A stretch of DNA of 64,000 nt from Exiguobacterium mexicanum (lineage in GTDB: Bacteria; Bacillota; Bacilli; Exiguobacteriales; Exiguobacteriaceae), in the NCBI RefSeq assembly GCF_005960665.1, contig NZ_CP040676.1, forward strand, positions 1,126,501 to 1,190,500, in the 5' to 3' direction. The position numbers were made by a program, and so were the translations under genes. The stretch's first letter is position 1. Every line of letters begins with the position of its first letter. Below, one piece after another: positions 1-64,000 of this stretch. Below the pieces are notes generated by a model. That model made no database searches and had not been told where the DNA came from. It saw only the letters and a list, made by a program, of their open reading frames with translations.

Positions 1-2
1 TC

Positions 3-128
3 ATTCGCTTCGGGCATCATTTCGGCGAGTACCGGCGCCCGACCGGGGAATATGTCATCTTACCGCGGAGCGAATCGTTCAAAGTCGGAGAGACGTATTA
101 TTTGCGACAGAAACAAGGAGGAATTTGA
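3..128 (+). CDS. 3' end of an unidentified protein (partial)
   Basis: An open frame enters from the left edge and ends at the TGA at 126-128, giving about 41 C-terminal residues (ending KQGGI). Its stop overlaps the ATG of the next gene as TGATG, and the Shine-Dalgarno AAGGAGG of that gene lies inside its last codons, so the two are probably translationally coupled and in one operon. The residue mix (VILPRSESFKVGETYYLRQ) looks like real protein, but it is too short for me to name a family. Confidence 0.5.
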   Translation: MRFGHHFGEYRRPTGEYVILPRSESFKVGETYYLRQKQGGI

Positions 129-709
129 TGTTAGACACATACGGTAGCCGCTTCGTCCGTCCCGTCATCGAGCGCGGGGCCGATCGGCTTTTGAAATGGA
201 ACTTTACCCCGAACGAGGTGACGATCCTCGGAGGCATCATCGGTGTCTCGGTCGGTCTGTTCATTTATAACGATATGTTGTGGACGGCCGTGTTGCTGTT
301 ATGGGTGTCGGGTCTCTTCGACGTCCTCGATGGGACGATGGCCCGGCGCTCCCAAAAGACGGGGTTCGGCACGGTGCTCGACCTCGTCTTCGACCGTATC
401 GTCGAGATTGCCGTCGTCATCGCGCTCGCTCTACGACATCCTGAACATATGCCGATCTTCCTGCTCTTGCTCGGGTCGTTCGTCGTGGCGATGACGTTAT
501 TCCTCGCCGTCGGGGCGAGCAGCTCACGCCGTTCAGAGAAATCATTTTATTATCAGCCTGGTATTTTGGAGCGGACGGAATGTTTCATCTTGTTCACGCT
601 CATGATTCTTTTCCCGACATGGATCGGCGTCATCGCGACGATTTTCCTCGTGCTTGAAGTGTTCACGATCCTCCAACGTTTGTTTGAAGCAAGGCGGATT
701 CTAAGATGA
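128..709 (+). CDS. CDP-alcohol phosphatidyltransferase family membrane protein
   Basis: A 193-residue integral membrane enzyme of the family that moves a phosphoalcohol from a CDP-alcohol to an acceptor during phospholipid synthesis. The family signature is complete: D65, D68, G69, A72, R73, G81, D85 and D89, the four Asp binding the divalent metals. Hydrophobic helices lie before (about 32-62) and after (about 90-190) the motif. ATG 128 is preferred over TTG 125 because AAGGAGG (115-121) then stands 6 bases away. The stop overlaps the next start as ATGA, so it forms a tight operon with the flavin oxidoreductase. It is distinct from pgsA at 25.8 kb; the real substrate cannot be told from sequence. 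Confidence 0.9.
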   Translation: MLDTYGSRFVRPVIERGADRLLKWNFTPNEVTILGGIIGVSVGLFIYNDMLWTAVLLLWVSGLFDVLDGTMARRSQKTGFGTVLDLVFDRIVEIAVVIALALRHPEHMPIFLLLLGSFVVAMTLFLAVGASSSRRSEKSFYYQPGILERTECFILFTLMILFPTWIGVIATIFLVLEVFTILQRLFEARRILR

Positions 710-1638
710 AGCCGCGCCTTGTCTTGGTCGGGCTCGGTCATGGGCAGCTCGAGATTCTCGAACATCTCGATGCGCTTAACGAAAACTACGAAGTGTCGTA
801 TATCGGTGGACGAGAGGCGATTTATACGGGTGCGTTTCCTCAAGTGATCGCTGGCGAGATGGAATCGGCGACGACGCGGTTGCGTCGTGACGTCTCTCCC
901 GTCGCCGAGCGCCTGATCGGTCTCGATCCGGATGCGCGCCTCGTCGAAACCGATCGCGGCCACGTCGCATATGACATCCTCGTGCTCGCGACCGGTGCGA
1001 AGAGTCGTGGGATCGGGAACCGGTTAAAACCGATGACGACAAACATGCTGGACGAGATTTTACAGAGTGATGCAATCACGATCGTCGGCGGGGGCAAAGC
1101 CGGAGTCGAACTCGCCTTCGCTTGCCTCAGACAGAAGCAACGCGTGACGCTCTATGCTCGTGACATCTTACCCGAACTTCCCCGTCATGTCGGGCGACAG
1201 ATGGCGCGACGTCTCGTCCGCAGCGGCGTGATGCTCATTCTGACGTCGTTCCAACCAGGGACTCAGACAGAGGGACTCGTCTTAGACGCGACCGGTGTCG
1301 TTCCTGATGAGTTTTGGTCTGAGGCTGGACTTGCGGACGATGGGGCGTTCATCGACACGGAAGACGATTTGCGACACCCGGTCTACCGCGAGATTTATAT
1401 CACCGGGGATATGGCGGCCCGATTGAACGGTGGTGTCGATGCCGTCCGTTCGGGTCGGCATGTCGCCCGTCAACTGCTCGGTACGCCACGCCGGTTCAAA
1501 TCGCGGACGTCGCTCAATATTTTGTTGACGACCCCAGGACGGGCACTCTTGACGTTCGGGAAGCTGACATGGCACGGTCGTCTGCCGTTTTGGCTAAAGC
1601 GGCGCATCGACCGGCGTTATCTCGAGCGCTTCAAGTGA
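706..1638 (+). CDS. FAD/NAD(P)-dependent oxidoreductase, NDH-2/SelD-associated type
   Basis: A 310-residue pyridine nucleotide-disulfide oxidoreductase fold without a CxxC redox pair. The N-terminal FAD-binding motif is VLVGLGHGQLEIL, a middle NAD-binding motif is TIVGGGKAGVELAF near residue 127, and the C-terminal flavin motif is YITGDMAA. The GxGHxxLE start and the C-terminal tail (GRLPFWLKRRIDRRYL) resemble the NADH-dehydrogenase-like domain that some bacteria fuse to selenide water dikinase; here it stands alone. The ATG overlaps the stop of the phosphatidyltransferase, which suggests a shared role, perhaps in membrane lipid or quinone redox chemistry, but that is inference. Confidence 0.82.
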   Translation: MKPRLVLVGLGHGQLEILEHLDALNENYEVSYIGGREAIYTGAFPQVIAGEMESATTRLRRDVSPVAERLIGLDPDARLVETDRGHVAYDILVLATGAKSRGIGNRLKPMTTNMLDEILQSDAITIVGGGKAGVELAFACLRQKQRVTLYARDILPELPRHVGRQMARRLVRSGVMLILTSFQPGTQTEGLVLDATGVVPDEFWSEAGLADDGAFIDTEDDLRHPVYREIYITGDMAARLNGGVDAVRSGRHVARQLLGTPRRFKSRTSLNILLTTPGRALLTFGKLTWHGRLPFWLKRRIDRRYLERFK

Positions 1639-1642
1639 ACAA

Positions 1643-1671
1643 AAAAAGACGACCACGACGGCCGTCTTTTT
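1643..1671. terminator. bidirectional terminator between convergent genes
   Basis: Arms AAAAAGACG and CGTCTTTTT flank a GC-rich centre; the A-run and T-run let it serve both the oxidoreductase operon and the thioredoxin gene on the other strand. Confidence 0.8.
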
Positions 1672-1673
1672 GT

Positions 1674-1988
1674 TTACGCGTTCAACGTATCGAGGAACGA
1701 GCGGATTTGCATCTCCGTCTTGGCGTTCGCCGAGTGGAGGTGTTCTTGTTTGACGCCTTCTTGATAGAAAAGAAGTGAGGGGATGCCTCGGACTTCTTGC
1801 GCGTCCGACAGTTCAGGCAACTCGTCGCGGTCGACGACGTACCAGTTGAACTGCGGATAATCTTTGACTAGTTCGTCGACGTACATATCAAGACGACGGC
1901 AGTCGGGACACCATGATGTCGTAAAGATGACCATACCTTTATTTTGGATGGCCTCTTGGAATTGTTGATCAGATTGGATCGGTTTCAT
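1674..1988 (-). CDS. thioredoxin family protein
   Basis: A 104-residue single thioredoxin fold. The active site is SWCPDCRRLD with C27 and C30, and the cis-proline motif GIPSLLF follows near residue 75. CPDC instead of CGPC means it is not the housekeeping thioredoxin; it is closest to small cytosolic thioredoxin-like oxidoreductases of Bacillales. The open frame extends 37 codons upstream, but ATG 1988 is chosen because AAGGGAGAG stands just ahead of it and homology begins there. It is divergent from the PadR gene across a 120-base region carrying a palindrome. Confidence 0.88.
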   Translation of the reverse strand: MKPIQSDQQFQEAIQNKGMVIFTTSWCPDCRRLDMYVDELVKDYPQFNWYVVDRDELPELSDAQEVRGIPSLLFYQEGVKQEHLHSANAKTEMQIRSFLDTLNA

Positions 1989-2058
1989 AAAAATCTCTCC
2001 CTTCACATATATTGTCTGTGTATTCGTAACGGGCGTCAACCGATTGGCATTCTCGGTC

Positions 2059-2077
2059 GTATCGCAATATGTGATAC
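2059..2077. promoter_or_regulatory. imperfect 19-bp palindrome in the trx/padR intergenic region
   Basis: Arms GTATC (2059-2063) and GATAC (2073-2077) are perfect, with further pairing inside around a centre at 2068. It lies about 33 bases upstream of padR and about 70 upstream of the divergent thioredoxin gene, with an AT-rich TATAAA right after it. PadR regulators commonly bind such dyads and repress themselves, so this is a good operator candidate. Confidence 0.5.
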
Positions 2078-2109
2078 ACTTATAAAAATAGAACCGCAAG
2101 GGATAGGTG

Positions 2110-2655
2110 ATGGTTATGGCGTTACGTCATGCACTACTCGGGTTATTGACCCATCAACCCGCTACCGGCTATGCCTTGAACGCGACGTTCAAAGCACAAA
2201 TGATTCATTTTTGGCACGCCCATCATACACAGATTTATCGCGAACTGTTAAAGATGGAAGACGAATCACTCGTCTCCTCTGAGCACGTCGCTCAACATGA
2301 CTTACCGGATAAAAAGATTTATTCAATCACCGAGGCGGGACGTCAAGAGCTAATCGACTGGCTCCGGCAACCGACCTCGTACCAACCGAAGATGAAAGAT
2401 GAGAACTTGCTACGGGTCAGCCTCCTGCAACTACTCCCGCTCGACGAGGCGATCCGTTACGTCGAGGAGACGAAAGCGCATCATGAACAAGTCGCTCATC
2501 AGATTCGGGCGTTTCAAGCGGCGCACCAGTCCGAGGCTGACACGCTCGGTTATTTACTGACGAGCGAGTACGCCATCCGGATGATGGAAAATTACGCCGG
2601 TTGGGCTGATTGGGCCATCGAACAGATGAAACAGCGAGACAAACATGCGACCTGA
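2110..2655 (+). CDS. PadR family transcriptional regulator
   Basis: A 181-residue PadR-type repressor. The N-terminal winged helix (RHALLGLLTHQPATGYAL, then IYRELLKMEDESLVSSEH and a YSITEAGRQEL wing) is followed by a C-terminal Vir-like helical domain that mediates dimerisation. PadR proteins usually sense small hydrophobic or phenolic ligands and control detoxification genes. Starts at GTG 2107, ATG 2110 and ATG 2116 are all in frame; ATG 2110 best suits the AAGGGA at about 2098. Likely targets are itself, the divergent thioredoxin, or the convergent aldo/keto reductase, but only the nearby palindrome supports this. The last codons lie in a palindrome shared with the reductase gene. Confidence 0.9.
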   Translation: MVMALRHALLGLLTHQPATGYALNATFKAQMIHFWHAHHTQIYRELLKMEDESLVSSEHVAQHDLPDKKIYSITEAGRQELIDWLRQPTSYQPKMKDENLLRVSLLQLLPLDEAIRYVEETKAHHEQVAHQIRAFQAAHQSEADTLGYLLTSEYAIRMMENYAGWADWAIEQMKQRDKHAT

Positions 2656-2673
2656 CGTTCAGGTCGCATGTTT
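2641..2673. terminator. perfect 15-bp inverted repeat holding both convergent stop codons
   Basis: Arms 2641-2655 and 2659-2673 are exact reverse complements around a CGT spacer. The left arm ends with the padR TGA, the right arm with the reductase TGA on the other strand, so both proteins end KHAT. The outer A/T pairs make it a plausible bidirectional terminator. Confidence 0.85.
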
Positions 2674-3489
2674 TGTGTAGGGTTGGACCGGCAGCCGGTT
2701 CAACAGATCGTCGAGTTTGTGCGAATCGACGGCGTATTGATGAGCGGCGATCAAGTCGTTCAATTGGTCGACCGAGGACGCGCCCGGTAGGACGACGGCA
2801 CATGTCCGCTCCGCGGCTGCGAGGGCGTACGCTTGAATCGGTTCGGGAATCGTCGGCATCAAGTCGCGCAACTCCGCTTCAGTCCAAGATTCAAAGCCCT
2901 TCTCCGACAAGCGGGCAGACCATTCGTCGGTCAGTATGCCTTTGGCGAGCGGACCGCGCCCGACGATCGGGATGTCGAGTTCGAGCGTTTCGATGCGGCG
3001 GTCGAGCAGGGAGTACGGGGTCATCAAGACATCGAGCTCTCCGTGTTCGAGCCAGTAGCGGATGACGTTCGGGCGAATCGAGGACAGTCCGATTTGGCGG
3101 ATGGCGCCAGCTTGTTTCTGTCGACGCATGAAATCGATTGTCGCGTCCAGGTCGTCTTCCATCGTGCCGCCATGAACGTAATATAAATCCAAGTAATCTG
3201 TCTGTAAGCGTTCGAGAGAATCGTGTAGGGCCTGTTCTAAATAGGAGGGGGCTGGATTCCAACGCATTCCGTCCCCTGTCCATTGATTCCCGCCTTTACT
3301 GGTCAAGAACAGTTCGTTCCGGCGACCGGCGAACGTCGAGCCGACGAGTTTTTCGACTTCGAAGTGGTCATAGACGTCGGCCGTATCAAAGTGGCGGATG
3401 CCAGCCGCATAGGCGGCCTCTAAAATCTGTCGCGCTTCCGCCTCGCCATGTTTCAAAATCGACATAGTTCCTAATCCTAACTCTGCCAT
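2659..3489 (-). CDS. aldo/keto reductase family oxidoreductase
   Basis: A 276-residue NADPH-dependent aldo/keto reductase (TIM barrel). The family pattern is clear: FDTADVYDHFEVEKLVG carries the catalytic D and Y, TSKGGNQWTG the catalytic K, and YLDLYYVHGG the catalytic H region. Towards the C-terminus, VLPGASSVDQL gives the cofactor 2'-phosphate loop. The upstream in-frame extension is ignored because ATG 3489 follows AAGGAGG at a normal distance. The gene is divergent from nudF and convergent with padR, and shares its last bases with a palindromic terminator. Natural substrate unknown. Confidence 0.9.
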   Translation of the reverse strand: MAELGLGTMSILKHGEAEARQILEAAYAAGIRHFDTADVYDHFEVEKLVGSTFAGRRNELFLTSKGGNQWTGDGMRWNPAPSYLEQALHDSLERLQTDYLDLYYVHGGTMEDDLDATIDFMRRQKQAGAIRQIGLSSIRPNVIRYWLEHGELDVLMTPYSLLDRRIETLELDIPIVGRGPLAKGILTDEWSARLSEKGFESWTEAELRDLMPTIPEPIQAYALAAAERTCAVVLPGASSVDQLNDLIAAHQYAVDSHKLDDLLNRLPVQPYTKHAT

Positions 3490-3565
3490 TGATAATTCCT
3501 CCTTGTTCCGTCTGTCAATATGAATCATAATTACAGTATATAGGAAAAGGTGAGGGGTACATACA

Positions 3566-4096
3566 ATGGAAGAGAAAACGATTGAACGGGAAGTCATTTA
3601 CGAAGGAAAGATCTTTAACGTGGAGAAGCACGTCGTGTCACTCCCGAACGGAGGGACGTCGGTCCGCGAACTCGTCTATCACAACGGGGCCGTCGCCGTC
3701 CTCGTCGTCGATGAAGACGACCGCATCGTCCTCGTCGAGCAGTACCGGAAAGCGTTCGAATCGATGTCGCTCGAAATTCCGGCCGGAAAATTGGAAGTTG
3801 GTGAGGAACCGCTTGCGAGCGCGAAGCGCGAGCTCGAAGAAGAGACCGGTTATACGGCCGAGAATCTTGAAAAAATCTTCTCGTTTTACGGGGCACCCGG
3901 CTTTTGTAGCGAACGGGTCGACGTCTACGTCGCACGCGGCTTGACGGCCGGTGTGATGAACCTCGATGAAGATGAATTTTTACAAGTCCAACGCTTTACG
4001 TTCGACGAGGCGGTCGACTTGTTAGCGAGCGGACGAATCACCGACGCGAAGACGATCATGGCGATTCAATGGTGGCAATTATCTAAATTGAAATGA
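3566..4096 (+). CDS. nudF: ADP-ribose pyrophosphatase (NUDIX hydrolase)
   Basis: A 176-residue NUDIX enzyme that splits ADP-ribose to AMP and ribose 5-phosphate. The Nudix box is intact: G79-KLEVG-E-...-RELEEETGY, with the metal-binding glutamates present. The N-terminal EGKIFNVEKH strand and the proline in GAPGFCSERV are typical of the dimeric ADP-ribose subfamily. Length equals the B. subtilis protein, and it sits upstream of fur as in Bacillus. ATG 3566 follows GGTGAGGGG. Confidence 0.93.
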   Translation: MEEKTIEREVIYEGKIFNVEKHVVSLPNGGTSVRELVYHNGAVAVLVVDEDDRIVLVEQYRKAFESMSLEIPAGKLEVGEEPLASAKRELEEETGYTAENLEKIFSFYGAPGFCSERVDVYVARGLTAGVMNLDEDEFLQVQRFTFDEAVDLLASGRITDAKTIMAIQWWQLSKLK

Positions 4097-4141
4097 TTCT
4101 AAACTAGAGTGACATATGTTACACTTACATAGGAATCATTT
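4091..4141. repeat. inverted repeat between nudF and fur
   Basis: Nine-base arms AAATGATTC (4091-4099, containing the nudF stop) and GAATCATTT (4133-4141) enclose about 33 bases that themselves hold a near palindrome centred on ACATATGT. It may be a long-loop terminator for nudF, since T and AT bases follow, or a regulatory site for fur. Confidence 0.45.
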
Positions 4142-4145
4142 TAAT

Positions 4146-4174
4146 TTGAAAAACCGAACGAACTTCGGTATGCT
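4146..4174 (+). promoter_or_regulatory. predicted sigma-A promoter of fur
   Basis: TTGAAA (4146-4151), a 17-base spacer and TATGCT (4169-4174). The spacer contains an inverted repeat CCGAA-N5-TTCGG, a possible operator. Confidence 0.6.
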
Positions 4175-4208
4175 TTGAATAGTGAATTATGCAAAGAGGG
4201 GGCGCCTT

Positions 4209-4688
4209 ATGGAAACGCGAATTGAACGGATCAAACAGCAATTGAGCGCCAAAGGATATAAATTGACACCGCAACGAGAATCGACGGTCCGCATCTTACT
4301 TGAGAATGAAACGGATCATTTGAGTGCGGAGAACGTCTTCATGCTCGTCAAAGGCATCGCTCCGGAAATCGGGCTCGCGACGGTTTACCGGACGCTCGAG
4401 CTTTTGACCGAGCTCGGTGTCGTCGACAAAGTCAACTTCGGTGACGGCGTTGCCCGTTTCGACCTCAGACCAGAAGGCGCGAACCATTCGCACCATCATC
4501 TCGTCTGTGTCGAGTGCGGTTCGGTCGAGGAGATCATGGAAGACTTGCTCGTCGACGTTGAGAAGAAAGTCGAAAGCAAATACGAATTTTTAATCAAAGA
4601 CCATCGCTTGACGTTTCACGGCATCTGTAAAGTGTGCCAAGCTAAAGGCGTCACGCTTGAGGGTCATAAAGCAGTCATCAACGGATAA
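4209..4688 (+). CDS. fur: ferric uptake regulator Fur
   Basis: A 159-residue Fur-family iron-sensing repressor. The winged helix (YKLTPQRESTVRILLENE, then EIGLATVYRTLELL) is nearly identical to B. subtilis Fur. The metal region FDLRPEGANHSHHHLVC is followed by CVECG and a second pair CKVC, the structural zinc cysteines. HHHLVC and the fur neighbourhood (nudF before, xerD after) favour Fur over PerR or Zur. About ten extra C-terminal residues follow the second Cys pair. ATG 4209 is used rather than upstream ATG 4182 because AAAGAGGGGG precedes it. Confidence 0.95.
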   Translation: METRIERIKQQLSAKGYKLTPQRESTVRILLENETDHLSAENVFMLVKGIAPEIGLATVYRTLELLTELGVVDKVNFGDGVARFDLRPEGANHSHHHLVCVECGSVEEIMEDLLVDVEKKVESKYEFLIKDHRLTFHGICKVCQAKGVTLEGHKAVING

Positions 4689-4691
4689 AGC

Positions 4692-4724
4692 AAGACAGGC
4701 AGCCTCTTAAAGGCTGCCTGTCTT
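4692..4724. terminator. bidirectional terminator between fur and the HAD gene
   Basis: A perfect 14-bp stem (AAGACAGGCAGCCT and its complement) with loop CTTAA, flanked by A and T runs; serves both convergent genes. Confidence 0.9.
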
Positions 4725-4734
4725 TTGTATGTCG

Positions 4735-5571
4735 TCACATCGTCAAATAACGGGACAAGCCGGTGGCGATGCCATCGCGATTGTTCGACAGCGTGATTTC
4801 GTTCGCAATAGCCTTGATGTCTTCGACGGCGTTGTCCATCGCGACCCCGATGCCGGCATACTCGATGATGGAGCGGTCGTTATGGCCGTCCCCGAACGCG
4901 ATGACGTGCTCGCGGTCAATCCCAATCTCCCGGAACACGTGATCGAGTGCCCGGGCCTTGTCGATTCCGAGATCCGTGAACTCATAGTACATGGCTGCCG
5001 TGAACATGCCCGTCACGCGGTCCGTGAACGGTCCGGCGAGCGAGGCGGCATGGGCCTGTAGATAGTCCGGCTGTCCGGCGACGAGGATTTTATAGATCGG
5101 GAAGGTGATGGCGTCGGCGAGTCGCGGCTCTTCCCGCAATTGGAATCGTCCGCCGCGCGACTCATACTCGATGATATTGAACGGCTTACCATTTAACTCG
5201 AGCATGCCGCTGAAGACGTCATTAACGTACATATACGTCTCGTCATTGATCATCGGGATGACGTCGAATCCGGTCAAATGATCCAAGATGGCAATCGCGT
5301 CGTCCTGATTGATGGCCTGTTCGAACAGCGTCTCGTTCGTTCTGGCATCGGTCACACATGCCCCGTTCGAGGAGACGATGAGTCCCCCATTTTTATGGAG
5401 CATGAGCTCTTCGGCGAAAGGGTCGATTCCTCGCTTCGGACGTCCGGAAGTGAGCACCACTTTGACGCCGTTCGCCTGCAAATCGAGAAGTATCTGTTTC
5501 GTGCGCGGCGAGATCATTTTTTGATCGTTCAACAACGTCCCGTCAAGGTCTAGTAGAATCGCTTGGATCAT
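4735..5571 (-). CDS. HAD superfamily (Cof-type) phosphatase
   Basis: A 278-residue cytosolic HAD hydrolase of the Cof/type IIB class that usually dephosphorylates sugar phosphates or flavin nucleotides. Motif I LLDLDGTLL (nucleophile D8 and acid D10), motif II TSGRPKRG, and motif IV FGDGHNDRSII are present, separated by the large C2 cap. ATG 5571 follows AAGGAGA, whose bases overlap the end of the VOC gene upstream, so the two are probably cotranscribed. Substrate cannot be predicted. Confidence 0.9.
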   Translation of the reverse strand: MIQAILLDLDGTLLNDQKMISPRTKQILLDLQANGVKVVLTSGRPKRGIDPFAEELMLHKNGGLIVSSNGACVTDARTNETLFEQAINQDDAIAILDHLTGFDVIPMINDETYMYVNDVFSGMLELNGKPFNIIEYESRGGRFQLREEPRLADAITFPIYKILVAGQPDYLQAHAASLAGPFTDRVTGMFTAAMYYEFTDLGIDKARALDHVFREIGIDREHVIAFGDGHNDRSIIEYAGIGVAMDNAVEDIKAIANEITLSNNRDGIATGLSRYLTM

Positions 5572-5583
5572 CGTCGCGTCTCC

Positions 5584-5964
5584 TTAAATCGTCAATTCGA
5601 GTTTGTTTTGTTCGGGGTCGAGCAGGACGCTCTCATAATAACCGTCCCCAGTCGTGCGTGGGCCATCGACGAGTGGGTAGCCGTCGGTCTCGAGTCGTCG
5701 CGTCAAGCTGTCGACCGCTTCTTTGCTGCCGAGTGCGAACGCGATATGCGCATAGCCGAGCGTCTCACGCGAAGCGTCTTCAATGTCCGGACGGCGCATC
5801 AACTCGAAGCGGCATGAACTGTTTGGGAACGTCAGAAAATAGGATTCGAACTGTTTGCGTTCGTTGATATACTTCTCGTTCGCGGTTGCCCCGAGATACG
5901 TCTCATAAAAACGGCGCATCTGTTCAAGCTCGTTCACCCAGAGGGCGACGTGTTCAATCTTCAT
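5584..5964 (-). CDS. VOC family (glyoxalase-like) protein
   Basis: A 126-residue vicinal-oxygen-chelate protein: paired beta-alpha-beta-beta-beta modules starting HVALWVNELEQMRRFYETYLG and GYAHIAFALGSKEAVDSL, ending LLDPEQNKLELTI. Metal-binding candidates are H5, E49-region and H78, E123, the pattern of glyoxalase I and relatives. ATG 5964 follows AAGGGGGG. Only 12 bases separate it from the HAD gene. Could be lactoylglutathione-type, bacillithiol-related or a resistance protein; not resolved. Confidence 0.85.
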   Translation of the reverse strand: MKIEHVALWVNELEQMRRFYETYLGATANEKYINERKQFESYFLTFPNSSCRFELMRRPDIEDASRETLGYAHIAFALGSKEAVDSLTRRLETDGYPLVDGPRTTGDGYYESVLLDPEQNKLELTI

Positions 5965-6157
5965 GGAATACCCCCCTTGGAATTGTTGTCGTATGCTGGG
6001 TGGTCAGCTTCATGACCGCTGCCTGGAATTCGAGCATTCGTCGTGTGGAGTGTATCAAATCCGGACAGGCTTGGTAAACTCGACATGAGAAAAGCGGCGT
6101 GAAAACCTCACCAATTCCTGTCACAAAAAAGCTTTAAAAAAAATGAGGTCAGACGTC

Positions 6158-6186
6158 TTCACAACGGTTTACATAAGTGATATGAT
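6158..6186 (+). promoter_or_regulatory. predicted sigma-A promoter of xerD-deoB-punA-pdp
   Basis: TTCACA (6158-6163), a 17-base spacer and TATGAT (6181-6186), 41 bases before the xerD start. Confidence 0.65.
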
Positions 6187-6226
6187 GTAAGCGTATTCAG
6201 GTGTAGCGAGGAAGGAGGGGGATGTC

Positions 6227-7111
6227 ATGCGTTCGCAAGTCGAGTTATTTTTGCAGTATATGACGGTTGAGAAACGAATGTCCACGAACACGAGACAAGC
6301 CTATGCGAGCGATTTGACCCAGTACTTATCGACACTTACCCAACTCGGGGTGACAGAATGGAATGAAGTCACGCGGGCACACATCGTCAAACATATGGAA
6401 GAGTTATCGCAAGCCGGTCGGGCTGCTTCATCACTCCGACGGGCCGTCAGTTCGATTCGGACGTTCCATCATCATTTGAAGATGACAGGTGGTGCAACGA
6501 CTGACCCGGCACTTTATTTGGAGACGCCGAAAGCGGAACGGCATCTGCCAGACACGTGGTCTCAAGATGAAGTTGAACGGTTGCTCGACAGTGTGCCGAC
6601 GTCAGACCCGCTCGCGCTCCGCGATCGGGCCATGCTCGAACTGCTCTACGGAACGGGCATGCGCGTCAGCGAACTTCTTGGGCTTGATTTGGATGATTTA
6701 CAGTTCGAATTGGGGTATCTACAGTGTGAAGGCAAAGGCGAGAGCGCCCGGATCATCCCGGTGTCGTCTGTCGCCCAAGGTTTTGTCGAACGCTATATCC
6801 AACAGGCCCGTAACGGGCTCGGCGGTCGGGAGACCGAGGCGTTGTTCTTGAACGGGCGCGGCGGAAGGCTCAGCCGTCAAGGGTTCTGGAAGATGATCAA
6901 ACGACGGGCCAAAGAGGCCGGCATCCAAAAAGAGATCACGCCACACGTGCTCCGTCATTCGTTCGCGACACACTTGCTCGAGAACGGGGCCGATCTTCGG
7001 GCCATCCAACAGATGCTTGGGCATGCCGATCTCTCCACGACTCAAATCTACACACATGTCAATAAGGCACGACTCCACGATGTCTATCGAAAACATCATC
7101 CGCGTGCGTAA
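6227..7111 (+). CDS. xerD: site-specific tyrosine recombinase XerD
   Basis: A 294-residue recombinase that, with a XerC/CodV partner, resolves chromosome dimers at dif. The N-terminal SAM-like DNA-binding domain (1-90) is followed by a catalytic domain with all active residues: R146 (GMRVSELL), K170, H240 and R243 ([12 protein letters not shown]), H266 ([14 protein letters not shown]) and Y275. Position after fur and before deoB matches B. subtilis xerD (ripX). GGAAGGAGGGGG precedes ATG 6227. It is a housekeeping enzyme, not a phage integrase. Confidence 0.95.
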
Positions 7112-7134
7112 AGACACTAAAGGAGGAACTTTTT

Positions 7135-8301
7135 GTGAAGAAATTTAAACGTATTTTCTTGGTCGTCATGGACTCGGTCGGGATTGGGGAAGCCCCAGAT
7201 GCCGACCAGTTCGGAGACGTCGGTTCAGACACGCTCGGGCATATCGCTCGTGAACACGGTGGGTTGAACATGCCGAACATGGGCCGCCTCGGGCTGTCGA
7301 ACATCAAGCCGATTGACGGCATCGAAGTGTCGACGACACCGAGCGCCTACGGACGCATGGAAGAAATCTCGGCCGGGAAAGACACGATGACTGGCCACTG
7401 GGAGATCATGGGCCTTCATATCGATACGCCTTTCCGCGTGTTCGAAGAATTCCCGGACGATTTGATCGACCGGCTCAAAGAGTTCAGCGGCCGTGACATC
7501 ATCGGCAACAAACCGGCATCAGGGACAGAGATCTTGGATGAGCTCGGCGAAGAGCATGTCAAAACAGGTGCCTTGATCGTCTATACATCAGCTGACTCGG
7601 TGCTCCAAATCGCGGCGCACGAAGAAGTCGTCCCGCTCGACGAGTTGTACCGCATCTGCGAATACGCCCGTGAAATCACGCGCGAAGACCCGTACATGCT
7701 CGGCCGCATCATCGCCCGACCGTTCCTCGGAACGCCTGGCGCGTGGGTCCGGACATCTAATCGTCACGACTATGCGCTCAAGCCGTTCGGCAAGACGGTC
7801 ATGAACACGCTCGAGACGGCAGGGAAAGATGTGATCGCTCTCGGGAAAATCAGCGACATCTATGACGGCGAAGGTGTCACGAAAGCGATTCGGACAAAAT
7901 CGAACATGGATGGCATGGACAAACTCGTCGAATCGCTCGATGAAGAGTTCGAAGGTCTCTGCTTCTTGAACCTCGTCGACTTCGATGCGCTCTTCGGTCA
8001 CCGCCGTGACCCAGAAGGCTATGCGATCGCGCTTGAAGAGTATGACGCCCGTCTACCGGAAGTAATGGAGAAGTTGCGTGAAGACGACTTGCTCATCATT
8101 ACGGCCGACCACGGGAACGACCCGACGGCACCGGGAACGGACCATACGCGTGAATATGTGCCGCTCATCGTCCATCATCACGGTTCGACAGCGGTCGACC
8201 TCGGCATCCGCGGAACGTTCGCCGATATCGGCGCCACAGTGGCCGATAACTTCGACGTCGATGCACCAGCACACGGAAAGAGTTTCTTAAACGAAATTTG
8301 A
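7135..8301 (+). CDS. deoB: phosphopentomutase
   Basis: A 388-residue alkaline-phosphatase-fold enzyme that interconverts (deoxy)ribose 1-phosphate and 5-phosphate, feeding sugar from nucleoside breakdown into central metabolism. [12 protein letters not shown] at the N-terminus holds a metal-binding Asp, [13 protein letters not shown] the phospho-acceptor Thr, and [20 protein letters not shown] the second metal cluster. GTG start follows AAAGGAGGA. It is 23 bases downstream of xerD and 13 upstream of punA, so it is cotranscribed. Confidence 0.96.
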
Positions 8302-8314
8302 GGAGGCATTACTC

Positions 8315-9124
8315 ATGGTAAATTGGAACGAAACAAAGGCATTTTTACAGGAACGCATGAACGGAACACCAGAAATCGGACTCATTCTCGGCTCAGGTCT
8401 CGGCGTCCTCGCGGATGAAATCGAGAACGCGGTGAAAATCCCTTATGAGGATATCCCGCACTTCCCGGTATCGACCGTCGAAGGCCACGCCGGCCAACTC
8501 GTCTTCGGGGACCTCGAAGGAAAACGCGTCGTCGCGATGCAAGGACGGTTCCACTTCTATGAAGGCTACTCAATGGAACAAGTGACGTTCCCGGTCCGCG
8601 TCCTCAAATTGATCGGTGTCGAAACGCTCATCGTCACGAATGCGGCTGGTGCTTGCAACGAGTCGTTCAACCCGGGGGACTTGATGATCATTACGGATCA
8701 CATCAACTTCTTCGGTACGAGCCCACTCATCGGTAAGAACGCGAGCGACTTCGGAACACGTTTCCCGGACATGTCAGAAGCGTACGATAAGGAGCTCGTC
8801 ACATTGACGGAAGGCGTCGCCACAAAACTTGGACTTTCTGTTCAAAAAGGCGTCTACTTCGGGAACACGGGTCCGACGTATGAGACACCGGCCGAAGTGA
8901 AGATGGCTCGCCTGCTCGGAGGCGACGTTGTCGGCATGTCGACGGTGCCTGAAGTCATCGTGGCCCGTCACTCAGATATGCGAGTGCTCGGCATCTCGTG
9001 CGTATCGAACATGGCAGCCGGGATTTTAGATCAACCGCTCAACCATGAAGAAGTCATCGAGACGACAGAACGCGTCCGCCAAGACTTCCTTTCACTCGTA
9101 CGCGGCACGATTCAAAGCATGTAA
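8315..9124 (+). CDS. punA: purine nucleoside phosphorylase
   Basis: A 269-residue trimeric-type purine nucleoside phosphorylase. Phosphate-binding LGSGLGVLADEIE, the VEGHAGQLVFG and GRFHFYEGYS segments, and the purine-site NAAGACNESFNPGDLMIITDH are all recognisable, as is VVGMSTVPEVIVARH near the C-terminus. It releases ribose 1-phosphate for the DeoB step encoded next door. GGAGGC precedes ATG 8315. Confidence 0.95.
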   Translation: MVNWNETKAFLQERMNGTPEIGLILGSGLGVLADEIENAVKIPYEDIPHFPVSTVEGHAGQLVFGDLEGKRVVAMQGRFHFYEGYSMEQVTFPVRVLKLIGVETLIVTNAAGACNESFNPGDLMIITDHINFFGTSPLIGKNASDFGTRFPDMSEAYDKELVTLTEGVATKLGLSVQKGVYFGNTGPTYETPAEVKMARLLGGDVVGMSTVPEVIVARHSDMRVLGISCVSNMAAGILDQPLNHEEVIETTERVRQDFLSLVRGTIQSM

Positions 9125-9152
9125 CCACTACCCAATTAGGAGGACGAAACTT

Positions 9153-10454
9153 ATGCGCATGGTCGATTTGATTTTGAAAAAACGTAACGGTGGCGAATTG
9201 AACGAAGAGGAGATTCGCTTCATCATCGAAGGCTTCACGAACGAGACGATTCCTGATTATCAGATGTCGGCCCTTTCGATGGCGATTTACTTTAACGGCA
9301 TGACAGAGAAAGAGACGGCGGCCTTGACGATGGAGATGGTCAAGTCTGGTGACGTCATCGATTTGTCGAACATTCAAGGTAAAAAAGTTGATAAACACTC
9401 GACTGGCGGCGTCGGTGACAAAATCAGCTTAATCGTCGCTCCGCTCGTCGCGTCAATCGGGATTCCGGTCGCGAAGATGAGCGGTCGCGGTCTCGGCCAC
9501 ACGGGCGGGACGATCGATAAGCTTGAATCGTTCCCTGGCTTCAACGTCGAGTTGACGGAAGAACAGTTCACGAAGCAAGTAAACGATATCAAGATGTCAA
9601 TCATCGGTCAGACGGGCAACTTGACGCCTGCCGACAAACGTCTTTACGCACTCCGTGACGTGACGGCGACGGTCGATTCAATCCCGCTCATCGCGAGCTC
9701 GATCATGTCGAAGAAAATCGCGGCCGGTGCCGACAGCATCGTCCTCGACGTCAAGACGGGTTCAGGCGCGTTCATGAAGTCGTTCGACGACGCGAAAGCG
9801 CTCGCTGAAGAGATGGTCGCCATCGGTAAGAACGTCGGCCGTAAGACGGTCGCCGTCATCACGGATATGGATCAGCCGCTCGGTTTCGAAATCGGGAACG
9901 CCAATGAAGTGAAAGAAGCGATTGAAGTCCTCTCGGGCAAAGACGTGACTGACTTGAAGACGATTGCCCTCACGATTGCCGGTCATATGGCGGTACTCGG
10001 CGAGTTCTATCAGACGTTCGAGGAAGCGTACGCTGACCTTGAGAAACGGATGGCCGACGGTCATGCCCTCGAAGTGTTCCGTCAGTTCGTAGCGGCACAA
10101 GGTGGCGACGCGTCGCTCGTCGATGACTTGTCGAAACTTCCGCAAGCGAAGTATGAGACGACGTTCGTCGCGAAACAAGCAGGTTACGTCGAGTCGATTA
10201 TCGCTGACGAAGTCGGTGTGGCAGCGATGCTCCTCGGCGCAGGTCGGGCGACAAAAGATGATCAGCTCGACTTCGCGGCCGGTATCACGCTCGAGAAGAA
10301 AGTCGGTGACAAGGTCGAGGCCGGTGACGTGATCGCCGTGCTCCGTTCGAACAAAGAAGACATGACATCTGCGCTCGAGCGGATGGACCACGCGTACACG
10401 ATCGGTGCGACAGAGCCGACGGCGCGTCCACTCGTCCACGCTGTCATCCAGTAA
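9153..10454 (+). CDS. pdp: pyrimidine-nucleoside phosphorylase
   Basis: A 433-residue enzyme of the thymidine/pyrimidine nucleoside phosphorylase family. MRMVDLILKKRNGGELNEEE is the family start; DKHSTGGVGDKISL is the phosphate-binding signature, and the C-terminal PYNP domain (AGITLEKKVGDKVEAGD) is complete. ATG 9153 follows TAGGAGG, so the longer frame starting inside punA is discarded. With punA and deoB it forms a full salvage module for purine and pyrimidine nucleosides. A strong terminator follows; dacF and spoIIA, found downstream in spore formers, are absent. Confidence 0.95.
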   Translation: MRMVDLILKKRNGGELNEEEIRFIIEGFTNETIPDYQMSALSMAIYFNGMTEKETAALTMEMVKSGDVIDLSNIQGKKVDKHSTGGVGDKISLIVAPLVASIGIPVAKMSGRGLGHTGGTIDKLESFPGFNVELTEEQFTKQVNDIKMSIIGQTGNLTPADKRLYALRDVTATVDSIPLIASSIMSKKIAAGADSIVLDVKTGSGAFMKSFDDAKALAEEMVAIGKNVGRKTVAVITDMDQPLGFEIGNANEVKEAIEVLSGKDVTDLKTIALTIAGHMAVLGEFYQTFEEAYADLEKRMADGHALEVFRQFVAAQGGDASLVDDLSKLPQAKYETTFVAKQAGYVESIIADEVGVAAMLLGAGRATKDDQLDFAAGITLEKKVGDKVEAGDVIAVLRSNKEDMTSALERMDHAYTIGATEPTARPLVHAVIQ

Positions 10455-10468
10455 GCGGCAAGTCAGAA

Positions 10469-10509
10469 CGTCTGTTTCCACAAAATAGTGGAGACAGACG
10501 GTTTTTTTT
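10469..10509 (+). terminator. terminator of the xerD-pdp operon
   Basis: Stem CGTCTGTTTCCAC / GTGGAGACAGACG with loop AAAATA, followed by eight T. Confidence 0.9.
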
Positions 10510-10568
10510 GATAGAATGGGCAATGTGTGAGTGAGAATGACAATATGAACATAAAGGGGTAACTTTTC

Positions 10569-11009
10569 ATGAAAAAAGGATCTATGAAATTAGAGAACGG
10601 CGAAATGATCGAATTCGACTTGTTCCACGATGCGGCACCGATCACGGTCGACAACTTCGAGGAGCTCGCGAACAGCGGCTTCTATAACGGTTTGACGTTC
10701 CACCGGGTCATCCCAGGTTTCGTCAGCCAAGGCGGTTGCCCAGACGGGACAGGCATGGGTGGTTCAGGCAAGACGATCCCATGTGAGACATCGACATCGT
10801 TCCCATACAAACATGAAGCGGGTTCGCTTTCAATGGCACACGCCGGACGCAACACGGGCTCGTCACAGTTCTTCATCGTCCATGAGCCACAACCACATCT
10901 CGACGGTGTCCACACGGTCTTCGGAAAAGTGACGTCTGGCCTTGAGCACGCGGTCAAACTTCGTCAAGGCACGAAGATGGCCGAAGTTAAAGTTTGGGAC
11001 GAGAATTGA
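10569..11009 (+). CDS. ppiB: peptidyl-prolyl cis-trans isomerase, cyclophilin type
   Basis: A 146-residue cytosolic cyclophilin that speeds proline isomerisation in folding proteins. The core [15 protein letters not shown] carries the catalytic Arg, and [18 protein letters not shown] the substrate-binding Gln and Phe residues. The single-domain length and lack of a signal peptide fit PpiB. ATG 10569 follows AAAGGGG. It lies upstream of ribT, ypuF and scpAB as in the B. subtilis ppiB region. Confidence 0.93.
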
Positions 11010-11098
11010 TTTCTGCCTGAACGTTATGGCACAATGAGCCATGTCTCTCACGTGTTCACTTAGTGAAACATGAATGACTAAAGGTGGTGAAACCAGCA

Positions 11099-11455
11099 AT
11101 GCTGGTGAAATACAAACAATCGTACGAAAAGACGGCGATGGGCTTGCTCGCGTTCTCATGTAGCGACAAATCTCCGCTCGCCTTGCTCGAACTCGTCCGG
11201 TCCTACGAAGAAGACCCTGCCAAATTCCTCTATCTGTGGAGAGTCGGGGAAGACTTCGTCGGGATCATCGGGATGGAGCAACAAGAGACGACGATGTTCA
11301 TCCATCATATCGCGCTGTCTCCGTCGTTCCGCGGCGAGAAGCGTTCTTACGAATTGCTCGATGAGACCCGGAACTTATTGCCGCTCGACTTGACGCTTGT
11401 CGGTCAAGGCAAAACCGGTGACTTGCTCGATAAATGGAACCAAGTCGTCATTTAA
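11099..11455 (+). CDS. ribT: RibT-like GNAT acetyltransferase
   Basis: A 118-residue GNAT-fold protein closely resembling B. subtilis RibT: the start MLVKYKQSYEKTAMGLLAFS and the acyl-CoA-binding region HHIALSPSFRGEKRSYELLD align well by eye. In Bacillus, ribT is the last gene of the riboflavin operon and its substrate is unclear. Here the ribDEAH genes are absent and it is a single gene between ppiB and a convergent DUF309 gene. ATG 11099 is chosen over GTG 11084/11087, since AGGTGGTGA then has an 8-base spacing. Confidence 0.8.
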   Translation: MLVKYKQSYEKTAMGLLAFSCSDKSPLALLELVRSYEEDPAKFLYLWRVGEDFVGIIGMEQQETTMFIHHIALSPSFRGEKRSYELLDETRNLLPLDLTLVGQGKTGDLLDKWNQVVI

Positions 11456-11485
11456 AAAAAGCTAGGCTCAGCGCCTAGCTTTTTT
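11456..11485. terminator. bidirectional terminator between ribT and ypuF
   Basis: AAAAAGCTAGGC and GCCTAGCTTTTT arms around TCAGC; serves both convergent genes, and the ypuF stop lies in it. Confidence 0.9.
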
Positions 11486-11938
11486 ACGTGCCTCAAGCGC
11501 CCGGAGCCGTTCGGTGACGACGGGTGTCCGGTCTCGATACATATGTTTATGGACGAGCTCGTCAAACGTCAAAGTGGTCGGTTCGAAGGCGGGCTTCAAA
11601 CGCTCGATGCGTTGTCGTGTCGCTTCATTGAGCGGAAGCGCCTCCGGGAGCGGCCAACGCTCCAAGTCACGGGCAAACGTCGCGGTATCGATTCCGAGGG
11701 CTTCGAGTTCGGTCACGGCCAACGTGAGCTTCTGCTGTAACGCTGCGATACTCTTTTTTGCACCGGGCGTGTTACCGCGACGGGCATGGTAGTGGGCAAC
11801 GGCGTATTGAATCAAGGCAGCGTAACCGAGATCCTCTCGCCCCCCGTCCTGCCATGCTTCTTCAAGCACTTCGTGGCACTCGAAATAATCGGCATGACAT
11901 TCAAATAAGAGCGTATACTGGATAAAAGGCGTCGACAT
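11468..11938 (-). CDS. ypuF: DUF309 family protein YpuF
   Basis: A 156-residue all-helical DUF309 protein of unknown function. The family hallmark FECHEVLEEAWQ is near residue 18, followed by LIQYAVAHYHARRGN. The same gene lies between ribT and scpA in B. subtilis, but here it is on the opposite strand. ATG 11938 is preferred over TTG 11941, as AAAGGAG precedes both. No membrane segments. Confidence 0.85.
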   Translation of the reverse strand: MSTPFIQYTLLFECHADYFECHEVLEEAWQDGGREDLGYAALIQYAVAHYHARRGNTPGAKKSIAALQQKLTLAVTELEALGIDTATFARDLERWPLPEALPLNEATRQRIERLKPAFEPTTLTFDELVHKHMYRDRTPVVTERLRALEARKKARR

Positions 11939-12016
11939 CAAATTTCTCCTTTCGTGGTCACGGTACTACAAAACATGTTATACTAAAGCGCAAAAATGTA
12001 AATGGCAGGTGTCTCT

Positions 12017-12784
12017 ATGGAAGCGTACAACGTCAAAATCGATACGTTCGAAGGCCCGCTTGACCTGTTGCTCCACTTGATTGGAAAAATGGAGCTCGAC
12101 ATCGCAGACATCTCTGTCTCCGAGGTCACGGATCAGTATGTCGCCTATATCCGGACGATGCAAAAATTTGAACTCGATGTGGCCAGTGAATATTTGGTCA
12201 TGGCGGCGACGTTGCTCCAATTGAAGAGCAAGCAACTGTTGCCACCGGTTCCAGTTGAAGAAGATGACATTCCCGACTTTGGGGAAGAACCGACCCGAGA
12301 AGGGTTGATTCGACAGTTGATTGAATATAAGGCGTATAAAGAAGCGGTCGTATTCATGCGCGAGCAAGAAGAGTCTCGCCTCGAACTGTATAGCCGTCCC
12401 GGTGAGGATTTGACGCGCTACATGTCCGACCTCGTCCAGCCGTATGACGGTCCACTCAACTTTGCGGACTTATTACACGCCTATTCGAAAATGGTCGAAC
12501 GCAAGCGGTGGAAAGAGCGTCGCAAAAAGACGATCAAACGTGAAGAACGGACGCTTGAAGAACAGATGACACGGTTGCACGATCACGTCTCGGCAAAGCG
12601 GACAACATCGTTCTTCTCGTTTTTTGAGGAACGTCCCGATGTGTCGGACCTTGTCGTCACGTTCATGGCGCTACTCGAATTGATCAAGTTGCGCGTCGTT
12701 ACGACTAAACAGGAAGAGCGAGACATTCAAATCTCGTTCGTCGAATCGTCAAAGGAAAGGGATGAAGCCGTTGCTGTCTTATGA
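12017..12784 (+). CDS. scpA: segregation and condensation protein A
   Basis: A 255-residue kleisin that bridges the heads of the SMC dimer in the condensin complex. The diagnostic start [19 protein letters not shown], the [20 protein letters not shown] segment and the C-terminal winged helix ([16 protein letters not shown]) are present. ATG 12017 matches homologues better than ATG 12002, though its Shine-Dalgarno (GCAGGTG) is weak. Its end overlaps scpB by 23 bases, which implies coupled translation of the two condensin subunits. Confidence 0.95.
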
Positions 12785-13355
12785 AACGATTATTGAGAGT
12801 CTATTGTTCGTCGTCGGCGAAGAAGGAATGGAAGTGCGGGCCCTCGCGGACACGCTCGACATTTCGGAAGCCGCTGCACGCGAACAGTTGAGCAAACTAG
12901 AAGCATCGTTCAAAGATTCGGGTCGTCCGTTCCAACTGATTGAATCCGCGGGCGTGTATAAGCTCGTGACGATTCCTGAAGTGTCGGAGTACATTCAACG
13001 CTACGTCGGCACGATGGCCGAACAGGCGTTATCACGTGCCGCGATGGAGACGCTCGTCATCATCGCGTACAAGCAACCGGTCACCCGGGCTGATATCGAG
13101 GAAGTCCGGGGCGTTAAAGTCGAACGTGTCATCCATACGCTGTTGTCTAAAGGATTGATTGAAGCGGCCGGCCGGGCCAAGACAATCGGCCGGGCCAAGT
13201 TATACCGGACGACCGAACATTTCCTGGACCATTTTGGATTCAATTCACTCGATGAATTGCCCCCATTAACGTTTGAAGACGAGCTCTCGGACGAAGGCGA
13301 TTTGTTCTTCGGCCAGCCGTCTGCGATTACGCAAGATAGATTGGAGAATGAATAA
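12762..13355 (+). CDS. scpB: segregation and condensation protein B
   Basis: A 197-residue protein with tandem winged-helix domains that dimerises and binds ScpA. The sequence [16 protein letters not shown] and [22 protein letters not shown] are typical. AAAGGAAAGGG precedes ATG 12762 within scpA. rluB begins on the base after its stop. In spore-forming Bacillus other genes (dacB, spmA, spmB) stand between scpB and rluB; none are here. Confidence 0.95.
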
Positions 13356-14114
13356 ATGGAACGTTTACAAAAAGTGATTGCCCAAGCAGGTGTCGCCTCA
13401 CGGCGTAAAGCCGAAGAAATGATTTTAGATGGACGGGTGCGCGTCAACGGGAAAGTCGTGCGCGAACTCGGTACGAAAGTCGGTCCAAAGTCTGAAGTCG
13501 AGGTCGACGGTGTGAAAATCGAACAAGAAGAGCATGTTTATTATGTGCTCTACAAGCCGAGCGGTTACGTCTCGACGGTCGAAGACGATAAAGGACGGAA
13601 AGTCATCACCGATCTCGTACCGCCTGGATCGCGTGTCTTCCCGGTTGGACGTCTCGACTATAACACGACGGGACTCATCATTTTAACGAATGACGGTGAG
13701 TTCTCGAATATGATGACCCATCCGAAGTTCAAGATCCCAAAACGTTATGTCGCGAAAGTGAAGAACATTCCTTCGTATATCGCGATTAAACAACTCGAGT
13801 CGGGTGTCGAACTCGATGACGGCTACAAGACGGGTAGCGCCCAAGTGAAGATGAAGACGGTCGACCATAAGAAAAACTCGGCCATCTTAGAAATCGTCAT
13901 CTCGGAAGGCCATAACCGTCAAATCCGTCGCATGCTCGAAGCAGTCGGTTCAGAAGTCATCAAACTGAAACGCGAACAGTTCGGTTTCTTGACGCTCGAC
14001 GGTCTCACGACGGGCGAATGGCGTGAACTGTCACGCAAGGAAGTATCGAAGCTACGTGAGCTTGCCAACCCGACCGTACCACCCGTACAACGGGGCAAGA
14101 AAAAGAAAAAATAA
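13356..14114 (+). CDS. rluB: 23S rRNA pseudouridine synthase RluB
   Basis: A 252-residue RsuA-family enzyme that makes a pseudouridine in 23S rRNA (position 2605 in E. coli numbering). The N-terminal S4 RNA-binding domain (MERLQKVIAQAGVASRRKAE) is followed by the catalytic GRLDYNTTGLIILTNDG, D being the nucleophile, and EGHNRQIRRML. A lysine-rich C-terminal tail probably aids RNA binding. The start abuts the scpB stop, so it is the last gene of the scpAB-rluB operon. Confidence 0.93.
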   Translation: MERLQKVIAQAGVASRRKAEEMILDGRVRVNGKVVRELGTKVGPKSEVEVDGVKIEQEEHVYYVLYKPSGYVSTVEDDKGRKVITDLVPPGSRVFPVGRLDYNTTGLIILTNDGEFSNMMTHPKFKIPKRYVAKVKNIPSYIAIKQLESGVELDDGYKTGSAQVKMKTVDHKKNSAILEIVISEGHNRQIRRMLEAVGSEVIKLKREQFGFLTLDGLTTGEWRELSRKEVSKLRELANPTVPPVQRGKKKKK

Positions 14115-14119
14115 CAACT

Positions 14120-14150
14120 AAAAAATCGTCCTGAGATAGGATGATTTTTT
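14120..14150 (+). terminator. terminator after rluB
   Basis: AAAAAATCGTCCT / AGGATGATTTTTT stem with loop GAGAT and a T-rich tail. Confidence 0.85.
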
Positions 14151-14250
14151 ATTTTGTGGAGATTGTGTGACAAAAAGATGAAAAAAGTCTGTTAATGTGC
14201 GTTTTTGGTGTTTTTTCAGTACAATAACAACTAAAGGATGGTGTGAACTC

Positions 14251-14832
14251 ATGACGAAAGAAACAAAGTCGGGTGATCGCATGAACCAGGCGATGGCCCA
14301 TAAGAAAAAACGGTCATTTTGGCGGCTCATGATTATGACGATGGTCCTGTTCGCAGGAGCGGTCGTTATCATGCAATTGTTTGAACAAGCCGGCAACGAC
14401 GGACGTATCGAGGCCGGTGACGATGCGCCGAACTTCAAGCTCGTCAGTCTTGACGGGACGACGATGGTCGAGCGTGACACATACGACGGTAAAGGGTTGC
14501 TCTTGAACTTCTGGGGCACATTCTGTGAACCGTGTGAGAAAGAGATGCCGGTCGTCCAGGATAACTATGCCGCACTCCAAGACATGGGCGTCGATTTTTG
14601 GGCGGTCAACGTCGGCGAGACACCGCTTCGGGTCGATAATTTCGTGAACGGCCTCGGCGTCAAGCTCGACTATCCGATTTTGATGGACACGCGCAGCGAA
14701 GTCGAGAAGGCGTACGGGATTTATAACTTGCCGGTCACGTTCGTCATCGATGCCGACGGCAAAGTGATTGAAAAGTACGAAGGTGAACTCACGAAAGAGA
14801 AACTGATGGAGTTGGCCGAGAAGTCATTGTAA
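14251..14832 (+). CDS. resA: thiol-disulfide oxidoreductase ResA
   Basis: A 193-residue membrane-anchored extracytoplasmic thioredoxin-like protein that reduces apocytochrome c cysteines before haem attachment. A basic N-terminus, then one membrane helix (about 31-48), then the ResA fold with the active site WGTFCEPCEKEMP (CxxC) and cis-Pro in NLPVTFVIDADG. ATG 14251 after AAAGGATGG is used; the frame extends further upstream, and ATG 14281 is also possible. First gene of resABC. A TACAAT at about 14219 may be its -10. Confidence 0.93.
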   Translation: MTKETKSGDRMNQAMAHKKKRSFWRLMIMTMVLFAGAVVIMQLFEQAGNDGRIEAGDDAPNFKLVSLDGTTMVERDTYDGKGLLLNFWGTFCEPCEKEMPVVQDNYAALQDMGVDFWAVNVGETPLRVDNFVNGLGVKLDYPILMDTRSEVEKAYGIYNLPVTFVIDADGKVIEKYEGELTKEKLMELAEKSL

Positions 14833-14851
14833 GCGAACGGGGGGCGCACAA

Positions 14852-16399
14852 ATGCTAGATATGAAATACGACGGCGCCGATTTACGATCGAAGCGTCGTC
14901 CACGGTCATGGATTGACCGGGTGTGGAGCTTTTTTGCATCGGTCAAGGTCGGTCTATGGCTCATCGGGCTTATCATCGTCGGGTCGGCGATCGGAACGAT
15001 TTTCCCGCAAGAGATGTATATTCCGCAACAGTTGCCGGCGAACCAGTATTACACGGACGAGTACGGGACACCGGGTACGATTTACTACACGCTAGGATTC
15101 CACAACCTCTATACATCGTGGTGGTACATCACGTTGATCGTGATGCTGACGTTATCGCTCATCGTTGTATCGATTGATCGATTTTTCCCGCTGTATAAAG
15201 CGTTGAAATTTCAACCGGTCCGACGTACCGATCGCTTCATGCGCGGACAACGTTTGATTGGTGAGGGAAAAGGGACGGACGAGCAAATCGATGCGTTCGG
15301 AGAGGCTTTAAAAGCCAAGCGTTATCAAGTGAAGCGTGATGGGGATGCCTTACTCGCCGAGAAATATCGATTCGGTCGCTGGGGTCCATACGTCAATCAC
15401 ATTGGGCTCGTCATCTTCTTCATCGGGGCGATGCTTCGCGTTTTCCCGGCATTCCATACGGATACGCTCGAATGGGTGCGCGAAGGCGATACGGTTCCGC
15501 TCGAAGCGACGGATGATGAATATTATCTTCGCAACGATCAGTTCATCTTAGAGATATATGATCCGGAAAATAACGCGGAAGATGCGAAATTTGCCAAGGC
15601 GATCGAGAAAGCGGGCGCAGTCCCGAAAAACTATGAGACGGAATTGACGCTGTTCAAGAAGACCGGGACGAACGAGGACGGATCGCCGCAACTCGAGGAA
15701 GTCGATACCGGTTCGACGAAAGTGAACCACCCGTTCAAGTTTGAAAAGTACGAAGTGTATCAAGAACAGTATTCGAGTCGCCTGGAATTCTTGTCGATGT
15801 CCTTTAACGTTGCCGATAAAGAGACAGGTGATGTGTATGGACCGTTCACGGTCGATTTGACGAACCCGGAGACGACGTATGACCTCGGAGACGTCACGGT
15901 CAAACTGAACGACCTGTATCCTGACTTTGAGGTCAAGGACGGCCAACCGAACACGAAATCGCCACGGGCACTCAACCCGGCCTTCTTCATGGCGATTGAC
16001 ACACCAGACGGCACGACGGAATCGAATTTGATTGGAATTCGTTTAAACGTGGCCGATGAAGATAATCGCTATGTGTTCCAGTTCGCTGGTACGGAGATGG
16101 CAAGTACGAGTGGTCTACGCGTCAAGAGTGACTCGACGTATCCGATTTTGATTGTCGGTGGAGTCATCTTCATGATTGGAATTGTCATGGGGATGTATTG
16201 GCCGCACCGTCGTATCTGGATTCGCCGACACAATGAGACGGACGTGCTCGTCGCTGGTTTCACCAACAAGAACCCGTCCTCGCTCAATCGCGAAATCACA
16301 CCGCTCCTAGAGAAAAATGGCCTGCCGATCTGGGAAGATCAGGCACGGTTTGAAAAAAAGACGGACGACAACTCAACCAATGAAAGAGGGGAATCATAA
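14852..16399 (+). CDS. resB: cytochrome c biogenesis protein ResB
   Basis: A 515-residue membrane protein of the system II haem ligation complex. Three N-terminal membrane helices (about 24-45, 78-100 and 170-190), a large extracytoplasmic domain, and a last helix near 425-450 (YPILIVGGVIFMIGIVMGMYWPH) match ResB/Ccs1. With ResC it exports haem and attaches it to CxxCH proteins. It starts 19 bases after resA and its stop TAA overlaps the resC ATG. Confidence 0.93.
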   Translation: MLDMKYDGADLRSKRRPRSWIDRVWSFFASVKVGLWLIGLIIVGSAIGTIFPQEMYIPQQLPANQYYTDEYGTPGTIYYTLGFHNLYTSWWYITLIVMLTLSLIVVSIDRFFPLYKALKFQPVRRTDRFMRGQRLIGEGKGTDEQIDAFGEALKAKRYQVKRDGDALLAEKYRFGRWGPYVNHIGLVIFFIGAMLRVFPAFHTDTLEWVREGDTVPLEATDDEYYLRNDQFILEIYDPENNAEDAKFAKAIEKAGAVPKNYETELTLFKKTGTNEDGSPQLEEVDTGSTKVNHPFKFEKYEVYQEQYSSRLEFLSMSFNVADKETGDVYGPFTVDLTNPETTYDLGDVTVKLNDLYPDFEVKDGQPNTKSPRALNPAFFMAIDTPDGTTESNLIGIRLNVADEDNRYVFQFAGTEMASTSGLRVKSDSTYPILIVGGVIFMIGIVMGMYWPHRRIWIRRHNETDVLVAGFTNKNPSSLNREITPLLEKNGLPIWEDQARFEKKTDDNSTNERGES

Positions 16400-17583
16400 T
16401 GGAGTGGATTCAGTGGAGCAGTCGTTTGCTCTTTATCGCGTTCATCCTTTACGCTGTCGCGACCGTGTTATTCACGATCGCGGTCAGCGGGATGCGCAAA
16501 GGCCGAAACGTCAACCGTATCGCCTACGGCAAATATGCGTTCATTTTGGCCGTCATCGGCTTCATCGCTCAAATGACATATTTTATTTTACGTTGGGTCG
16601 GGGTCGGTTATGCACCGGTATCGAACCTGTACGAATACACGACGTTCTTCGGCATGATGATGGTGTTCGGGTTCCTCGTCGTGTACGGGATTTATAAAAA
16701 TGACGTGCTTGGCTTGTTCGCCATGCCGGTGGCGCTTCTCGTCATCGCTTTCGCTTCGATGTTCTCGAGCGAAGTGGCACCGCTTATCCCGGCCTTGAAC
16801 AGTGTCTGGTTGAAAATTCACGTCACGACGGCCGCGCTCGGCCAAGGAATTCTCGCCATCAGCTTCGCCTCAGGTCTCATTTTCTTATTGAATGAGACGT
16901 CGATGCGGGAACAGTCGAAGTCACGAACGTGGCTTGAGATTACGATGTTCGTCCTCATGTGCACGCTCGGCTTCATTCTCGTCTCGATGCTCTTCAAGGC
17001 GATCGGTGCCGGTGGCGTGGTCGAGTTCACGAACGACCGCGGGACACAAGAGTCGTATGAATACTTCATGCCGATGTTGTTCGTGCCGGAAGGGGCTCAG
17101 CTTCTCTCTGGTTCGGGCGGACTGTCACTTGAGTTACCGACGTTCATCAATACATTGAAGTTGAACACGCTCATTTGGTCGGTCATCGCCGGCGTCGTGA
17201 TTTATGTACTGCTTCGTTTCGTCATCTTGCGAAAACGGATTGCCGAGGCGCTTCAACCGCTCGCGAAAAAAGTCGACCTTGATCTCGCCGACGAGATCAG
17301 TTACCGGTCGATCGCCATCGGCTTGCCGGTGTTCATCCTCGGTGGACTCATCTTCGCGATGATTTGGGCACAAATCGCCTGGAACCGTTTCTGGGGCTGG
17401 GACCCGAAAGAAGTGTGGGCGCTCATCACGATGCTCATCTATATCTACTATTTGCATATGCGCATCCAACGTGGTTGGACGGGAACAAAAGCCGCTTGGT
17501 TATGTGTCGGCGGCTTCGCCGTCATCATGTTCAACTTGGTGTTCGTCAACCTCGTCATCGCAGGTTTGCACTCATATGCGTAA
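16399..17583 (+). CDS. resC: cytochrome c biogenesis protein ResC (CcsA family)
   Basis: A 394-residue polytopic membrane protein carrying the tryptophan-rich haem-handling WWD-type motif WNRFWGWDPKEVWALIT near residue 333 and conserved histidines. It partners ResB in system II cytochrome c maturation. ATG overlaps the resB stop by one base (TAATG), indicating coupled translation. A strong terminator separates it from resD, which has its own promoter region. Confidence 0.94.
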   Translation: MEWIQWSSRLLFIAFILYAVATVLFTIAVSGMRKGRNVNRIAYGKYAFILAVIGFIAQMTYFILRWVGVGYAPVSNLYEYTTFFGMMMVFGFLVVYGIYKNDVLGLFAMPVALLVIAFASMFSSEVAPLIPALNSVWLKIHVTTAALGQGILAISFASGLIFLLNETSMREQSKSRTWLEITMFVLMCTLGFILVSMLFKAIGAGGVVEFTNDRGTQESYEYFMPMLFVPEGAQLLSGSGGLSLELPTFINTLKLNTLIWSVIAGVVIYVLLRFVILRKRIAEALQPLAKKVDLDLADEISYRSIAIGLPVFILGGLIFAMIWAQIAWNRFWGWDPKEVWALITMLIYIYYLHMRIQRGWTGTKAAWLCVGGFAVIMFNLVFVNLVIAGLHSYA

Positions 17584-17615
17584 AAAAAGAAGTCACTTCG
17601 GTGGCTTCTTTTTTT
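17582..17615 (+). terminator. terminator after resC
   Basis: AAAAAAAGAAGTCAC / GTGGCTTCTTTTTTT hairpin overlapping the resC stop codon. Confidence 0.9.
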
Positions 17616-17676
17616 ACGCCGCTGTCAACTGACCGTTGTGAAGCCAAATAATAGAGTGGTATAGTTATGAAAGAGA

Positions 17677-17706
17677 GCGAAATGTTCACAATTGTGCAAC
17701 ATTCGC
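17677..17706. promoter_or_regulatory. long imperfect palindrome over the resDE promoter
   Basis: The perfect core CACAATTGTG (17687-17696) is flanked by AATGTT on the left and AACATT on the right, and outside these by GCG and CGC. It covers the predicted -35 TTGTGC (17692-17697). With a 16-base spacer the -10 is TGTAAT (17714-17719). A dimeric repressor or activator site is likely; the regulator is not identified. Confidence 0.6.
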
Positions 17707-17741
17707 TACATCTTGTAATGGTTCTTTAGGAGGTTTAGTGG

Positions 17742-18458
17742 ATGGCTAATAAAACTAAAATTTTAGTGGTCGACGACGAGGAAAGAATTCGCCGCCTATT
17801 AAAAATGTATTTGGAACGGGAACAATATGTGATCGTCGAAGCGACGAACGGGGAAGAGGCGCTTCAGCTCGCCCTTGAGCACAATTTTGATGTCATCCTG
17901 CTTGATTTGATGATGCCGAAAATGGACGGGGTCGAAGTATGTACCGAGCTTCGGAAATCGAAGGCGACACCGGTCATCATGCTGACGGCGAAAGGCGAAG
18001 AAGTCGATCGTGTCCAAGGTTTCGAAGTCGGAGCGGACGATTATATCGTCAAACCGTTCAGTCCGCGTGAGGTCGTCTTGCGCGTCAAGGCACTCCTTCG
18101 CCGCTCGGGCTCGACGAAATATTTGCGTACGGCCGAAAAATCAAAAGACTTGATCGTCTTCGCGCATTTGACGATCGACAACGATGCGCACCGCGTCACG
18201 GTCGACGGAGAAGAAATCGCGCTCACGCCGAAAGAGTATGAGCTCTTGTTCTTCTTGGCCAAACAAGTCGACAAAGTATTTTCACGGGAGCAACTGTTGA
18301 AAGAAGTTTGGAACTATGAATTCTTTGGAGACCTTCGAACGGTCGACACACACGTGAAACGACTCCGGGAGAAGTTGAACCGGGTCTCTCCAAAAGCCGC
18401 GCAAATGATCACGACGGTATGGGGTGTCGGGTACAAGTTCGAAGTCGTCAGTGAGTGA
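17742..18458 (+). CDS. resD: response regulator ResD
   Basis: A 238-residue OmpR/PhoB-type regulator of aerobic and anaerobic respiration. The receiver domain (1-125) has the acidic pair D11/D12, phospho-acceptor D55 (ILLDLMMPK) and K in YIVKPF; the C-terminal winged helix (about 140-235) contains LTPKEYELLFFLAKQ and TVWGVGYKF. AGGAGG lies upstream of ATG 17742. The resE gene starts inside its stop codon. Location next to resABC supports the ResD assignment over PhoP and other paralogues. Confidence 0.93.
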   Translation: MANKTKILVVDDEERIRRLLKMYLEREQYVIVEATNGEEALQLALEHNFDVILLDLMMPKMDGVEVCTELRKSKATPVIMLTAKGEEVDRVQGFEVGADDYIVKPFSPREVVLRVKALLRRSGSTKYLRTAEKSKDLIVFAHLTIDNDAHRVTVDGEEIALTPKEYELLFFLAKQVDKVFSREQLLKEVWNYEFFGDLRTVDTHVKRLREKLNRVSPKAAQMITTVWGVGYKFEVVSE

Positions 18459-20161
18459 TGATTCGCCGGAATAGCATCGTCACAAAACTATGGTTGACGA
18501 TTCTCGTATTGGTCAGTCTCATCTTGTTCATCGTCTCTGTGTTGATGCTCGAGTTTTTCAACTCGTTCCATATCGACCAGGAACGCGGCCACTTGGCCAA
18601 GCTCGGCGGGCAGGTCCAGTCGGTGTTGCTTCAAGAAGGGGACGCGTCACGGACGGTCGACCAAATCATTGAAGTGTACGGTGCGAACTATATATTAGAG
18701 AACGGGACGGTCCGTTCGAACTTTGGAACGGAAGTCGACGGTCTCATGACGGAGCTCGGCCGTCAGGATTGGGAAACGTATCAGGCAGTCGGGGAGACCG
18801 CGATTGGAAACTTTTCGTCATTTGACGATCAGGCGGCACTCGCGTATCGGACGACATTCTCACTCGAGACAGGGGAATACACGCTCTATTTGATCGAACC
18901 GCTCGACGCGATCTCGAGTGCGAACGAAGGGGCCCGGACGATCATCTTTTGGACGGTCGCGTCGGCCATCATCGTCACGACCGTATTTGCCTTCTTCTTA
19001 TCGACTCGGATTACGGCACCGCTCCGCGAGATGCGTGACGCGGTCAATAAGACAGGAGAAGGACAATTCGACCTCCGTCTCGTCCAGAAGTCGAACGATG
19101 AGATTGGGGAGTTGGCCGGGTCGTTCAATGCGATGAGCAGCCAACTGTCGACATACGTGAATGCGCTCGATCGAGAACGGCTCCAACTCGCCTCGATTTT
19201 ACGATCGATGGCCGACGGGGTCATCACGCTCGATCGTCATGCGAACGTCATCGTCACGAACCCGCAAGCCCAACCGCTCCTCATCGACGAACAGCCGCAT
19301 GAAGTCGTCCTGTCTCTCTATGAGGACGTCGTTGCCGGGGCACCGGAGAAGACGATCGAAGTGAAACAAGACGATCATTATTATACGTTGACGGTGACAC
19401 CGCTTCTCGGCGAGGACGATTTTGAAGGTGCGGTTGTCGTCATCCGTGACACGACCGAGAGCCATCGTCTTGACAAGATGCGAACCGATTTTGTTGCCAA
19501 CGTCAGCCACGAGCTACGCACACCGCTCGTGACGCTTCAAGGGTATTCCGAGGCGATTATCGACGGCATGACCGAAAGTGATGACGCGACGAAAGAGTTC
19601 GCTTCCATCATCTACGATGAATCGCTTCGATTGGCCCGTCTCGTCAACGATTTGCTCGACCTGGCACGAATCGAGTCAGGCAAAGAGACGATGCAGTTCA
19701 CGACGTTCGACCTCGGTGAATTCCTTCCGCGCGTCATGCGCAAATTCAACCAAATGGCGAACGAAAAAGGCATTACGCTGTCAACGGAGGCCCCGCGTCA
19801 TGCCATCGAGGCGGACGGGGACCGATTGGAACAAGTGTTCACGAACTTGATCGGCAATGCCATCGCCCATACCGAGTCGGGATCAATCCGGCTCGAGGCG
19901 AGTGAAGAGGAGGCCGGCTTCGTGATCCGTTTGTCGGATACGGGCAGCGGTATCCCGAAAGAAGATTTGCCGTTCGTGTTCGAACGGTTCTACAAAGCGG
20001 ATAAAGCGCGGACGAGCGGCGGCAAGACGGGTACCGGCATCGGTCTCGCCATCGTCAAAAACGTCATCGATGCCCATCAAGGCACGGTCGACGTCTCGAG
20101 CACGCACGGGGAAGGAACAACGTTCACGATTCATCTTCCGTACACACAACCGCACGCATAA
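18458..20161 (+). CDS. resE: sensor histidine kinase ResE
   Basis: A 567-residue membrane kinase that phosphorylates ResD. Order: membrane helix (about 8-31), extracytoplasmic sensor region (32-160), second helix (about 163-185), HAMP (FLSTRITAPLREM), a degenerate PAS region near 245-330, the HisKA box VANVSHELRTPLV with H351, then N, G1 and G2 boxes (DTGSGIPKEDLPFVFERF, GTGIGLAIVK). ATG 18458 overlaps the resD stop as TGATG, and is preferred over GTG 18455. Confidence 0.93.
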   Translation: MIRRNSIVTKLWLTILVLVSLILFIVSVLMLEFFNSFHIDQERGHLAKLGGQVQSVLLQEGDASRTVDQIIEVYGANYILENGTVRSNFGTEVDGLMTELGRQDWETYQAVGETAIGNFSSFDDQAALAYRTTFSLETGEYTLYLIEPLDAISSANEGARTIIFWTVASAIIVTTVFAFFLSTRITAPLREMRDAVNKTGEGQFDLRLVQKSNDEIGELAGSFNAMSSQLSTYVNALDRERLQLASILRSMADGVITLDRHANVIVTNPQAQPLLIDEQPHEVVLSLYEDVVAGAPEKTIEVKQDDHYYTLTVTPLLGEDDFEGAVVVIRDTTESHRLDKMRTDFVANVSHELRTPLVTLQGYSEAIIDGMTESDDATKEFASIIYDESLRLARLVNDLLDLARIESGKETMQFTTFDLGEFLPRVMRKFNQMANEKGITLSTEAPRHAIEADGDRLEQVFTNLIGNAIAHTESGSIRLEASEEEAGFVIRLSDTGSGIPKEDLPFVFERFYKADKARTSGGKTGTGIGLAIVKNVIDAHQGTVDVSSTHGEGTTFTIHLPYTQPHA

Positions 20162-20165
20162 CGAC

Positions 20166-20191
20166 AATGGTGACTCCTATGGGTCACCATT
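20166..20191 (+). terminator. hairpin after resE, possible weak terminator
   Basis: AATGGTGAC and GTCACCATT arms with a short loop. Only three T follow, so it may instead be a processing or mRNA-stabilising hairpin. Confidence 0.45.
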
Positions 20192-20214
20192 TGTGGCATC
20201 AAGGAGGAAATGAC

Positions 20215-20766
20215 ATGAAACTGTACACACGAGGCGGGGACAAAGGGGAAACATCACTCATCGGCGGACGTGTCTTAAAGATTCATCCGCACATCCAGGC
20301 GATGGGGCTGTTAGATGAATTGAACAGTCAGATCGGTCTCGCGCTCGTCCATCAGACAGACGAGACGCTCCGGTCCCAGCTGACGAAGATTCAACATGAT
20401 CTATTCGATCTCGGTTCCGAGCTCATGTATACTGAGACGCCGCCACAACAAGTCGATTTGACAATCGTCACCGAGCTCGAGACGTGGATTGACGAACTTG
20501 AACCGAAATGTCCGGAGCTCGTCCGCTTCATCTTGCCGGGTGGCAGTGTCGGTGCGGCGAGCCTGCACGTCTCACGTACCGTCTGTCGCCGTGTCGAGCG
20601 AGAGCTCGTCAACGTCGACGCCGCCGCTCGTCAGCTCCCGTACTATAACCGGCTGAGCGACTATTTGTTCACCGCGGCCCGTTACGCCAATGTCGTGGCC
20701 GGAGTTCCCGATCAAGAATACGCCCGCGGTGCGGACGTGTTCAAAACGAAAAAGAAAAAGGAGTAG
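20215..20766 (+). CDS. cob(I)yrinic acid a,c-diamide adenosyltransferase, PduO type
   Basis: A 183-residue trimeric ATP:corrinoid adenosyltransferase that makes coenzyme B12. The ATP-binding start KLYTRGGDKGETSLIGG and the helix CRRVERELVNVD carrying conserved Arg and Glu are PduO-family hallmarks, homologous to B. subtilis YvqK. ATG 20215 follows AAGGAGG with 7 bases spacing; the longer frame is unlikely. No corrin biosynthesis genes are in the window, so it may serve salvage. Confidence 0.92.
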   Translation: MKLYTRGGDKGETSLIGGRVLKIHPHIQAMGLLDELNSQIGLALVHQTDETLRSQLTKIQHDLFDLGSELMYTETPPQQVDLTIVTELETWIDELEPKCPELVRFILPGGSVGAASLHVSRTVCRRVERELVNVDAAARQLPYYNRLSDYLFTAARYANVVAGVPDQEYARGADVFKTKKKKE

Positions 20767-20774
20767 ATCAACTT

Positions 20775-22013
20775 ATGAAAGGAATCGAACAATTCCAACA
20801 ACGACTGCATTATTCGGTCTACCCGACCCAAAAATTTAAAACGACGACATGCCTCGTCTCATTTGCGGCCCCACTGTCGGCTGAGACGATTGCCGACCGG
20901 GCTTTACTGCCGTATGTGATGGAGAAAGCGACCGAAGCCTATCCGTCGATCGAACTGTTTCATACGCCGCTCGAACAATTATATGACGCGAGCCTTTACG
21001 CCGGAGCGTCGAAAGTCGGCAAAGAACATGTCATCCAGTTCCAACTCGAAGTCGTGAGCGATGCGCTCGTCGGCGAACCGGTGCTCAGTGAGGCGATCAA
21101 GCTGCTCGAAGAAGTACTCCTTCGTCCGAACGCCTATGACGGGGCGTTCCAACCGCTCATCGTCGAACAGGAGGCCCGTCTCCAGCGTCAGCGCATCGAA
21201 TCGGTATACGATGACAAGATGCGCTTCGCCCAGCAACGTCTTCAAGAACTGCTCGGCGGCGAACTCGCCATCCAGTCGCTCGGTACACTCGAACAGTTGG
21301 AGCACGTGACGCCTAAGACGCTCTTTGATGCCTATACCTCGATGATCCGTCACGATCGTGTCGACGTCTACGTCGTCGGCGACGTGAGTCGTGAGCAAGT
21401 GACTGCCGCGTTCGCGCCGCTCGAAGGGCTCGGGGAACGACTCGTCCGTGAGTATCCACAGCCGGTCGACCGTGAGTTTCAGCGTCTCGAGGAACATCAA
21501 ACGATCAATCAGAGCAAATTGCACCTCGCCTATCAAGTCGACGTCGACCCGCGCAGTGAAGACGCTGTCCGGATGCAAGTCGTCAACGGCCTGTTCGGCG
21601 GCTTCCCGCACTCGAAACTGTTCATGAACGTCCGGGAGAAAGAGAGTTTGGCCTACTATGCCGCCTCGCAGTACAGCTCACTCAGCCGGATGTTATTCGT
21701 CTATGCCGGGATCGATGCCTCGAACCAGGCGAAGACCGAGGCAATCATCGCCGACCAACTCGCCGACCTCCAGGCCGGGACTTTCGAGGACGAGACACTC
21801 GAACAGACGAAAGCGATGCTGTACCATCAACGTCGTCAACTCGGGGATAACCCGCGCCAATTGATCGCTTGGATGAGCGGCTCGGACATCCGTCCGTTCT
21901 CGCTCGAGGAAGAGATGGCCATCATCGAGCGGACCTCGCGGGATGATGTGGCCGCGCTCGCTAAGGGCCTGGATTTACAGGCTGTCTATTGTTTAAAGGG
22001 GGGAACTGTATGA
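20775..22013 (+). CDS. ymfF: M16 family peptidase-like protein YmfF, non-catalytic partner
   Basis: A 412-residue two-lobed M16 (pitrilysin) homologue. The zinc motif HxxEH is absent, whereas the adjacent gene has it, so this is likely the substrate-binding partner of a heterodimer. FMNVREKESLAYYAASQY near residue 280 matches the conserved C-domain R/Y pair that M16 heterodimers need in the partner lobe. It begins 8 bases after the adenosyltransferase stop and overlaps the next gene by four bases. Same pair and order as B. subtilis ymfF-ymfH. Confidence 0.88.
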   Translation: MKGIEQFQQRLHYSVYPTQKFKTTTCLVSFAAPLSAETIADRALLPYVMEKATEAYPSIELFHTPLEQLYDASLYAGASKVGKEHVIQFQLEVVSDALVGEPVLSEAIKLLEEVLLRPNAYDGAFQPLIVEQEARLQRQRIESVYDDKMRFAQQRLQELLGGELAIQSLGTLEQLEHVTPKTLFDAYTSMIRHDRVDVYVVGDVSREQVTAAFAPLEGLGERLVREYPQPVDREFQRLEEHQTINQSKLHLAYQVDVDPRSEDAVRMQVVNGLFGGFPHSKLFMNVREKESLAYYAASQYSSLSRMLFVYAGIDASNQAKTEAIIADQLADLQAGTFEDETLEQTKAMLYHQRRQLGDNPRQLIAWMSGSDIRPFSLEEEMAIIERTSRDDVAALAKGLDLQAVYCLKGGTV

Positions 22014-23269
22014 AACTCGATTTTCCAAACGTCGGAGAAACGCTCCATCACACCGTCCTCGAGAACGGATTGACGGTCTATTTATTGAAGAAGACCGGTT
22101 ATGAGAAGACGTATGCCACGTTCACGACGAGATATGGTTCGATCGACCGTCGCTTTAAAACGGAAGATTGGGTCGACGTGCCAGACGGGATCGCCCATTT
22201 CCTTGAGCATAAGATGTTCGAGAAAGAAGACGGCGACGTGTTCCAACAGTTCGGACGCCTCGGCGCGTCGGCGAACGCGTTCACGTCGTTCACCCGGACG
22301 GCATACTTGTTCGGTGCGACGTCGAACGTCAGTGAGAACTTGAAGACGTTAATCGACTTTGTCCAAACGCCGTACTTCACGGAGGCCTCGGTCGAGAAAG
22401 AGAAAGGGATCATCGGCCAAGAGATTCAAATGTATCAGGACAATCCGGGCTGGCGCCTCTACTTCGGTTTGATTGAGGCGATGTATGCCGAACATCCGGT
22501 CAAAATCGATATCGCCGGCACGATCGAATCGATTAGCGCCATCACGGCCGACGATTTATATCGCTGTCACGAGGCGTTTTACCATCCGAGCAATATGGTG
22601 CTGTTCGTCGTCGGCAATATCGACCCTGACGCTGTCCTTGCCGAGATTACCGCCAATCAGGCGGCGAAGACGTTTGATGAGCCGCTATTGACGGCGCGTG
22701 AGGTGGTCGAGGAGCCCGAGACGGTCCATATGACGGAACGGGTCATCGAGATGGATGTCTCGGTCCCGAAAGTGATGATCGGCTATAAAGATACGCCACG
22801 CTCCGGCAAAGAGGGCATGAAGCAAGAGCTCATCGTCGAACTTCTCATGCACGCCTTGTTCGATACGACGGCACCGCTCTATGCGGAACTGTATGCCGAA
22901 GGATTGATTGATGACGCGTTCTCGTTCGACTATACGTCAGAAGAGACGTTCGCCTTCGCCGTCCTGTCAATGGAGACGCCGCACGTCGAGCCGTTCGTCG
23001 ACCGGATCACGTCCGCTCTCGAGCGTCCGCTCGAACTCGGCGGCGAGACACTCGATCGCAAGAAGCGCATGATGAAAGGACAGTTTTTGAAGGCGCTCAA
23101 CTCACCAGAGTTTATCGCCAACCAGTTCTCACGCTACGCGCTCAGCGGCGGCAACATGTTCGACATCCCGGACTTGCTCGATACGATCACGCTTGACGAC
23201 CTGTATGCGGCGTACGACCGTCTGTTCCAAGCCGATCATCGGACGGTCTGTGTCGTCAAGAAACCGTGA
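22010..23269 (+). CDS. ymfH: M16 family zinc metallopeptidase YmfH
   Basis: A 419-residue M16 peptidase with the inverted zinc motif HFLEH (near residue 64) and the downstream third ligand E in GIIGQEIQMYQDNP. The sequence ASANAFTSFTRTAYLF is also a family hallmark. It probably cleaves small peptides in the cytoplasm together with YmfF. ATG 22010 overlaps the ymfF stop (ATGA), and AAAGGGGGG precedes it. The SDR gene overlaps its own stop. Confidence 0.92.
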   Translation: MKLDFPNVGETLHHTVLENGLTVYLLKKTGYEKTYATFTTRYGSIDRRFKTEDWVDVPDGIAHFLEHKMFEKEDGDVFQQFGRLGASANAFTSFTRTAYLFGATSNVSENLKTLIDFVQTPYFTEASVEKEKGIIGQEIQMYQDNPGWRLYFGLIEAMYAEHPVKIDIAGTIESISAITADDLYRCHEAFYHPSNMVLFVVGNIDPDAVLAEITANQAAKTFDEPLLTAREVVEEPETVHMTERVIEMDVSVPKVMIGYKDTPRSGKEGMKQELIVELLMHALFDTTAPLYAELYAEGLIDDAFSFDYTSEETFAFAVLSMETPHVEPFVDRITSALERPLELGGETLDRKKRMMKGQFLKALNSPEFIANQFSRYALSGGNMFDIPDLLDTITLDDLYAAYDRLFQADHRTVCVVKKP

Positions 23270-23961
23270 CGACGCTCATCACGGGAGCGAGCGGAGCGAT
23301 TGGCCGTGCCGTCGCGCTAGCGTTTCGAGACGATGCACTCATTTTGCAGGCGCATTCGCAAACGGAGTCGCTTCGTGCGTTCGTTTCACACGAACAGTTG
23401 ACGGCCGACGTCGTCACGTGTGACCTCGACGATGAGGCAGGACTCGAAGCTTGGCTCGAGACGCTCGGACCGGTCGACCGCCTCATCTATGTCGCCGGTA
23501 ATCATGCCTACGGTCTGCTCGTCGATCAGTCACTCTTCGAGCTCGACCGGCTGTATCGCATACATGTCCGCTCGATGGTCCGTCTCGTCCAGCACGTTGT
23601 CGGGCTGAAACCGTATGACCGCCCGCTCGACATCGTCGTCGTCTCGAGTGTCTGGGGCGAGGTCGGTGCGGCCGGAGAAGTCCTCTATTCAACGGTCAAG
23701 GCCGCCCAGCTTGGATTCGTCAAGGCGTTCGCGCGTGAGGCCGGACCGTTTCACGTCCGCATCAACGCGGTCACGCCGGGGTGGATTGACACCCCGATGA
23801 ATGATACGGTAGAAGAGACGAAACAAGACGTTCGGGATGAGATTCCGCTCGGCCGGTTAGGAGGCCCAGGGGAAGTAGCGGAGACAATCCGCTTCCTCTG
23901 CTCTCCGGCAGCCGCATACATGACCGGCACCGTGCTTCGGATCGACGGCGGTTGGGTGTGA
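23266..23961 (+). CDS. ymfI: short-chain dehydrogenase/reductase YmfI
   Basis: A 231-residue classical SDR. The cofactor motif TGASGAIGRAVALAF is at the N-terminus, catalytic Ser is in VVVSSVWGEVG, and YSTVK is the Tyr/Lys pair. The C-terminus ends TGTVLRIDGGWV. It resembles FabG-like reductases. GTG 23266 overlaps the ymfH stop as GTGA. Substrate unknown; conserved next to ymfH in Bacillales. Confidence 0.9.
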   Translation: MTTLITGASGAIGRAVALAFRDDALILQAHSQTESLRAFVSHEQLTADVVTCDLDDEAGLEAWLETLGPVDRLIYVAGNHAYGLLVDQSLFELDRLYRIHVRSMVRLVQHVVGLKPYDRPLDIVVVSSVWGEVGAAGEVLYSTVKAAQLGFVKAFAREAGPFHVRINAVTPGWIDTPMNDTVEETKQDVRDEIPLGRLGGPGEVAETIRFLCSPAAAYMTGTVLRIDGGWV

Positions 23962-24058
23962 AACTTTGTTGGCTCGGTTGAAACGAGTTCTTTTCAATTC
24001 TTCTAAAATAATTTAGAATGAACAAGGTAGCGAGCACACATCAGAAAGGATGGACGAG

Positions 24059-24835
24059 ATGGATCATAAGTTCGAAGAATGGTATCTCGAATATGAACTT
24101 TGCCAAAATCGACCCGGTATCCTCGGGGATATCGCCTCACTGATGGGGATGCTTCAAATCTCAATCGTGACGATCAACGGCGTCGATCTACAGCGCCGCG
24201 GCATGCTGTTAAAGGCACCGGCGGCCGATCACGTCCATCGTCTGGAACATATTTTGCGCAAGATGGAAGCTATCGTCGTCATCAAGCTCCGGCGCCCGAA
24301 ACTCCGGGACCGGATCGCAATTCGACACGGACGTTACATCGAGCACGATAACGATGACAAGAAGACGTTTCGTTTCGTGCGTGAGGACCTGGGTGTCCTC
24401 GTCGATTTCGTCGCCGAACTGATGAAAGAAGAGCGGCATTTGTTGATCGGCGTGCGCGGCAACCCGCGTGTCGGAAAGACCGAGTCGATTGTGGCAGCGA
24501 GCGTCTGTGCGAACAAGCGCTGGCTATTCCTGTCCTCGACGCTCATGAAGCAGACGGTGCGGACTTCGCTGTTCGAGGAAGAACGCGAAGGAGACCACGT
24601 CTACATCATCGACGGTGCCGTCTCGACGCGGACGATGGATGAACGCCATCGGCAATTGATTCGCGAAGTCATGCGACTTCCGTCTGTCAAAGTCATCGAG
24701 CACCCAGATCTTTATGTGCGCAACACCGACTGTGTGTTCGAGGACTTTGATTACATCATCGAACTACGGAACTCACAAGATGAGGAGATCATTATTCCTC
24801 AAGAGACACATCGTGAGGCAGAATGGTTTGAATAA
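24059..24835 (+). CDS. ymfK: DUF3388 protein YmfK with ACT-like and P-loop regions
   Basis: A 258-residue protein of a Bacillales-specific family without a known function. The N-terminus (EWYLEYELCQNRPGILGDIA, then INGVDLQRRGM) looks like an ACT ligand-binding fold. From about residue 130 there is a Walker A, GVRGNPRVGKTESIVAA, followed by a Walker-B-like HVYIIDGAVS. So it may be a ligand-gated NTPase. ATG 24059 after AAAGG is preferred over ATG 24050. Same position as in B. subtilis, between ymfI and rodZ. Confidence 0.82.
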   Translation: MDHKFEEWYLEYELCQNRPGILGDIASLMGMLQISIVTINGVDLQRRGMLLKAPAADHVHRLEHILRKMEAIVVIKLRRPKLRDRIAIRHGRYIEHDNDDKKTFRFVREDLGVLVDFVAELMKEERHLLIGVRGNPRVGKTESIVAASVCANKRWLFLSSTLMKQTVRTSLFEEEREGDHVYIIDGAVSTRTMDERHRQLIREVMRLPSVKVIEHPDLYVRNTDCVFEDFDYIIELRNSQDEEIIIPQETHREAEWFE

Positions 24836-24862
24836 CTACTTGAATGGAAGGTGTGGACCCCT

Positions 24863-25735
24863 GTGACAGAACTAGGGACTTTTTTGAAACAAAGGCGTGA
24901 GGCGAGCGGTTTGACGCTCGACCAAATCCAGCAGACGACGAAGATTCAAAAACGCTATATCATCGCGATCGAGGAAGGTGATTACAAAAATCTCCCTGGC
25001 TCGTTCTATGCACGGGCGTTCATCAAAACGTACGCGGAATCGTTAGGGCTTGATGTCGATGAACTGTACGAGACGTATGCGAAAGACTTGCCGAAAATCG
25101 AGCCGCAGCCGACCGTTCAATTGTCGCGAAAACAAACCTACTCGAAAGCCTCGGAAACGTCGAGCCGTGTGTCGCGTTGGGTACCAAAAGTTATGCTCGT
25201 GCTCGTCGCCTTCCTCTTGATGACGGCCGTCTATTACGTCGTCCGAAACCTTGATTTTGGTGATCAAAACGCGTCACCGGCCGAGCCGTCGAACTCGGGT
25301 GTGACGATTGACCAAAATAAGGATGTCCCGAAAGAGGAACCGGTTGAAGAAGAACCGGTCGAGGAAGAGCCGGTCGAAGAAGAGCCTGCTGAAGAGACGG
25401 GGCCGATTGCGGTCGCGTCGACGAGCGGAGCTGATCTCACGTACGAGATTGCGACAGCCGATAAGTTGACGACGGAGATCCATGTGAAAGAATCGCCGGC
25501 GACGTATGTCGGCGTCCGAGACACATCACTCGAAGGACCGTTCCTCGCGCCGGAATATCCGAACCAATCGAAACAGAACCCGATTGTCATCGAGGACGCG
25601 GAGACGGATACGCTTCGCATCCGCATCGGCTTGATCGGTGGGGTCGAGAAAATTGTTGTCAATGGCCGGGAGCTTGAATTAGCCGACTCGCCGGTCACAC
25701 AAAATATATTTGTAAAGAGAGTCGACGCAGAATAA
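24863..25735 (+). CDS. rodZ: RodZ-like cell-shape protein YmfM
   Basis: A 290-residue bitopic membrane protein that links MreB to the elongation machinery. The N-terminal HTH domain (LGTFLKQRREASGLTLDQIQ, 1-65) is cytoplasmic; one membrane helix spans about 107-128 (VPKVMLVLVAFLLMTAVYYVV); an acidic repeat linker (EEEPV units) follows; then a C-terminal DUF4115 beta domain (about 190-290). GTG 24863 after GAAGGTGTGG matches homologues (TELG); GTG 24851 is too close to the ribosome site. Upstream of pgsA as in Bacillus. Confidence 0.88.
   Translation: MTELGTFLKQRREASGLTLDQIQQTTKIQKRYIIAIEEGDYKNLPGSFYARAFIKTYAESLGLDVDELYETYAKDLPKIEPQPTVQLSRKQTYSKASETSSRVSRWVPKVMLVLVAFLLMTAVYYVVRNLDFGDQNASPAEPSNSGVTIDQNKDVPKEEPVEEEPVEEEPVEEEPAEETGPIAVASTSGADLTYEIATADKLTTEIHVKESPATYVGVRDTSLEGPFLAPEYPNQSKQNPIVIEDAETDTLRIRIGLIGGVEKIVVNGRELELADSPVTQNIFVKRVDAE
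25334..25395 (+). repeat. 15-bp tandem repeat coding for EEPVE units in rodZ
   Basis: About four imperfect copies of a 15-base unit (such as GAGGAACCGGTTGAA) encode an acidic Pro/Glu linker just outside the membrane helix. Confidence 0.85.
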
Positions 25736-25766
25736 GTTGACTCTCCTTCTAGAGGAGGAGTTCTCG

Positions 25767-26345
25767 ATGAACCTACCTAACCGCTTGACGATGTTACGGG
25801 TGTTGCTCATCCCTGTTTTCGTCGTCTTGCTCGCCGTAGATTTTGATTGGGGAGACATCGCTTTCCTCGGAGCGGACGTTCCGCTCCAACAATTCATCGC
25901 CGGCGTCGTGTTTACGATTGCCGCTATCACTGACTGGCTTGACGGACATCTCGCCCGCAAGCACAACTTGGTCACCAACTTCGGGAAGTTCATGGATCCG
26001 CTCGCTGACAAACTACTCGTCACGGCGGCACTTGTCCTGCTCGTCGAGATGGACCTCGTCGCGGCTTGGGTCGTCGTCGTCATCCTATCGCGTGAATTCG
26101 CGGTGACGGGGCTACGTCTTGTGGCTGCCGATGAAGGCATCGTCGTCGCGGCCGGGAAGTCGGGCAAAGCGAAGACATGGGTCCAACTCTTTGCCATCAT
26201 CTTCCTGTTGTTCGGTAATCCGATTTTCAGCTATGTCGGCATCCCGTTCGGTGAATGGGCCATGTGGCTCGCGCTCGTCTTGACGATTTACTCAGGGGCC
26301 GAATATTTTGCACAAAATTACAAGATCATTGTAAAGTCGATGTAA
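25767..26345 (+). CDS. pgsA: CDP-diacylglycerol-glycerol-3-phosphate 3-phosphatidyltransferase
   Basis: A 192-residue membrane enzyme making phosphatidylglycerol phosphate, the first committed step to phosphatidylglycerol and cardiolipin. NLPNRLTMLRVLLIPVF is the typical start; the CDP-alcohol motif DWLDGHLARKHN...GKFMDPLADK is complete. Several helices. ATG 25767 follows AGAGGAGGAG. Located rodZ-pgsA-cinA-recA as in B. subtilis, which separates it from the phosphatidyltransferase at 0.1-0.7 kb. Confidence 0.95.
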   Translation: MNLPNRLTMLRVLLIPVFVVLLAVDFDWGDIAFLGADVPLQQFIAGVVFTIAAITDWLDGHLARKHNLVTNFGKFMDPLADKLLVTAALVLLVEMDLVAAWVVVVILSREFAVTGLRLVAADEGIVVAAGKSGKAKTWVQLFAIIFLLFGNPIFSYVGIPFGEWAMWLALVLTIYSGAEYFAQNYKIIVKSM

Positions 26346-26357
26346 CCGTCGGCACAG

Positions 26358-26394
26358 ACGAGTTGTTCAGCTTGGCCGAACAGCTCGTTTTTTT
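26358..26394 (+). terminator. terminator between pgsA and cinA
   Basis: ACGAGTTGTTC / GAACAGCTCGT stem (one G-T pair) with seven T. Confidence 0.8.
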
Positions 26395-26414
26395 ATTTGG
26401 GGGGAGGAATTCGG

Positions 26415-27641
26415 ATGAAACGGACCGAAATCATTGCGGTAGGCTCTGAACTGCTCTTAGGGGAAATCACCAACACGAACGCCCGTTACTTGTCAGAACA
26501 GCTGTCGAAATACGGACTGTCCGTCCTGTATCATGTAGTCGTCGGGGATAACAGGGAGCGCCTGAAAGCGACGCTCGAAGAAGCGAAGTCCCGTAGCGAG
26601 CTCGTTATCGTCACTGGCGGACTTGGCCCGACGGCCGATGATATCACGAAGACGACGCTTGCCGACGTGCTCGGCCGCCCACTCGTCCGTGACGAGGCCT
26701 CGCTCGAGACAATTCGTCGTTTTGTCGCCTCGCGCGGACGGACGATGAACGAAGGAGATGCTCGTCAGGCCGACATCTTATCCGGGTCCGAAGTACTTGA
26801 CAACCCGGTCGGTCTTGCGCCCGGCATGTGGATTGAAGGGGAGACGACATGGCTCTTACTGCCTGGCGTACCGTGGGAAATGAAAGCGATTGTCGAGTCG
26901 ACGTTCCCGAACAAGTTCACGGGTGCGACGATTCATTCCGAGTCGCTTCGGTTTTATGAAATCGGCGAGTCCGCGTTAGATGAGGCGGTGGTCGATTTAA
27001 CGACCGGTGCCAATCCGACGGTCGCCCCGTATGCCGAGTCAGGCGAGGCACGGCTTCGGATCAGTGCTCGGGCCGAGACGGAATCCGAGGCGCGGCAAAT
27101 GGTCGACCGGGTCAAACGGGACATTTTAAATCGGGTCGGCCGGTATTACTTTGGTTCCGATGAGGAGACGCTCGCTACCCATTTGATTCGAGAGTTGCAA
27201 GCGCGCAAGGCGACGCTGTCGATTGCCGAGTCGCTTACGGGTGGTCAAGCCCAAGCGATGCTCACGGCCGTCCCGGGGGCGTCCTCGGTGTTCAAGGGCG
27301 GGGTCGTCACGTACTCTGACGAGCTAAAAAATAGGTTTTTAGGGGTGTCCCTTGATACAATTGAGTCACACTCGGTCGTCTCAAAAGAAGTCGCCTTTGA
27401 AATGGTCCTCGGTCTGACGCGTCAGACCGGGACGGATTATGGACTGGCGTTCACCGGCGAGGCCGGCCCGACTTCAAGTTCGGGTCAACCGGTCGGCAAA
27501 GTGTTTATCGGTATCCGGTCACCGGCCGGGATTGACGTGATTGAACGCAACTATCCACATCAAGAGCGGCATGTCATTCAAGCCCGGGCTACGAAAGACG
27601 GAATGTGGGCGCTCCTGCAACAAATGAAAAAAGGCGAATAA
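26415..27641 (+). CDS. cinA: CinA family protein (competence/damage-inducible)
   Basis: A 408-residue two-domain protein. The N-terminal MoCF-like domain (KRTEIIAVGSELLLGEITNTN, TGGLGPTADD, LPGVPWEMK) acts on ADP-ribose or molybdopterin-like ligands in the family; the C-terminal PncC-like domain (LSIAESLTGGQAQAMLTAVPG, about 253-400) deamidates NMN. ATG 26415 follows GGGGAGG. Its stop codon lies in a LexA box that also serves recA, a frequent cinA-recA linkage. Confidence 0.93.
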   Translation: MKRTEIIAVGSELLLGEITNTNARYLSEQLSKYGLSVLYHVVVGDNRERLKATLEEAKSRSELVIVTGGLGPTADDITKTTLADVLGRPLVRDEASLETIRRFVASRGRTMNEGDARQADILSGSEVLDNPVGLAPGMWIEGETTWLLLPGVPWEMKAIVESTFPNKFTGATIHSESLRFYEIGESALDEAVVDLTTGANPTVAPYAESGEARLRISARAETESEARQMVDRVKRDILNRVGRYYFGSDEETLATHLIRELQARKATLSIAESLTGGQAQAMLTAVPGASSVFKGGVVTYSDELKNRFLGVSLDTIESHSVVSKEVAFEMVLGLTRQTGTDYGLAFTGEAGPTSSSGQPVGKVFIGIRSPAGIDVIERNYPHQERHVIQARATKDGMWALLQQMKKGE

Positions 27642-27648
27642 ACGTTCG
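27635..27648. promoter_or_regulatory. LexA box upstream of recA
   Basis: CGAAT-AAAC-GTTCG, one mismatch from the Gram-positive SOS box CGAAC-N4-GTTCG. It overlaps the cinA stop codon and ends 8 bases before the recA -35. Confidence 0.8.
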
Positions 27649-27656
27649 CAAAAAAC

Positions 27657-27685
27657 TTGTGTATCGTCTTCGCTTCGCTTATAAT
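27657..27685 (+). promoter_or_regulatory. predicted recA promoter
   Basis: TTGTGT (27657-27662), a 17-base spacer and a perfect TATAAT (27680-27685). Confidence 0.8.
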
Positions 27686-27717
27686 GAAAGTATCAATCAA
27701 AGGAGGCTCATTAATCT

Positions 27718-28767
27718 ATGAGTGATCGTAAACAAGCGTTAGAAATGGCATTACGCCAAATTGAGAAACAATTCGGTAAAGGCTCAATCATGCGCCTCGG
27801 TGAAAATACAGATCAGCAAGTTTCGGTGACCCCGTCAGGCTCAATCGCCCTCGACATCGCCCTCGGTGCAGGTGGTTATCCACGTGGTCGTGTCATCGAA
27901 GTGTACGGACCTGAATCGTCAGGTAAGACGACGGTAGCGCTTCATGCCATCGCTGAAGTTCAAAAGCGCGGCGGACAAGCTGCCTTCGTCGACGCTGAGC
28001 ACGCGCTCGACCCGAAATACGCACAAAACTTGGGCGTCAACATCGATGAGTTGCTCCTATCACAACCGGATACAGGGGAACAAGCCCTTGAAATCGCGGA
28101 AGCCCTCGTCCGCTCTGGTGCGGTCGATATCCTCGTCGTCGACTCGGTTGCGGCACTCGTTCCGAAAGCCGAGATTGAAGGGGAGATGGGTGACTCACAC
28201 GTCGGTCTTCAAGCCCGCCTCATGAGCCAAGCGCTCCGTAAATTGTCTGGTGCGACGAACAAGTCGAAGACGATCGTCATCTTCATCAACCAAATCCGTG
28301 AGAAAATCGGAATCATGTTCGGTAACCCGGAAACGACACCTGGTGGTCGTGCCCTCAAGTTCTACTCGTCGGTCCGTCTCGAAGTCCGTCGTGCTGAAAC
28401 GCTCAAACAAGGCCAAGACATGGTCGGGAACCGGACGAAAATCAAAGTCGTCAAAAACAAGATCGCGCCTCCGTTCAAGACGGCGGAAGTCGATATCATG
28501 TACGGCGAAGGCATCTCGCGTGAAGGCGAGCTCATCGACATCGGGGCCGACCTCGATATCGTTCAAAAGAGCGGCGCGTGGTACTCGTACAACGAAGAGC
28601 GTCTCGGTCAAGGCCGTGAGAACGCGAAGCAGTATATGAAAGAGAACCCGTCGGTGGCCGCATCGGTCGAAGAACGAATCCGCGACCACTACGGTCTCAA
28701 CGGTGAAAAGACGGTCACAGTCGAAGCTGACAACGATGACGTCCTCTCACTTTTAGACGAAGAGTAA
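27718..28767 (+). CDS. recA: recombinase RecA
   Basis: The 349-residue DNA strand-exchange protein and SOS co-protease that triggers LexA self-cleavage. Walker A is GPESSGKTT (64-72), Walker [10 protein letters not shown], and loop L2 region is [20 protein letters not shown]. The acidic tail ends [18 protein letters not shown] precedes ATG 27718. A LexA box upstream shows SOS control together with lexA at 44.3 kb. Confidence 0.98.
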
Positions 28768-28775
28768 GCAACGTT

Positions 28776-28808
28776 TCTCGCCTGACATGGTTCAGGCGAG
28801 ATTTTTTT
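28776..28808 (+). terminator. terminator after recA
   Basis: TCTCGCCTGA / TTCAGGCGAGA hairpin followed by a run of T. Confidence 0.92.
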
Positions 28809-28853
28809 AGTATAATTTTTTTGATGAATTGGTAGTTCTATCCTGTCCGTGCA

Positions 28854-28882
28854 TTGCATTCTAACAGGTAAATAAGTACAAT
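28854..28882 (+). promoter_or_regulatory. predicted rny promoter
   Basis: TTGCAT (28854-28859), 17-base spacer, TACAAT (28877-28882). Confidence 0.6.
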
Positions 28883-28890
28883 AAAGCTAT

Positions 28891-28908
28891 ACGCGGGCTC
28901 GCTCGCGT
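28891..28908 (+). other. GC-rich hairpin at the start of the rny leader
   Basis: ACGCGGGC and GCTCGCGT pair (one G-T) just after the predicted transcription start, followed by TTTTC. It could protect the 5' end or act as an attenuator. Confidence 0.4.
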
Positions 28909-28954
28909 TTTCATTCATGAAAAAATAAAATAACCTTGCGAAAGGGAGGTGAAC

Positions 28955-30517
28955 ATGATGGAATGGCTATTAGAGCTTATTCTGATCCTCCTTTTGCCGA
29001 TAGCTTTTGTTGCAGGTTTTTTTGTGCGTAAATCGATCGCCGAAGCGAAGATTCAAGGTGCCGAGACGGAAGCGACCAAGATTGTAGAGCAAGCGCGCCA
29101 ACAATCGGAAGCGATGCAAAAAGAAGCACGGCTTGAAGTAAAAGAAGAGATGATTCAACTTCGCAATGAAACCGAACAAGAATTGCGCGAACGACGTGAA
29201 GAGCAGAAAGTGAAAGAAAATCGTTTCGTCCAAAAGGAAGAGCTTCTCGACCGGAAAGCAGACATGCTTGAACGGAAAGAAGACGCCTTGGATGAACGTG
29301 AGGCTGCACTCGCGAAACGGAAGCGTGAAGCGGAAACGCTCGAGAGCAAAGTGGAGGAATTATATGAGGAGGCACGCCAAGAACTAGTACGCGTGGCAGC
29401 CTTGTCGAAAGAAGAAGCACGGACCATCATCATGGACGAAGCGAAGCAGGAAGCGCTTCACGATGCTGCTCTCCTTCAAAAAGAAATCGAGCAAAAAGCA
29501 AAATTAGAAGCTGATAAAAAAGCGAAACACCTCTTGTCTCTCACGATGCAACGTTATGCGGCCGAACACGTCGCCGAGACGACCGTATCAGTCGTCAACT
29601 TGCCGAGTGATGAGATGAAAGGACGCATCATCGGACGTGAAGGACGTAACATCCGCACGCTCGAGACGCTCACCGGCATCGACCTCATCATCGATGACAC
29701 GCCGGAAGCGGTCATCCTGTCTGGATTCGACCCGGTCCGTCGTGAAATCGCCAAGATGACGCTCGAGAAACTCGTTCAAGACGGTCGGATTCACCCGGCC
29801 CGCATCGAAGAGATGGTCGAGAAGTCGCGTCGAGAAGTCGATGAGCGCATCCGTGAATACGGAGAAGAAGCGACATTCTCAGCCGGCATCCACGGTGTCC
29901 ACCCGGACCTCGTCAAGACGCTCGGTCGAATGCGTTACCGGACGAGTTACGGTCAAAACGTGCTCGCCCACTCGGTCGAAGTGGCCCATCTCGCTGGGAT
30001 GATGGCCGCCGAGCTCGGGGAAGACGTCACGCTCGCCAAACGAGCGGGTCTCCTCCACGATATCGGGAAAGCCATCGACCATGAAGTCGAAGGCAGCCAC
30101 GTCGAAATCGGTGTCGAGCTCGCCACGAAGTACAAAGAGCATCCGGTCGTCATCAACTCGATCGCCTCGCACCACGGGGACGTCGAAGCGACCTCGACGA
30201 TCGCGGTTCTCGTCGCAGCGGCTGACGCCTTGTCAGCGGCGCGTCCAGGAGCCCGTCAAGAGACGCTCGAAAGCTATATCCGACGCCTTGAGCGCCTCGA
30301 AGCGATTTGTGAGTCGTTCGAAGGAGTCGAGAAATCATATGCCATCCAAGCGGGACGTGAAGTCCGGATCATCGTCCGCCCAGACGTCGTCGACGACGTC
30401 GTGGCGAACAAGATGGCCCGCGACATCTGTAAACGGATCGAAGATGAGCTTGATTATCCAGGCCAAATCAAAGTGACGGTCATTCGCGAAACGCGTGCCG
30501 TCGATTATGCGAAGTAA
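28955..30517 (+). CDS. rny: ribonuclease Y
   Basis: A 520-residue membrane-anchored endoribonuclease that starts mRNA decay. An N-terminal membrane helix (about 3-24) is followed by a long charged coiled coil (about 25-190), a KH domain ([15 protein letters not shown], near 220) and an HD domain ([15 protein letters not shown], near 370). Similarity to B. subtilis RNase Y is near identity in the KH and HD parts. GGGAGGTGA suits ATG 28955 or 28958 over GTG 28949. Directly upstream of ymdB, as in Bacillus. Confidence 0.96.
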
Positions 30518-30521
30518 CAAG

Positions 30522-30544
30522 AGCGGAGACATTCTCCGCTTTTT
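30522..30544 (+). terminator. short hairpin terminator between rny and ymdB
   Basis: AGCGGAGA-CAT-TCTCCGCT with four to five T. The short stem may allow read-through into ymdB. Confidence 0.7.
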
Positions 30545-30565
30545 CTATTGGAGGAGGACAAAACT

Positions 30566-31360
30566 ATGAAAATTTTATTTATCGGCGACGTGGTCGGAAA
30601 ACCGGGTCGCGACATCCTGAGTGCCCAAATCGGACGCTTGAAGAGCAAGTATAGCCCGACGTTCATGCTCGTCAACGGTGAAAACGCAGCCAACGGACGC
30701 GGTATCACAAAAAAAATCTACCAACAGTTCCTTGAGCTTGGGTTCCATGGCGTGACGATGGGGAATCATACTTGGGACAACCGTGACATCTTCGACTGGA
30801 TCGATGATGCCGACCGTATCATCCGTCCGGCCAACTATCCGGAAGGCACACCTGGTGTCGGCATGATGGTGTTGAAACAAGGTGGGAAGAAGCTCGCCGT
30901 CATCAATGCGATGGGGACGGTGTTCCTGCCATCGCTCGACTGTCCGTTCCGCACGGTCGATGCCCTCGTCGAAGAAATCCGTGGTGAGGTCGATGCGATC
31001 TTCGTCGATATGCACGCTGAAGCGACGAGTGAGAAGATTGCGATGGGCTATCATCTCGATGGACGCGTTCAAGCCGTCGTCGGCACCCATACGCACGTCC
31101 AGACGGCTGACAACCGCGTATTGAACAACGGCACGGCATACATCACCGACGTCGGGATGACCGGCCCGCTCGACGGGGTGCTCGGCATGGATGCCGAGGT
31201 CGTCTTGAGAAAATTCATGACACAACTCCCGGTCCGGTTTGAAGTTGCCGAGGGACGGGAACAACTTAATGGAGTTTTAATCACTATCGATGACCAATCG
31301 AAACGAGCCACAAAAATCGAACGCATACACCTAGATGATCAGACCGTATGGTTTGATTGA
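30566..31360 (+). CDS. ymdB: YmdB metallophosphodiesterase
   Basis: A 264-residue dinuclear metallophosphatase (TIGR00282 type) with activity on 2',3'-cyclic nucleotides in B. subtilis, where it affects biofilm and motility choice and modulates RNase Y targets. Motifs: LFIGDVVGKPGRD, NGENAANGRG, MGNHTWDN, DMHAEATSEK and GTHTHVQTAD supply the metal ligands. ATG 30566 follows GGAGGAGG. It lies between rny and spoVS, conserved in Bacillales. Confidence 0.93.
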   Translation: MKILFIGDVVGKPGRDILSAQIGRLKSKYSPTFMLVNGENAANGRGITKKIYQQFLELGFHGVTMGNHTWDNRDIFDWIDDADRIIRPANYPEGTPGVGMMVLKQGGKKLAVINAMGTVFLPSLDCPFRTVDALVEEIRGEVDAIFVDMHAEATSEKIAMGYHLDGRVQAVVGTHTHVQTADNRVLNNGTAYITDVGMTGPLDGVLGMDAEVVLRKFMTQLPVRFEVAEGREQLNGVLITIDDQSKRATKIERIHLDDQTVWFD

Positions 31361-31386
31361 ACAACCTACCCGAGGGGGAAACAAGA

Positions 31387-31647
31387 ATGGACGTACTCAA
31401 AGTTTCGGCAAAATCGAATCCTAACTCCGTGGCGGGTGCACTCGCTGGCGTACTTCGTGAAAAAGGAACGTGTGAGATTCAAGCAATCGGCGCCGGGGCG
31501 CTCAATCAATCCATCAAAGCGGTCGCGATCGCGCGTGGTTTCGTCGCGCCGAGCGGGCTGGATTTGATTTGCATCCCTGCGTTCACCGATATTATGATTG
31601 ACGGAGAAGAACGAACGGCAATCAAGCTCATCATCGAACCACGATGA
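31387..31647 (+). CDS. spoVS: stage V sporulation protein S
   Basis: An 86-residue Alba-like protein nearly identical in pattern to B. subtilis SpoVS (DVLKVSAKSNPNSVAGALAG, then AIGAGALNQSIKAVAIARG, IPAFTDI). In spore formers it acts in coat and cortex stages and in septation. ATG 31387 follows GAGGGGGAA. Exiguobacterium is regarded as non-sporulating, so here it probably has a general nucleic-acid role. Cotranscribed with ymdB is likely (26 bases apart). Confidence 0.93.
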   Translation: MDVLKVSAKSNPNSVAGALAGVLREKGTCEIQAIGAGALNQSIKAVAIARGFVAPSGLDLICIPAFTDIMIDGEERTAIKLIIEPR

Positions 31648-31679
31648 GCTTGCGGTCGGGACATAGGTCCTATTCTTGT

Positions 31680-31714
31680 AAGAGAAGCCATCGGCGCGGA
31701 TGGCTTCTCTTTTG
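31680..31714 (+). terminator. terminator after spoVS
   Basis: AAGAGAAGCCATC / GATGGCTTCTCTT stem with loop GGCGCG, then T-rich tail. Confidence 0.85.
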
Positions 31715-31816
31715 TGTCTGAAAATATGACGTTCTATCTTCTCAGGTTCGTCATTTTATGACAAGATGAAAGGGAACGTGAAGTTCGATCAAGAGATGAA
31801 GAGGGGGACGTTTTCA

Positions 31817-32893
31817 ATGGAACAGCTCGTGTCTATGACAGAGAAGGAAGCAACGACACCTGTGATGAAAGCGATTCAAAAACATACGGCCGGATTCGGG
31901 GCGAAGTTGGTCGAAGTGCCAATCCCGACACCAGGAGCCGGGCAAGTGTTGATCAAAGTGAAGGCGACATCGATTTGCGGGACCGATGTCCACATCTATG
32001 AGTGGGACGACTGGGCGAAGAGCCGAGTTAAACCGCCATACGTGTTCGGTCACGAGTTCGCGGGGGAAGTCGTGGCGCTCGGGGAAGGTACGAAACGCAT
32101 CCAAATCGGACAGACCGTGTCGGCCGAGACGCATATCGTCTGTCATCAATGCAAACAATGTTTGCGAGGGCAATATCACATCTGTAAGAACACGAAAATC
32201 ATCGGTGTCGACACGCAAGGCTGTTTCGCCGAGTACGTCGTCATGCCGGAAGAGAACTTGTGGGTCAACCCCGAGTCGATGCCGTCGAAGCTCGCCTCGA
32301 TTCAAGAACCGCTCGGTAACGCTGTCCATACGGTGCTCGCCAGTGACGTGTCGGCCAAGTCGGTCGCCATCGTCGGTTGTGGGCCGATCGGACTCATGGC
32401 CGTCGGTGTCGCCAAAGCAGCGGGCGCGAGCCGGGTCTATGCGATCGATGTCAACCCGTATCGGTTGAAGCTCGCCGAAGACATGGGGGCGGACGTCGTC
32501 ATCAATAGCCTTGAGCAAAATCCGCTCGAGCTGATCATGGATCAGACGGAGGGGGACGGCATCGATGTCGTTTGTGAGATGAGCGGGCATCCGGTCGCCA
32601 TCGACCAGGCGTTCAAGATGGTCACGGCCGGCGGCGATGTCAACGTGTTGTCACTCCCGGCCAAACCGGTCGCGATCGACCTGACACGTGACGTCGTCTT
32701 TAAAGGGGTACGCGTCCAAGGCATCACCGGACGCAAGATGTATGAGACGTGGGGCCAAGTGTCGACGCTTCTCGCGACGGGTCAGCTGAACGTGGAACCG
32801 ATTATCACGCACGTGTTCAAGCTCGAGGAGTTCGAGCAAGGTTTCGAGCTCATGCGGGCCGGGAAATGTGGAAAGGTCGTCTTATTACCATAA
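31817..32893 (+). CDS. tdh: L-threonine 3-dehydrogenase
   Basis: A 358-residue zinc alcohol-dehydrogenase-type enzyme that oxidises L-threonine to 2-amino-3-oxobutyrate. Catalytic zinc ligands sit in ATSICGTDVHIYEWDDW and FGHEFAG; structural zinc cysteines in VCHQCKQCLRGQYHIC; the NAD fold is VAIVGCGPIGLMAVG. It is some 12-15 residues longer at the N-terminus than usual; ATG 31838 is an alternative start, but GAGGGGGA fits ATG 31817. Works with kbl, 15 bases downstream. Confidence 0.94.
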   Translation: MEQLVSMTEKEATTPVMKAIQKHTAGFGAKLVEVPIPTPGAGQVLIKVKATSICGTDVHIYEWDDWAKSRVKPPYVFGHEFAGEVVALGEGTKRIQIGQTVSAETHIVCHQCKQCLRGQYHICKNTKIIGVDTQGCFAEYVVMPEENLWVNPESMPSKLASIQEPLGNAVHTVLASDVSAKSVAIVGCGPIGLMAVGVAKAAGASRVYAIDVNPYRLKLAEDMGADVVINSLEQNPLELIMDQTEGDGIDVVCEMSGHPVAIDQAFKMVTAGGDVNVLSLPAKPVAIDLTRDVVFKGVRVQGITGRKMYETWGQVSTLLATGQLNVEPIITHVFKLEEFEQGFELMRAGKCGKVVLLP

Positions 32894-32908
32894 ACAGGGG
32901 GAATCAAT

Positions 32909-34090
32909 ATGGCATTTGAACATATTACAGAAGCAGTCAATGAAATGAAACAAGCGGGCACGTTCCGCTCGCTCGTGCCGCTCGAATCAGCACAAGGGAA
33001 CGAGGTCACGATCGGTGGCAAGTCGCTCGTCCAGCTATCGTCGAACAACTATCTCGGTCTCGCCAACCATCCGCGCTTGAAGCAAGCGGCAATCGAAGCG
33101 GTCGAACAGTTTGGTGCCGGCACTGGGTCGGTGCGGACGATCGCCGGGACGTTCGAGATGCATGAGGCGTTCGAACGCGAGCTCGCCGAGTTCAAGCATA
33201 CGGAAGCGGCGCTCGTGTTCCAGTCGGGCTTCGCGACGAACCTCGGCGTCTTGTCGGCGCTACTCGGCCCAGAAGACGTCGTCATCAGCGACGCGCTCAA
33301 CCACGCTTCGATCATCGACGGCATCCGGTTGACGAAAGCGGCCCGCCGCATCTATAAACACGTCGATCTCGAGGACTTAGAAGCGGCCTTGAAAGAGACT
33401 CAAGATTACCGGACACGTCTCATCGTTACGGACGGCGTCTTCTCGATGGACGGCAATATCGCGCCTCTCCCGGAAATCGTCGAGCTCGCCGAGAAGTATG
33501 ACGCGGCGGTCATGGTCGACGACGCCCACGCTTCGGGCGTGCTCGGGAAGAATGGTCGCGGTACGGTCAACCACTTCGGTCTCGACGGACGGGTCGCGCT
33601 CCAAGTCGGGACGCTATCGAAAGCGATCGGCGTCCTCGGCGGATACGTCGCCTGCTCGAACGACGTGCGTGACTTCTTGATTCAAAAAGGACGCCCGTTC
33701 TTGTTCTCGACGTCACACCCGCCAGCGGTCGTTGCGGCGAACCGTGAAGCGATTCGTGTCATGAAGGAAGAAGAGAAACTGTTCGATAAGTTATGGGCGA
33801 ACACCGAGTTCTTTAAGACAGGACTTCGTGATCTCGGCTTCGATATCGGGCATGCGACGACACCGATCACGCCGGTCATGCTCGGTGAAGAGACGGTCGC
33901 ACACACGTTCTCGGACAAGCTGAAAGACCACGGCGTGTTCGCACAGAGCATCGCCTTCCCGACGGTCGAGAAAGGTAAGGCCCGGATTCGGACGATCGTG
34001 ACGGCGGAACATACCCGTGACGACCTCGAACGTGCGCTCGCTGCCTTCAAGGCGGTCGCCGAAGAATTGAATGTCACGCTTCACGCGTAA
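32909..34090 (+). CDS. kbl: glycine C-acetyltransferase (2-amino-3-ketobutyrate CoA ligase)
   Basis: A 393-residue PLP enzyme of the alpha-oxoamine synthase family that splits 2-amino-3-oxobutyrate with CoA to glycine and acetyl-CoA. [12 protein letters not shown] is the family start, the PLP lysine is in [13 protein letters not shown], and [12 protein letters not shown] and [10 protein letters not shown] hold cofactor contacts. Together with tdh it completes threonine breakdown. The order ymdB-spoVS-tdh-kbl equals B. subtilis. Confidence 0.95.
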
Positions 34091-34095
34091 GATTG

Positions 34096-34125
34096 AACTG
34101 CAGACGATTCGTCTGCAGTTTTTTT
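34096..34125 (+). terminator. terminator after kbl
   Basis: AACTGCAGAC-GATTC-GTCTGCAGTT followed by T-run. Confidence 0.9.
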
Positions 34126-34127
34126 GT

Positions 34128-34454
34128 TGGGGTGATGTAGACGTGAGATAAACCATCATGCCCATCCGTTCATTCATTTGCAGTTTTTGGTAGACATATA
34201 GGAGGGCAGGCTCTAAAATTTGAACAGTTAAGACATGATGAATGGTTATCGTTTATTTCAAACACCGTATTTTGATCAAAAAATCTTAAGAAAGATATTC
34301 GGAGTAGGCTAACCTTCTTTTGATTGTCTGAACATATTTTTTTCTTGGCTGGGGTCCGTGTGCATCTGGGGAACAAATATTGTTTCAAGATTTAGAGGAG
34401 CCAACGCTGATGGGTGATATAGTTCCCAGTCATTTTCTTTTGGCTATCCACATC
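34128..34454. other. AT-rich gap without a supported gene
   Basis: About 330 bases, clearly more AT-rich than the neighbours. I see no good start, ribosome site plus frame of useful length, nor any repeat. A short frame beginning at 34410 with a GAGGAG upstream runs antisense into the DUF4256 gene and is not supported. It may be remains of a decayed gene at the border of an accessory patch. Confidence 0.5.
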
Positions 34455-34512
34455 AAAAAGCAAGGCCCGTGGCCCTGCTCAAAGAATCAACATCCCGCGG
34501 AATCCACGGGCC
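34455..34512 (-). terminator. terminator of the DUF4256 gene, with its stop codon in the loop
   Basis: On the minus strand GGCCCGTGG (34512-34504) pairs with CCACGGGCC (34472-34464) and is followed by TTTTT. The loop of 31 bases contains the last codons and TGA of the gene. Confidence 0.75.
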
Positions 34513-35027
34513 GCATAATACGAATCGGCACCATTATGATAGAGGAAGATATGGTCGTAGCGGCGGTCGCAGAATAAGGCGCCGCCTTTTTGACGAATCG
34601 TTTCTGGAGTGACAATCCAGCTCGATGTTTTCAAATCGAACGAACCGAGCGTCTGTAGATGACGATACGTTGCTTCGTCGAGTAGCTCGATTCCCATCTC
34701 CTCAGCCAATGCGACAGCGCTCCCATCCGGTTTGTTCTTCTTCCGTGCCGCCAACGCCGAAGCGTCATAGCATAGGCTGCGTCGACCACTCGGACTTTCT
34801 GGAGAGCAGTCGCAAAAAGCTAAGGCGCCATTCGGAAGTCGAATCACATCAGGTTCGCCGCCGGTTCGTTCCATCTCGGCAAGCACGACGAGTTTCTGGT
34901 CGTCCTCTTGAAGGCGAGTCAAGACGTCGGGCCAAGTGAGATCAGGATGTCGTTCGGGATGGGCGTTAAATCGTACATGTAGAGTTTGCAATATCTCGTC
35001 CTTTTCCTGGTTTGATAACGTGTTCAT
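34479..35027 (-). CDS. DUF4256 domain-containing protein
   Basis: A 182-residue protein of the DUF4256 family, function unknown. Recognisable family blocks are EMERTGGEPDVIRLPNG, CDCSPESPSGRRSLCYD, LGSFDLKTSSWIVTP and the end GALFCDRRYDHIFLYHNGA. No membrane segments. TAGGAGG precedes ATG 35027. It is downstream of an MFS gene on the same strand with 103 bases between. Scattered distribution in bacteria is typical of the family. Confidence 0.85.
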   Translation of the reverse strand: MNTLSNQEKDEILQTLHVRFNAHPERHPDLTWPDVLTRLQEDDQKLVVLAEMERTGGEPDVIRLPNGALAFCDCSPESPSGRRSLCYDASALAARKKNKPDGSAVALAEEMGIELLDEATYRHLQTLGSFDLKTSSWIVTPETIRQKGGALFCDRRYDHIFLYHNGADSYYAARGFRGMLIL

Positions 35028-35130
35028 ATTTAGATTCCTCCTAACTAGTATTTTCTTTTAGTATACGTGATGCGGAATGAATCTGTTGTAACCAAAGGAA
35101 TTGTAAATCATATAAGGGGGCGCCTTTTTG

Positions 35131-36291
35131 TTATGAAGATTGGACCACATCTCCCATCTGGTCGATTTGTCGACCGACCCAGACGAGCGGAACGGTCAAC
35201 GCTGCGCCAATCAAATAGACGATGGCAATCGGCAATCCGTCCGCGAGTAGTCCGAACGTCAGGCTGCCGATGCTGAAGGCGAGGGTGTAGGCCGTCTGTT
35301 GGACGCTATACACGTACGGAAGTTGCGAGGCAGGTGTCATTTCTTGGAGCACCGTGTTCGTCTGGATGATGCGGAGCTGGGTGGCGTATCCTTGAACCGC
35401 GAGCGCGATGAGCGCGAACGCGATATGAGATGTCATGCCGAACAATAGGGCCGCTAAGACAGACAAGATGGAGCTGACGGCGAGCGAGCTGTTGCGCTTT
35501 GCGCGATACAGGTAAGCGCTGGCCAGAATCATGCTAATCAAGAAGCTCGCGTTCATCGTTCCCCACCAGCCCGTATCGATGTGGAGGTGGCGTTCCAAAT
35601 AGACGAGCAAGAGCGCCGAGATCCAGAGTGTGCTGACGAACGACTCGAACGTGACGAACACCGTGATTAACCTGGCGAAAGGAGCAGTGCGCACGAAGGC
35701 GAGGCTGTCCTTAAGCGATATGTCTGATTCGCCATCTTCTACCGTCACGTCGCGGTCGAGTGAACGGACGAAGCGAAGCGTGACGAGCGTCGAGAGCATG
35801 AACAACATCAACGCGATCATCAGAGCGAGCTCGCTTGAGAAGGAAGCGACGACCATCGTGCCGAGAGGCCACATCGCCAGCTGAATGAACTGGTTCGACC
35901 CTTGGACGAGACTGTTCGCTTGTTGGCGATTCGTCGTCAGCCTGGGGATGAACGACGCCTGGACCGGACGGGCGAACCCATCCAAGAAGGCGATGAGCAC
36001 GACGAGGCCGAGGACGAGAATCGACTCCGACCAAATGACGGCCCCGAGCAAGACTGTCTTCAACAGTTGTGTGACGAGCAACATCTGACCGAAGGTGAAC
36101 CGAGATAAGATGCGGGCAAAGAACAGACCGCTCACGGTCATGCCGAGCGTGACGGCAATCGGGAAACTGGCCGCAGCCAGGGCGGAACCGGTCTGTTGAT
36201 ATAACAAAGCGATTAAGGCGACGATATAAAGCACGTCACCAATATTGGCCAGCCATTGACTGACCAGCATCAGGTAAAACGACTTCATCAT
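35131..36291 (-). CDS. MFS transporter
   Basis: A 386-residue major facilitator protein with about 12 hydrophobic helices. The N-terminal SQWLANIGDVLYIVALIALLYQ and FLDGFARPVQASFIPRLTTN resemble the MFS_3/enterobactin-exporter or macrolide-efflux type. The charged central loop is near residues 190-205 (SLDRDVTVEDGESDIS). GGAGGA precedes ATG 36291. Substrate unknown; likely efflux. Confidence 0.88.
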   Translation of the reverse strand: MMKSFYLMLVSQWLANIGDVLYIVALIALLYQQTGSALAAASFPIAVTLGMTVSGLFFARILSRFTFGQMLLVTQLLKTVLLGAVIWSESILVLGLVVLIAFLDGFARPVQASFIPRLTTNRQQANSLVQGSNQFIQLAMWPLGTMVVASFSSELALMIALMLFMLSTLVTLRFVRSLDRDVTVEDGESDISLKDSLAFVRTAPFARLITVFVTFESFVSTLWISALLLVYLERHLHIDTGWWGTMNASFLISMILASAYLYRAKRNSSLAVSSILSVLAALLFGMTSHIAFALIALAVQGYATQLRIIQTNTVLQEMTPASQLPYVYSVQQTAYTLAFSIGSLTFGLLADGLPIAIVYLIGAALTVPLVWVGRQIDQMGDVVQSS

Positions 36292-36433
36292 GACTCTCCT
36301 CCGGAACTATTCAATTTTGGGTGGATGACATGAGGTCGAATTACATACTTTCACCGCTTTCAAATTATTTACAAATAGTTTACGATGAAATGATGAAGAA
36401 CACAATAATTGGTAACTTAACGGGGGAAATGAC

Positions 36434-36982
36434 ATGTTACGCTATGACATCAATGATCAGCTTCAACTACGAATGTTCACCATTGACGACGCGGAGGCGT
36501 TGTTCCAATTGACGATGGCATCGAAGCCATACCTTCGCGAGTGGCTCGGGTGGCTCGATTACACCGAGACGGTCGAAGATTCGCGGCAAAACATCGAAGG
36601 ACGAATCAAAGGATTGATGGAGACGGGCGGCTATCCGAAATCGTTCGCGATTGTGTATCAGGACGAGCTCGCCGGGACGATCGGCTTCAATGACATCGAC
36701 CGGGGCATCAAATGCGGGACGGTCGGCTATTGGCTCGGCCAAGACTTTCAAGGCAAGGGCATCATGAGTCAAGCGCTCGAGACGGTCATCGATTATGGGT
36801 TCCGTGATTTGAAACTCGATAAAATCGAGATTCGGGTCGCAACTGGGAACGTGAAGAGCCGGGCGCTGCCCGAGCGATTCGGTTTCCTCGAAGAAGGGGT
36901 GCTTCGCAATGCGGAGTGGCTCTATGACCGCTACGTCGACCACGTCGTGTACGGGCTGTTGCGAGATGAATGGGCCCATTAA
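36434..36982 (+). CDS. GNAT family acetyltransferase, RimL/RimJ-like
   Basis: A 182-residue N-acetyltransferase of the RimJ/RimL group, similar to B. subtilis YdaF. Landmarks: LREWLGWLDYTETVED, GTIGFNDIDRGIKCGTVGYW, the acetyl-CoA loop GQDFQGKGIMSQAL, and RFGFLEEGVLRNAEW. Such enzymes acetylate ribosomal-protein N-termini or small molecules; the substrate is open. GGGGGAAAT precedes ATG 36434. Convergent with the recombinase-like gene through a shared terminator. Confidence 0.88.
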   Translation: MLRYDINDQLQLRMFTIDDAEALFQLTMASKPYLREWLGWLDYTETVEDSRQNIEGRIKGLMETGGYPKSFAIVYQDELAGTIGFNDIDRGIKCGTVGYWLGQDFQGKGIMSQALETVIDYGFRDLKLDKIEIRVATGNVKSRALPERFGFLEEGVLRNAEWLYDRYVDHVVYGLLRDEWAH

Positions 36983-36987
36983 CATAC

Positions 36988-37018
36988 AAAACCCCGTCCT
37001 GTTACAAGGCGGGGTTTT
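36988..37018. terminator. bidirectional terminator between GNAT and recombinase-like genes
   Basis: AAAACCCCGTCCT / AGGCGGGGTTTT around GTTAC. The loop holds the stop codon of the minus-strand gene. Confidence 0.88.
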
Positions 37019-38012
37019 CGTTTGGGATTTGTTCGCCGTAGAGTTCGCTACCGAACTCCGCGTACGCCTGTTCGTAGCGCCGGAGTGATGACTCTTTATG
37101 CATACATGTCACATTCATCCGCTCGAGTGACGTCATGTCGGTCGCGTACGTCTTCAAGACGTGGGCGTTCCGGAGCATCGATGGTGTGACCGAGCGGGTG
37201 AGACCGCTCCGTTCGTTCAATTGGCGCATCATCTTCGTGATCATGACGATCGTCAACTGTTTCGGCTGGTTCTTCGCATACACCCAGCGGAATGTCATTC
37301 GGGCGAAATCGAAAGAGACGAATACAGGATCATCCGAGTACCAGCGCGGACGGACCGGCGTCGGGATGTCGGCCAAATAGTTCATGAGAAGTGCCTGGTC
37401 CTCTGGACTAAGTTTCAACGTGAACCGGTTGCCGAGCCGGTCATAGACGTCGAACTCATGGCTCGCGAGGTGCAGGTCGTTCATCCGGAGACGAATGATA
37501 TGGTGGACCCGGAGACCGTATTTATAGAACAGCGTGACGATCAACTCGTTTCGGTTGACGAGGTATGGGTGCGCCTGGAGCTGATTCTCGCTCAGACCGC
37601 TTGTTGAGCGGATCGTCTGGACGAGCTTGTTGAACTCGGCAGGCAAGGCGATCTGGTCGACGGTGAGCGTGTGGGCCGGTTGCGCATACGTCAGCATCTT
37701 CTTACGAAGCGGGTTCAAGAAGACGGTCAGGCTATTGATGACGGTGACAATCCGGGCGACCGTCGCCTGTTGATATTGCTTCTCCTCGATGAGGAAGTCG
37801 TTGACGAACGTCTTCCACGATTCGAGCGGGACGGCGAGCCACGCCTCCGGGGCATCGAGCTCGACGTTATGGTCATGAAAGTATTTGTGCACATCGATCA
37901 AATCGTACCGATAGCGTTTCAGCGTCGACGGTTGACGGCCGCTCGCGCCGAGATGGAACAAGTACGCCTCGATATATTCAGGCAATGGATACTCTTTTCT
38001 ACGTTTCGTCAT
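37002..38012 (-). CDS. tyrosine-recombinase-like protein with altered box II
   Basis: A 336-residue protein with a SAM-like N-terminal domain (LPEYIEAYLFHLGASGRQPS) and a tyrosine recombinase-like C-terminal domain. Arg of box I is present (R168, YKYGLRVHHIIRLRMNDL). In the HxxRH box R281 remains but both His are replaced (S278, N282). H305 and Y313 are candidate last catalytic residues. It may be a weak, specialised or non-cutting recombinase. It is divergent from hflX (about 100 bases); no attachment sites or phage genes are near. Function unknown. Confidence 0.75.
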   Translation of the reverse strand: MTKRRKEYPLPEYIEAYLFHLGASGRQPSTLKRYRYDLIDVHKYFHDHNVELDAPEAWLAVPLESWKTFVNDFLIEEKQYQQATVARIVTVINSLTVFLNPLRKKMLTYAQPAHTLTVDQIALPAEFNKLVQTIRSTSGLSENQLQAHPYLVNRNELIVTLFYKYGLRVHHIIRLRMNDLHLASHEFDVYDRLGNRFTLKLSPEDQALLMNYLADIPTPVRPRWYSDDPVFVSFDFARMTFRWVYAKNQPKQLTIVMITKMMRQLNERSGLTRSVTPSMLRNAHVLKTYATDMTSLERMNVTCMHKESSLRRYEQAYAEFGSELYGEQIPNENPAL

Positions 38013-38114
38013 GGACGTTCCTCCTTCTCCTCATATCGTACCACAAACGGACGTTCTCCATTCGTCGTTTCGTGGTAAGATGGAGGATGAGACTTATAGG
38101 AATGAGGGATTTTT

Positions 38115-39359
38115 ATGCAACGAGAGAAAGTCATTATCGTCGGGTGTCAATTACCGACCGTCGACGATTGGACATATGAACAATCGATGGGGGAACTCGT
38201 CGAATTGGTCGATACGGCACGAGGTGAGGTCGTCGCCCGTCTCGATCAGAAACGGCAACAAGTCGACCGCCGCACATTCATCGGAAAAGGGAAAGTCGAG
38301 GAGCTCGCGGTGCTCATCGAACAGTTCGAGCCGGACATCGTCATCTTCAACGCCGAGCTGTCGCCGGCCCAATCAAAGAATATCCGCATCTCGCTGAACG
38401 ACCCGGACGAGATGAAACTGATTGACCGGACGCAATTGATTTTAGACATCTTTGCCGGACGGGCCCAATCGAAAGAAGGGAAGCTCCAAGTCGAGCTCGC
38501 TCAGATGAACTACCTGCTTCCACGTTTGATCGGACAAGGCACGCAGTTGTCACGTCTCGGTGGCGGAATCGGGACTCGGGGACCGGGTGAGACGAAACTC
38601 GAGTCCGACCGTCGTCACATCAAGCGCCGCATCGATGAAATCAAGAAAAATCTCGAAGGCACGGTCGCGCACCGTGACCGTTACCGGGAGCGTCGGAAAG
38701 AAAACCGTGTGTTCCAAGTCGCGCTCGTCGGTTACACGAACGCCGGGAAGTCGACAATCTTTAACCGCTTGACGGATGCGGATACGTACGAACAGGACGA
38801 ACTGTTCGCAACGCTCGACCCGCTCACGCGCGAGCTCGAGTTGCCGCGGGGCGGTAAAGTGCTGATCACGGACACGGTCGGATTTATCCGGGACTTGCCG
38901 ACGAAACTCGTCGCCGCGTTCCGCTCGACGCTCGAGGAAGTGCTCGGGGCCGACCTCGTCTTGCACGTCATCGACGCATCGAATCCGCATTACATGAACC
39001 AAATCGACACGACGAATTCGGTCTTGTCGGAACTCGGGGCGAGTGAGGTACCGCAGCTCGAGGTATACAATAAGAAAGACCGGTTGACCGAAGACTTCGT
39101 CGGCGGACCGCTCGTCATCTCGGCGCTCGATTCGACCGATATCGAGACGCTCATCGGCGCGATTGAAGATAAGATTGCGGATGTGTTGACGAAAGTACAC
39201 GTCGTCTTGCCGGTCCGCTCGTTCGAGCATTACCATCCGGCCAAAGATTCGATGTATCGTCTCGAGGAGAAGTTCCTCGATGACGGTTCGGTCGAACTCG
39301 TCGGATATATGAGAGAAGACACGCGTCTATATGCGACGCTGAAACCATTTGAGGTGTGA
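38115..39359 (+). CDS. hflX: ribosome-dissociating GTPase HflX
   Basis: A 414-residue GTPase that binds and splits stalled or heat-stressed 70S ribosomes. The N-terminal HflX domain (FIGKGKVEEL, PAQSKNIRISL), a Gly-rich linker (LGGGIGTRGPGETKLE), coiled coil, then the G domain: G1 GYTNAGKST, G3 DTVGFIRDLP, G4 NKKD. ATG 38115. The next gene overlaps or abuts it. The order hflX-ynbB-glnR-glnA is that of B. subtilis. Confidence 0.95.
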   Translation: MQREKVIIVGCQLPTVDDWTYEQSMGELVELVDTARGEVVARLDQKRQQVDRRTFIGKGKVEELAVLIEQFEPDIVIFNAELSPAQSKNIRISLNDPDEMKLIDRTQLILDIFAGRAQSKEGKLQVELAQMNYLLPRLIGQGTQLSRLGGGIGTRGPGETKLESDRRHIKRRIDEIKKNLEGTVAHRDRYRERRKENRVFQVALVGYTNAGKSTIFNRLTDADTYEQDELFATLDPLTRELELPRGGKVLITDTVGFIRDLPTKLVAAFRSTLEEVLGADLVLHVIDASNPHYMNQIDTTNSVLSELGASEVPQLEVYNKKDRLTEDFVGGPLVISALDSTDIETLIGAIEDKIADVLTKVHVVLPVRSFEHYHPAKDSMYRLEEKFLDDGSVELVGYMREDTRLYATLKPFEV

Positions 39360-39363
39360 AACA

Positions 39364-40662
39364 ATGATGTGGCAAGAAAAGATTGCGTACTATGATGAAT
39401 TGGCCCCGTTCGTGACCGAGGCGGAAGAACGGGTAAAACCATATTTTGAAACGATCGAGGCGACGGCGGAGTTCAACCAATACCGTGTCCTCGAGTCGTT
39501 CAAGAAACACAAAGTGTCGGATTTCCATTTCAATCCGACGACCGGGTACGGCTATGACGATATCGGGCGCGACACGCTCGAGTCGATTTACGCCGACGTG
39601 TTCGGGGCGGACCTCGCCCTATGCCGTCCGCAAATCATCTCCGGGACACACGCCATCGGGATTGCCTTGTTCGGTGTGTTGTTGCCAGGAGATGAGCTGC
39701 TCTATATCACCGGCAAGCCGTACGATACGCTCGAAGAGATCGTCGGGATTCGGGGAGACGGCCGTGGGTCGCTCAAAGAGCTCGGTGTCGGCTACGACAC
39801 GGTCGAGTTGAAAGAGGACCGAATCGACGTCGAGACCGTCATCGGACGGATTCGTCCTGAGACAAAGCTCGTCGGCATCCAGCGCTCGAAAGGTTACGCC
39901 AATCGTCGCAGCATCCCGGTCCAAGAAATCGGTGAGGCGATCAGGAAGATCAAAGCGGCACATCCGCACGTCTTCATCTTCGTCGACAACTGCTACGGCG
40001 AGTTCGTCGAGACGATCGAACCGACCCACGTCGGGGCCGATCTCATGGCCGGCTCGCTCATCAAGAACCCGGGTGGCGGCTTGGCGAAGACGGGCGGCTA
40101 TATCGCCGGGACGAAAGAACTCGTCGAACGCTGTTCGTTCCGCATGACGACGCCAGGCATCGGGAGCGAGGCCGGTCCGTCACTCTACTCGCTCCAAGAG
40201 ATGTACCAAGGGTTTTACATGGCGCCACATACGGTCGCCCAAGCGTTGAAAGGGGCACACTTGACGGCGAGCCTACTCGGATTGCTCGGTTTCGAGACCG
40301 ACCCGCATTATACGACGCCCCGGACCGATTTGATTCAATCGGTGACGTTCCGCGACCGTGACAAGATGATCGCCTTCTGTCAGAGCATCCAAATGGCGTC
40401 ACCGGTCAATGCCCACGCGTTGCCGGTACCAGCCTATATGCCGGGCTATGAGGATGACGTCATCATGGCGGCCGGGACGTTCATTCAAGGATCATCGATT
40501 GAACTGTCGGCCGATGGACCACTCCGGGCTCCATACACGGCCTACGTCCAAGGCGGATTGACTTACGCCCACGTCAAGGTCGCGCTCATGCTCGCCTTGA
40601 GCCAATTGCGGACGAAAGAGCTCGTCACATTTGACCGTGACAATATCTCACAGAAGTTGTAA
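39364..40662 (+). CDS. ynbB: methionine gamma-lyase family PLP protein YnbB
   Basis: A 432-residue PLP-dependent protein of the family once called aluminium resistance protein. It contains FHFNPTTGYGYDDIGRDTLE, RPQIISGTHAI, the PLP aspartate in FVDNCYGEFVE and the putative PLP lysine in SLIKNPGGGLAKTGGY. The reaction is not established; C-S lyase chemistry is suggested by family. ATG 39364 lies five bases after the hflX stop, with GAGGTG within the end of hflX. Confidence 0.9.
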   Translation: MMWQEKIAYYDELAPFVTEAEERVKPYFETIEATAEFNQYRVLESFKKHKVSDFHFNPTTGYGYDDIGRDTLESIYADVFGADLALCRPQIISGTHAIGIALFGVLLPGDELLYITGKPYDTLEEIVGIRGDGRGSLKELGVGYDTVELKEDRIDVETVIGRIRPETKLVGIQRSKGYANRRSIPVQEIGEAIRKIKAAHPHVFIFVDNCYGEFVETIEPTHVGADLMAGSLIKNPGGGLAKTGGYIAGTKELVERCSFRMTTPGIGSEAGPSLYSLQEMYQGFYMAPHTVAQALKGAHLTASLLGLLGFETDPHYTTPRTDLIQSVTFRDRDKMIAFCQSIQMASPVNAHALPVPAYMPGYEDDVIMAAGTFIQGSSIELSADGPLRAPYTAYVQGGLTYAHVKVALMLALSQLRTKELVTFDRDNISQKL

Positions 40663-40673
40663 CCGAAATGTCA

Positions 40674-40690
40674 TGTTAACTTTCTTAACA
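40674..40690. promoter_or_regulatory. GlnR/TnrA binding site
   Basis: TGTTA-N7-TAACA, an exact match to the TGTNA-N7-TNACA consensus, 5 bases before the -35 of glnRA. Fits autorepression by GlnR under nitrogen excess. Confidence 0.88.
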
Positions 40691-40694
40691 TCTA

Positions 40695-40723
40695 TTGACA
40701 GGTAAGTTGTCATGTATTATTCT
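40695..40723 (+). promoter_or_regulatory. predicted glnRA promoter
   Basis: Perfect TTGACA (40695-40700), 17-base spacer, TATTCT (40718-40723). A short palindrome CTCACA-G-TGTGAG (40722-40734) follows near the start of transcription. Confidence 0.75.
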
Positions 40724-40755
40724 CACAGTGTGAGACAGAAAAGGAGGGATAAGAG

Positions 40756-41154
40756 ATGGCCGATCAATTTCGTCGCTCCAACCCGTTGTTTCCGATTGGA
40801 ATCGTTCAAGATTTGACACAGCTGACAGGTAGACAGATTCGGTACTATGAAGAACAGGGTCTAATTTCGCCTAGTCGGACGGAATCGAAACGACGGCTCT
40901 ATTCCTTTAATGATGTCGAACGTCTACTCACGATCAAGGATTTTATCGACCAAGGCTTCAACTTGGCGGCGATTCGTCATATGCTCGACAACACGGACGC
41001 CAAAGATGCGGAGTCACCAAAGGCACCGGTCGATGAAGCACCGAAAATCTCTGAACAAGAGTTACACAAATTATTGAAAACACAGCTTCAAGAAGCTGGC
41101 CGTTTCAATAAGACGTCGCTCATTCAAGGTGAGCTGTCACGTTTTTATCGATGA
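40756..41154 (+). CDS. glnR: MerR family nitrogen repressor GlnR
   Basis: A 132-residue MerR-type regulator repressing glnRA when nitrogen is plentiful. The HTH region [20 protein letters not shown] and [20 protein letters not shown] are diagnostic for GlnR/TnrA. The C-terminal tail (about 85-132) should sense feedback-inhibited glutamine synthetase; its longer tail and position before glnA favour GlnR over TnrA. AAGGAGG precedes ATG 40756. Confidence 0.94.
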
Positions 41155-41200
41155 CGCCAGTACACTAACCATTACACAATGTGAGAGGGGACATTTCACC

Positions 41201-42541
41201 ATGGCCAGAAAAACGTTCACGAAAGAAGACATCAAACGCATCGCACAAGAAGAGGACGTACGCTTTATTCGTCTTCAATTCACGGATATCCTCGGTACGA
41301 TCAAAAACGTCGAGGTTCCGATCAGCCAATTGGACAAAGCACTTGATAACAAGATGATGTTCGATGGCTCTTCAATCGAAGGGTTCGTACGCATCGAGGA
41401 ATCAGACATGAACCTCTATCCAGACCTTGACACATGGGTTGTCTTCCCGTGGACAGACGGCAGCGGTAAAGTCGCTCGCTTGATTTGTGATATTTATACC
41501 CCGGACGGCAAACCGTTCAGCGGTGACCCGCGCGGCAATTTGAAGCGTAACCTCGAGCGCATGCAGAAGCTCGGCTTCACAGCGTTCAACGTCGGACCAG
41601 AGCCTGAGTTCTTCCTCTTCAAGAAAGACTTGAACGGCCAACCGACACTCGAACTCAACGACCAAGGCGGTTACTTCGACTTGGCACCGGTCGACCTCGG
41701 CGAGAACTGCCGTAAAGAGATCGTCATCGAGCTCGAAAACATGGGCTTCGAAATCGAAGCATCACACCACGAAGTCGCACCAGGTCAGCACGAGATCGAC
41801 TTCAAATACGCAGATGCGGTCACGACGGCCGATAACATCCAAACGTTCAAACTCGTCGTCAAGACGATCGCAGCAAAATACGGTCTTCACGCGACGTTTA
41901 TGCCGAAGCCACTCTTCGGTGTCAACGGTTCAGGGATGCACGCCAATATGTCGCTCTTCAAAGGTGACACGAACGTCTTCTACGATCCAAACGGCGAAAT
42001 GGAACTCTCTGACACGGCTCGCGCCTTCACAGCAGGGATTCTCGAGCACGCTCGTGCGTTCACGGCTGTCTGTAACCCGACTGTCAACTCGTACAAGCGC
42101 CTCGTTCCTGGTTACGAAGCACCTTGCTACGTAGCATGGAGCGCGCGCAACCGTTCACCACTCGTTCGTGTACCAGCGGCCCGTGGCCTCTCGACACGGA
42201 TCGAAGTACGTTCGGTCGACCCGGCGGCGAACCCGTACCTCGCTTTGGCCACGCTATTGGCTGCAGGTCTTGATGGAATCGAGAAAGAAATGGCGGCTCC
42301 GAAGCCGATCGATAGCAACATCTACGTCATGGACAAGCCAGAACGTGTTGCTAACGGGATTGACGACCTTCCGGCTACGCTCTTCGACGCGCTCGAAGTA
42401 CTCCGTACCGACAAAGTCGTCATGGAATCACTCGGTGAACATATCGGTGAGCACTTCCTCGAGTTGAAAGAAATCGAGTGGGATATGTTCCGTACGCAAG
42501 TGACAGAGTGGGAGCGCGATCAGTACATGACGCTCTACTAA
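41201..42541 (+). CDS. glnA: glutamine synthetase type I
   Basis: A 446-residue dodecameric GSI-alpha enzyme making glutamine from glutamate and ammonia, and a moonlighting chaperone for GlnR and TnrA. Family marks: [31 protein letters not shown], the ATP-binding [18 protein letters not shown], and [16 protein letters not shown]-alpha lacks the adenylylation-site loop, as expected. ATG 41201 has GAGAGGGG 10 bases upstream; the longer frame overlapping glnR is rejected. Confidence 0.97.
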
Positions 42542-42573
42542 GTCGACTAATGAGGGATATTCCCTTTAAAATC

Positions 42574-42623
42574 AGAGTCCTGAACGAGTCTTCGTATGAA
42601 GTGCTCATTCAGGACTCTTTTTC
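42574..42623 (+). terminator. terminator after glnA
   Basis: AGAGTCCTGAA / TTCAGGACTCT stem, inner GAG/CTC pairing, then TTTTT. Confidence 0.88.
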
Positions 42624-42706
42624 TATAATTCGCTTCAACTAATCAATATAATGAGGGAGAATGTATATCACTATAAATGTAATGGAATGGGATAGGGGGA
42701 CGAGAA

Positions 42707-43807
42707 GTGGCAACACCATTAAAAGACGTGTATGATGAGACCTTTTTGTTGGAATTTGGACGACGTATTCAAACCGTGTATCCGTCATTTGACGTACAGG
42801 CTTTTATCGCATCAATCATAGATGAATCGTGGGAAGCGTTGGCACTCAAAGGGCGTACTCGACGTATTTCGATAAAACTAGGTCAGTATTTGCCACAGAA
42901 TTACGAATCAGCTTTGGACGTATTGGTTGAAATTGCAGATGACTGCGTCGGCTTTCCTTATTTGTTTTTCCCGGACTTTGTAGCAGTGTACGGGCAGGCA
43001 GAAGAGCATTGGGAACGCTCGATGTCAGCGCTCGAACGCTTCACGCAGACGTCGTCTTCTGAATTCGCCATCAGACCTTTTTTGTTGCGGGATCCAACAC
43101 GTGTGATGCATCAAATGACAGCTTGGGCCATTCATCCGAACGAACATGTACGGCGTTTGGCGAGTGAAGGCTGTCGTCCTCGCCTTCCGTGGGCAGAATC
43201 GCTACCGATGTTCAAAGAAGACCCGGCTCCAGTGTTGGAGATTTTAGAGTTGTTAAAAGAAGACCCATCATTATATGTGAGAAAAAGTGTGGCCAACAAT
43301 CTCAACGATATCTCGAAAGATCACCCAGAAGCCGTACTCGCAGTCTCGCGACGATGGCAGGGCGAGCATCCTCATACCGATTGGATCATTAGACACGGAT
43401 GCCGGACACTGATCAAGTCAGCCCATCCTGACGCGTTAACGATATTCGGTTATACGCAGGAAACAAATTTAACCGTCGACTCATCGATTTCTATACATCC
43501 GAACGTGATCCGCATAGGGGAGGCGTGCGAGATTCAATACGATGTGTCCATTCGTCCAGGGGATACTGCTTATGTTCGTATCGAATACGCGATTGAGTTT
43601 ATAAAGGCCAACGGGAAAGCGAGTCGTAAAGCATTCCTGCTAGCGAATAGAACCGTCGCTGGGGGCGCGCGACTTGCAGCGACCAGAGTGCATGACTGGT
43701 CAGATTTGACGACCCGTCGGCATTATCCAGGGGAGCATCGTGTCGTCTTGTTGGTAAATGGACGAGAAGTGGCTGAAAATCATGTCATGTTGCATAAAAG
43801 TTGTTGA
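42707..43807 (+). CDS. alkC: AlkC-type DNA alkylation repair protein with Ig-like C-terminus
   Basis: A 366-residue HEAT-like-repeat DNA glycosylase of the AlkC/AlkD superfamily, expected to remove 3-methyladenine. Helical repeats fill about 1-235 (PLKDVYDETFLLEFGRRIQ, HVRRLASEGCRPRLPWAESL, YVRKSVANNLNDISKDHP, DWIIRHGCRTLIK). The last 120 residues look like a beta-sandwich (SISIHPNVIRIGEACEIQYD), as in AlkC forms with an Ig-like domain. GTG 42707 follows GGGGGA. Base use is more AT-rich than neighbours, which suggests acquisition. Single gene with its own terminator; no LexA box found. Confidence 0.85.
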   Translation: MATPLKDVYDETFLLEFGRRIQTVYPSFDVQAFIASIIDESWEALALKGRTRRISIKLGQYLPQNYESALDVLVEIADDCVGFPYLFFPDFVAVYGQAEEHWERSMSALERFTQTSSSEFAIRPFLLRDPTRVMHQMTAWAIHPNEHVRRLASEGCRPRLPWAESLPMFKEDPAPVLEILELLKEDPSLYVRKSVANNLNDISKDHPEAVLAVSRRWQGEHPHTDWIIRHGCRTLIKSAHPDALTIFGYTQETNLTVDSSISIHPNVIRIGEACEIQYDVSIRPGDTAYVRIEYAIEFIKANGKASRKAFLLANRTVAGGARLAATRVHDWSDLTTRRHYPGEHRVVLLVNGREVAENHVMLHKSC

Positions 43808-43830
43808 ACTTCTATATAATAAACGGTTCA

Positions 43831-43872
43831 AAAAAAGGGCAACCCTGTCTATTTAGACGGGTTGCCCTTTTT
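43831..43872. terminator. bidirectional terminator between alkC and DUF2227 gene
   Basis: AAAAAAGGGCAACCC / GGGTTGCCCTTTTT with an inner GTCT/AGAC pair; very stable. Confidence 0.92.
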
Positions 43873-43895
43873 GGGTGTGTAGCATAACGATCTGA

Positions 43896-44336
43896 TTAAA
43901 ACGCACGTTTGAAGAACGTGGACGCATAGTCGAGCGTCGTATGTAGCGTCGTCGCGAAAACGAGTCCGAAGAAGCATGCTGCCCCGTTCAGGTCGAGCCA
44001 CGATCTGATAGCTTCCTCATACGGCGTGACCGTGAGCAGAAGCGTGAGCGGGAAACCGAGATAGATGACCCGGATCAGATCGCTCAAGAGCGGAAAATGC
44101 GAGAATAACGACCGATGGGGCATAATCTTCACATAAGGGAGCCAAAAGCCCCGAAGCGGTCCCCATCGATAATAGGCGTCCGACTTCAAATCGAGATCCG
44201 GGGAGAGCCAGAACGTCCCGATGAGGGCGCCAAGCAGGAACACGGTCGGAACATCGATGTCAATAAAAGGCGTGGCAATCGCAAGAGCACCGATTGCCAC
44301 GAGATTCGTACGGGTATGTGTCTTGCCACTAGCCAT
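43896..44336 (-). CDS. DUF2227 putative metal-binding membrane protein
   Basis: A 146-residue protein with several hydrophobic segments (about 12-40, 85-105, 117-135). The family marks are [11 protein letters not shown] at the start, SPDLDLKSDAYYRWGPLRGFW and MPHRSLFSHFP, rich in His and Asp that could bind metal. Its ATG overlaps the lexA stop by one base (TAATG), without a clear ribosome site, so it is coupled to lexA and probably SOS-induced. The role is unknown. Confidence 0.82.
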   Translation of the reverse strand: MASGKTHTRTNLVAIGALAIATPFIDIDVPTVFLLGALIGTFWLSPDLDLKSDAYYRWGPLRGFWLPYVKIMPHRSLFSHFPLLSDLIRVIYLGFPLTLLLTVTPYEEAIRSWLDLNGAACFFGLVFATTLHTTLDYASTFFKRAF

Positions 44337-44956
44337 TAGTGAATCGTGCGGTATACACCGATGACCTTCCCTAAAATCGACACGTTATCGAAATACATCG
44401 CTTCGAGTTCGTCGTTCTCCGGTTGAAGACGCACTTTCGAAGCTTCTTTATAAATCCGCTTCACGGTCGCTTCACCTTCATCCGTCATGGCGACGACAAT
44501 CTCTCCATTGTCGGCCGTGTTCTGTTGACGGACGAGGACGCGGTCCCCATCCAAGATCCCCGCGTTAATCATCGAGTCTCCTGAGACAGAGAGCATGTAG
44601 ACGTTGTCGGAACCGACGACGTGAGCCGGGAGCGGGAAGTGTTCTTCCACGTTCTCGATGGCCGTGATCGGCGTACCGGCTGTGACTTTCCCGATGACCG
44701 GCACGTACATGACGGCATCGTGGTCTTCGACGACGGACATCTCTTCATCCAAAATCTCGATGGCGCGTGGCTTCGTCTTATCACGTCGAATCAATCCACG
44801 CTTCTCAAGACGGTCCAAGTGACCGTGTACAGTCGAGCTCGATGCGAGCCCGACAGCCTCGCCAATTTCGCGGACCGAAGGGGGATACCCTTTCGCCCGA
44901 ACCTCAGCTTTTATAAAATCAAGAATCTGTTGTTGTCTTGCTGACATTTTTTTCAA
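44336..44956 (-). CDS. lexA: SOS repressor LexA
   Basis: A 206-residue repressor-protease. N-terminal winged helix (1-65; [20 protein letters not shown]), self-cleavage site A93-G94 (VTAGTP), catalytic S128 (SVSGDSM) and K166 (ATVKRIY). It represses recA, itself and the divergent operon through the boxes reported here, until RecA filaments trigger cleavage. TTG 44956 is the likely start, since GAGGTGAAA is close to it and too far from ATG 44947. Confidence 0.96.
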
Positions 44957-45042
44957 TGGATTTCACCTCGATTATGTCGAATAACCTGCGAACGCATCCT
45001 ATTCTTTATGGGTTTAGTTTAACACAAGAACACATGAGCGCA

Positions 45043-45056
45043 CAAACATTCGTTCG
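45043..45056. promoter_or_regulatory. LexA box 1 in the lexA/SOS-operon intergenic region
   Basis: CAAAC-ATTC-GTTCG, one mismatch to the SOS consensus; nearest to lexA, likely autoregulation. Confidence 0.7.
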
Positions 45057-45066
45057 TTTTTTTTGC

Positions 45067-45096
45067 TTGACCGAACAGAAGTTCTTGTTTTATGAT
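45067..45096 (+). promoter_or_regulatory. predicted promoter of the small-protein/yneB operon
   Basis: TTGACC (45067-45072), 18-base spacer holding LexA box 2, TATGAT (45091-45096). Confidence 0.7.
45072..45085. promoter_or_regulatory. LexA box 2
   Basis: CGAAC-AGAA-GTTCT, one mismatch, lying between -35 and -10 where bound repressor would block polymerase. Confidence 0.82.
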
Positions 45097-45109
45097 GAGA
45101 ACAGATAAA

Positions 45110-45123
45110 CGAACAGACGTTCT
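45110..45123. promoter_or_regulatory. LexA box 3
   Basis: CGAAC-AGAC-GTTCT, one mismatch, just downstream of the predicted transcription start; spaced 38 bases from box 2. Confidence 0.82.
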
Positions 45124-45160
45124 CGAGAACGTGTATTCTTATTCCCAGGAGGCAATGATT

Positions 45161-45397
45161 ATGAGAGACACAATCAATGGAATCATCTTAGTCGGCATGT
45201 TGGCACTCGGTATGTTCGTATTTTTCGCGGTCGGAGAGCTTCGCGACAACGAAGCGGTCGTCGTGACCGAACAAAAAGTCGAACACAGTATTGAAGAAGA
45301 AGTTGCCTTGAAAGAGGCGGAGACGCTCGAAGCGCACATTCTCGCTAAGCGAGATGATGAAAAAGACGACAAGACGACGTGGTTCGCCGCCGAATAA
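45161..45397 (+). CDS. SOS-controlled small membrane protein in the yneA position
   Basis: A 78-residue protein with one N-terminal membrane helix (about 7-27, INGIILVGMLALGMFVFFAV) and a charged tail rich in Glu, Lys and Asp, predicted helical. It stands between lexA and yneB, where Bacillus has yneA (SOS division suppressor), but has no LysM domain and I see no sequence likeness beyond the single helix. ATG 45161 is 8 bases from AGGAGG; ATG 45155 is too close. Two LexA boxes at its promoter imply damage induction. Division arrest is a reasonable guess, not shown. Confidence 0.75.
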   Translation: MRDTINGIILVGMLALGMFVFFAVGELRDNEAVVVTEQKVEHSIEEEVALKEAETLEAHILAKRDDEKDDKTTWFAAE

Positions 45398-45439
45398 TCG
45401 TTTCTGATTGCGAACATCCCTTCATCCTGTGTATCGTAG

Positions 45440-46114
<675 letters not shown>

Positions 46115-46174
46115 TTCCTGCTCGCTGATTTTGTACAGTAGAAGGACAAATTCAGTAGAGAGGGGGCGAGCCCG

Positions 46175-46408
46175 ATGCTAGCACCTGAACAGTTGGAGCG
46201 AATCAATTTCCTCGCCAACAAAGCAAAGACAGATGGTCTGTCACCACAAGAGATGGATGAGCAGCAAGCGCTGCGCCAACAATATTTGCAAGCGTTCCGC
46301 CAATCATTCAAATCACAAATGATGGGAATGAAGGTCGTCGATCCGGAAGGAAACGACGTAACGCCAGAAAAATTAAAAGATGAGCAGGAACGTTACCGCT
46401 CAGAATGA
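46175..46408 (+). CDS. ynzC: DUF896 (UPF0291) protein YnzC
   Basis: A 77-residue helical-hairpin protein. LERINFLANKAKTDGLSPQE and ALRQQYLQAFRQSFKSQMMG are typical of the DUF896 family, cytosolic, role unknown. It follows yneB as in the B. subtilis SOS operon yneA-yneB-ynzC. AGAGAGGGGGCG stands upstream of ATG 46175. A strong terminator closes the operon. Confidence 0.93.
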   Translation: MLAPEQLERINFLANKAKTDGLSPQEMDEQQALRQQYLQAFRQSFKSQMMGMKVVDPEGNDVTPEKLKDEQERYRSE

Positions 46409-46414
46409 CCATGA

Positions 46415-46450
46415 ATGCACATCCTATTTCATATAGGATGTGCATGTTTG
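46415..46450 (+). terminator. terminator after ynzC
   Basis: Perfect 13-bp stem ATGCACATCCTAT / ATAGGATGTGCAT with loop of five; weak T tail. Confidence 0.88.
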
Positions 46451-46544
46451 TTATACGCGAACGTTGATCAGGGGGACTCATTGATGCGTTTTCAAACGAA
46501 AGGAAGTAAACGATTCCATTTAATGTGTTATACTAATTAATTAG

Positions 46545-46573
46545 TTGTGACACACGAATGAGTGTGCTAAAAT
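46545..46573 (+). promoter_or_regulatory. predicted tkt promoter
   Basis: TTGTGA (46545-46550), 17-base spacer, TAAAAT (46568-46573). The spacer contains CACAC-N6-GTGTG, a possible operator. Confidence 0.6.
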
Positions 46574-46616
46574 ATGACGGGTAGAAACTTTGTTAACAAC
46601 AGAGAGGATGAAATTA

Positions 46617-48599
46617 GTGGAAACAACTACTAAAGAATTATTAGCGATTAACTCGATTCGGACACTCTCAATCGATGCGGTCCAAAAAGCGAACTCAGGT
46701 CACCCGGGTATGCCGATGGGTGCGGCTCCGATGGCGTTCACACTTTGGACGGACAAAATGCGTCACAACCCGAAAAACCCGAACTGGTTCAACCGTGATC
46801 GGTTCGTCCTTTCAGCGGGACACGGTTCGATGCTCTTGTACTCGCTTCTTCACTTATCTGGTTACGATCTCTCAATGGACGACCTCAAATCGTTCCGCCA
46901 AATGGATTCGAAAACGCCTGGACATCCAGAGTACCGTCACACGGCAGGTGTCGACGCGACGACTGGACCGCTCGGACAAGGGATCGCCATGGCTGTCGGG
47001 ATGGCAATGGCAGAGAAACATTTGGAAGCGACGTACAACCGCGATGAGTTCAAAGTGGTTGACCACTTCACATACGCGATTTGCGGAGACGGTGACTTGA
47101 TGGAAGGCGTATCGGCAGAAGCTGCTTCGCTCGCTGGTCATTTGAAACTCGGCAAACTCGTCGTCCTTTACGATTCAAATGATATCTCGCTTGACGGCGA
47201 CCTTCACAAATCGTTCTCGGAAAGCGTTGAAGATCGTTTCAACGCCTACGGTTGGCAAGTGATCCGTGTCGAAGATGGTACGGATATCGATACAATCGCG
47301 AAAGCGATCGACGAAGCGAAAGCTGAAACGTCGAAACCAACCCTCATCGAAGTGAAGACGGTTATCGGCTTTGGTTCACCGAACAAGTCAGGCAAATCGG
47401 CATCACACGGTGCGCCACTCGGCGAAGCTGAAATTGAACTCACGAAGCAGTTCTACAAGTGGGAAGGCGAGAACTTCTACGTACCGAACGAAGTATACGA
47501 CTTGTTCAACGATAAAGTCGTTGAGCCAGGCGCGAAGCATGAAGCGGACTGGAACGAACTCGTTGAAGCTTACAAGTCAGCACACCCTGAACTTGGTGCC
47601 CAGTTCGAACGTGCGATGAACAACGAGCTCCCAGAAGGTTGGGACAGCGAATTGCCGACGTTCGAAATCGGTTCGAAAAAAGCGACTCGTCAAACGAGCG
47701 GTGAAGTATTGAACGCGATCGCCAAAGCGGTTCCGACTCTCTTCGGAGGCTCGGCTGACCTCGCTGGTTCGAACAACACGATGATCAAAGGCGCTGCGGA
47801 CTTCGATGAAGATCCAGCCGGCCGCAACATCTGGTTCGGAGTCCGTGAATTCGCGATGGCAGCAGCCGTCAACGGGATGGCGCTCCACGGTGGGGTCCTC
47901 CCATACGGCGCGACGTTCTTCGTCTTCTCGGATTACCTTCGCCCGGCAGTTCGACTTGCTGCGCTCATGGGAATCCCATCAACGTTCGTCTTGACGCACG
48001 ATTCAATCGCGGTCGGCGAAGATGGCCCGACGCACGAACCGGTCGAGCACTTGATGAGCTTCCGTGCGATGCCAAACTTGTCTGTTCTCCGTCCAGCTGA
48101 CGGAAAAGAGACGATCGCGGCTTGGAAGCAAGCAATCACGACGAAAACGTCACCATCACTTCTCGTCTTGACGCGTCAAGCATTGCCAGAACTCGAAGGC
48201 ACGTCGATCGAAGACGCAGCTAAAGGTGGCTATGTCGTCGCCGGCAACTCAAGCGAGGCAGACGTCCTCCTTCTCGGTACAGGTTCTGAAGTACACGTCC
48301 TCGTCGAAGCACGCGAAGCACTCGCGGCTGAAGGCGTGAACGCGGCTGTCGTCTCGATGCCTTCGTGGGAATTGTTCGAAGCTCAATCGGCAGAATACAA
48401 AGAATCGGTCCTTCCGTCGTCAATCACGAAACGTGTCTCGCTCGAAGCGGGCGCGACGCTCGGTTGGTACAAGTACGTCGGTTTCGGCGGAAAAGTACTC
48501 GGCATCGACAAGTTCGGCGCCTCTGCTCCTGGAGATCTCCTCATGAAAGAATACGGCATGTCGGTCGACAACGTCGTCGCAGCTGTCAAATCACTTTAA
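46617..48599 (+). CDS. tkt: transketolase
   Basis: A 660-residue thiamine-diphosphate enzyme of the pentose phosphate pathway. Typical blocks: [33 protein letters not shown], the TPP motif [19 protein letters not shown] ending in [10 protein letters not shown], and [18 protein letters not shown] 46617 is taken because AGAGAGG is 9 bases upstream and homologues start there; ATG 46608 overlaps that site. It turns pentose phosphates, including those freed by nucleoside salvage, into glycolytic sugars. Followed by yneF as in Bacillus. Confidence 0.96.
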
Positions 48600-48611
48600 T
48601 CGCATATTGTC

Positions 48612-48649
48612 AGTGGTGGCCCGGAGGTTTTGGGTCACCACTTTTTTTT
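48612..48649 (+). terminator. terminator after tkt
   Basis: AGTGGTGGCCC / GGGTCACCACT with eight T. Confidence 0.9.
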
Positions 48650-48723
48650 CAGACGACTAGCGAATTAGCGTAATATAGTGTATAGTAAAAAACGATGTTT
48701 CATATGGTAGAGGAGGTTAAGCC

Positions 48724-48954
48724 TTGAGTACATTATTCTGGATTCTTCTTGTCGTGGCAGCACTAATCGGGGGTATCGCGATCGGTTTCTTTATCGCTCG
48801 TAAATACATGATGAACTACCTCGAACAGAACCCACCGATCAACGAAGATATGATTCGTACATTGATGATGCAAATGGGTCAAAAGCCGTCACAGAAGAAA
48901 GTCAACCAAGTGATGCGCGCCATGAACGTTCAAATGAAGAACGAAAAGAAATAA
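48724..48954 (+). CDS. yneF: UPF0154 membrane protein YneF
   Basis: A 76-residue protein with one N-terminal membrane helix (about 3-25) then a conserved cytosolic part ([37 protein letters not shown]). Family UPF0154, role unknown. TTG start after AGAGGAGG. Same position as in B. subtilis. Confidence 0.92.
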
Positions 48955-48967
48955 ACTCGATCGGCCG

Positions 48968-48997
48968 AAGCACTTTGCGCCCGCAAAGTGCTTTTTT
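48968..48997 (+). terminator. terminator after yneF
   Basis: AAGCACTTTGCG / CGCAAAGTGCTT hairpin and six T. Confidence 0.92.
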
Positions 48998-49074
48998 CAT
49001 CCAGTTTTTGTTAGACAATCGAACAAACTTTCGCTAATCTAATAGAATAGTCTGAATTCAAGACAACATAGGGG

Positions 49075-50838
49075 GTGTTTCCAATTCGTGAATTCAAACA
49101 ACTAGCTTGGTTCTTCAAGCTCGAGTGGCGGACGTATGCGCTCGGCATCGTCTTACTCATGTTCGTCGCGGGGCTCGAACTTATACCGCCGCGCATCATC
49201 GGGCGAATCGTCGATGAGATCAACCGGGGAACGCTTGGAACAGATTTATTATGGATGTTGCTCGGCGGGCTCGCGGCCGTCGGGATCGGGAACTATGTGG
49301 CCCGTTTCTTCTGGCGATACTTCATCTTCGGGGCTTCGATTCGCCTCGGTCGGATGTTGCGGAGTCAGCTCTATCGTCATTTCACCGATTTAGATCAACG
49401 GTTTTATAAGAAGTCGCGGGTCGGGGATTTGATGGCCCATGCGACAAACGATGTCCAGGCCGTCTCGACGACGGCGGGTGCGGGGATTTTGACACTCGTC
49501 GATAGCATCACCATGGGAACGTTCGTCATCATCACCATGGTGACGACCATCAGTTGGAAGTTGACGGTCGTGGCATTGTTGCCGCTGCCAATCATGGTCG
49601 CGTTGACGACGCGATACGGCAAACTCTTACATAATCGGTTCGGGGTCGCTCAAGCGGCGTTCTCTGAACTGAATGATAAAGTCCAAGAGAGCGTCAGCGG
49701 TGTCCGGGTGTTGAAGTCGACCGGGGAAGTCGGCCGTGACGTCGACTCATTCGAGAAGCTATCCGACGAAGTCATGGCGAAAAACGTACGTGTCGCGAAA
49801 ATCGACGCCTTGTACGACCCGACCATCTTCGGGATTGTAGGCCTCTCGTATATCTTGTCGATCGGTTATGGGGCGTATTTGATTGAACAAGGAGAGCTGA
49901 CCATCGGACAGATCGTTAGTTTCACCGCCTATCTCGGCTTGCTCACATGGCCGATGCTCGCGTTCGGCTGGCTGTTCAATATCGTCGAACGAGGGCGGGC
50001 GTCTTACGACCGGATCGAGCGGATGCTCGCCGTCAAACCTGAGATTCAGGATGACCCGATGGCGGCGACGAAACTCGCCCATTCGGAGATTGAAGCGGAT
50101 ATACGTGCGTTCCGCTATGACGAGACGCCCGTCCTGCAAGACGTCACATTCCGCCTCGAACGCGGACGGACGCTCGGACTCGTCGGCCGTACCGGTTCTG
50201 GTAAGACGACGATTGTACGCTTGTTGACACGAGAGTATGACGTACATGATGGGACGATCAAAATCGGTGGTGTCAACATTCGCCAAGTGAAAAAATCACT
50301 TCTGCTCGATAAAGTCGCTGTCGTCCCGCAAGATCATTTCTTGTTCAGCGATTCGATTGCGAACAATATCGCATTCGGCAAACCGGAAGCGAAACTCGAC
50401 GAAATCATGGAGGCGGCCAAAATCGCCGAGGTTCATGATGACATCATGCGGCTGCCGGAAGGATACGCCACGCTCGTCGGGGAACGGGGTGTGACGTTAT
50501 CGGGTGGTCAGAAGCAACGGATTTCAATCGCACGTGCCCTCATGATTGAGGCGGACGTGTTGATCCTCGACGATGCCCTCTCGGCTGTCGATGCGAAGAC
50601 GGAAGAAGCGATTATCGAGCATTTCCGGACCGGGAACCCTGACCAGTCCCGCTTGATCGTGGCGCATCGACTGTCTGCGGTCGAGCATGCCGACGAGATT
50701 CTCGTCCTTGAGGACGGTCGAATCATCCAACGCGGGCGTCATCAGGACTTGATTCGCGAGCCCGGTTGGTACAAAGACACGTACGATCGCCAACAACTCG
50801 AGGCGATTGTCGAAGGAGGTGGCCACCATGAAGCATGA
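49075..50838 (+). CDS. yheI: ABC exporter subunit, YheI-like
   Basis: A 587-residue half-transporter: membrane domain (1-320, six helices) fused to a nucleotide-binding domain with Walker A GRTGSGKTT, Q-loop VVPQDHFLFSD, signature LSGGQKQR, Walker B VLILDDALSAVD and H-loop VAHRLS. The D after Walker B (usual catalytic E) points to a degenerate ATP site, as in heterodimeric exporters. GTG 49075 is the only normal start before the homologous region but its ribosome site is poor (a G-run abuts it). Overlaps the partner gene. Confidence 0.9.
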   Translation: MFPIREFKQLAWFFKLEWRTYALGIVLLMFVAGLELIPPRIIGRIVDEINRGTLGTDLLWMLLGGLAAVGIGNYVARFFWRYFIFGASIRLGRMLRSQLYRHFTDLDQRFYKKSRVGDLMAHATNDVQAVSTTAGAGILTLVDSITMGTFVIITMVTTISWKLTVVALLPLPIMVALTTRYGKLLHNRFGVAQAAFSELNDKVQESVSGVRVLKSTGEVGRDVDSFEKLSDEVMAKNVRVAKIDALYDPTIFGIVGLSYILSIGYGAYLIEQGELTIGQIVSFTAYLGLLTWPMLAFGWLFNIVERGRASYDRIERMLAVKPEIQDDPMAATKLAHSEIEADIRAFRYDETPVLQDVTFRLERGRTLGLVGRTGSGKTTIVRLLTREYDVHDGTIKIGGVNIRQVKKSLLLDKVAVVPQDHFLFSDSIANNIAFGKPEAKLDEIMEAAKIAEVHDDIMRLPEGYATLVGERGVTLSGGQKQRISIARALMIEADVLILDDALSAVDAKTEEAIIEHFRTGNPDQSRLIVAHRLSAVEHADEILVLEDGRIIQRGRHQDLIREPGWYKDTYDRQQLEAIVEGGGHHEA

Positions 50839-52591
50839 CGTTCAGGAATGGGCGGTCATCAAACGCCTGTTGGCCTACACGAACCGCTACGCACGTCCGC
50901 TCGGACTCGCTTTTGTGTTCTTGTTGCTCGCCACCGGCGCAAAACTAGCAGGACCGTTCTTAATCAAAGTGTTCATCGATGAGTTCGTGACGCCTGGCGT
51001 CTATCCGACAAACTGGGTCGTCACCTTGCTCGTTGTTTATTTGGTCTTGCATGTGTCGGCGATCATCTTCGACTACTTGCAGTCGATCTCGTTCCAAAAG
51101 ATTGCCTTAAAGATCGTGCAAAACATCCGGATGGATATCTTCCGTCACGTGATGGGGATGCGGCTCGCCTACTTTGACCGAACTCCGGCGGGAGTGCTTG
51201 TCTCTCGAATCACGAACGACACCGAGGCCGTCAAGGAACTGTACGTCGGGGTAATGAGCACGTTCGTACAGTCAGCGGTTCAATTGGTCGGGACGTACGT
51301 GTTCCTTTATATCCTCGAACCGACGCTCGCGACGATGGGGCTCGTCCTTGTTCCGCTGTTCTGGCTCATCATCTGGGCGTATCGCCGCTATTCGACAAAA
51401 TATTTTGCCCAAGTGCGTGACTTGTTGTCACAACTGAACGGGCAATTGAATGAATCGATCAACGGGATGGGAATCGTTCAACAGTTCCGACAAGAAGAGC
51501 GGCTCGTCCGCCAGTTCGAAGAAACGAACAAGGCCCACCAAGAGGCACGCTATCGAAACTTGAAGCTCGACAGCATGTTGCTGCGACCGATCATCGAGCT
51601 GTTGCTCGCCTTCTCCATCATTGGACTGCTCGGCTATTACGGCGTCTTGTCGACGACCGAGCAAGTGCAGGTCGGGGTCGTCTATGCCTTCATCAGCTAC
51701 ATCGAGCGCATCTTCCGTCCGGTGCTCGACATCATGCAACGCTTGAGCGAGTTTCAACAGGCGGTCGTCTCGGCGGACCGTGTCTTCAAAGTCTTGGACA
51801 CGGATGAACCGGCTCCAGGAAAGAGTCTTGCCGGTCCTGCCGAAATCGGCTCCGGGGAAGTCCGGTTCGAGAACGTCACGTTCAGCTACGATGGGGAAGT
51901 CGATGTATTGAAACAGATATCATTCGTCGCCAAACCAGGCGAGACGGTCGCCCTCGTCGGTCACACGGGTAGCGGAAAGAGTTCAATCATCAACCTGTTG
52001 ACCCGGTTCTATCCGTATCAATCAGGCCAAATCACGATCGACGGGTATCCGATCGAGCAGTTCGAGGAAGCCGAGCTCCGAGCCAAAGTCGGGCTTGTGC
52101 TCCAAGATCCATTTTTGTTCACAGGGACGATCGAGGATAACTTGAAACTGTTCAATCCGACGATCGACTCGGACAAAGTCCGGGAAGCGGCCGAGTTCGT
52201 GCAAGCTCATACGTTCGTCGAGAAGCTTGAGGCCGGTTACGGACATACGGTCGGTGAGCGCGGCGCGACATTCTCGAGCGGGGAACGGCAACTGCTCGCC
52301 TTCGCCCGGACGGTCGCCCGTGACCCGAAGATTTTGATTTTAGATGAGGCGACGAGTTCGATTGACACCGAGACCGAGGAGCGTGTCCAGCTCGCCCTCG
52401 ATCGGATGAGACGGGGACGGACGACGATTGCCATCGCTCACCGTCTGTCGACGATTCAAGATGCCGACTTGATTCTCGTCCTTCATCGGGGTGAGATCGT
52501 CGAACGAGGTAACCATCAGGCGCTTTTAAAACAGGATGGGCTGTACAAAAAGATGTACGAACTTCAATCTGGCCAACGTCTGATGTCATAA
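50828..52591 (+). CDS. yheH: ABC exporter subunit, YheH-like
   Basis: A 587-residue half-transporter: membrane domain (1-330) and ATPase domain with Walker A GHTGSGKSS, Q-loop LVLQDPFLFTG, a divergent signature FSSGERQL, Walker B ILILDEATSSID with catalytic Glu, and H-loop IAHRLS. It thus complements the YheI subunit: one canonical and one degenerate site in the dimer. GAAGGAGG precedes ATG 50828, which overlaps the yheI stop by 11 bases. B. subtilis YheHI is a multidrug pump; the same is assumed here. Confidence 0.92.
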   Translation: MKHDVQEWAVIKRLLAYTNRYARPLGLAFVFLLLATGAKLAGPFLIKVFIDEFVTPGVYPTNWVVTLLVVYLVLHVSAIIFDYLQSISFQKIALKIVQNIRMDIFRHVMGMRLAYFDRTPAGVLVSRITNDTEAVKELYVGVMSTFVQSAVQLVGTYVFLYILEPTLATMGLVLVPLFWLIIWAYRRYSTKYFAQVRDLLSQLNGQLNESINGMGIVQQFRQEERLVRQFEETNKAHQEARYRNLKLDSMLLRPIIELLLAFSIIGLLGYYGVLSTTEQVQVGVVYAFISYIERIFRPVLDIMQRLSEFQQAVVSADRVFKVLDTDEPAPGKSLAGPAEIGSGEVRFENVTFSYDGEVDVLKQISFVAKPGETVALVGHTGSGKSSIINLLTRFYPYQSGQITIDGYPIEQFEEAELRAKVGLVLQDPFLFTGTIEDNLKLFNPTIDSDKVREAAEFVQAHTFVEKLEAGYGHTVGERGATFSSGERQLLAFARTVARDPKILILDEATSSIDTETEERVQLALDRMRRGRTTIAIAHRLSTIQDADLILVLHRGEIVERGNHQALLKQDGLYKKMYELQSGQRLMS

Positions 52592-52596
52592 ATTAC

Positions 52597-52625
52597 AAAA
52601 AAGACACCGTCAAGGTGTCTTTTTT
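52597..52625 (+). terminator. terminator after yheH
   Basis: AAAAAAGACACC / GGTGTCTTTTTT hairpin. Confidence 0.9.
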
Positions 52626-52631
52626 CCATGG

Positions 52632-52662
52632 AAAAAGCCCGCCACTTCAAGGAAGGACGGGC
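52632..52662 (-). terminator. terminator of the Spo0E-like gene
   Basis: On the minus strand GCCCGTCC pairs with GGCGGGC and is followed by TTTTT. Confidence 0.75.
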
Positions 52663-52674
52663 CGTTTGGTTCGA

Positions 52675-52854
52675 TTAATTTATGTGGTCTGAAGCGTGTA
52701 TGGCTAGGACGTGACGTGTAATCAGCTTGTCCAATTCTTGGCTGACATGAATCACTTCTGGAGACGTCCAACTGTGCTGCGAGGCGATTTCATACAGTTC
52801 ATCGCGTTTCTGTTCAATGGCATAATGTAAGTTTTCAGCTGTGATGACCGCCAC
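52675..52854 (-). CDS. Spo0E-like aspartyl-phosphate phosphatase
   Basis: A 59-residue helical hairpin. HYAIEQKRDELYEIASQH forms the first helix and VIHVSQELDKLITRH the second, with the SxELD signature of Spo0E/YnzD proteins that dephosphorylate Spo0A. GTG 52854 with GGGGGAAA upstream is chosen over the 17-codon longer frame. In a non-sporulating genus its target could be Spo0A in a non-spore role or another response regulator. Confidence 0.85.
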   Translation of the reverse strand: MAVITAENLHYAIEQKRDELYEIASQHSWTSPEVIHVSQELDKLITRHVLAIHASDHIN

Positions 52855-53046
52855 GGTGTTTCCCCCATCGTTGTAAGATCGATACTGACTAATAAGAATA
52901 TCCAAATCTTAGCATCTAACACTACCGTTTACAAGTTTCATTTCCATTTCAAAGATTACAAATTCAATCATGTAAGGTGCTCGGAAAAAGATGCGAGCAT
53001 TTTGAAAAGGTTTTCGCTATAATGGGGCTGAAAGGTGGAAGATCGC

Positions 53047-53745
53047 ATGGAAGTCACACTTTGGCTCGCATTTGGGGCGGGCGTCTTATCATTTTTATCG
53101 CCGTGCACGCTACCGTTGTATCCAGTCTTTTTATCGTATATCACTGGGGTCTCAGTCTCTGATTTAAAGAGCGAGGGACTGCGACAACGCACGGCCTGGT
53201 TTCACACGTTCTCATTCTTGATTGGTTTCTCGATCGTCTTCCTCGTGCTCGGTCTGTCGACCTCGCTCATTGCCGACGTATTCATTCAATATAAGGATAG
53301 TTTGCGCATGTTCGGTGCCATCCTCATCTTCGTATTCGGCGTCTTTTTGGCGGGACTTTGGCAACCTAGTTTCATGATGCGCGAGAAAAAGCTCGCTTTA
53401 GGGGAGCGTAAAAGCGGCTACTTTGGAACGGCATTGATTGGAATTGGATTCGCGGCGGGATGGACCCCGTGTACCGGACCGATTCTTGCCGGTGTCATCG
53501 CGCTCGCGGCCTCGAACCCGAGTCAAGGGATGGGCTATATGTTGGCGTACGTCATCGGCTTCGCCATCCCATTCCTCATCATGGCGAGATTTGTCGGGAA
53601 AATCAAATACTTGGCGCGCAACAGTGCCAAGGTGGCAAAATTCGGAGGTTATTTGATGATGGCCTTCGGCGTCGTATTATATTTTGATGGCATGAATCGC
53701 TTCGCTGCTTGGATGAGCGAATTAGTAGGATTCACCGGATTTTAA
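53047..53745 (+). CDS. ccdA: cytochrome c biogenesis protein CcdA
   Basis: A 232-residue polytopic membrane thiol-redox carrier of the DsbD family. It moves electrons from cytosolic thioredoxin to ResA outside the membrane. The two redox cysteines are in FLSPCTLPLYP and GWTPCTGPIL; six helices. AAAGGTGG precedes ATG 53047. It completes the system II pathway encoded by resABC at 14-17.6 kb. Confidence 0.95.
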   Translation: MEVTLWLAFGAGVLSFLSPCTLPLYPVFLSYITGVSVSDLKSEGLRQRTAWFHTFSFLIGFSIVFLVLGLSTSLIADVFIQYKDSLRMFGAILIFVFGVFLAGLWQPSFMMREKKLALGERKSGYFGTALIGIGFAAGWTPCTGPILAGVIALAASNPSQGMGYMLAYVIGFAIPFLIMARFVGKIKYLARNSAKVAKFGGYLMMAFGVVLYFDGMNRFAAWMSELVGFTGF

Positions 53746-53759
53746 AAGGGGTTGACCGA

Positions 53760-54218
53760 ATGTCGATATTTTGGGGATCGACCCTCGTCGCACTAATGAT
53801 GGGCCTGATTGCGAGCTTCGTTCGCGTCAAAGCATCAGCACGTCCGACGAATGCTAAAAAGATCTTGATTCCGCCCTTGGCGATGTCGACCGGGATGTTG
53901 CAATTTCTCGTCCCGGCGTTTCGATTGACTTGGCTCGAGGTCGGAGAAGCTTTAATCGTCGGATTGATTTTCAGCGTATTTCTCATCAAGACATCGAACT
54001 TCGAGAAACGTGATGGTGAGGTGTACTTATCCCGCTCGAAAGCGTTCTTTATCGTCGTCTTCGTCTTATTGGCGATTCGGACGGTCATGAAGGCGTTTCT
54101 CGGAGACGAAGTCAATATTTTCGCGACGGGCGGACTGTTCTATTTGATTGCCTGGGGCATGATCGTCCCATGGCGCATCGCCATGTACCAAAAATATAAA
54201 CAAATCGCTTCAACATGA
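53760..54218 (+). CDS. ccdC: CcdC family membrane protein
   Basis: A 152-residue protein with four or five hydrophobic helices, homologous to B. subtilis CcdC (YneJ): RVKASARPTNAKKILIPPLA and SFEKRDGEVY-like cytosolic loop (SNFEKRDGEVYLSRSKAF). Associated with cytochrome c biogenesis genes but not essential in Bacillus. AAAAGGGG precedes ATG 53760, 15 bases after ccdA. The ccdB response-regulator gene found between them in B. subtilis is absent. Confidence 0.9.
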   Translation: MSIFWGSTLVALMMGLIASFVRVKASARPTNAKKILIPPLAMSTGMLQFLVPAFRLTWLEVGEALIVGLIFSVFLIKTSNFEKRDGEVYLSRSKAFFIVVFVLLAIRTVMKAFLGDEVNIFATGGLFYLIAWGMIVPWRIAMYQKYKQIAST

Positions 54219-54248
54219 ACGGCGTCCCTCGCGAGGGACGCCGTTTTG
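54219..54248. terminator. bidirectional terminator, perfect 26-bp palindrome
   Basis: ACGGCGTCCCTCG is followed directly by its complement (54219-54244), then TTTT. Serves ccdC and the convergent symporter gene. Confidence 0.85.
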
Positions 54249-54252
54249 TCGA

Positions 54253-55815
54253 TTATGAAGATTTTTTCGTCATGGCAGCTTCCGTCTCGGCATCGATCCC
54301 GGTGTTCGCTTTGACGAGGATGCGTTCGAAGTTTCCGGCGACTTCGTCCGACTTCGTCACGTACGTCCCGACGATGGCGGCCAGGAAGCCGAGCGGGATC
54401 GAGACGATTCCCGGGTTCGTGAGCGGGAATAACGCCTCACCGATAAAGATTGCCGAGCCATCCGGTGCCCACACGTTCGGGCTGATGGCGACGAGGAAAA
54501 GCGACGAGAATAATCCGACGACCATGCCGAACACGGCTCCGTCCGTATTGAACCGTCTCCAATAAATCGTGAACAAAATGACCGGCAAGTTCGCGCTGGC
54601 AGCGACAGCGAATGCGAGAGAGACGAGAAATGCGACGTTCATCGATTGGGCGAAGAAGGCGAGTCCCATCGAGACGAGTGCGACCGCGATTGAAGCGATC
54701 CGGGCCGCTGTGACTTGTTCTTTTTCGGTCGCTTCGCCCTTCCGGATGAAATGACCATAAAAGTCGTGGGCGAACGCCGAGGCCGCCGATAAGACGAGTC
54801 CTGCGACGACGGCAAGAATCGTGGCGAAGGCGATGGCGGCCACGAAAGCGAACAATAAGTCACCGCCGAGCACTTGGGCGAGGAGAGGCGCGGCCATGTT
54901 CCCGGCCGGGTTGGCGGCGACGATGGCGTCCGATCCGACGAACGCGGCGGCCCCAAATCCGAGGAAGATCGTCAGTATGTAGAACGCACCGATGACCCAT
55001 GTCGCATAGACGACGGATTGTCGTGCCGTCGGTGCATCCTTGACCGTGAAGAAGCGGATGAGAATGTGCGGTAGACCGGCCGTCCCAAGGACGAGTGCCA
55101 AATTGAGTGAAATCGTATCGAGCGGGAGCTTGAACTTGTTGCCAGGGTTCAAGAAGCTCTCCCCGAGCGGTGTCGCCTTACTGACCTCGGAAAACATGGT
55201 GAAGACGGAGAAGTCAAAGCGGGCGAACACGAGGAATGAAATGATGGCGGTCCCGATCATCAACAAGACGGCTTTTGTGATCTGTACCCATGATGTCGCG
55301 GTCATCCCCCCGAAAACGACATAGACGGTCATTAAGATTCCGACGACGATGACGCTCGTCGTGTAGGGGATGCCGAGCAAGAGCTCGATGAGTGCCCCGG
55401 CGCCGACGAGTTGGGCGATCATATAAAAGATGGAGATGACGATAGCATTCATGGCGGCAACCCCTCGCACGCGCGGCTTGTTGAAGCGTGCCGCAATCAT
55501 ATCGGCCATCGTATACTTTCCAAGGTTACGGAGCGGCTCGGCGACCAAATATAGGACGACGAGGTAGGCAACGAGGAAACCAATCGAGTAAAAGAACCCA
55601 TCGAACCCGGCGAGGGCAATCATCCCGGCAATCCCGAGGAATGAAGCGGCCGACATATAATCACCGGCGATGGCCAGACCATTTTGGAATCCGGTCAAAC
55701 CACCGTCGGCCGTATAAAAGTCGCTTGCGGTCTTTGTCTTTTGGGCGGCGAAAAATGTGATGACGAGCGTGAGTCCAACAATCGCGACGAATAGAAGAAT
55801 AGCTGTCCAGTTCAT
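54253..55815 (-). CDS. sodium:solute symporter, cation/acetate (ActP/YwcA) type
   Basis: A 520-residue SSS-family transporter with about 13 membrane helices. Family blocks: TASDFYTADGGLTGFQNGLA, GDYMSAASFLGIAGMIA, AEPLRNLGKYTMADMIAARF, and AGLPHILIRFFTVKD. The DUF485 gene just upstream overlaps it by four bases, the usual pairing with acetate/monocarboxylate symporters (yjcH-actP, ywcB-ywcA). AGGAGGAGGG precedes ATG 55815. Possibly catabolite-controlled through a cre-like site upstream. Confidence 0.92.
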   Translation of the reverse strand: MNWTAILLFVAIVGLTLVITFFAAQKTKTASDFYTADGGLTGFQNGLAIAGDYMSAASFLGIAGMIALAGFDGFFYSIGFLVAYLVVLYLVAEPLRNLGKYTMADMIAARFNKPRVRGVAAMNAIVISIFYMIAQLVGAGALIELLLGIPYTTSVIVVGILMTVYVVFGGMTATSWVQITKAVLLMIGTAIISFLVFARFDFSVFTMFSEVSKATPLGESFLNPGNKFKLPLDTISLNLALVLGTAGLPHILIRFFTVKDAPTARQSVVYATWVIGAFYILTIFLGFGAAAFVGSDAIVAANPAGNMAAPLLAQVLGGDLLFAFVAAIAFATILAVVAGLVLSAASAFAHDFYGHFIRKGEATEKEQVTAARIASIAVALVSMGLAFFAQSMNVAFLVSLAFAVAASANLPVILFTIYWRRFNTDGAVFGMVVGLFSSLFLVAISPNVWAPDGSAIFIGEALFPLTNPGIVSIPLGFLAAIVGTYVTKSDEVAGNFERILVKANTGIDAETEAAMTKKSS

Positions 55816-56144
55816 CGTCCCTCCTCCTCTTGTTTGATGGCTGCGACGAGCTCGTCGAAGCGGCGGGCCCGGCGGCTATACATGACACAAAACGTCCAGG
55901 TCATGAAGAATTGAGCGAAGGCGAGCACCCAGGCCCAAGTGATCTCACCGGCGACAGCGATGTTCAAGAACGTGAAGTAGCTCGTGGAGATTGGTAACGT
56001 AAAATAAAAGATGAGTGAGAAGATGATGGATGGAACAATGAACCGGTTCTTTTCTTGCATCAACTTGTGGAATGAAGGGCTCTCGACGATTGTTTCGGCG
56101 GAGCGAGTGCTGTCAGTTCGCGTGACGTGCGTGACATCATGCAT
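55812..56144 (-). CDS. DUF485 membrane protein
   Basis: A 110-residue protein with two membrane helices (about 32-52 and 64-88); SPSFHKLMQEKNRFIVPSII and FAQFFMTWTFCVMYSRRARRF are typical of DUF485, small partners of SSS symporters. AAAAGGAGG precedes ATG 56144, and the stop overlaps the symporter start as ATGA. It may help assembly or act as a regulatory subunit. Confidence 0.9.
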   Translation of the reverse strand: MHDVTHVTRTDSTRSAETIVESPSFHKLMQEKNRFIVPSIIFSLIFYFTLPISTSYFTFLNIAVAGEITWAWVLAFAQFFMTWTFCVMYSRRARRFDELVAAIKQEEEGR

Positions 56145-56399
56145 CGGAAAACCTCCTTTTGGAATCAAGATACGTACATTATAGAAATGTAAATAAAGGA
56201 AAAGCTATCCATTTTTATTGCTAAAACCCATGCATGTTATACTAATATTGGTCATACCACTTTATTGTAATCGTTTTTAATATTGTCTATATTATGAACG
56301 GTATTTAAGAATAATTAATCCGTCCAAAAAAGGTACTTTGGACTTAGTATTCGTATGGCACAATTTCCGTTTCGTATAACTTAGTTGAACTGGTGAAGA
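56145..56399. promoter_or_regulatory. AT-rich promoter region of the DUF485-symporter operon with a cre-like site
   Basis: No gene seen. The cre-like sequence TGTAATCGTTTTTA at 56266-56279 has one mismatch to TGWAANCGNTNWCA. On the minus strand TATAAC near 56246 could be a -10, placing the cre just upstream of the -35 region. Confidence 0.45.
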
Positions 56400-56433
56400 C
56401 AAAAAAAGATGCCAAGCCCAAGGCCGGCATCTC
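56400..56433 (-). terminator. terminator of the DUF2621 gene
   Basis: Minus-strand AGATGCC / GGCATCT stem followed by seven T. Confidence 0.85.
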
Positions 56434-56439
56434 GTTTCA

Positions 56440-56871
56440 TCATTGTTGGAAATAATGTTGATACATTTTCCAGTCGATTTGTTCTTCTTCAAGCGCCTTT
56501 TTTAAAAATTTATGGTCCCGTTTCGGTGTCGCGGCGATATAGCCTTTGACGACGAGCTCAGTCGTCATTTCACGGGCCCGCGTCTCGAGAGCGAACTGTC
56601 CGATTTTGCCCGCAATCTTTCGGATGGCGACGTCGCGGAACAGCTCCGGTACCGGTGTGACGAGACGATCAAGCAATGTACGCGTCTCCGGTGTCCATAA
56701 GTGGCGTGTCTTGTCGATGTAATCATCCTCGATGTCGAGGAGTGAGCGCCCGTCTTCTTTCGGCATTCGTTTTAAAAATTTGCGGAACATGAAGTAGCCG
56801 CCGATCGACATCAACCCGATCATCACGAATCCCCAGAAGACAATGAAATACATCACCAAGTTTTCTGGCAT
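56440..56871 (-). CDS. yneK: DUF2621 membrane protein YneK
   Basis: A 143-residue protein: one N-terminal membrane helix (about 5-28), then a cytosolic part with YFMFRKFLKRMPKEDGRS, YIDKTRHLW and a C-terminal VVKGYIAATPKRDHKFLKKA that resembles a small PCP_red-like helical fold. Matches the DUF2621 family, next to ccdC in B. subtilis. The minus-strand orientation and the symporter between are specific to this genome. Function unknown. Confidence 0.85.
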   Translation of the reverse strand: MPENLVMYFIVFWGFVMIGLMSIGGYFMFRKFLKRMPKEDGRSLLDIEDDYIDKTRHLWTPETRTLLDRLVTPVPELFRDVAIRKIAGKIGQFALETRAREMTTELVVKGYIAATPKRDHKFLKKALEEEQIDWKMYQHYFQQ

Positions 56872-57064
56872 CGTCTTTCCCCCGTTCTGTCATTTCACGA
56901 TCATTCAAGCTAAGTATACAAAAAAGGGGCGCGATACAAAAGCTACAGCTATCCGTTCCTTACTATAAAGATGGACGAAACGCGCGGGCTTCGTTAGAAT
57001 AGATAGCGTTGCAATGAGCAAGAGCCAGTGTAAATCGTAATGTTCAGAAAGGAAAGAGCCATAC

Positions 57065-58660
57065 ATGAACCAATTAAAACAAGAAGTTGAGAAGCGGCGT
57101 ATTTTCGGCATCATCTCGCACCCGGATGCCGGTAAGACGACGCTCACCGAGAAATTGCTCCTTCACGGGGGAGCCATCCGTGAAGCGGGGACGGTCAAAG
57201 CCCGTAAAAACTCTAAACACGCCAAATCTGACTGGATGGAGATCGAGAAACAACGTGGAATTTCGGTCACGTCATCGGTCATGCAGTTCGTCTATCAAGA
57301 CAAGGTCGTTTCGATCATGGACACACCAGGACACAACGATTTCGGGGAAGATACGTATCGCGTCTTGACTTCGGTCGACAGTGCCGTCATGGTCATCGAT
57401 GCGGCCAAAGGGATCGAGACGCAGACGAAGAAATTGTTCCAAGTCTGTCGGATGCGCGGGATTCCGATTTTCACGTTCATGAACAAGCTTGACCGACAAG
57501 CGAAAGATCCGCTCGAGCTCATGGAAGAACTTGAAGAAGTGCTCGGCATGCCTTCGGTCGCCGTGACTTGGCCGATCGGGAGCGGAATGCAGTTCGAAGG
57601 GGTATACGATCGCTTAAAAAACGAAGTTCACTTGTTCCGTGGTGACAAAGGGACGCTCACGTTGAACGAAGATGGGGTCAATGATCCAATCCTCGCCGAT
57701 CACTTGACGGAAGAGAACTTGACGAACCTTCGAGATGAAATCGATCTTCTCGACGGTGCCGGCAATGAAATCGACGTCGATGCGATCCAGCACGGGAAAT
57801 TGACGCCGGTCTTCTTCGGGACGGCGCTCGTCGACTTCGGGGTGACGTCATTCTTGAATCACTACCTTGATATGTCACCGGCGCCTGAGGCACGTAAGTC
57901 GAACGTCGGTCCAATCGACCCGACGTCAGAGGACTTCAGCGGCTTCGTCTTCAAGATTCAAGCGAACATGAACCCGGCCCACCGCGACCGCATCGCTTTC
58001 GTTCGCATCTGTTCGGGCGTCTTTGAGCGCGGCATGGATGTCACGCTCACACGGACGGGCAAAAAGATCAAGTTGAGCCAGTCGACACAGCTCATGGCTA
58101 ACGACCGGGAGACGGTCGACAAGGCGTTCGCTGGAGACGTGATCGGGATTTACGATTCGGGAACGTATCAAATCGGTGATACGATCACGACATCGAAACA
58201 AAAAATCGCGTTCGAGGCGTTGCCGACGTTCCCACCAGAACTCTTTATGCGCGTCTCGCCGGTCAACTCGCTCAAGTCGAAACATTTCCACAAAGGTGTC
58301 GAGCAGCTCGCCCAAGAAGGAGCGATCCAAGTGTACCGTAACGAGTATAACGAGATTTATCTCGGTGCGGTCGGTCAACTCCAATTCGAAGTGTTCGAGT
58401 ATCGCTTGAACAATGAGTACGGCGTCGACATCCGCATGGAGCCGGTCTCATACAGCGTCGCCCGTTGGGTGAAGGACAAGGAATTAAAGGCGCTCAAGCC
58501 GTTCCAGGACTCACGCAACATGCTCGTGACAGACCGCTGGGAGCGTCCCGTGTTCTTGTTCGCCAACGAGTTCACGTTCGACCGCTTCAAAGAACGCTAT
58601 GAAGACGAGCTCACGCTCGTCGACGCCCTCGACGTCAACGTCGAGATCGGCGCAGAATAA
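57065..58660 (+). CDS. prfC: peptide chain release factor 3
   Basis: A 531-residue translational GTPase that recycles RF1/RF2 from the ribosome after termination. G1 [16 protein letters not shown]2/switch region [13 protein letters not shown]3 [16 protein letters not shown]4 FMNKLDRQ, then domain 2 and an RF3-specific C-terminal domain ([20 protein letters not shown]). AAAGGAAAGAG precedes ATG 57065. Single gene with its own terminator. Confidence 0.95.
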
Positions 58661-58665
58661 TAGAT

Positions 58666-58696
58666 GGACGGCTCTTCATAGGGCCGTCCTTTTTTG
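58666..58696 (+). terminator. terminator after prfC
   Basis: GGACGGCTC / GGGCCGTCC stem and six T. Confidence 0.88.
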
Positions 58697-58719
58697 TTTC
58701 AGAGACTTGGTTGATTTTG

Positions 58720-58734
58720 ATAAGTTTTACTTAT
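58720..58734. promoter_or_regulatory. CcpC-type dyad upstream of acnA
   Basis: ATAA-GTTTTAC-TTAT, exact ATAA-N7-TTAT. Its centre (58727) is about 66 bases before the predicted transcription start, the place known for the B. subtilis citB dyad. Confidence 0.72.
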
Positions 58735-58743
58735 GACTAATTT

Positions 58744-58767
58744 GTGACGGAATGTATTTTACGTCAC
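58744..58767. promoter_or_regulatory. second inverted repeat overlapping the acnA -35
   Basis: GTGACG-N12-CGTCAC with perfect 6-base arms; the right arm overlaps the -35. Possible operator of another regulator. Confidence 0.45.
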
Positions 58768-58786
58768 GCTATAGTTGTATTATGAT
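58758..58786 (+). promoter_or_regulatory. predicted acnA promoter
   Basis: TTTACG (58758-58763), 17-base spacer, TATGAT (58781-58786). Confidence 0.65.
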
Positions 58787-58853
58787 AAACATGTGATAAG
58801 TAAGCGATTACGGCACATGCCGAAGTCGCCGCTTTCAAAAAGGGGGATATCGT

Positions 58854-61568
58854 ATGGAACAGACGAACGTATTAGACGCTTTCAAATCTCGGACGCAGTT
58901 CGAGGTCAATGGCAAAGCGTACGATTATTACCGGCTCAAAAAGCTTGAAGAAGAAGGGGTGACGGAACTTAGTCGACTTCCGTACTCGATTCGTGTGTTG
59001 CTCGAATCTGTACTTCGCCAGCAGGATGGCCGCGCCATCACGAAAGAACATGTCGAGAACTTGGCTAAATGGGGTACTGCCGAAGTCTCGAAAGACATCG
59101 ATGTTCCGTTCAAACCGGCTCGCGTCGTCCTTCAGGACTTCACGGGTGTACCGACGGTCGTTGACCTCGCTTCACTTCGTAAAGCGATGGCCGACCTCGG
59201 CGGAGACCCGAACAAGATTAACCCGGAAATCCCGGTTGACCTCGTCGTCGACCACTCGGTCCAAGTCGATGCGTACGGTTTCGCCGGCGCACTCATGAAA
59301 AACATGGACATCGAGTTCGAGCGTAACGAAGAGCGCTACAAGTTCTTACGTTGGGCCCAGACGGCATTCGACAACTATCGTGCCGTCCCGCCAGCAACAG
59401 GGATCGTCCACCAAGTCAACTTGGAATACTTGGCTTCGGTCGTGCTCGAAAAGAATGATGGAACGGGCAATGTCGCCTATCCAGACTCGCTCGTCGGAAC
59501 GGACTCGCACACGACGATGATCAACGGACTCGGTGTCCTCGGCTGGGGTGTCGGTGGAATCGAAGCCGAAGCGAGCATGCTCGGACAACCGTCTTACTTC
59601 CCGGTACCAGACGTCGTCGGCGTCAAAATCATCGGTGAAGTCAACCCGGGTGTCACAGCGACAGACGTCGCGCTCGTCGTCACAGAGATGCTCCGTAACG
59701 AGAAAGTCGTCGGCAAGTTCGTCGAGTTCTTCGGTCCATCGCTTCATACGATGCCGCTCTCAGACCGCGCTACGATTGCCAACATGGCGCCTGAATATGG
59801 TGCGACGTGTGGCTTCTTCCCAGTCGATACAGAGACGCTCAACTACATGCGCACGACAGGTCGCCCAGAAGAGTTGATTGACCTCGTCGAAGCCTACTCA
59901 AAAGCGAACGACTTGTTCTACACGCCAGACCAAGCGGATCCGTCATTCACGAAGACACTCACGCTCGATTTGTCGAAAGTGGAACCGTCACTTGCTGGAC
60001 CGAAACGTCCACAAGACCGCATCAACTTATCAGACCTTCAGTCAGCGTTCGTCGACAGCGTGACGGCGCCAGCCGGACACAGCGGCTTTGGTCTTGAAAA
60101 AGCTGAGCTTGAGAAGACGGCAGTGGTCAACTATACAGATGGCGCTGTCGACATGCGCACGGGTGATGTGGCGATCGCAGCCATCACGAGCTGTACGAAC
60201 ACATCGAACCCATACGTCATGGTCGGCGCAGGTCTCGTCGCGAAGAAAGCCGTCGAACGCGGTCTCACGGTTCCTAAATTCGTGAAGACGTCGCTCGCAC
60301 CGGGCTCGAAAGTTGTTACCGACTACCTCGACAAAGCCGGTCTCACGCCATACCTTGACCAACTCGGTTTCAACACCGTCGGTTACGGCTGTACGACATG
60401 TATCGGTAACTCGGGTCCACTCGACCGCGAAGTCGAAGAAGCGATCACATCGAACGATTTGCTCGTCTCATCGGTCCTCTCGGGGAACCGTAACTTCGAA
60501 GGCCGCGTCCACCCGCTCGTCAAAGCGAACTTCTTGGCGTCACCGCCACTCGTCGTCGCATACGCGCTCGCCGGGTCGGTCAACTTCGATATCATGAACG
60601 AGTCGTTCGGAACGGACAAAGATGGCAATGAAGTCTTCTTCAAAGACATCTGGCCATCAAATGATGAAATCAAGATGGTCGTTCAAGACGTCGTCTCACC
60701 GGAAGCGTTCCGTAAAGAGTACGACACGGTGTTCACAGGGAACGAGCGTTGGAACGCCCTCGACGTGCCAGAAGGCAACTTGTATGACTTCTCGGACGAT
60801 TCAACGTATATCCAAAACCCGCCATTCTTCGAAAACCTCGAGCCGGAAGCGGGCGTCGTCCATGCGTTGAACGGACTCCGCGTCATCGGGAAGTTTGCTG
60901 ATTCGGTCACGACCGACCACATCTCACCAGCCGGAGCATTCTCGAAAACAACACCAGCTGGCCAATACCTTCAATCAAAAGGTGTTGCACCGCTCGACTT
61001 CAACTCGTACGGCTCACGCCGCGGAAACCACGAAGTCATGATGCGCGGTACGTTTGCGAACATCCGTATTCGTAACCAAGTCGCACCAGGCACTGAAGGC
61101 GGCTTCACGACGTACTGGCCGACTGGCGAAATCATGCCTATGTATGATGCGGCCATGAAGTACAAAGAGCAGGGCACAGGCCTCGTCGTCTTCGCTGGGA
61201 ACGACTACGGAATGGGCTCGTCACGTGACTGGGCAGCCAAAGGAACGAACTTGCTCGGCATTCGTGCCGTCATCGCGCAAAGCTTCGAACGGATTCACCG
61301 CTCGAACCTCGTCATGATGGGCGTCTTGCCACTCCAGTTCATGGACGGGGAGTCGGCCGACTCACTCGGACTCACAGGTGAAGAGGCGATCGACATCCAA
61401 GTCGACGAATCGGTTCGCCCACGTGATATCCTGAACGTCAAAGCGACTCATGAGAACGGTACGGTGACCGAGTTCCAAGTCGTCGCCCGCTTCGATTCTG
61501 AAGTCGAAATCGATTACTACCGTCACGGTGGAATCTTGCAGATGGTCCTCCGTAACAAATTGAAGTAA
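58854..61568 (+). CDS. acnA: aconitate hydratase AcnA
   Basis: A 904-residue [4Fe-4S] enzyme turning citrate to isocitrate in the TCA cycle, able to bind RNA when the cluster is lost. Cluster cysteines are in TSCTNTSNP and [33 protein letters not shown] and [16 protein letters not shown] (swivel domain active site) are intact. AAAGGGGG precedes ATG 58854. Upstream sites suggest citrate-responsive CcpC repression, as for citB. Confidence 0.97.
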
Positions 61569-61575
61569 GCCAAAC

Positions 61576-61605
61576 ACCTTCCTTTGAAAAAAGGAAGGTT
61601 TTTTT
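61576..61605 (+). terminator. terminator after acnA
   Basis: CCTTCCTTT-GAAA-AAAGGAAGG followed by seven T. Confidence 0.92.
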
Positions 61606-61674
61606 AGTGAATGTGCGAATATAAGGTGAGACGGTGCACGATATCGGGAAGAGAATGGGGAGAGGGGGGAGTGT

Positions 61675-62163
61675 ATGGAGCGACAAACGAAATCAGGCAA
61701 AAACTGGTGGCAACGGCTGACGCAAAAAGAGGAAGTGACGGAACAGGAAGTCGACATCACGCTTCCTCAGTTGCGGGAGGCGATCCACGAATATGAGCAG
61801 ACGTTGCCGAAAGGCGTCAATCGGACGGTGCTCCTCGATGAAGCACAGGAAATCGATCTTGCGCGTTTGAAGAAACATTTACCCGGCAAACCGAGGCAGC
61901 GATTTTACATGTCCAAAGAGACGTTTCACATCGTTCCCGAAACTGAACGGGAAGTGGTCTATGAGATGGATCAAGTCCAGCGGGCGCTCGATTTATATTT
62001 CGAACAAGAAAAAAAATTACCGCTGCGAAAATTCCAACAGACGTTACAACTTGATTTGACACGATTACGTGAAGGCGGGTATTTAAAAGTGTTGCCGAAA
62101 CGGCCTTATTACGTCGTGGACGAGACATTGATCGTCTCGCTAGAACCGAAGCCGCAAGAGTGA
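61675..62163 (+). CDS. DUF3939-like protein of unknown function
   Basis: A 162-residue soluble protein with two similar halves: DITLPQLREAIHEYEQTLPK...FYMSKETFHIVPE and EMDQVQRALDLYFEQEKKLP...PYYVVDETLIVSLE, each a helix followed by a KHL or LRE segment and a beta pair. This internal duplication and wording recall the DUF3939 family of Bacillales, but I name it from memory only. ATG 61675 follows AGAGGGGGGA. Single gene with its own terminator; no functional clue from neighbours. Confidence 0.7.
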   Translation: MERQTKSGKNWWQRLTQKEEVTEQEVDITLPQLREAIHEYEQTLPKGVNRTVLLDEAQEIDLARLKKHLPGKPRQRFYMSKETFHIVPETEREVVYEMDQVQRALDLYFEQEKKLPLRKFQQTLQLDLTRLREGGYLKVLPKRPYYVVDETLIVSLEPKPQE

Positions 62164-62187
62164 CGAAACCGAATCGTCACTCTTTTT
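62156..62187 (+). terminator. terminator after the DUF3939-like gene
   Basis: AAGAGTGACGA / TCGTCACTCTT plus T-run; the stop codon is inside the left arm. Confidence 0.88.
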
Positions 62188-62289
62188 GTCAGCGGCGCGA
62201 TTACACGCCGAGGGGTTGAGTCGGGTTTATAAACTATGTTACGGTGGAAAACGTATATGAAAATAAGAAAATTGAATAGGAGTGAGATT

Positions 62290-63855
62290 ATGGAAAGAAA
62301 AAGCCAAGTGACGACCGTTTTCCTCGTTTCAGCCATCATCACGGTCTTGTTCACGATTTGGGGTATCTTCCCTGAGCGCCTCCTCGGTAACGCGAGTCTC
62401 TTGAACGTGACGACGAAGTTACAAGGTTGGCTCTCGAACGGGATGGGTTGGTTTTATTTGCTCAGCGCGACTGGGATTTTACTCGTCGCCGTCTTTTTAA
62501 TTTTTTCGAGATTTGGTTCGATTCGACTCGGCAAAGATACGGACCGACCAGAATTCAGCTATTTGACATGGTTCGCCATGTTGTTCAGTGCCGGAATGGG
62601 GATTGGCCTCATCTTCTGGGGGGCGGCAGAACCGTTGTCGCATTTCCATGCACCACCGTTTGAGTCGCCGACGCCGGAAGGCGATGCGCGCACTGCGATG
62701 CGTTATTCCTTCTTCCATTGGGGCTTCCACCCGTGGGCGATTTATGCAATGATCGCGCTCGCCATCGCCTACTCGACGTTCCGCAAAGGTCGTCCGGCGA
62801 CGATCGGAGAGACGATCGGATCGCTCGTCAATGACCGCTATGAACGTCCTGTCAAACAGACAGTCGATATTTTAGCAGTCATCGCGACCGCTTTCGGTGT
62901 CGCGACCTCGCTCGGATTCGGGGCCCAGCAAATCGCTGGTGGTCTGCATTACTTGATTCCAGGAGTGCCGAACGCGTTCTCGACACAACTGATCATCATC
63001 GCTGTCGTAACGGTGCTATACATGATTAGCGCTTCGACGGGTCTCGAGAAAGGGATTCGGATTTTAAGTAACACGAACATCTTCCTTGCCATCGTCTTGC
63101 TTGGAGCAACACTGGTGGCCGGACCGAGCGCGTTCATTCTCGATTTGTTCACGCAGACAATCGGGACATATTTGCAACAGTTGCCGTCGATGAGTTTCCG
63201 TACGGGTGCATTTGAGCCTGTCGAACGGGAATGGATCAACGATTGGACAATTTTCTATTGGGCATGGTGGATCTCTTGGTCACCATTCGTCGGAACCTTT
63301 ATCGCCCGCGTCTCAAAAGGACGTACAATTCGTGAGTTCATCATCGGGATTCTGCTCGTACCGACTTCATTCGGTCTGCTTTGGTTCTCTGTCTTCGGCG
63401 GATCGGCCATTTGGGCCGACTTGTTCGGTGGCGCAGCACTGATCGACCAAGTCAACGAAATCGGGACGGAAGTCGGGTTGTTCGCCTTGTTCGAGACGTT
63501 CGGCGGATTTGGGATGGTACTCAGTATCCTGGCCATCTTCCTGATTTCGACATTCTTCATCACGTCAGCAGATTCGGCCACCTACGTGCTCGGAATGCTG
63601 ACGACGAACGGGAAACTGATCCCGCCGATGCGCATCAAGTTGATTTGGGGCTTCATCCAGTCCTCGATCGCTGCCGTCCTCTTATATGCAGGTGGGCTCG
63701 GAGCGCTGCAAGCGGTCGCCATCCTCGTCGCGTTCCCGTTCATCTTCGTGTTAATCCTGATGATCGTCGCCTTGTTCAAAGATTTGTCTGACGAACCAGA
63801 CGAACGGGACAAGTATATTGAAGCGTATAAGCAAGAAGAAGATAAGCTCGGATAA
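62290..63855 (+). CDS. opuD: BCCT family glycine betaine transporter
   Basis: A 521-residue sodium-coupled betaine/choline/carnitine transporter with 12 membrane helices. The substrate helix GMGIGLIFWGAAEPLSHF and the tryptophan-rich helix FYWAWWISWSPFVGTFIA are diagnostic, and the sodium-site region follows. GMGIG (glycine-rich stretch) argues for betaine with Na+. AGGAGTGAG precedes ATG 62290. Likely osmoprotectant uptake; choline or carnitine remain possible. Confidence 0.92.
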   Translation: MERKSQVTTVFLVSAIITVLFTIWGIFPERLLGNASLLNVTTKLQGWLSNGMGWFYLLSATGILLVAVFLIFSRFGSIRLGKDTDRPEFSYLTWFAMLFSAGMGIGLIFWGAAEPLSHFHAPPFESPTPEGDARTAMRYSFFHWGFHPWAIYAMIALAIAYSTFRKGRPATIGETIGSLVNDRYERPVKQTVDILAVIATAFGVATSLGFGAQQIAGGLHYLIPGVPNAFSTQLIIIAVVTVLYMISASTGLEKGIRILSNTNIFLAIVLLGATLVAGPSAFILDLFTQTIGTYLQQLPSMSFRTGAFEPVEREWINDWTIFYWAWWISWSPFVGTFIARVSKGRTIREFIIGILLVPTSFGLLWFSVFGGSAIWADLFGGAALIDQVNEIGTEVGLFALFETFGGFGMVLSILAIFLISTFFITSADSATYVLGMLTTNGKLIPPMRIKLIWGFIQSSIAAVLLYAGGLGALQAVAILVAFPFIFVLILMIVALFKDLSDEPDERDKYIEAYKQEEDKLG

Positions 63856-63859
63856 ACGG

Positions 63860-63886
63860 AAAGGGTCTCGATTGAGGCCCTTTTTT
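63860..63886 (+). terminator. terminator after opuD
   Basis: AAAGGGTCTC / GAGGCCCTTT with loop GATT and T-run. Confidence 0.88.
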
Positions 63887-63957
63887 GGTTGTAAATGTTT
63901 TGCAGGACCTTCTCGCTAGTGTAGGATAGTAAGTGAAGAAGATTGGGAGGGCATTTT

Positions 63958-64000
63958 ATGAAACAACACGTAAAGAAGCGATTGAGTTGGGTGATTTTTG
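63958..64000 (+). CDS. 5' end of an unidentified protein (partial)
   Basis: ATG 63958 follows GGGAGGG by six bases and opens MKQHVKKRLSWVIF before the window ends. The basic start followed by hydrophobic residues suggests a signal peptide or first membrane helix. Nothing more can be said. Confidence 0.6.
   Translation, partial: MKQHVKKRLSWVIF

Follow-up and report, generated by a model that had tools for sequence, protein, structure and literature searches.

A LysM-free membrane protein of 78 residues with a LexA-box promoter occupies the yneA slot of Exiguobacterium

The window analysed here, a stretch of 64,000 nucleotides of Exiguobacterium mexicanum DNA, carries on the plus strand at 45161-45397 a gene for a LysM-free membrane protein of 78 aa (ATG at 45161, stop codon at 45395-45397; translation MRDTINGIILVGMLALGMFVFFAVGELRDNEAVVVTEQKVEHSIEEEVALKEAETLEAHILAKRDDEKDDKTTWFAAE). 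On one side lies lexA, which is transcribed divergently from the minus strand (44336-44953; TIGR00498, E=2.2e-75), and on the other yneB, coding for a resolvase-like protein on the plus strand (45470-46114; NF049883, E=6.9e-97), and these two matches confirm the assignment to the yneA slot made in the earlier note. A ynzC-like DUF896 gene (46175-46408, plus strand; PF05979, E=4.9e-30) and tkt, the transketolase gene, complete the order lexA (leftward), 78-aa gene, yneB, ynzC, tkt (rightward). The order in Bacillus is lexA-yneA-yneB-ynzC-tkt. A ribosome-binding site, AGGAGG (45147-45152, plus strand), lies 8 nt 5' of the ATG and also precedes the start in orthologues; the in-frame ATG at 45155 was rejected as a start, being too near AGGAGG and absent from most orthologues. 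The coordinates and strand noted earlier for the reading frame are correct, and its status as a coding, functional gene is backed by orthologues in 19/19 genomes and a dN/dS of 0.14.

The protein is laid out as an N-terminal membrane helix (residues ~7-25), a linker (26-43) and an acidic tail (44-78) that ends in WFAAE. Its AlphaFold model, of low confidence (mean pLDDT 63.6, pTM 0.28), has helices at 2-31 and 44-77 and zero strands. Conservation was followed in 19 Exiguobacterium genomes including that of the window, among them 15 named relatives such as E. aurantiacum, E. chiriqhucha, E. profundum and E. aestuarii. The search for orthologues by synteny that had been suggested as a check was positive in all 19, with the promoter nearly unchanged, and the 18 relatives showed 51-88% identity. 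The dN/dS given above is a median and denotes purifying selection, and 27 residues are invariant among the 19 orthologues. Ratios of non-synonymous to synonymous differences were 0.19 for the helix, 0.61 for the linker and 0.26 for the tail, which indicates that helix and tail are both constrained while the linker is far freer. All members have a tail of net acidic charge (-5 to -16), the C-terminal end of which is conserved as W-F/Y-A-A/S-E, while the linker is variable.

The intergenic region between lexA and the 78-aa gene is nearly identical in 19/19 genomes. It holds a sigma-70-type promoter on the plus strand, TTGACC-18-TATGAT (45067-45096; -35 TTGACC at 45067, -10 TATGAT at 45091-45096), which is kept across the genus with the exception of one -35 element. 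Three LexA-type boxes, for which no strand is assigned, accompany it: CGAACAGAAGTTCT (45072-45085) in the spacer between -35 and -10, CGAACAGACGTTCT (45110-45123) 3' of the -10, both kept in 19/19 genomes, and CAAACATTCGTTCG (45043-45056) in the intergenic region on the lexA side, also conserved. A weaker fourth box, AGAACGTGTATTCT (45126-45139), reads CGAACATATATTCT in several orthologues. The LexA boxes reported in the earlier note are thus present, but its count of two was too low. The boxes at 45043-45056, 45072-45085 and 45110-45123 each have one mismatch to CGAACnnnnGTTCG; boxes of this quality occur in the window 10 times against 8.3 expected, so that single boxes are not significant and the weight of the case lies on their clustering and conservation. 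The perfect half-site pair CGAACnnnnGTTC has 55 strand matches in the whole genome against 17 for the reversed control, and the two perfect sites at this locus, 38 bp apart, are the only distinct pair in the genome closer than 50 bp. The promoter sequence suggests that the 78-aa gene may be controlled by LexA. The same type of box also lies close to, and ahead of, two ORFs that by eye read as a Y-family polymerase (G000:C4:767785, L217) and as ParE (G000:C4:1299760, L227), as would be expected if the genome has an SOS regulon.

No credible match to the 78-aa protein was found in Pfam, NCBIfam, PHROGs or the PDB sequences; weak matches to AroM, PRK10481 and YidC families were far under the cut-offs and were rejected. 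A LysM domain was matched in neither Pfam nor NCBIfam, in agreement with the earlier description, and the two helices without a strand in the low-confidence AlphaFold model speak weakly against a hidden one. The YneA model NF010723 matched none of the 19 genus members at E<=10, the SosA model NF041581 matched none of them either, and a search with the SosA model gave no Exiguobacterium match. Against composition-matched shuffled controls, the YneA HMM score of the family had a median of 3.4 bits (shuffled median 0.1, 95th percentile 3.9) and the SosA HMM score a median of 0.3 bits (shuffled 95th percentile 2.3). Profile-profile comparison of the family with sister-genus YneA and with SosA gave probabilities of ~1% (1-4% for YneA). 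Since a helix of ~20 residues holds little signal, a remote common origin with YneA or SosA is still compatible with these values. Three apparent leads were rejected. The helix segment IILVG resembles IIFVG of Bacillus-type YneA not significantly more than shuffled controls do, the residues E37-Q38-x-x-E41 of the 78-aa protein, considered as a SosA motif, are not conserved across the genus, and a match of the family profile (E=0.0013) to a 61-aa gene of another genome (L036) in phage-like surroundings, not beside lexA, was attributed to chance.

The other genus of the same family, referred to here as the sister genus, was sampled with 19 genomes, of which 11 loci were read (L081-L091). The 78-aa family is absent from all 19. 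At the 11 loci the slot between lexA and yneB codes for a protein of 95-96 aa that combines a single helix with a LysM-like domain of diverged sequence, behind a LexA-box promoter of the same kind as that of the 78-aa gene. This protein matches the NCBIfam YneA model with E=7e-17; one test sequence lies above the curated cut-off and the most diverged one below it (55.9 vs 60 bits). The Pfam LysM model fails to recognise it. In the whole-genome search YneA was matched in 19/19 sister-genus genomes (E ~2e-14 to 3e-16), while in the 19 window-genus genomes the model matched only LysM domains that belong to ORFs of 199-648 aa, that is, no YneA was found elsewhere. As the sister genus keeps YneA in the slot and no relocated YneA was found, YneA has been replaced in Exiguobacterium or remodelled beyond recognition. 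Position, promoter, conservation and the sister-genus YneA in the same slot all lend good support to the claim that the 78-aa protein stands in for YneA. Its origin is a separate question, and either answer is compatible with the function proposed below. Descent from a true YneA that diverged extremely, its LysM lost or remodelled into a helix, has in our estimate only slightly less than an even chance against a new gene in the slot: slot and promoter are the same and the YneA-profile score is slightly above the shuffled median, but it stays below the shuffled 95th percentile, and the profile-profile probability is low.

YneA, as known from Bacillus and the sister genus, thus shares with the 78-aa protein the lexA-yneB slot, the divergence from lexA, the LexA-box promoter and the N-terminal helix, and differs in having LysM, whereas the 78-aa protein has neither LysM nor a YneA family match. 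SidA of Caulobacter is a tail-less protein of 29 aa encoded at an unrelated locus. The closest precedent is SosA of Staphylococcus, far nearer than SidA, whose likeness lies in being a small SOS-induced single-helix protein (PMC13396833). SosA is a 77-aa protein with a single N-terminal helix and a charged tail but without LysM; its gene is divergent from lexA and has the same order of LexA boxes with one in the promoter spacer; both proteins also have a conserved alanine near the C-terminus. It is a proven division inhibitor with an external C-terminal part, in which the membrane-near residues are essential, while the extreme C-terminus and CtpA control turnover (PMC6851548). There is, however, no detectable sequence similarity between the two, scores being within the range of shuffled controls. 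The pattern E-Q-x-Y-E-x-T-D-H that follows the helix and contains the essential residues of SosA, with E, Q, Y, E, T, D and H invariant in sampled SosA, is absent from the 78-aa family, which furthermore differs in its acidic, predicted-helical tail and in having yneB as the next gene. The earlier suggestion of an undescribed division inhibitor is thus partly supported: a LysM-free, SOS-controlled single-helix stand-in for YneA is well backed, inhibition of division is a probable function, and the word undescribed has to be qualified by SosA.

We surveyed the slot in 50 further Bacilli genomes, a sample biased by the fact that most were picked for a weak YneA score. In many of them the slot coded for a LysM protein or lacked a small membrane gene. 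Small membrane proteins free of LysM and preceded by LexA boxes were found in Staphylococcus (SosA), in three other genera of its family (f10; L189, L190, L191, L195; single-helix, 67-77 aa) and, as single-helix proteins beside lexA, in single genomes of two more families (f42, 82 aa, L197; f52, 91 aa, L176); the SosA model matched none of the f10, f42 and f52 proteins. The LysM-free form is thus recurrent and has a proven example in SosA, which places the 78-aa protein as a variant within a known kind rather than as something categorically new. In a further Bacilli family (f41; L178, L182, L186, L187, L235-L262) 27 of the 32 loci read have in the lexA-yneB slot, ~170-190 bases past the lexA start and behind 2-4 LexA-type boxes, a gene for a conserved protein of 30-31 aa, little besides a membrane helix, with the pattern M-F/L-x-K-x-x-K-x-D-x-F-Y-L-x-x-F-x-x-T-L-x-F-L-Y. 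It is SidA-sized, no description of it was found in the literature searched, the coverage of which was incomplete, and it may be a more interesting lead than the 78-aa protein. A ~37-aa single-helix ORF, VKRMQSFIRRTSIEEWAILVLFFVAVIAMLTVANIGF, was seen in the same slot on the divergent side of lexA behind LexA-type boxes at one locus of family f46 (L185), and at one locus of family f58 (L175) yneB lies immediately 3' of the LexA boxes with no intervening yneA-like gene.

We propose, with a probability of roughly 0.7, that in this Exiguobacterium lineage the 78-aa protein serves as the DNA-damage checkpoint protein in the place of YneA, inhibiting septal wall synthesis in the manner of SosA and without LysM. 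Position and analogy are what suggest inhibition of division. DNA damage would lead to cleavage of LexA and free the promoter with the box in its spacer. The protein would then be inserted with its N-terminus inside and the acidic helical tail outside, which is the most likely topology by analogy with SosA and YneA and is compatible with the charge pattern. The septal wall synthase to which the helix may dock is most likely FtsW: YneA reaches the septum via binding of its helix to FtsW TM7, and for SosA the same contact has been modelled with low confidence (PMC13396833). The membrane-near part of the tail would obstruct septal wall synthesis, as has been proposed for SosA, and no peptidoglycan-binding LysM would be needed, in contrast to YneA. 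During recovery a membrane protease such as CtpA would remove the protein via the conserved C-terminal WFAAE. CtpA resembles Tsp, which reads the C-terminus of its substrates, and a comparable recognition of YneA by the PDZ domain of CtpA has been proposed (PMC6051672); a CtpA-type protease is encoded in the genome of the window (371 bits). Points against a SosA-like reading are the lack of detectable kinship with YneA or SosA, the missing essential motif of SosA, the low AlphaFold confidence, and the finding that the helix of B. subtilis YneA does not inhibit by itself, LysM wall binding being required (PMC13396833).

Other kinds of small SOS proteins with a single helix are known, and the protein could accordingly be an SOS-induced membrane protein that acts elsewhere than on the divisome, for instance on membrane potential or in envelope stress, with a TisB-like effect. 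We consider this unlikely, as the gene sits just where the sister genus has its division inhibitor and takes that inhibitor's place, and its product is set apart from pore-forming peptides by the long, conserved acidic tail. Slightly less likely still is a division inhibitor with a cytoplasmic tail directed at FtsZ, EzrA or another inner part of the divisome; there is little positive-inside signal on either side of the helix, and the tail carries many charges, but a tail of net acidic charge is easily exported and those of SosA and YneA lie outside. A functionless, decaying remnant of yneA, which the full YneA of the sister genus might bring to mind, is very improbable and already contradicted by a gene intact in 19/19 genomes under purifying selection, with its invariant residues and conserved promoter.

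The arrest of septal wall synthesis by small SOS membrane proteins is puzzling, as the LysM of YneA is essential in B. subtilis and SosA has none. Tentatively, with somewhat less than an even chance of being right, we suggest that the lexA-side slot of Bacilli is filled by several scaffolds of different structure that have nothing in common but a membrane helix and control by LexA: with LysM (YneA), with LysM-free tails (SosA and the 78-aa protein) or nearly helix-only (the 30-31-aa protein). If all of these stop division, the contact between helix and FtsW would form the invariable core, with wall binding as an optional extra, contrary to what B. subtilis YneA suggests. Exiguobacterium presents a natural swap: behind similar LexA-box promoters, one of the two sister genera has a YneA with LysM and its counterpart a protein free of LysM, so that exchanging the two would put the role of the wall-binding domain directly to the test.
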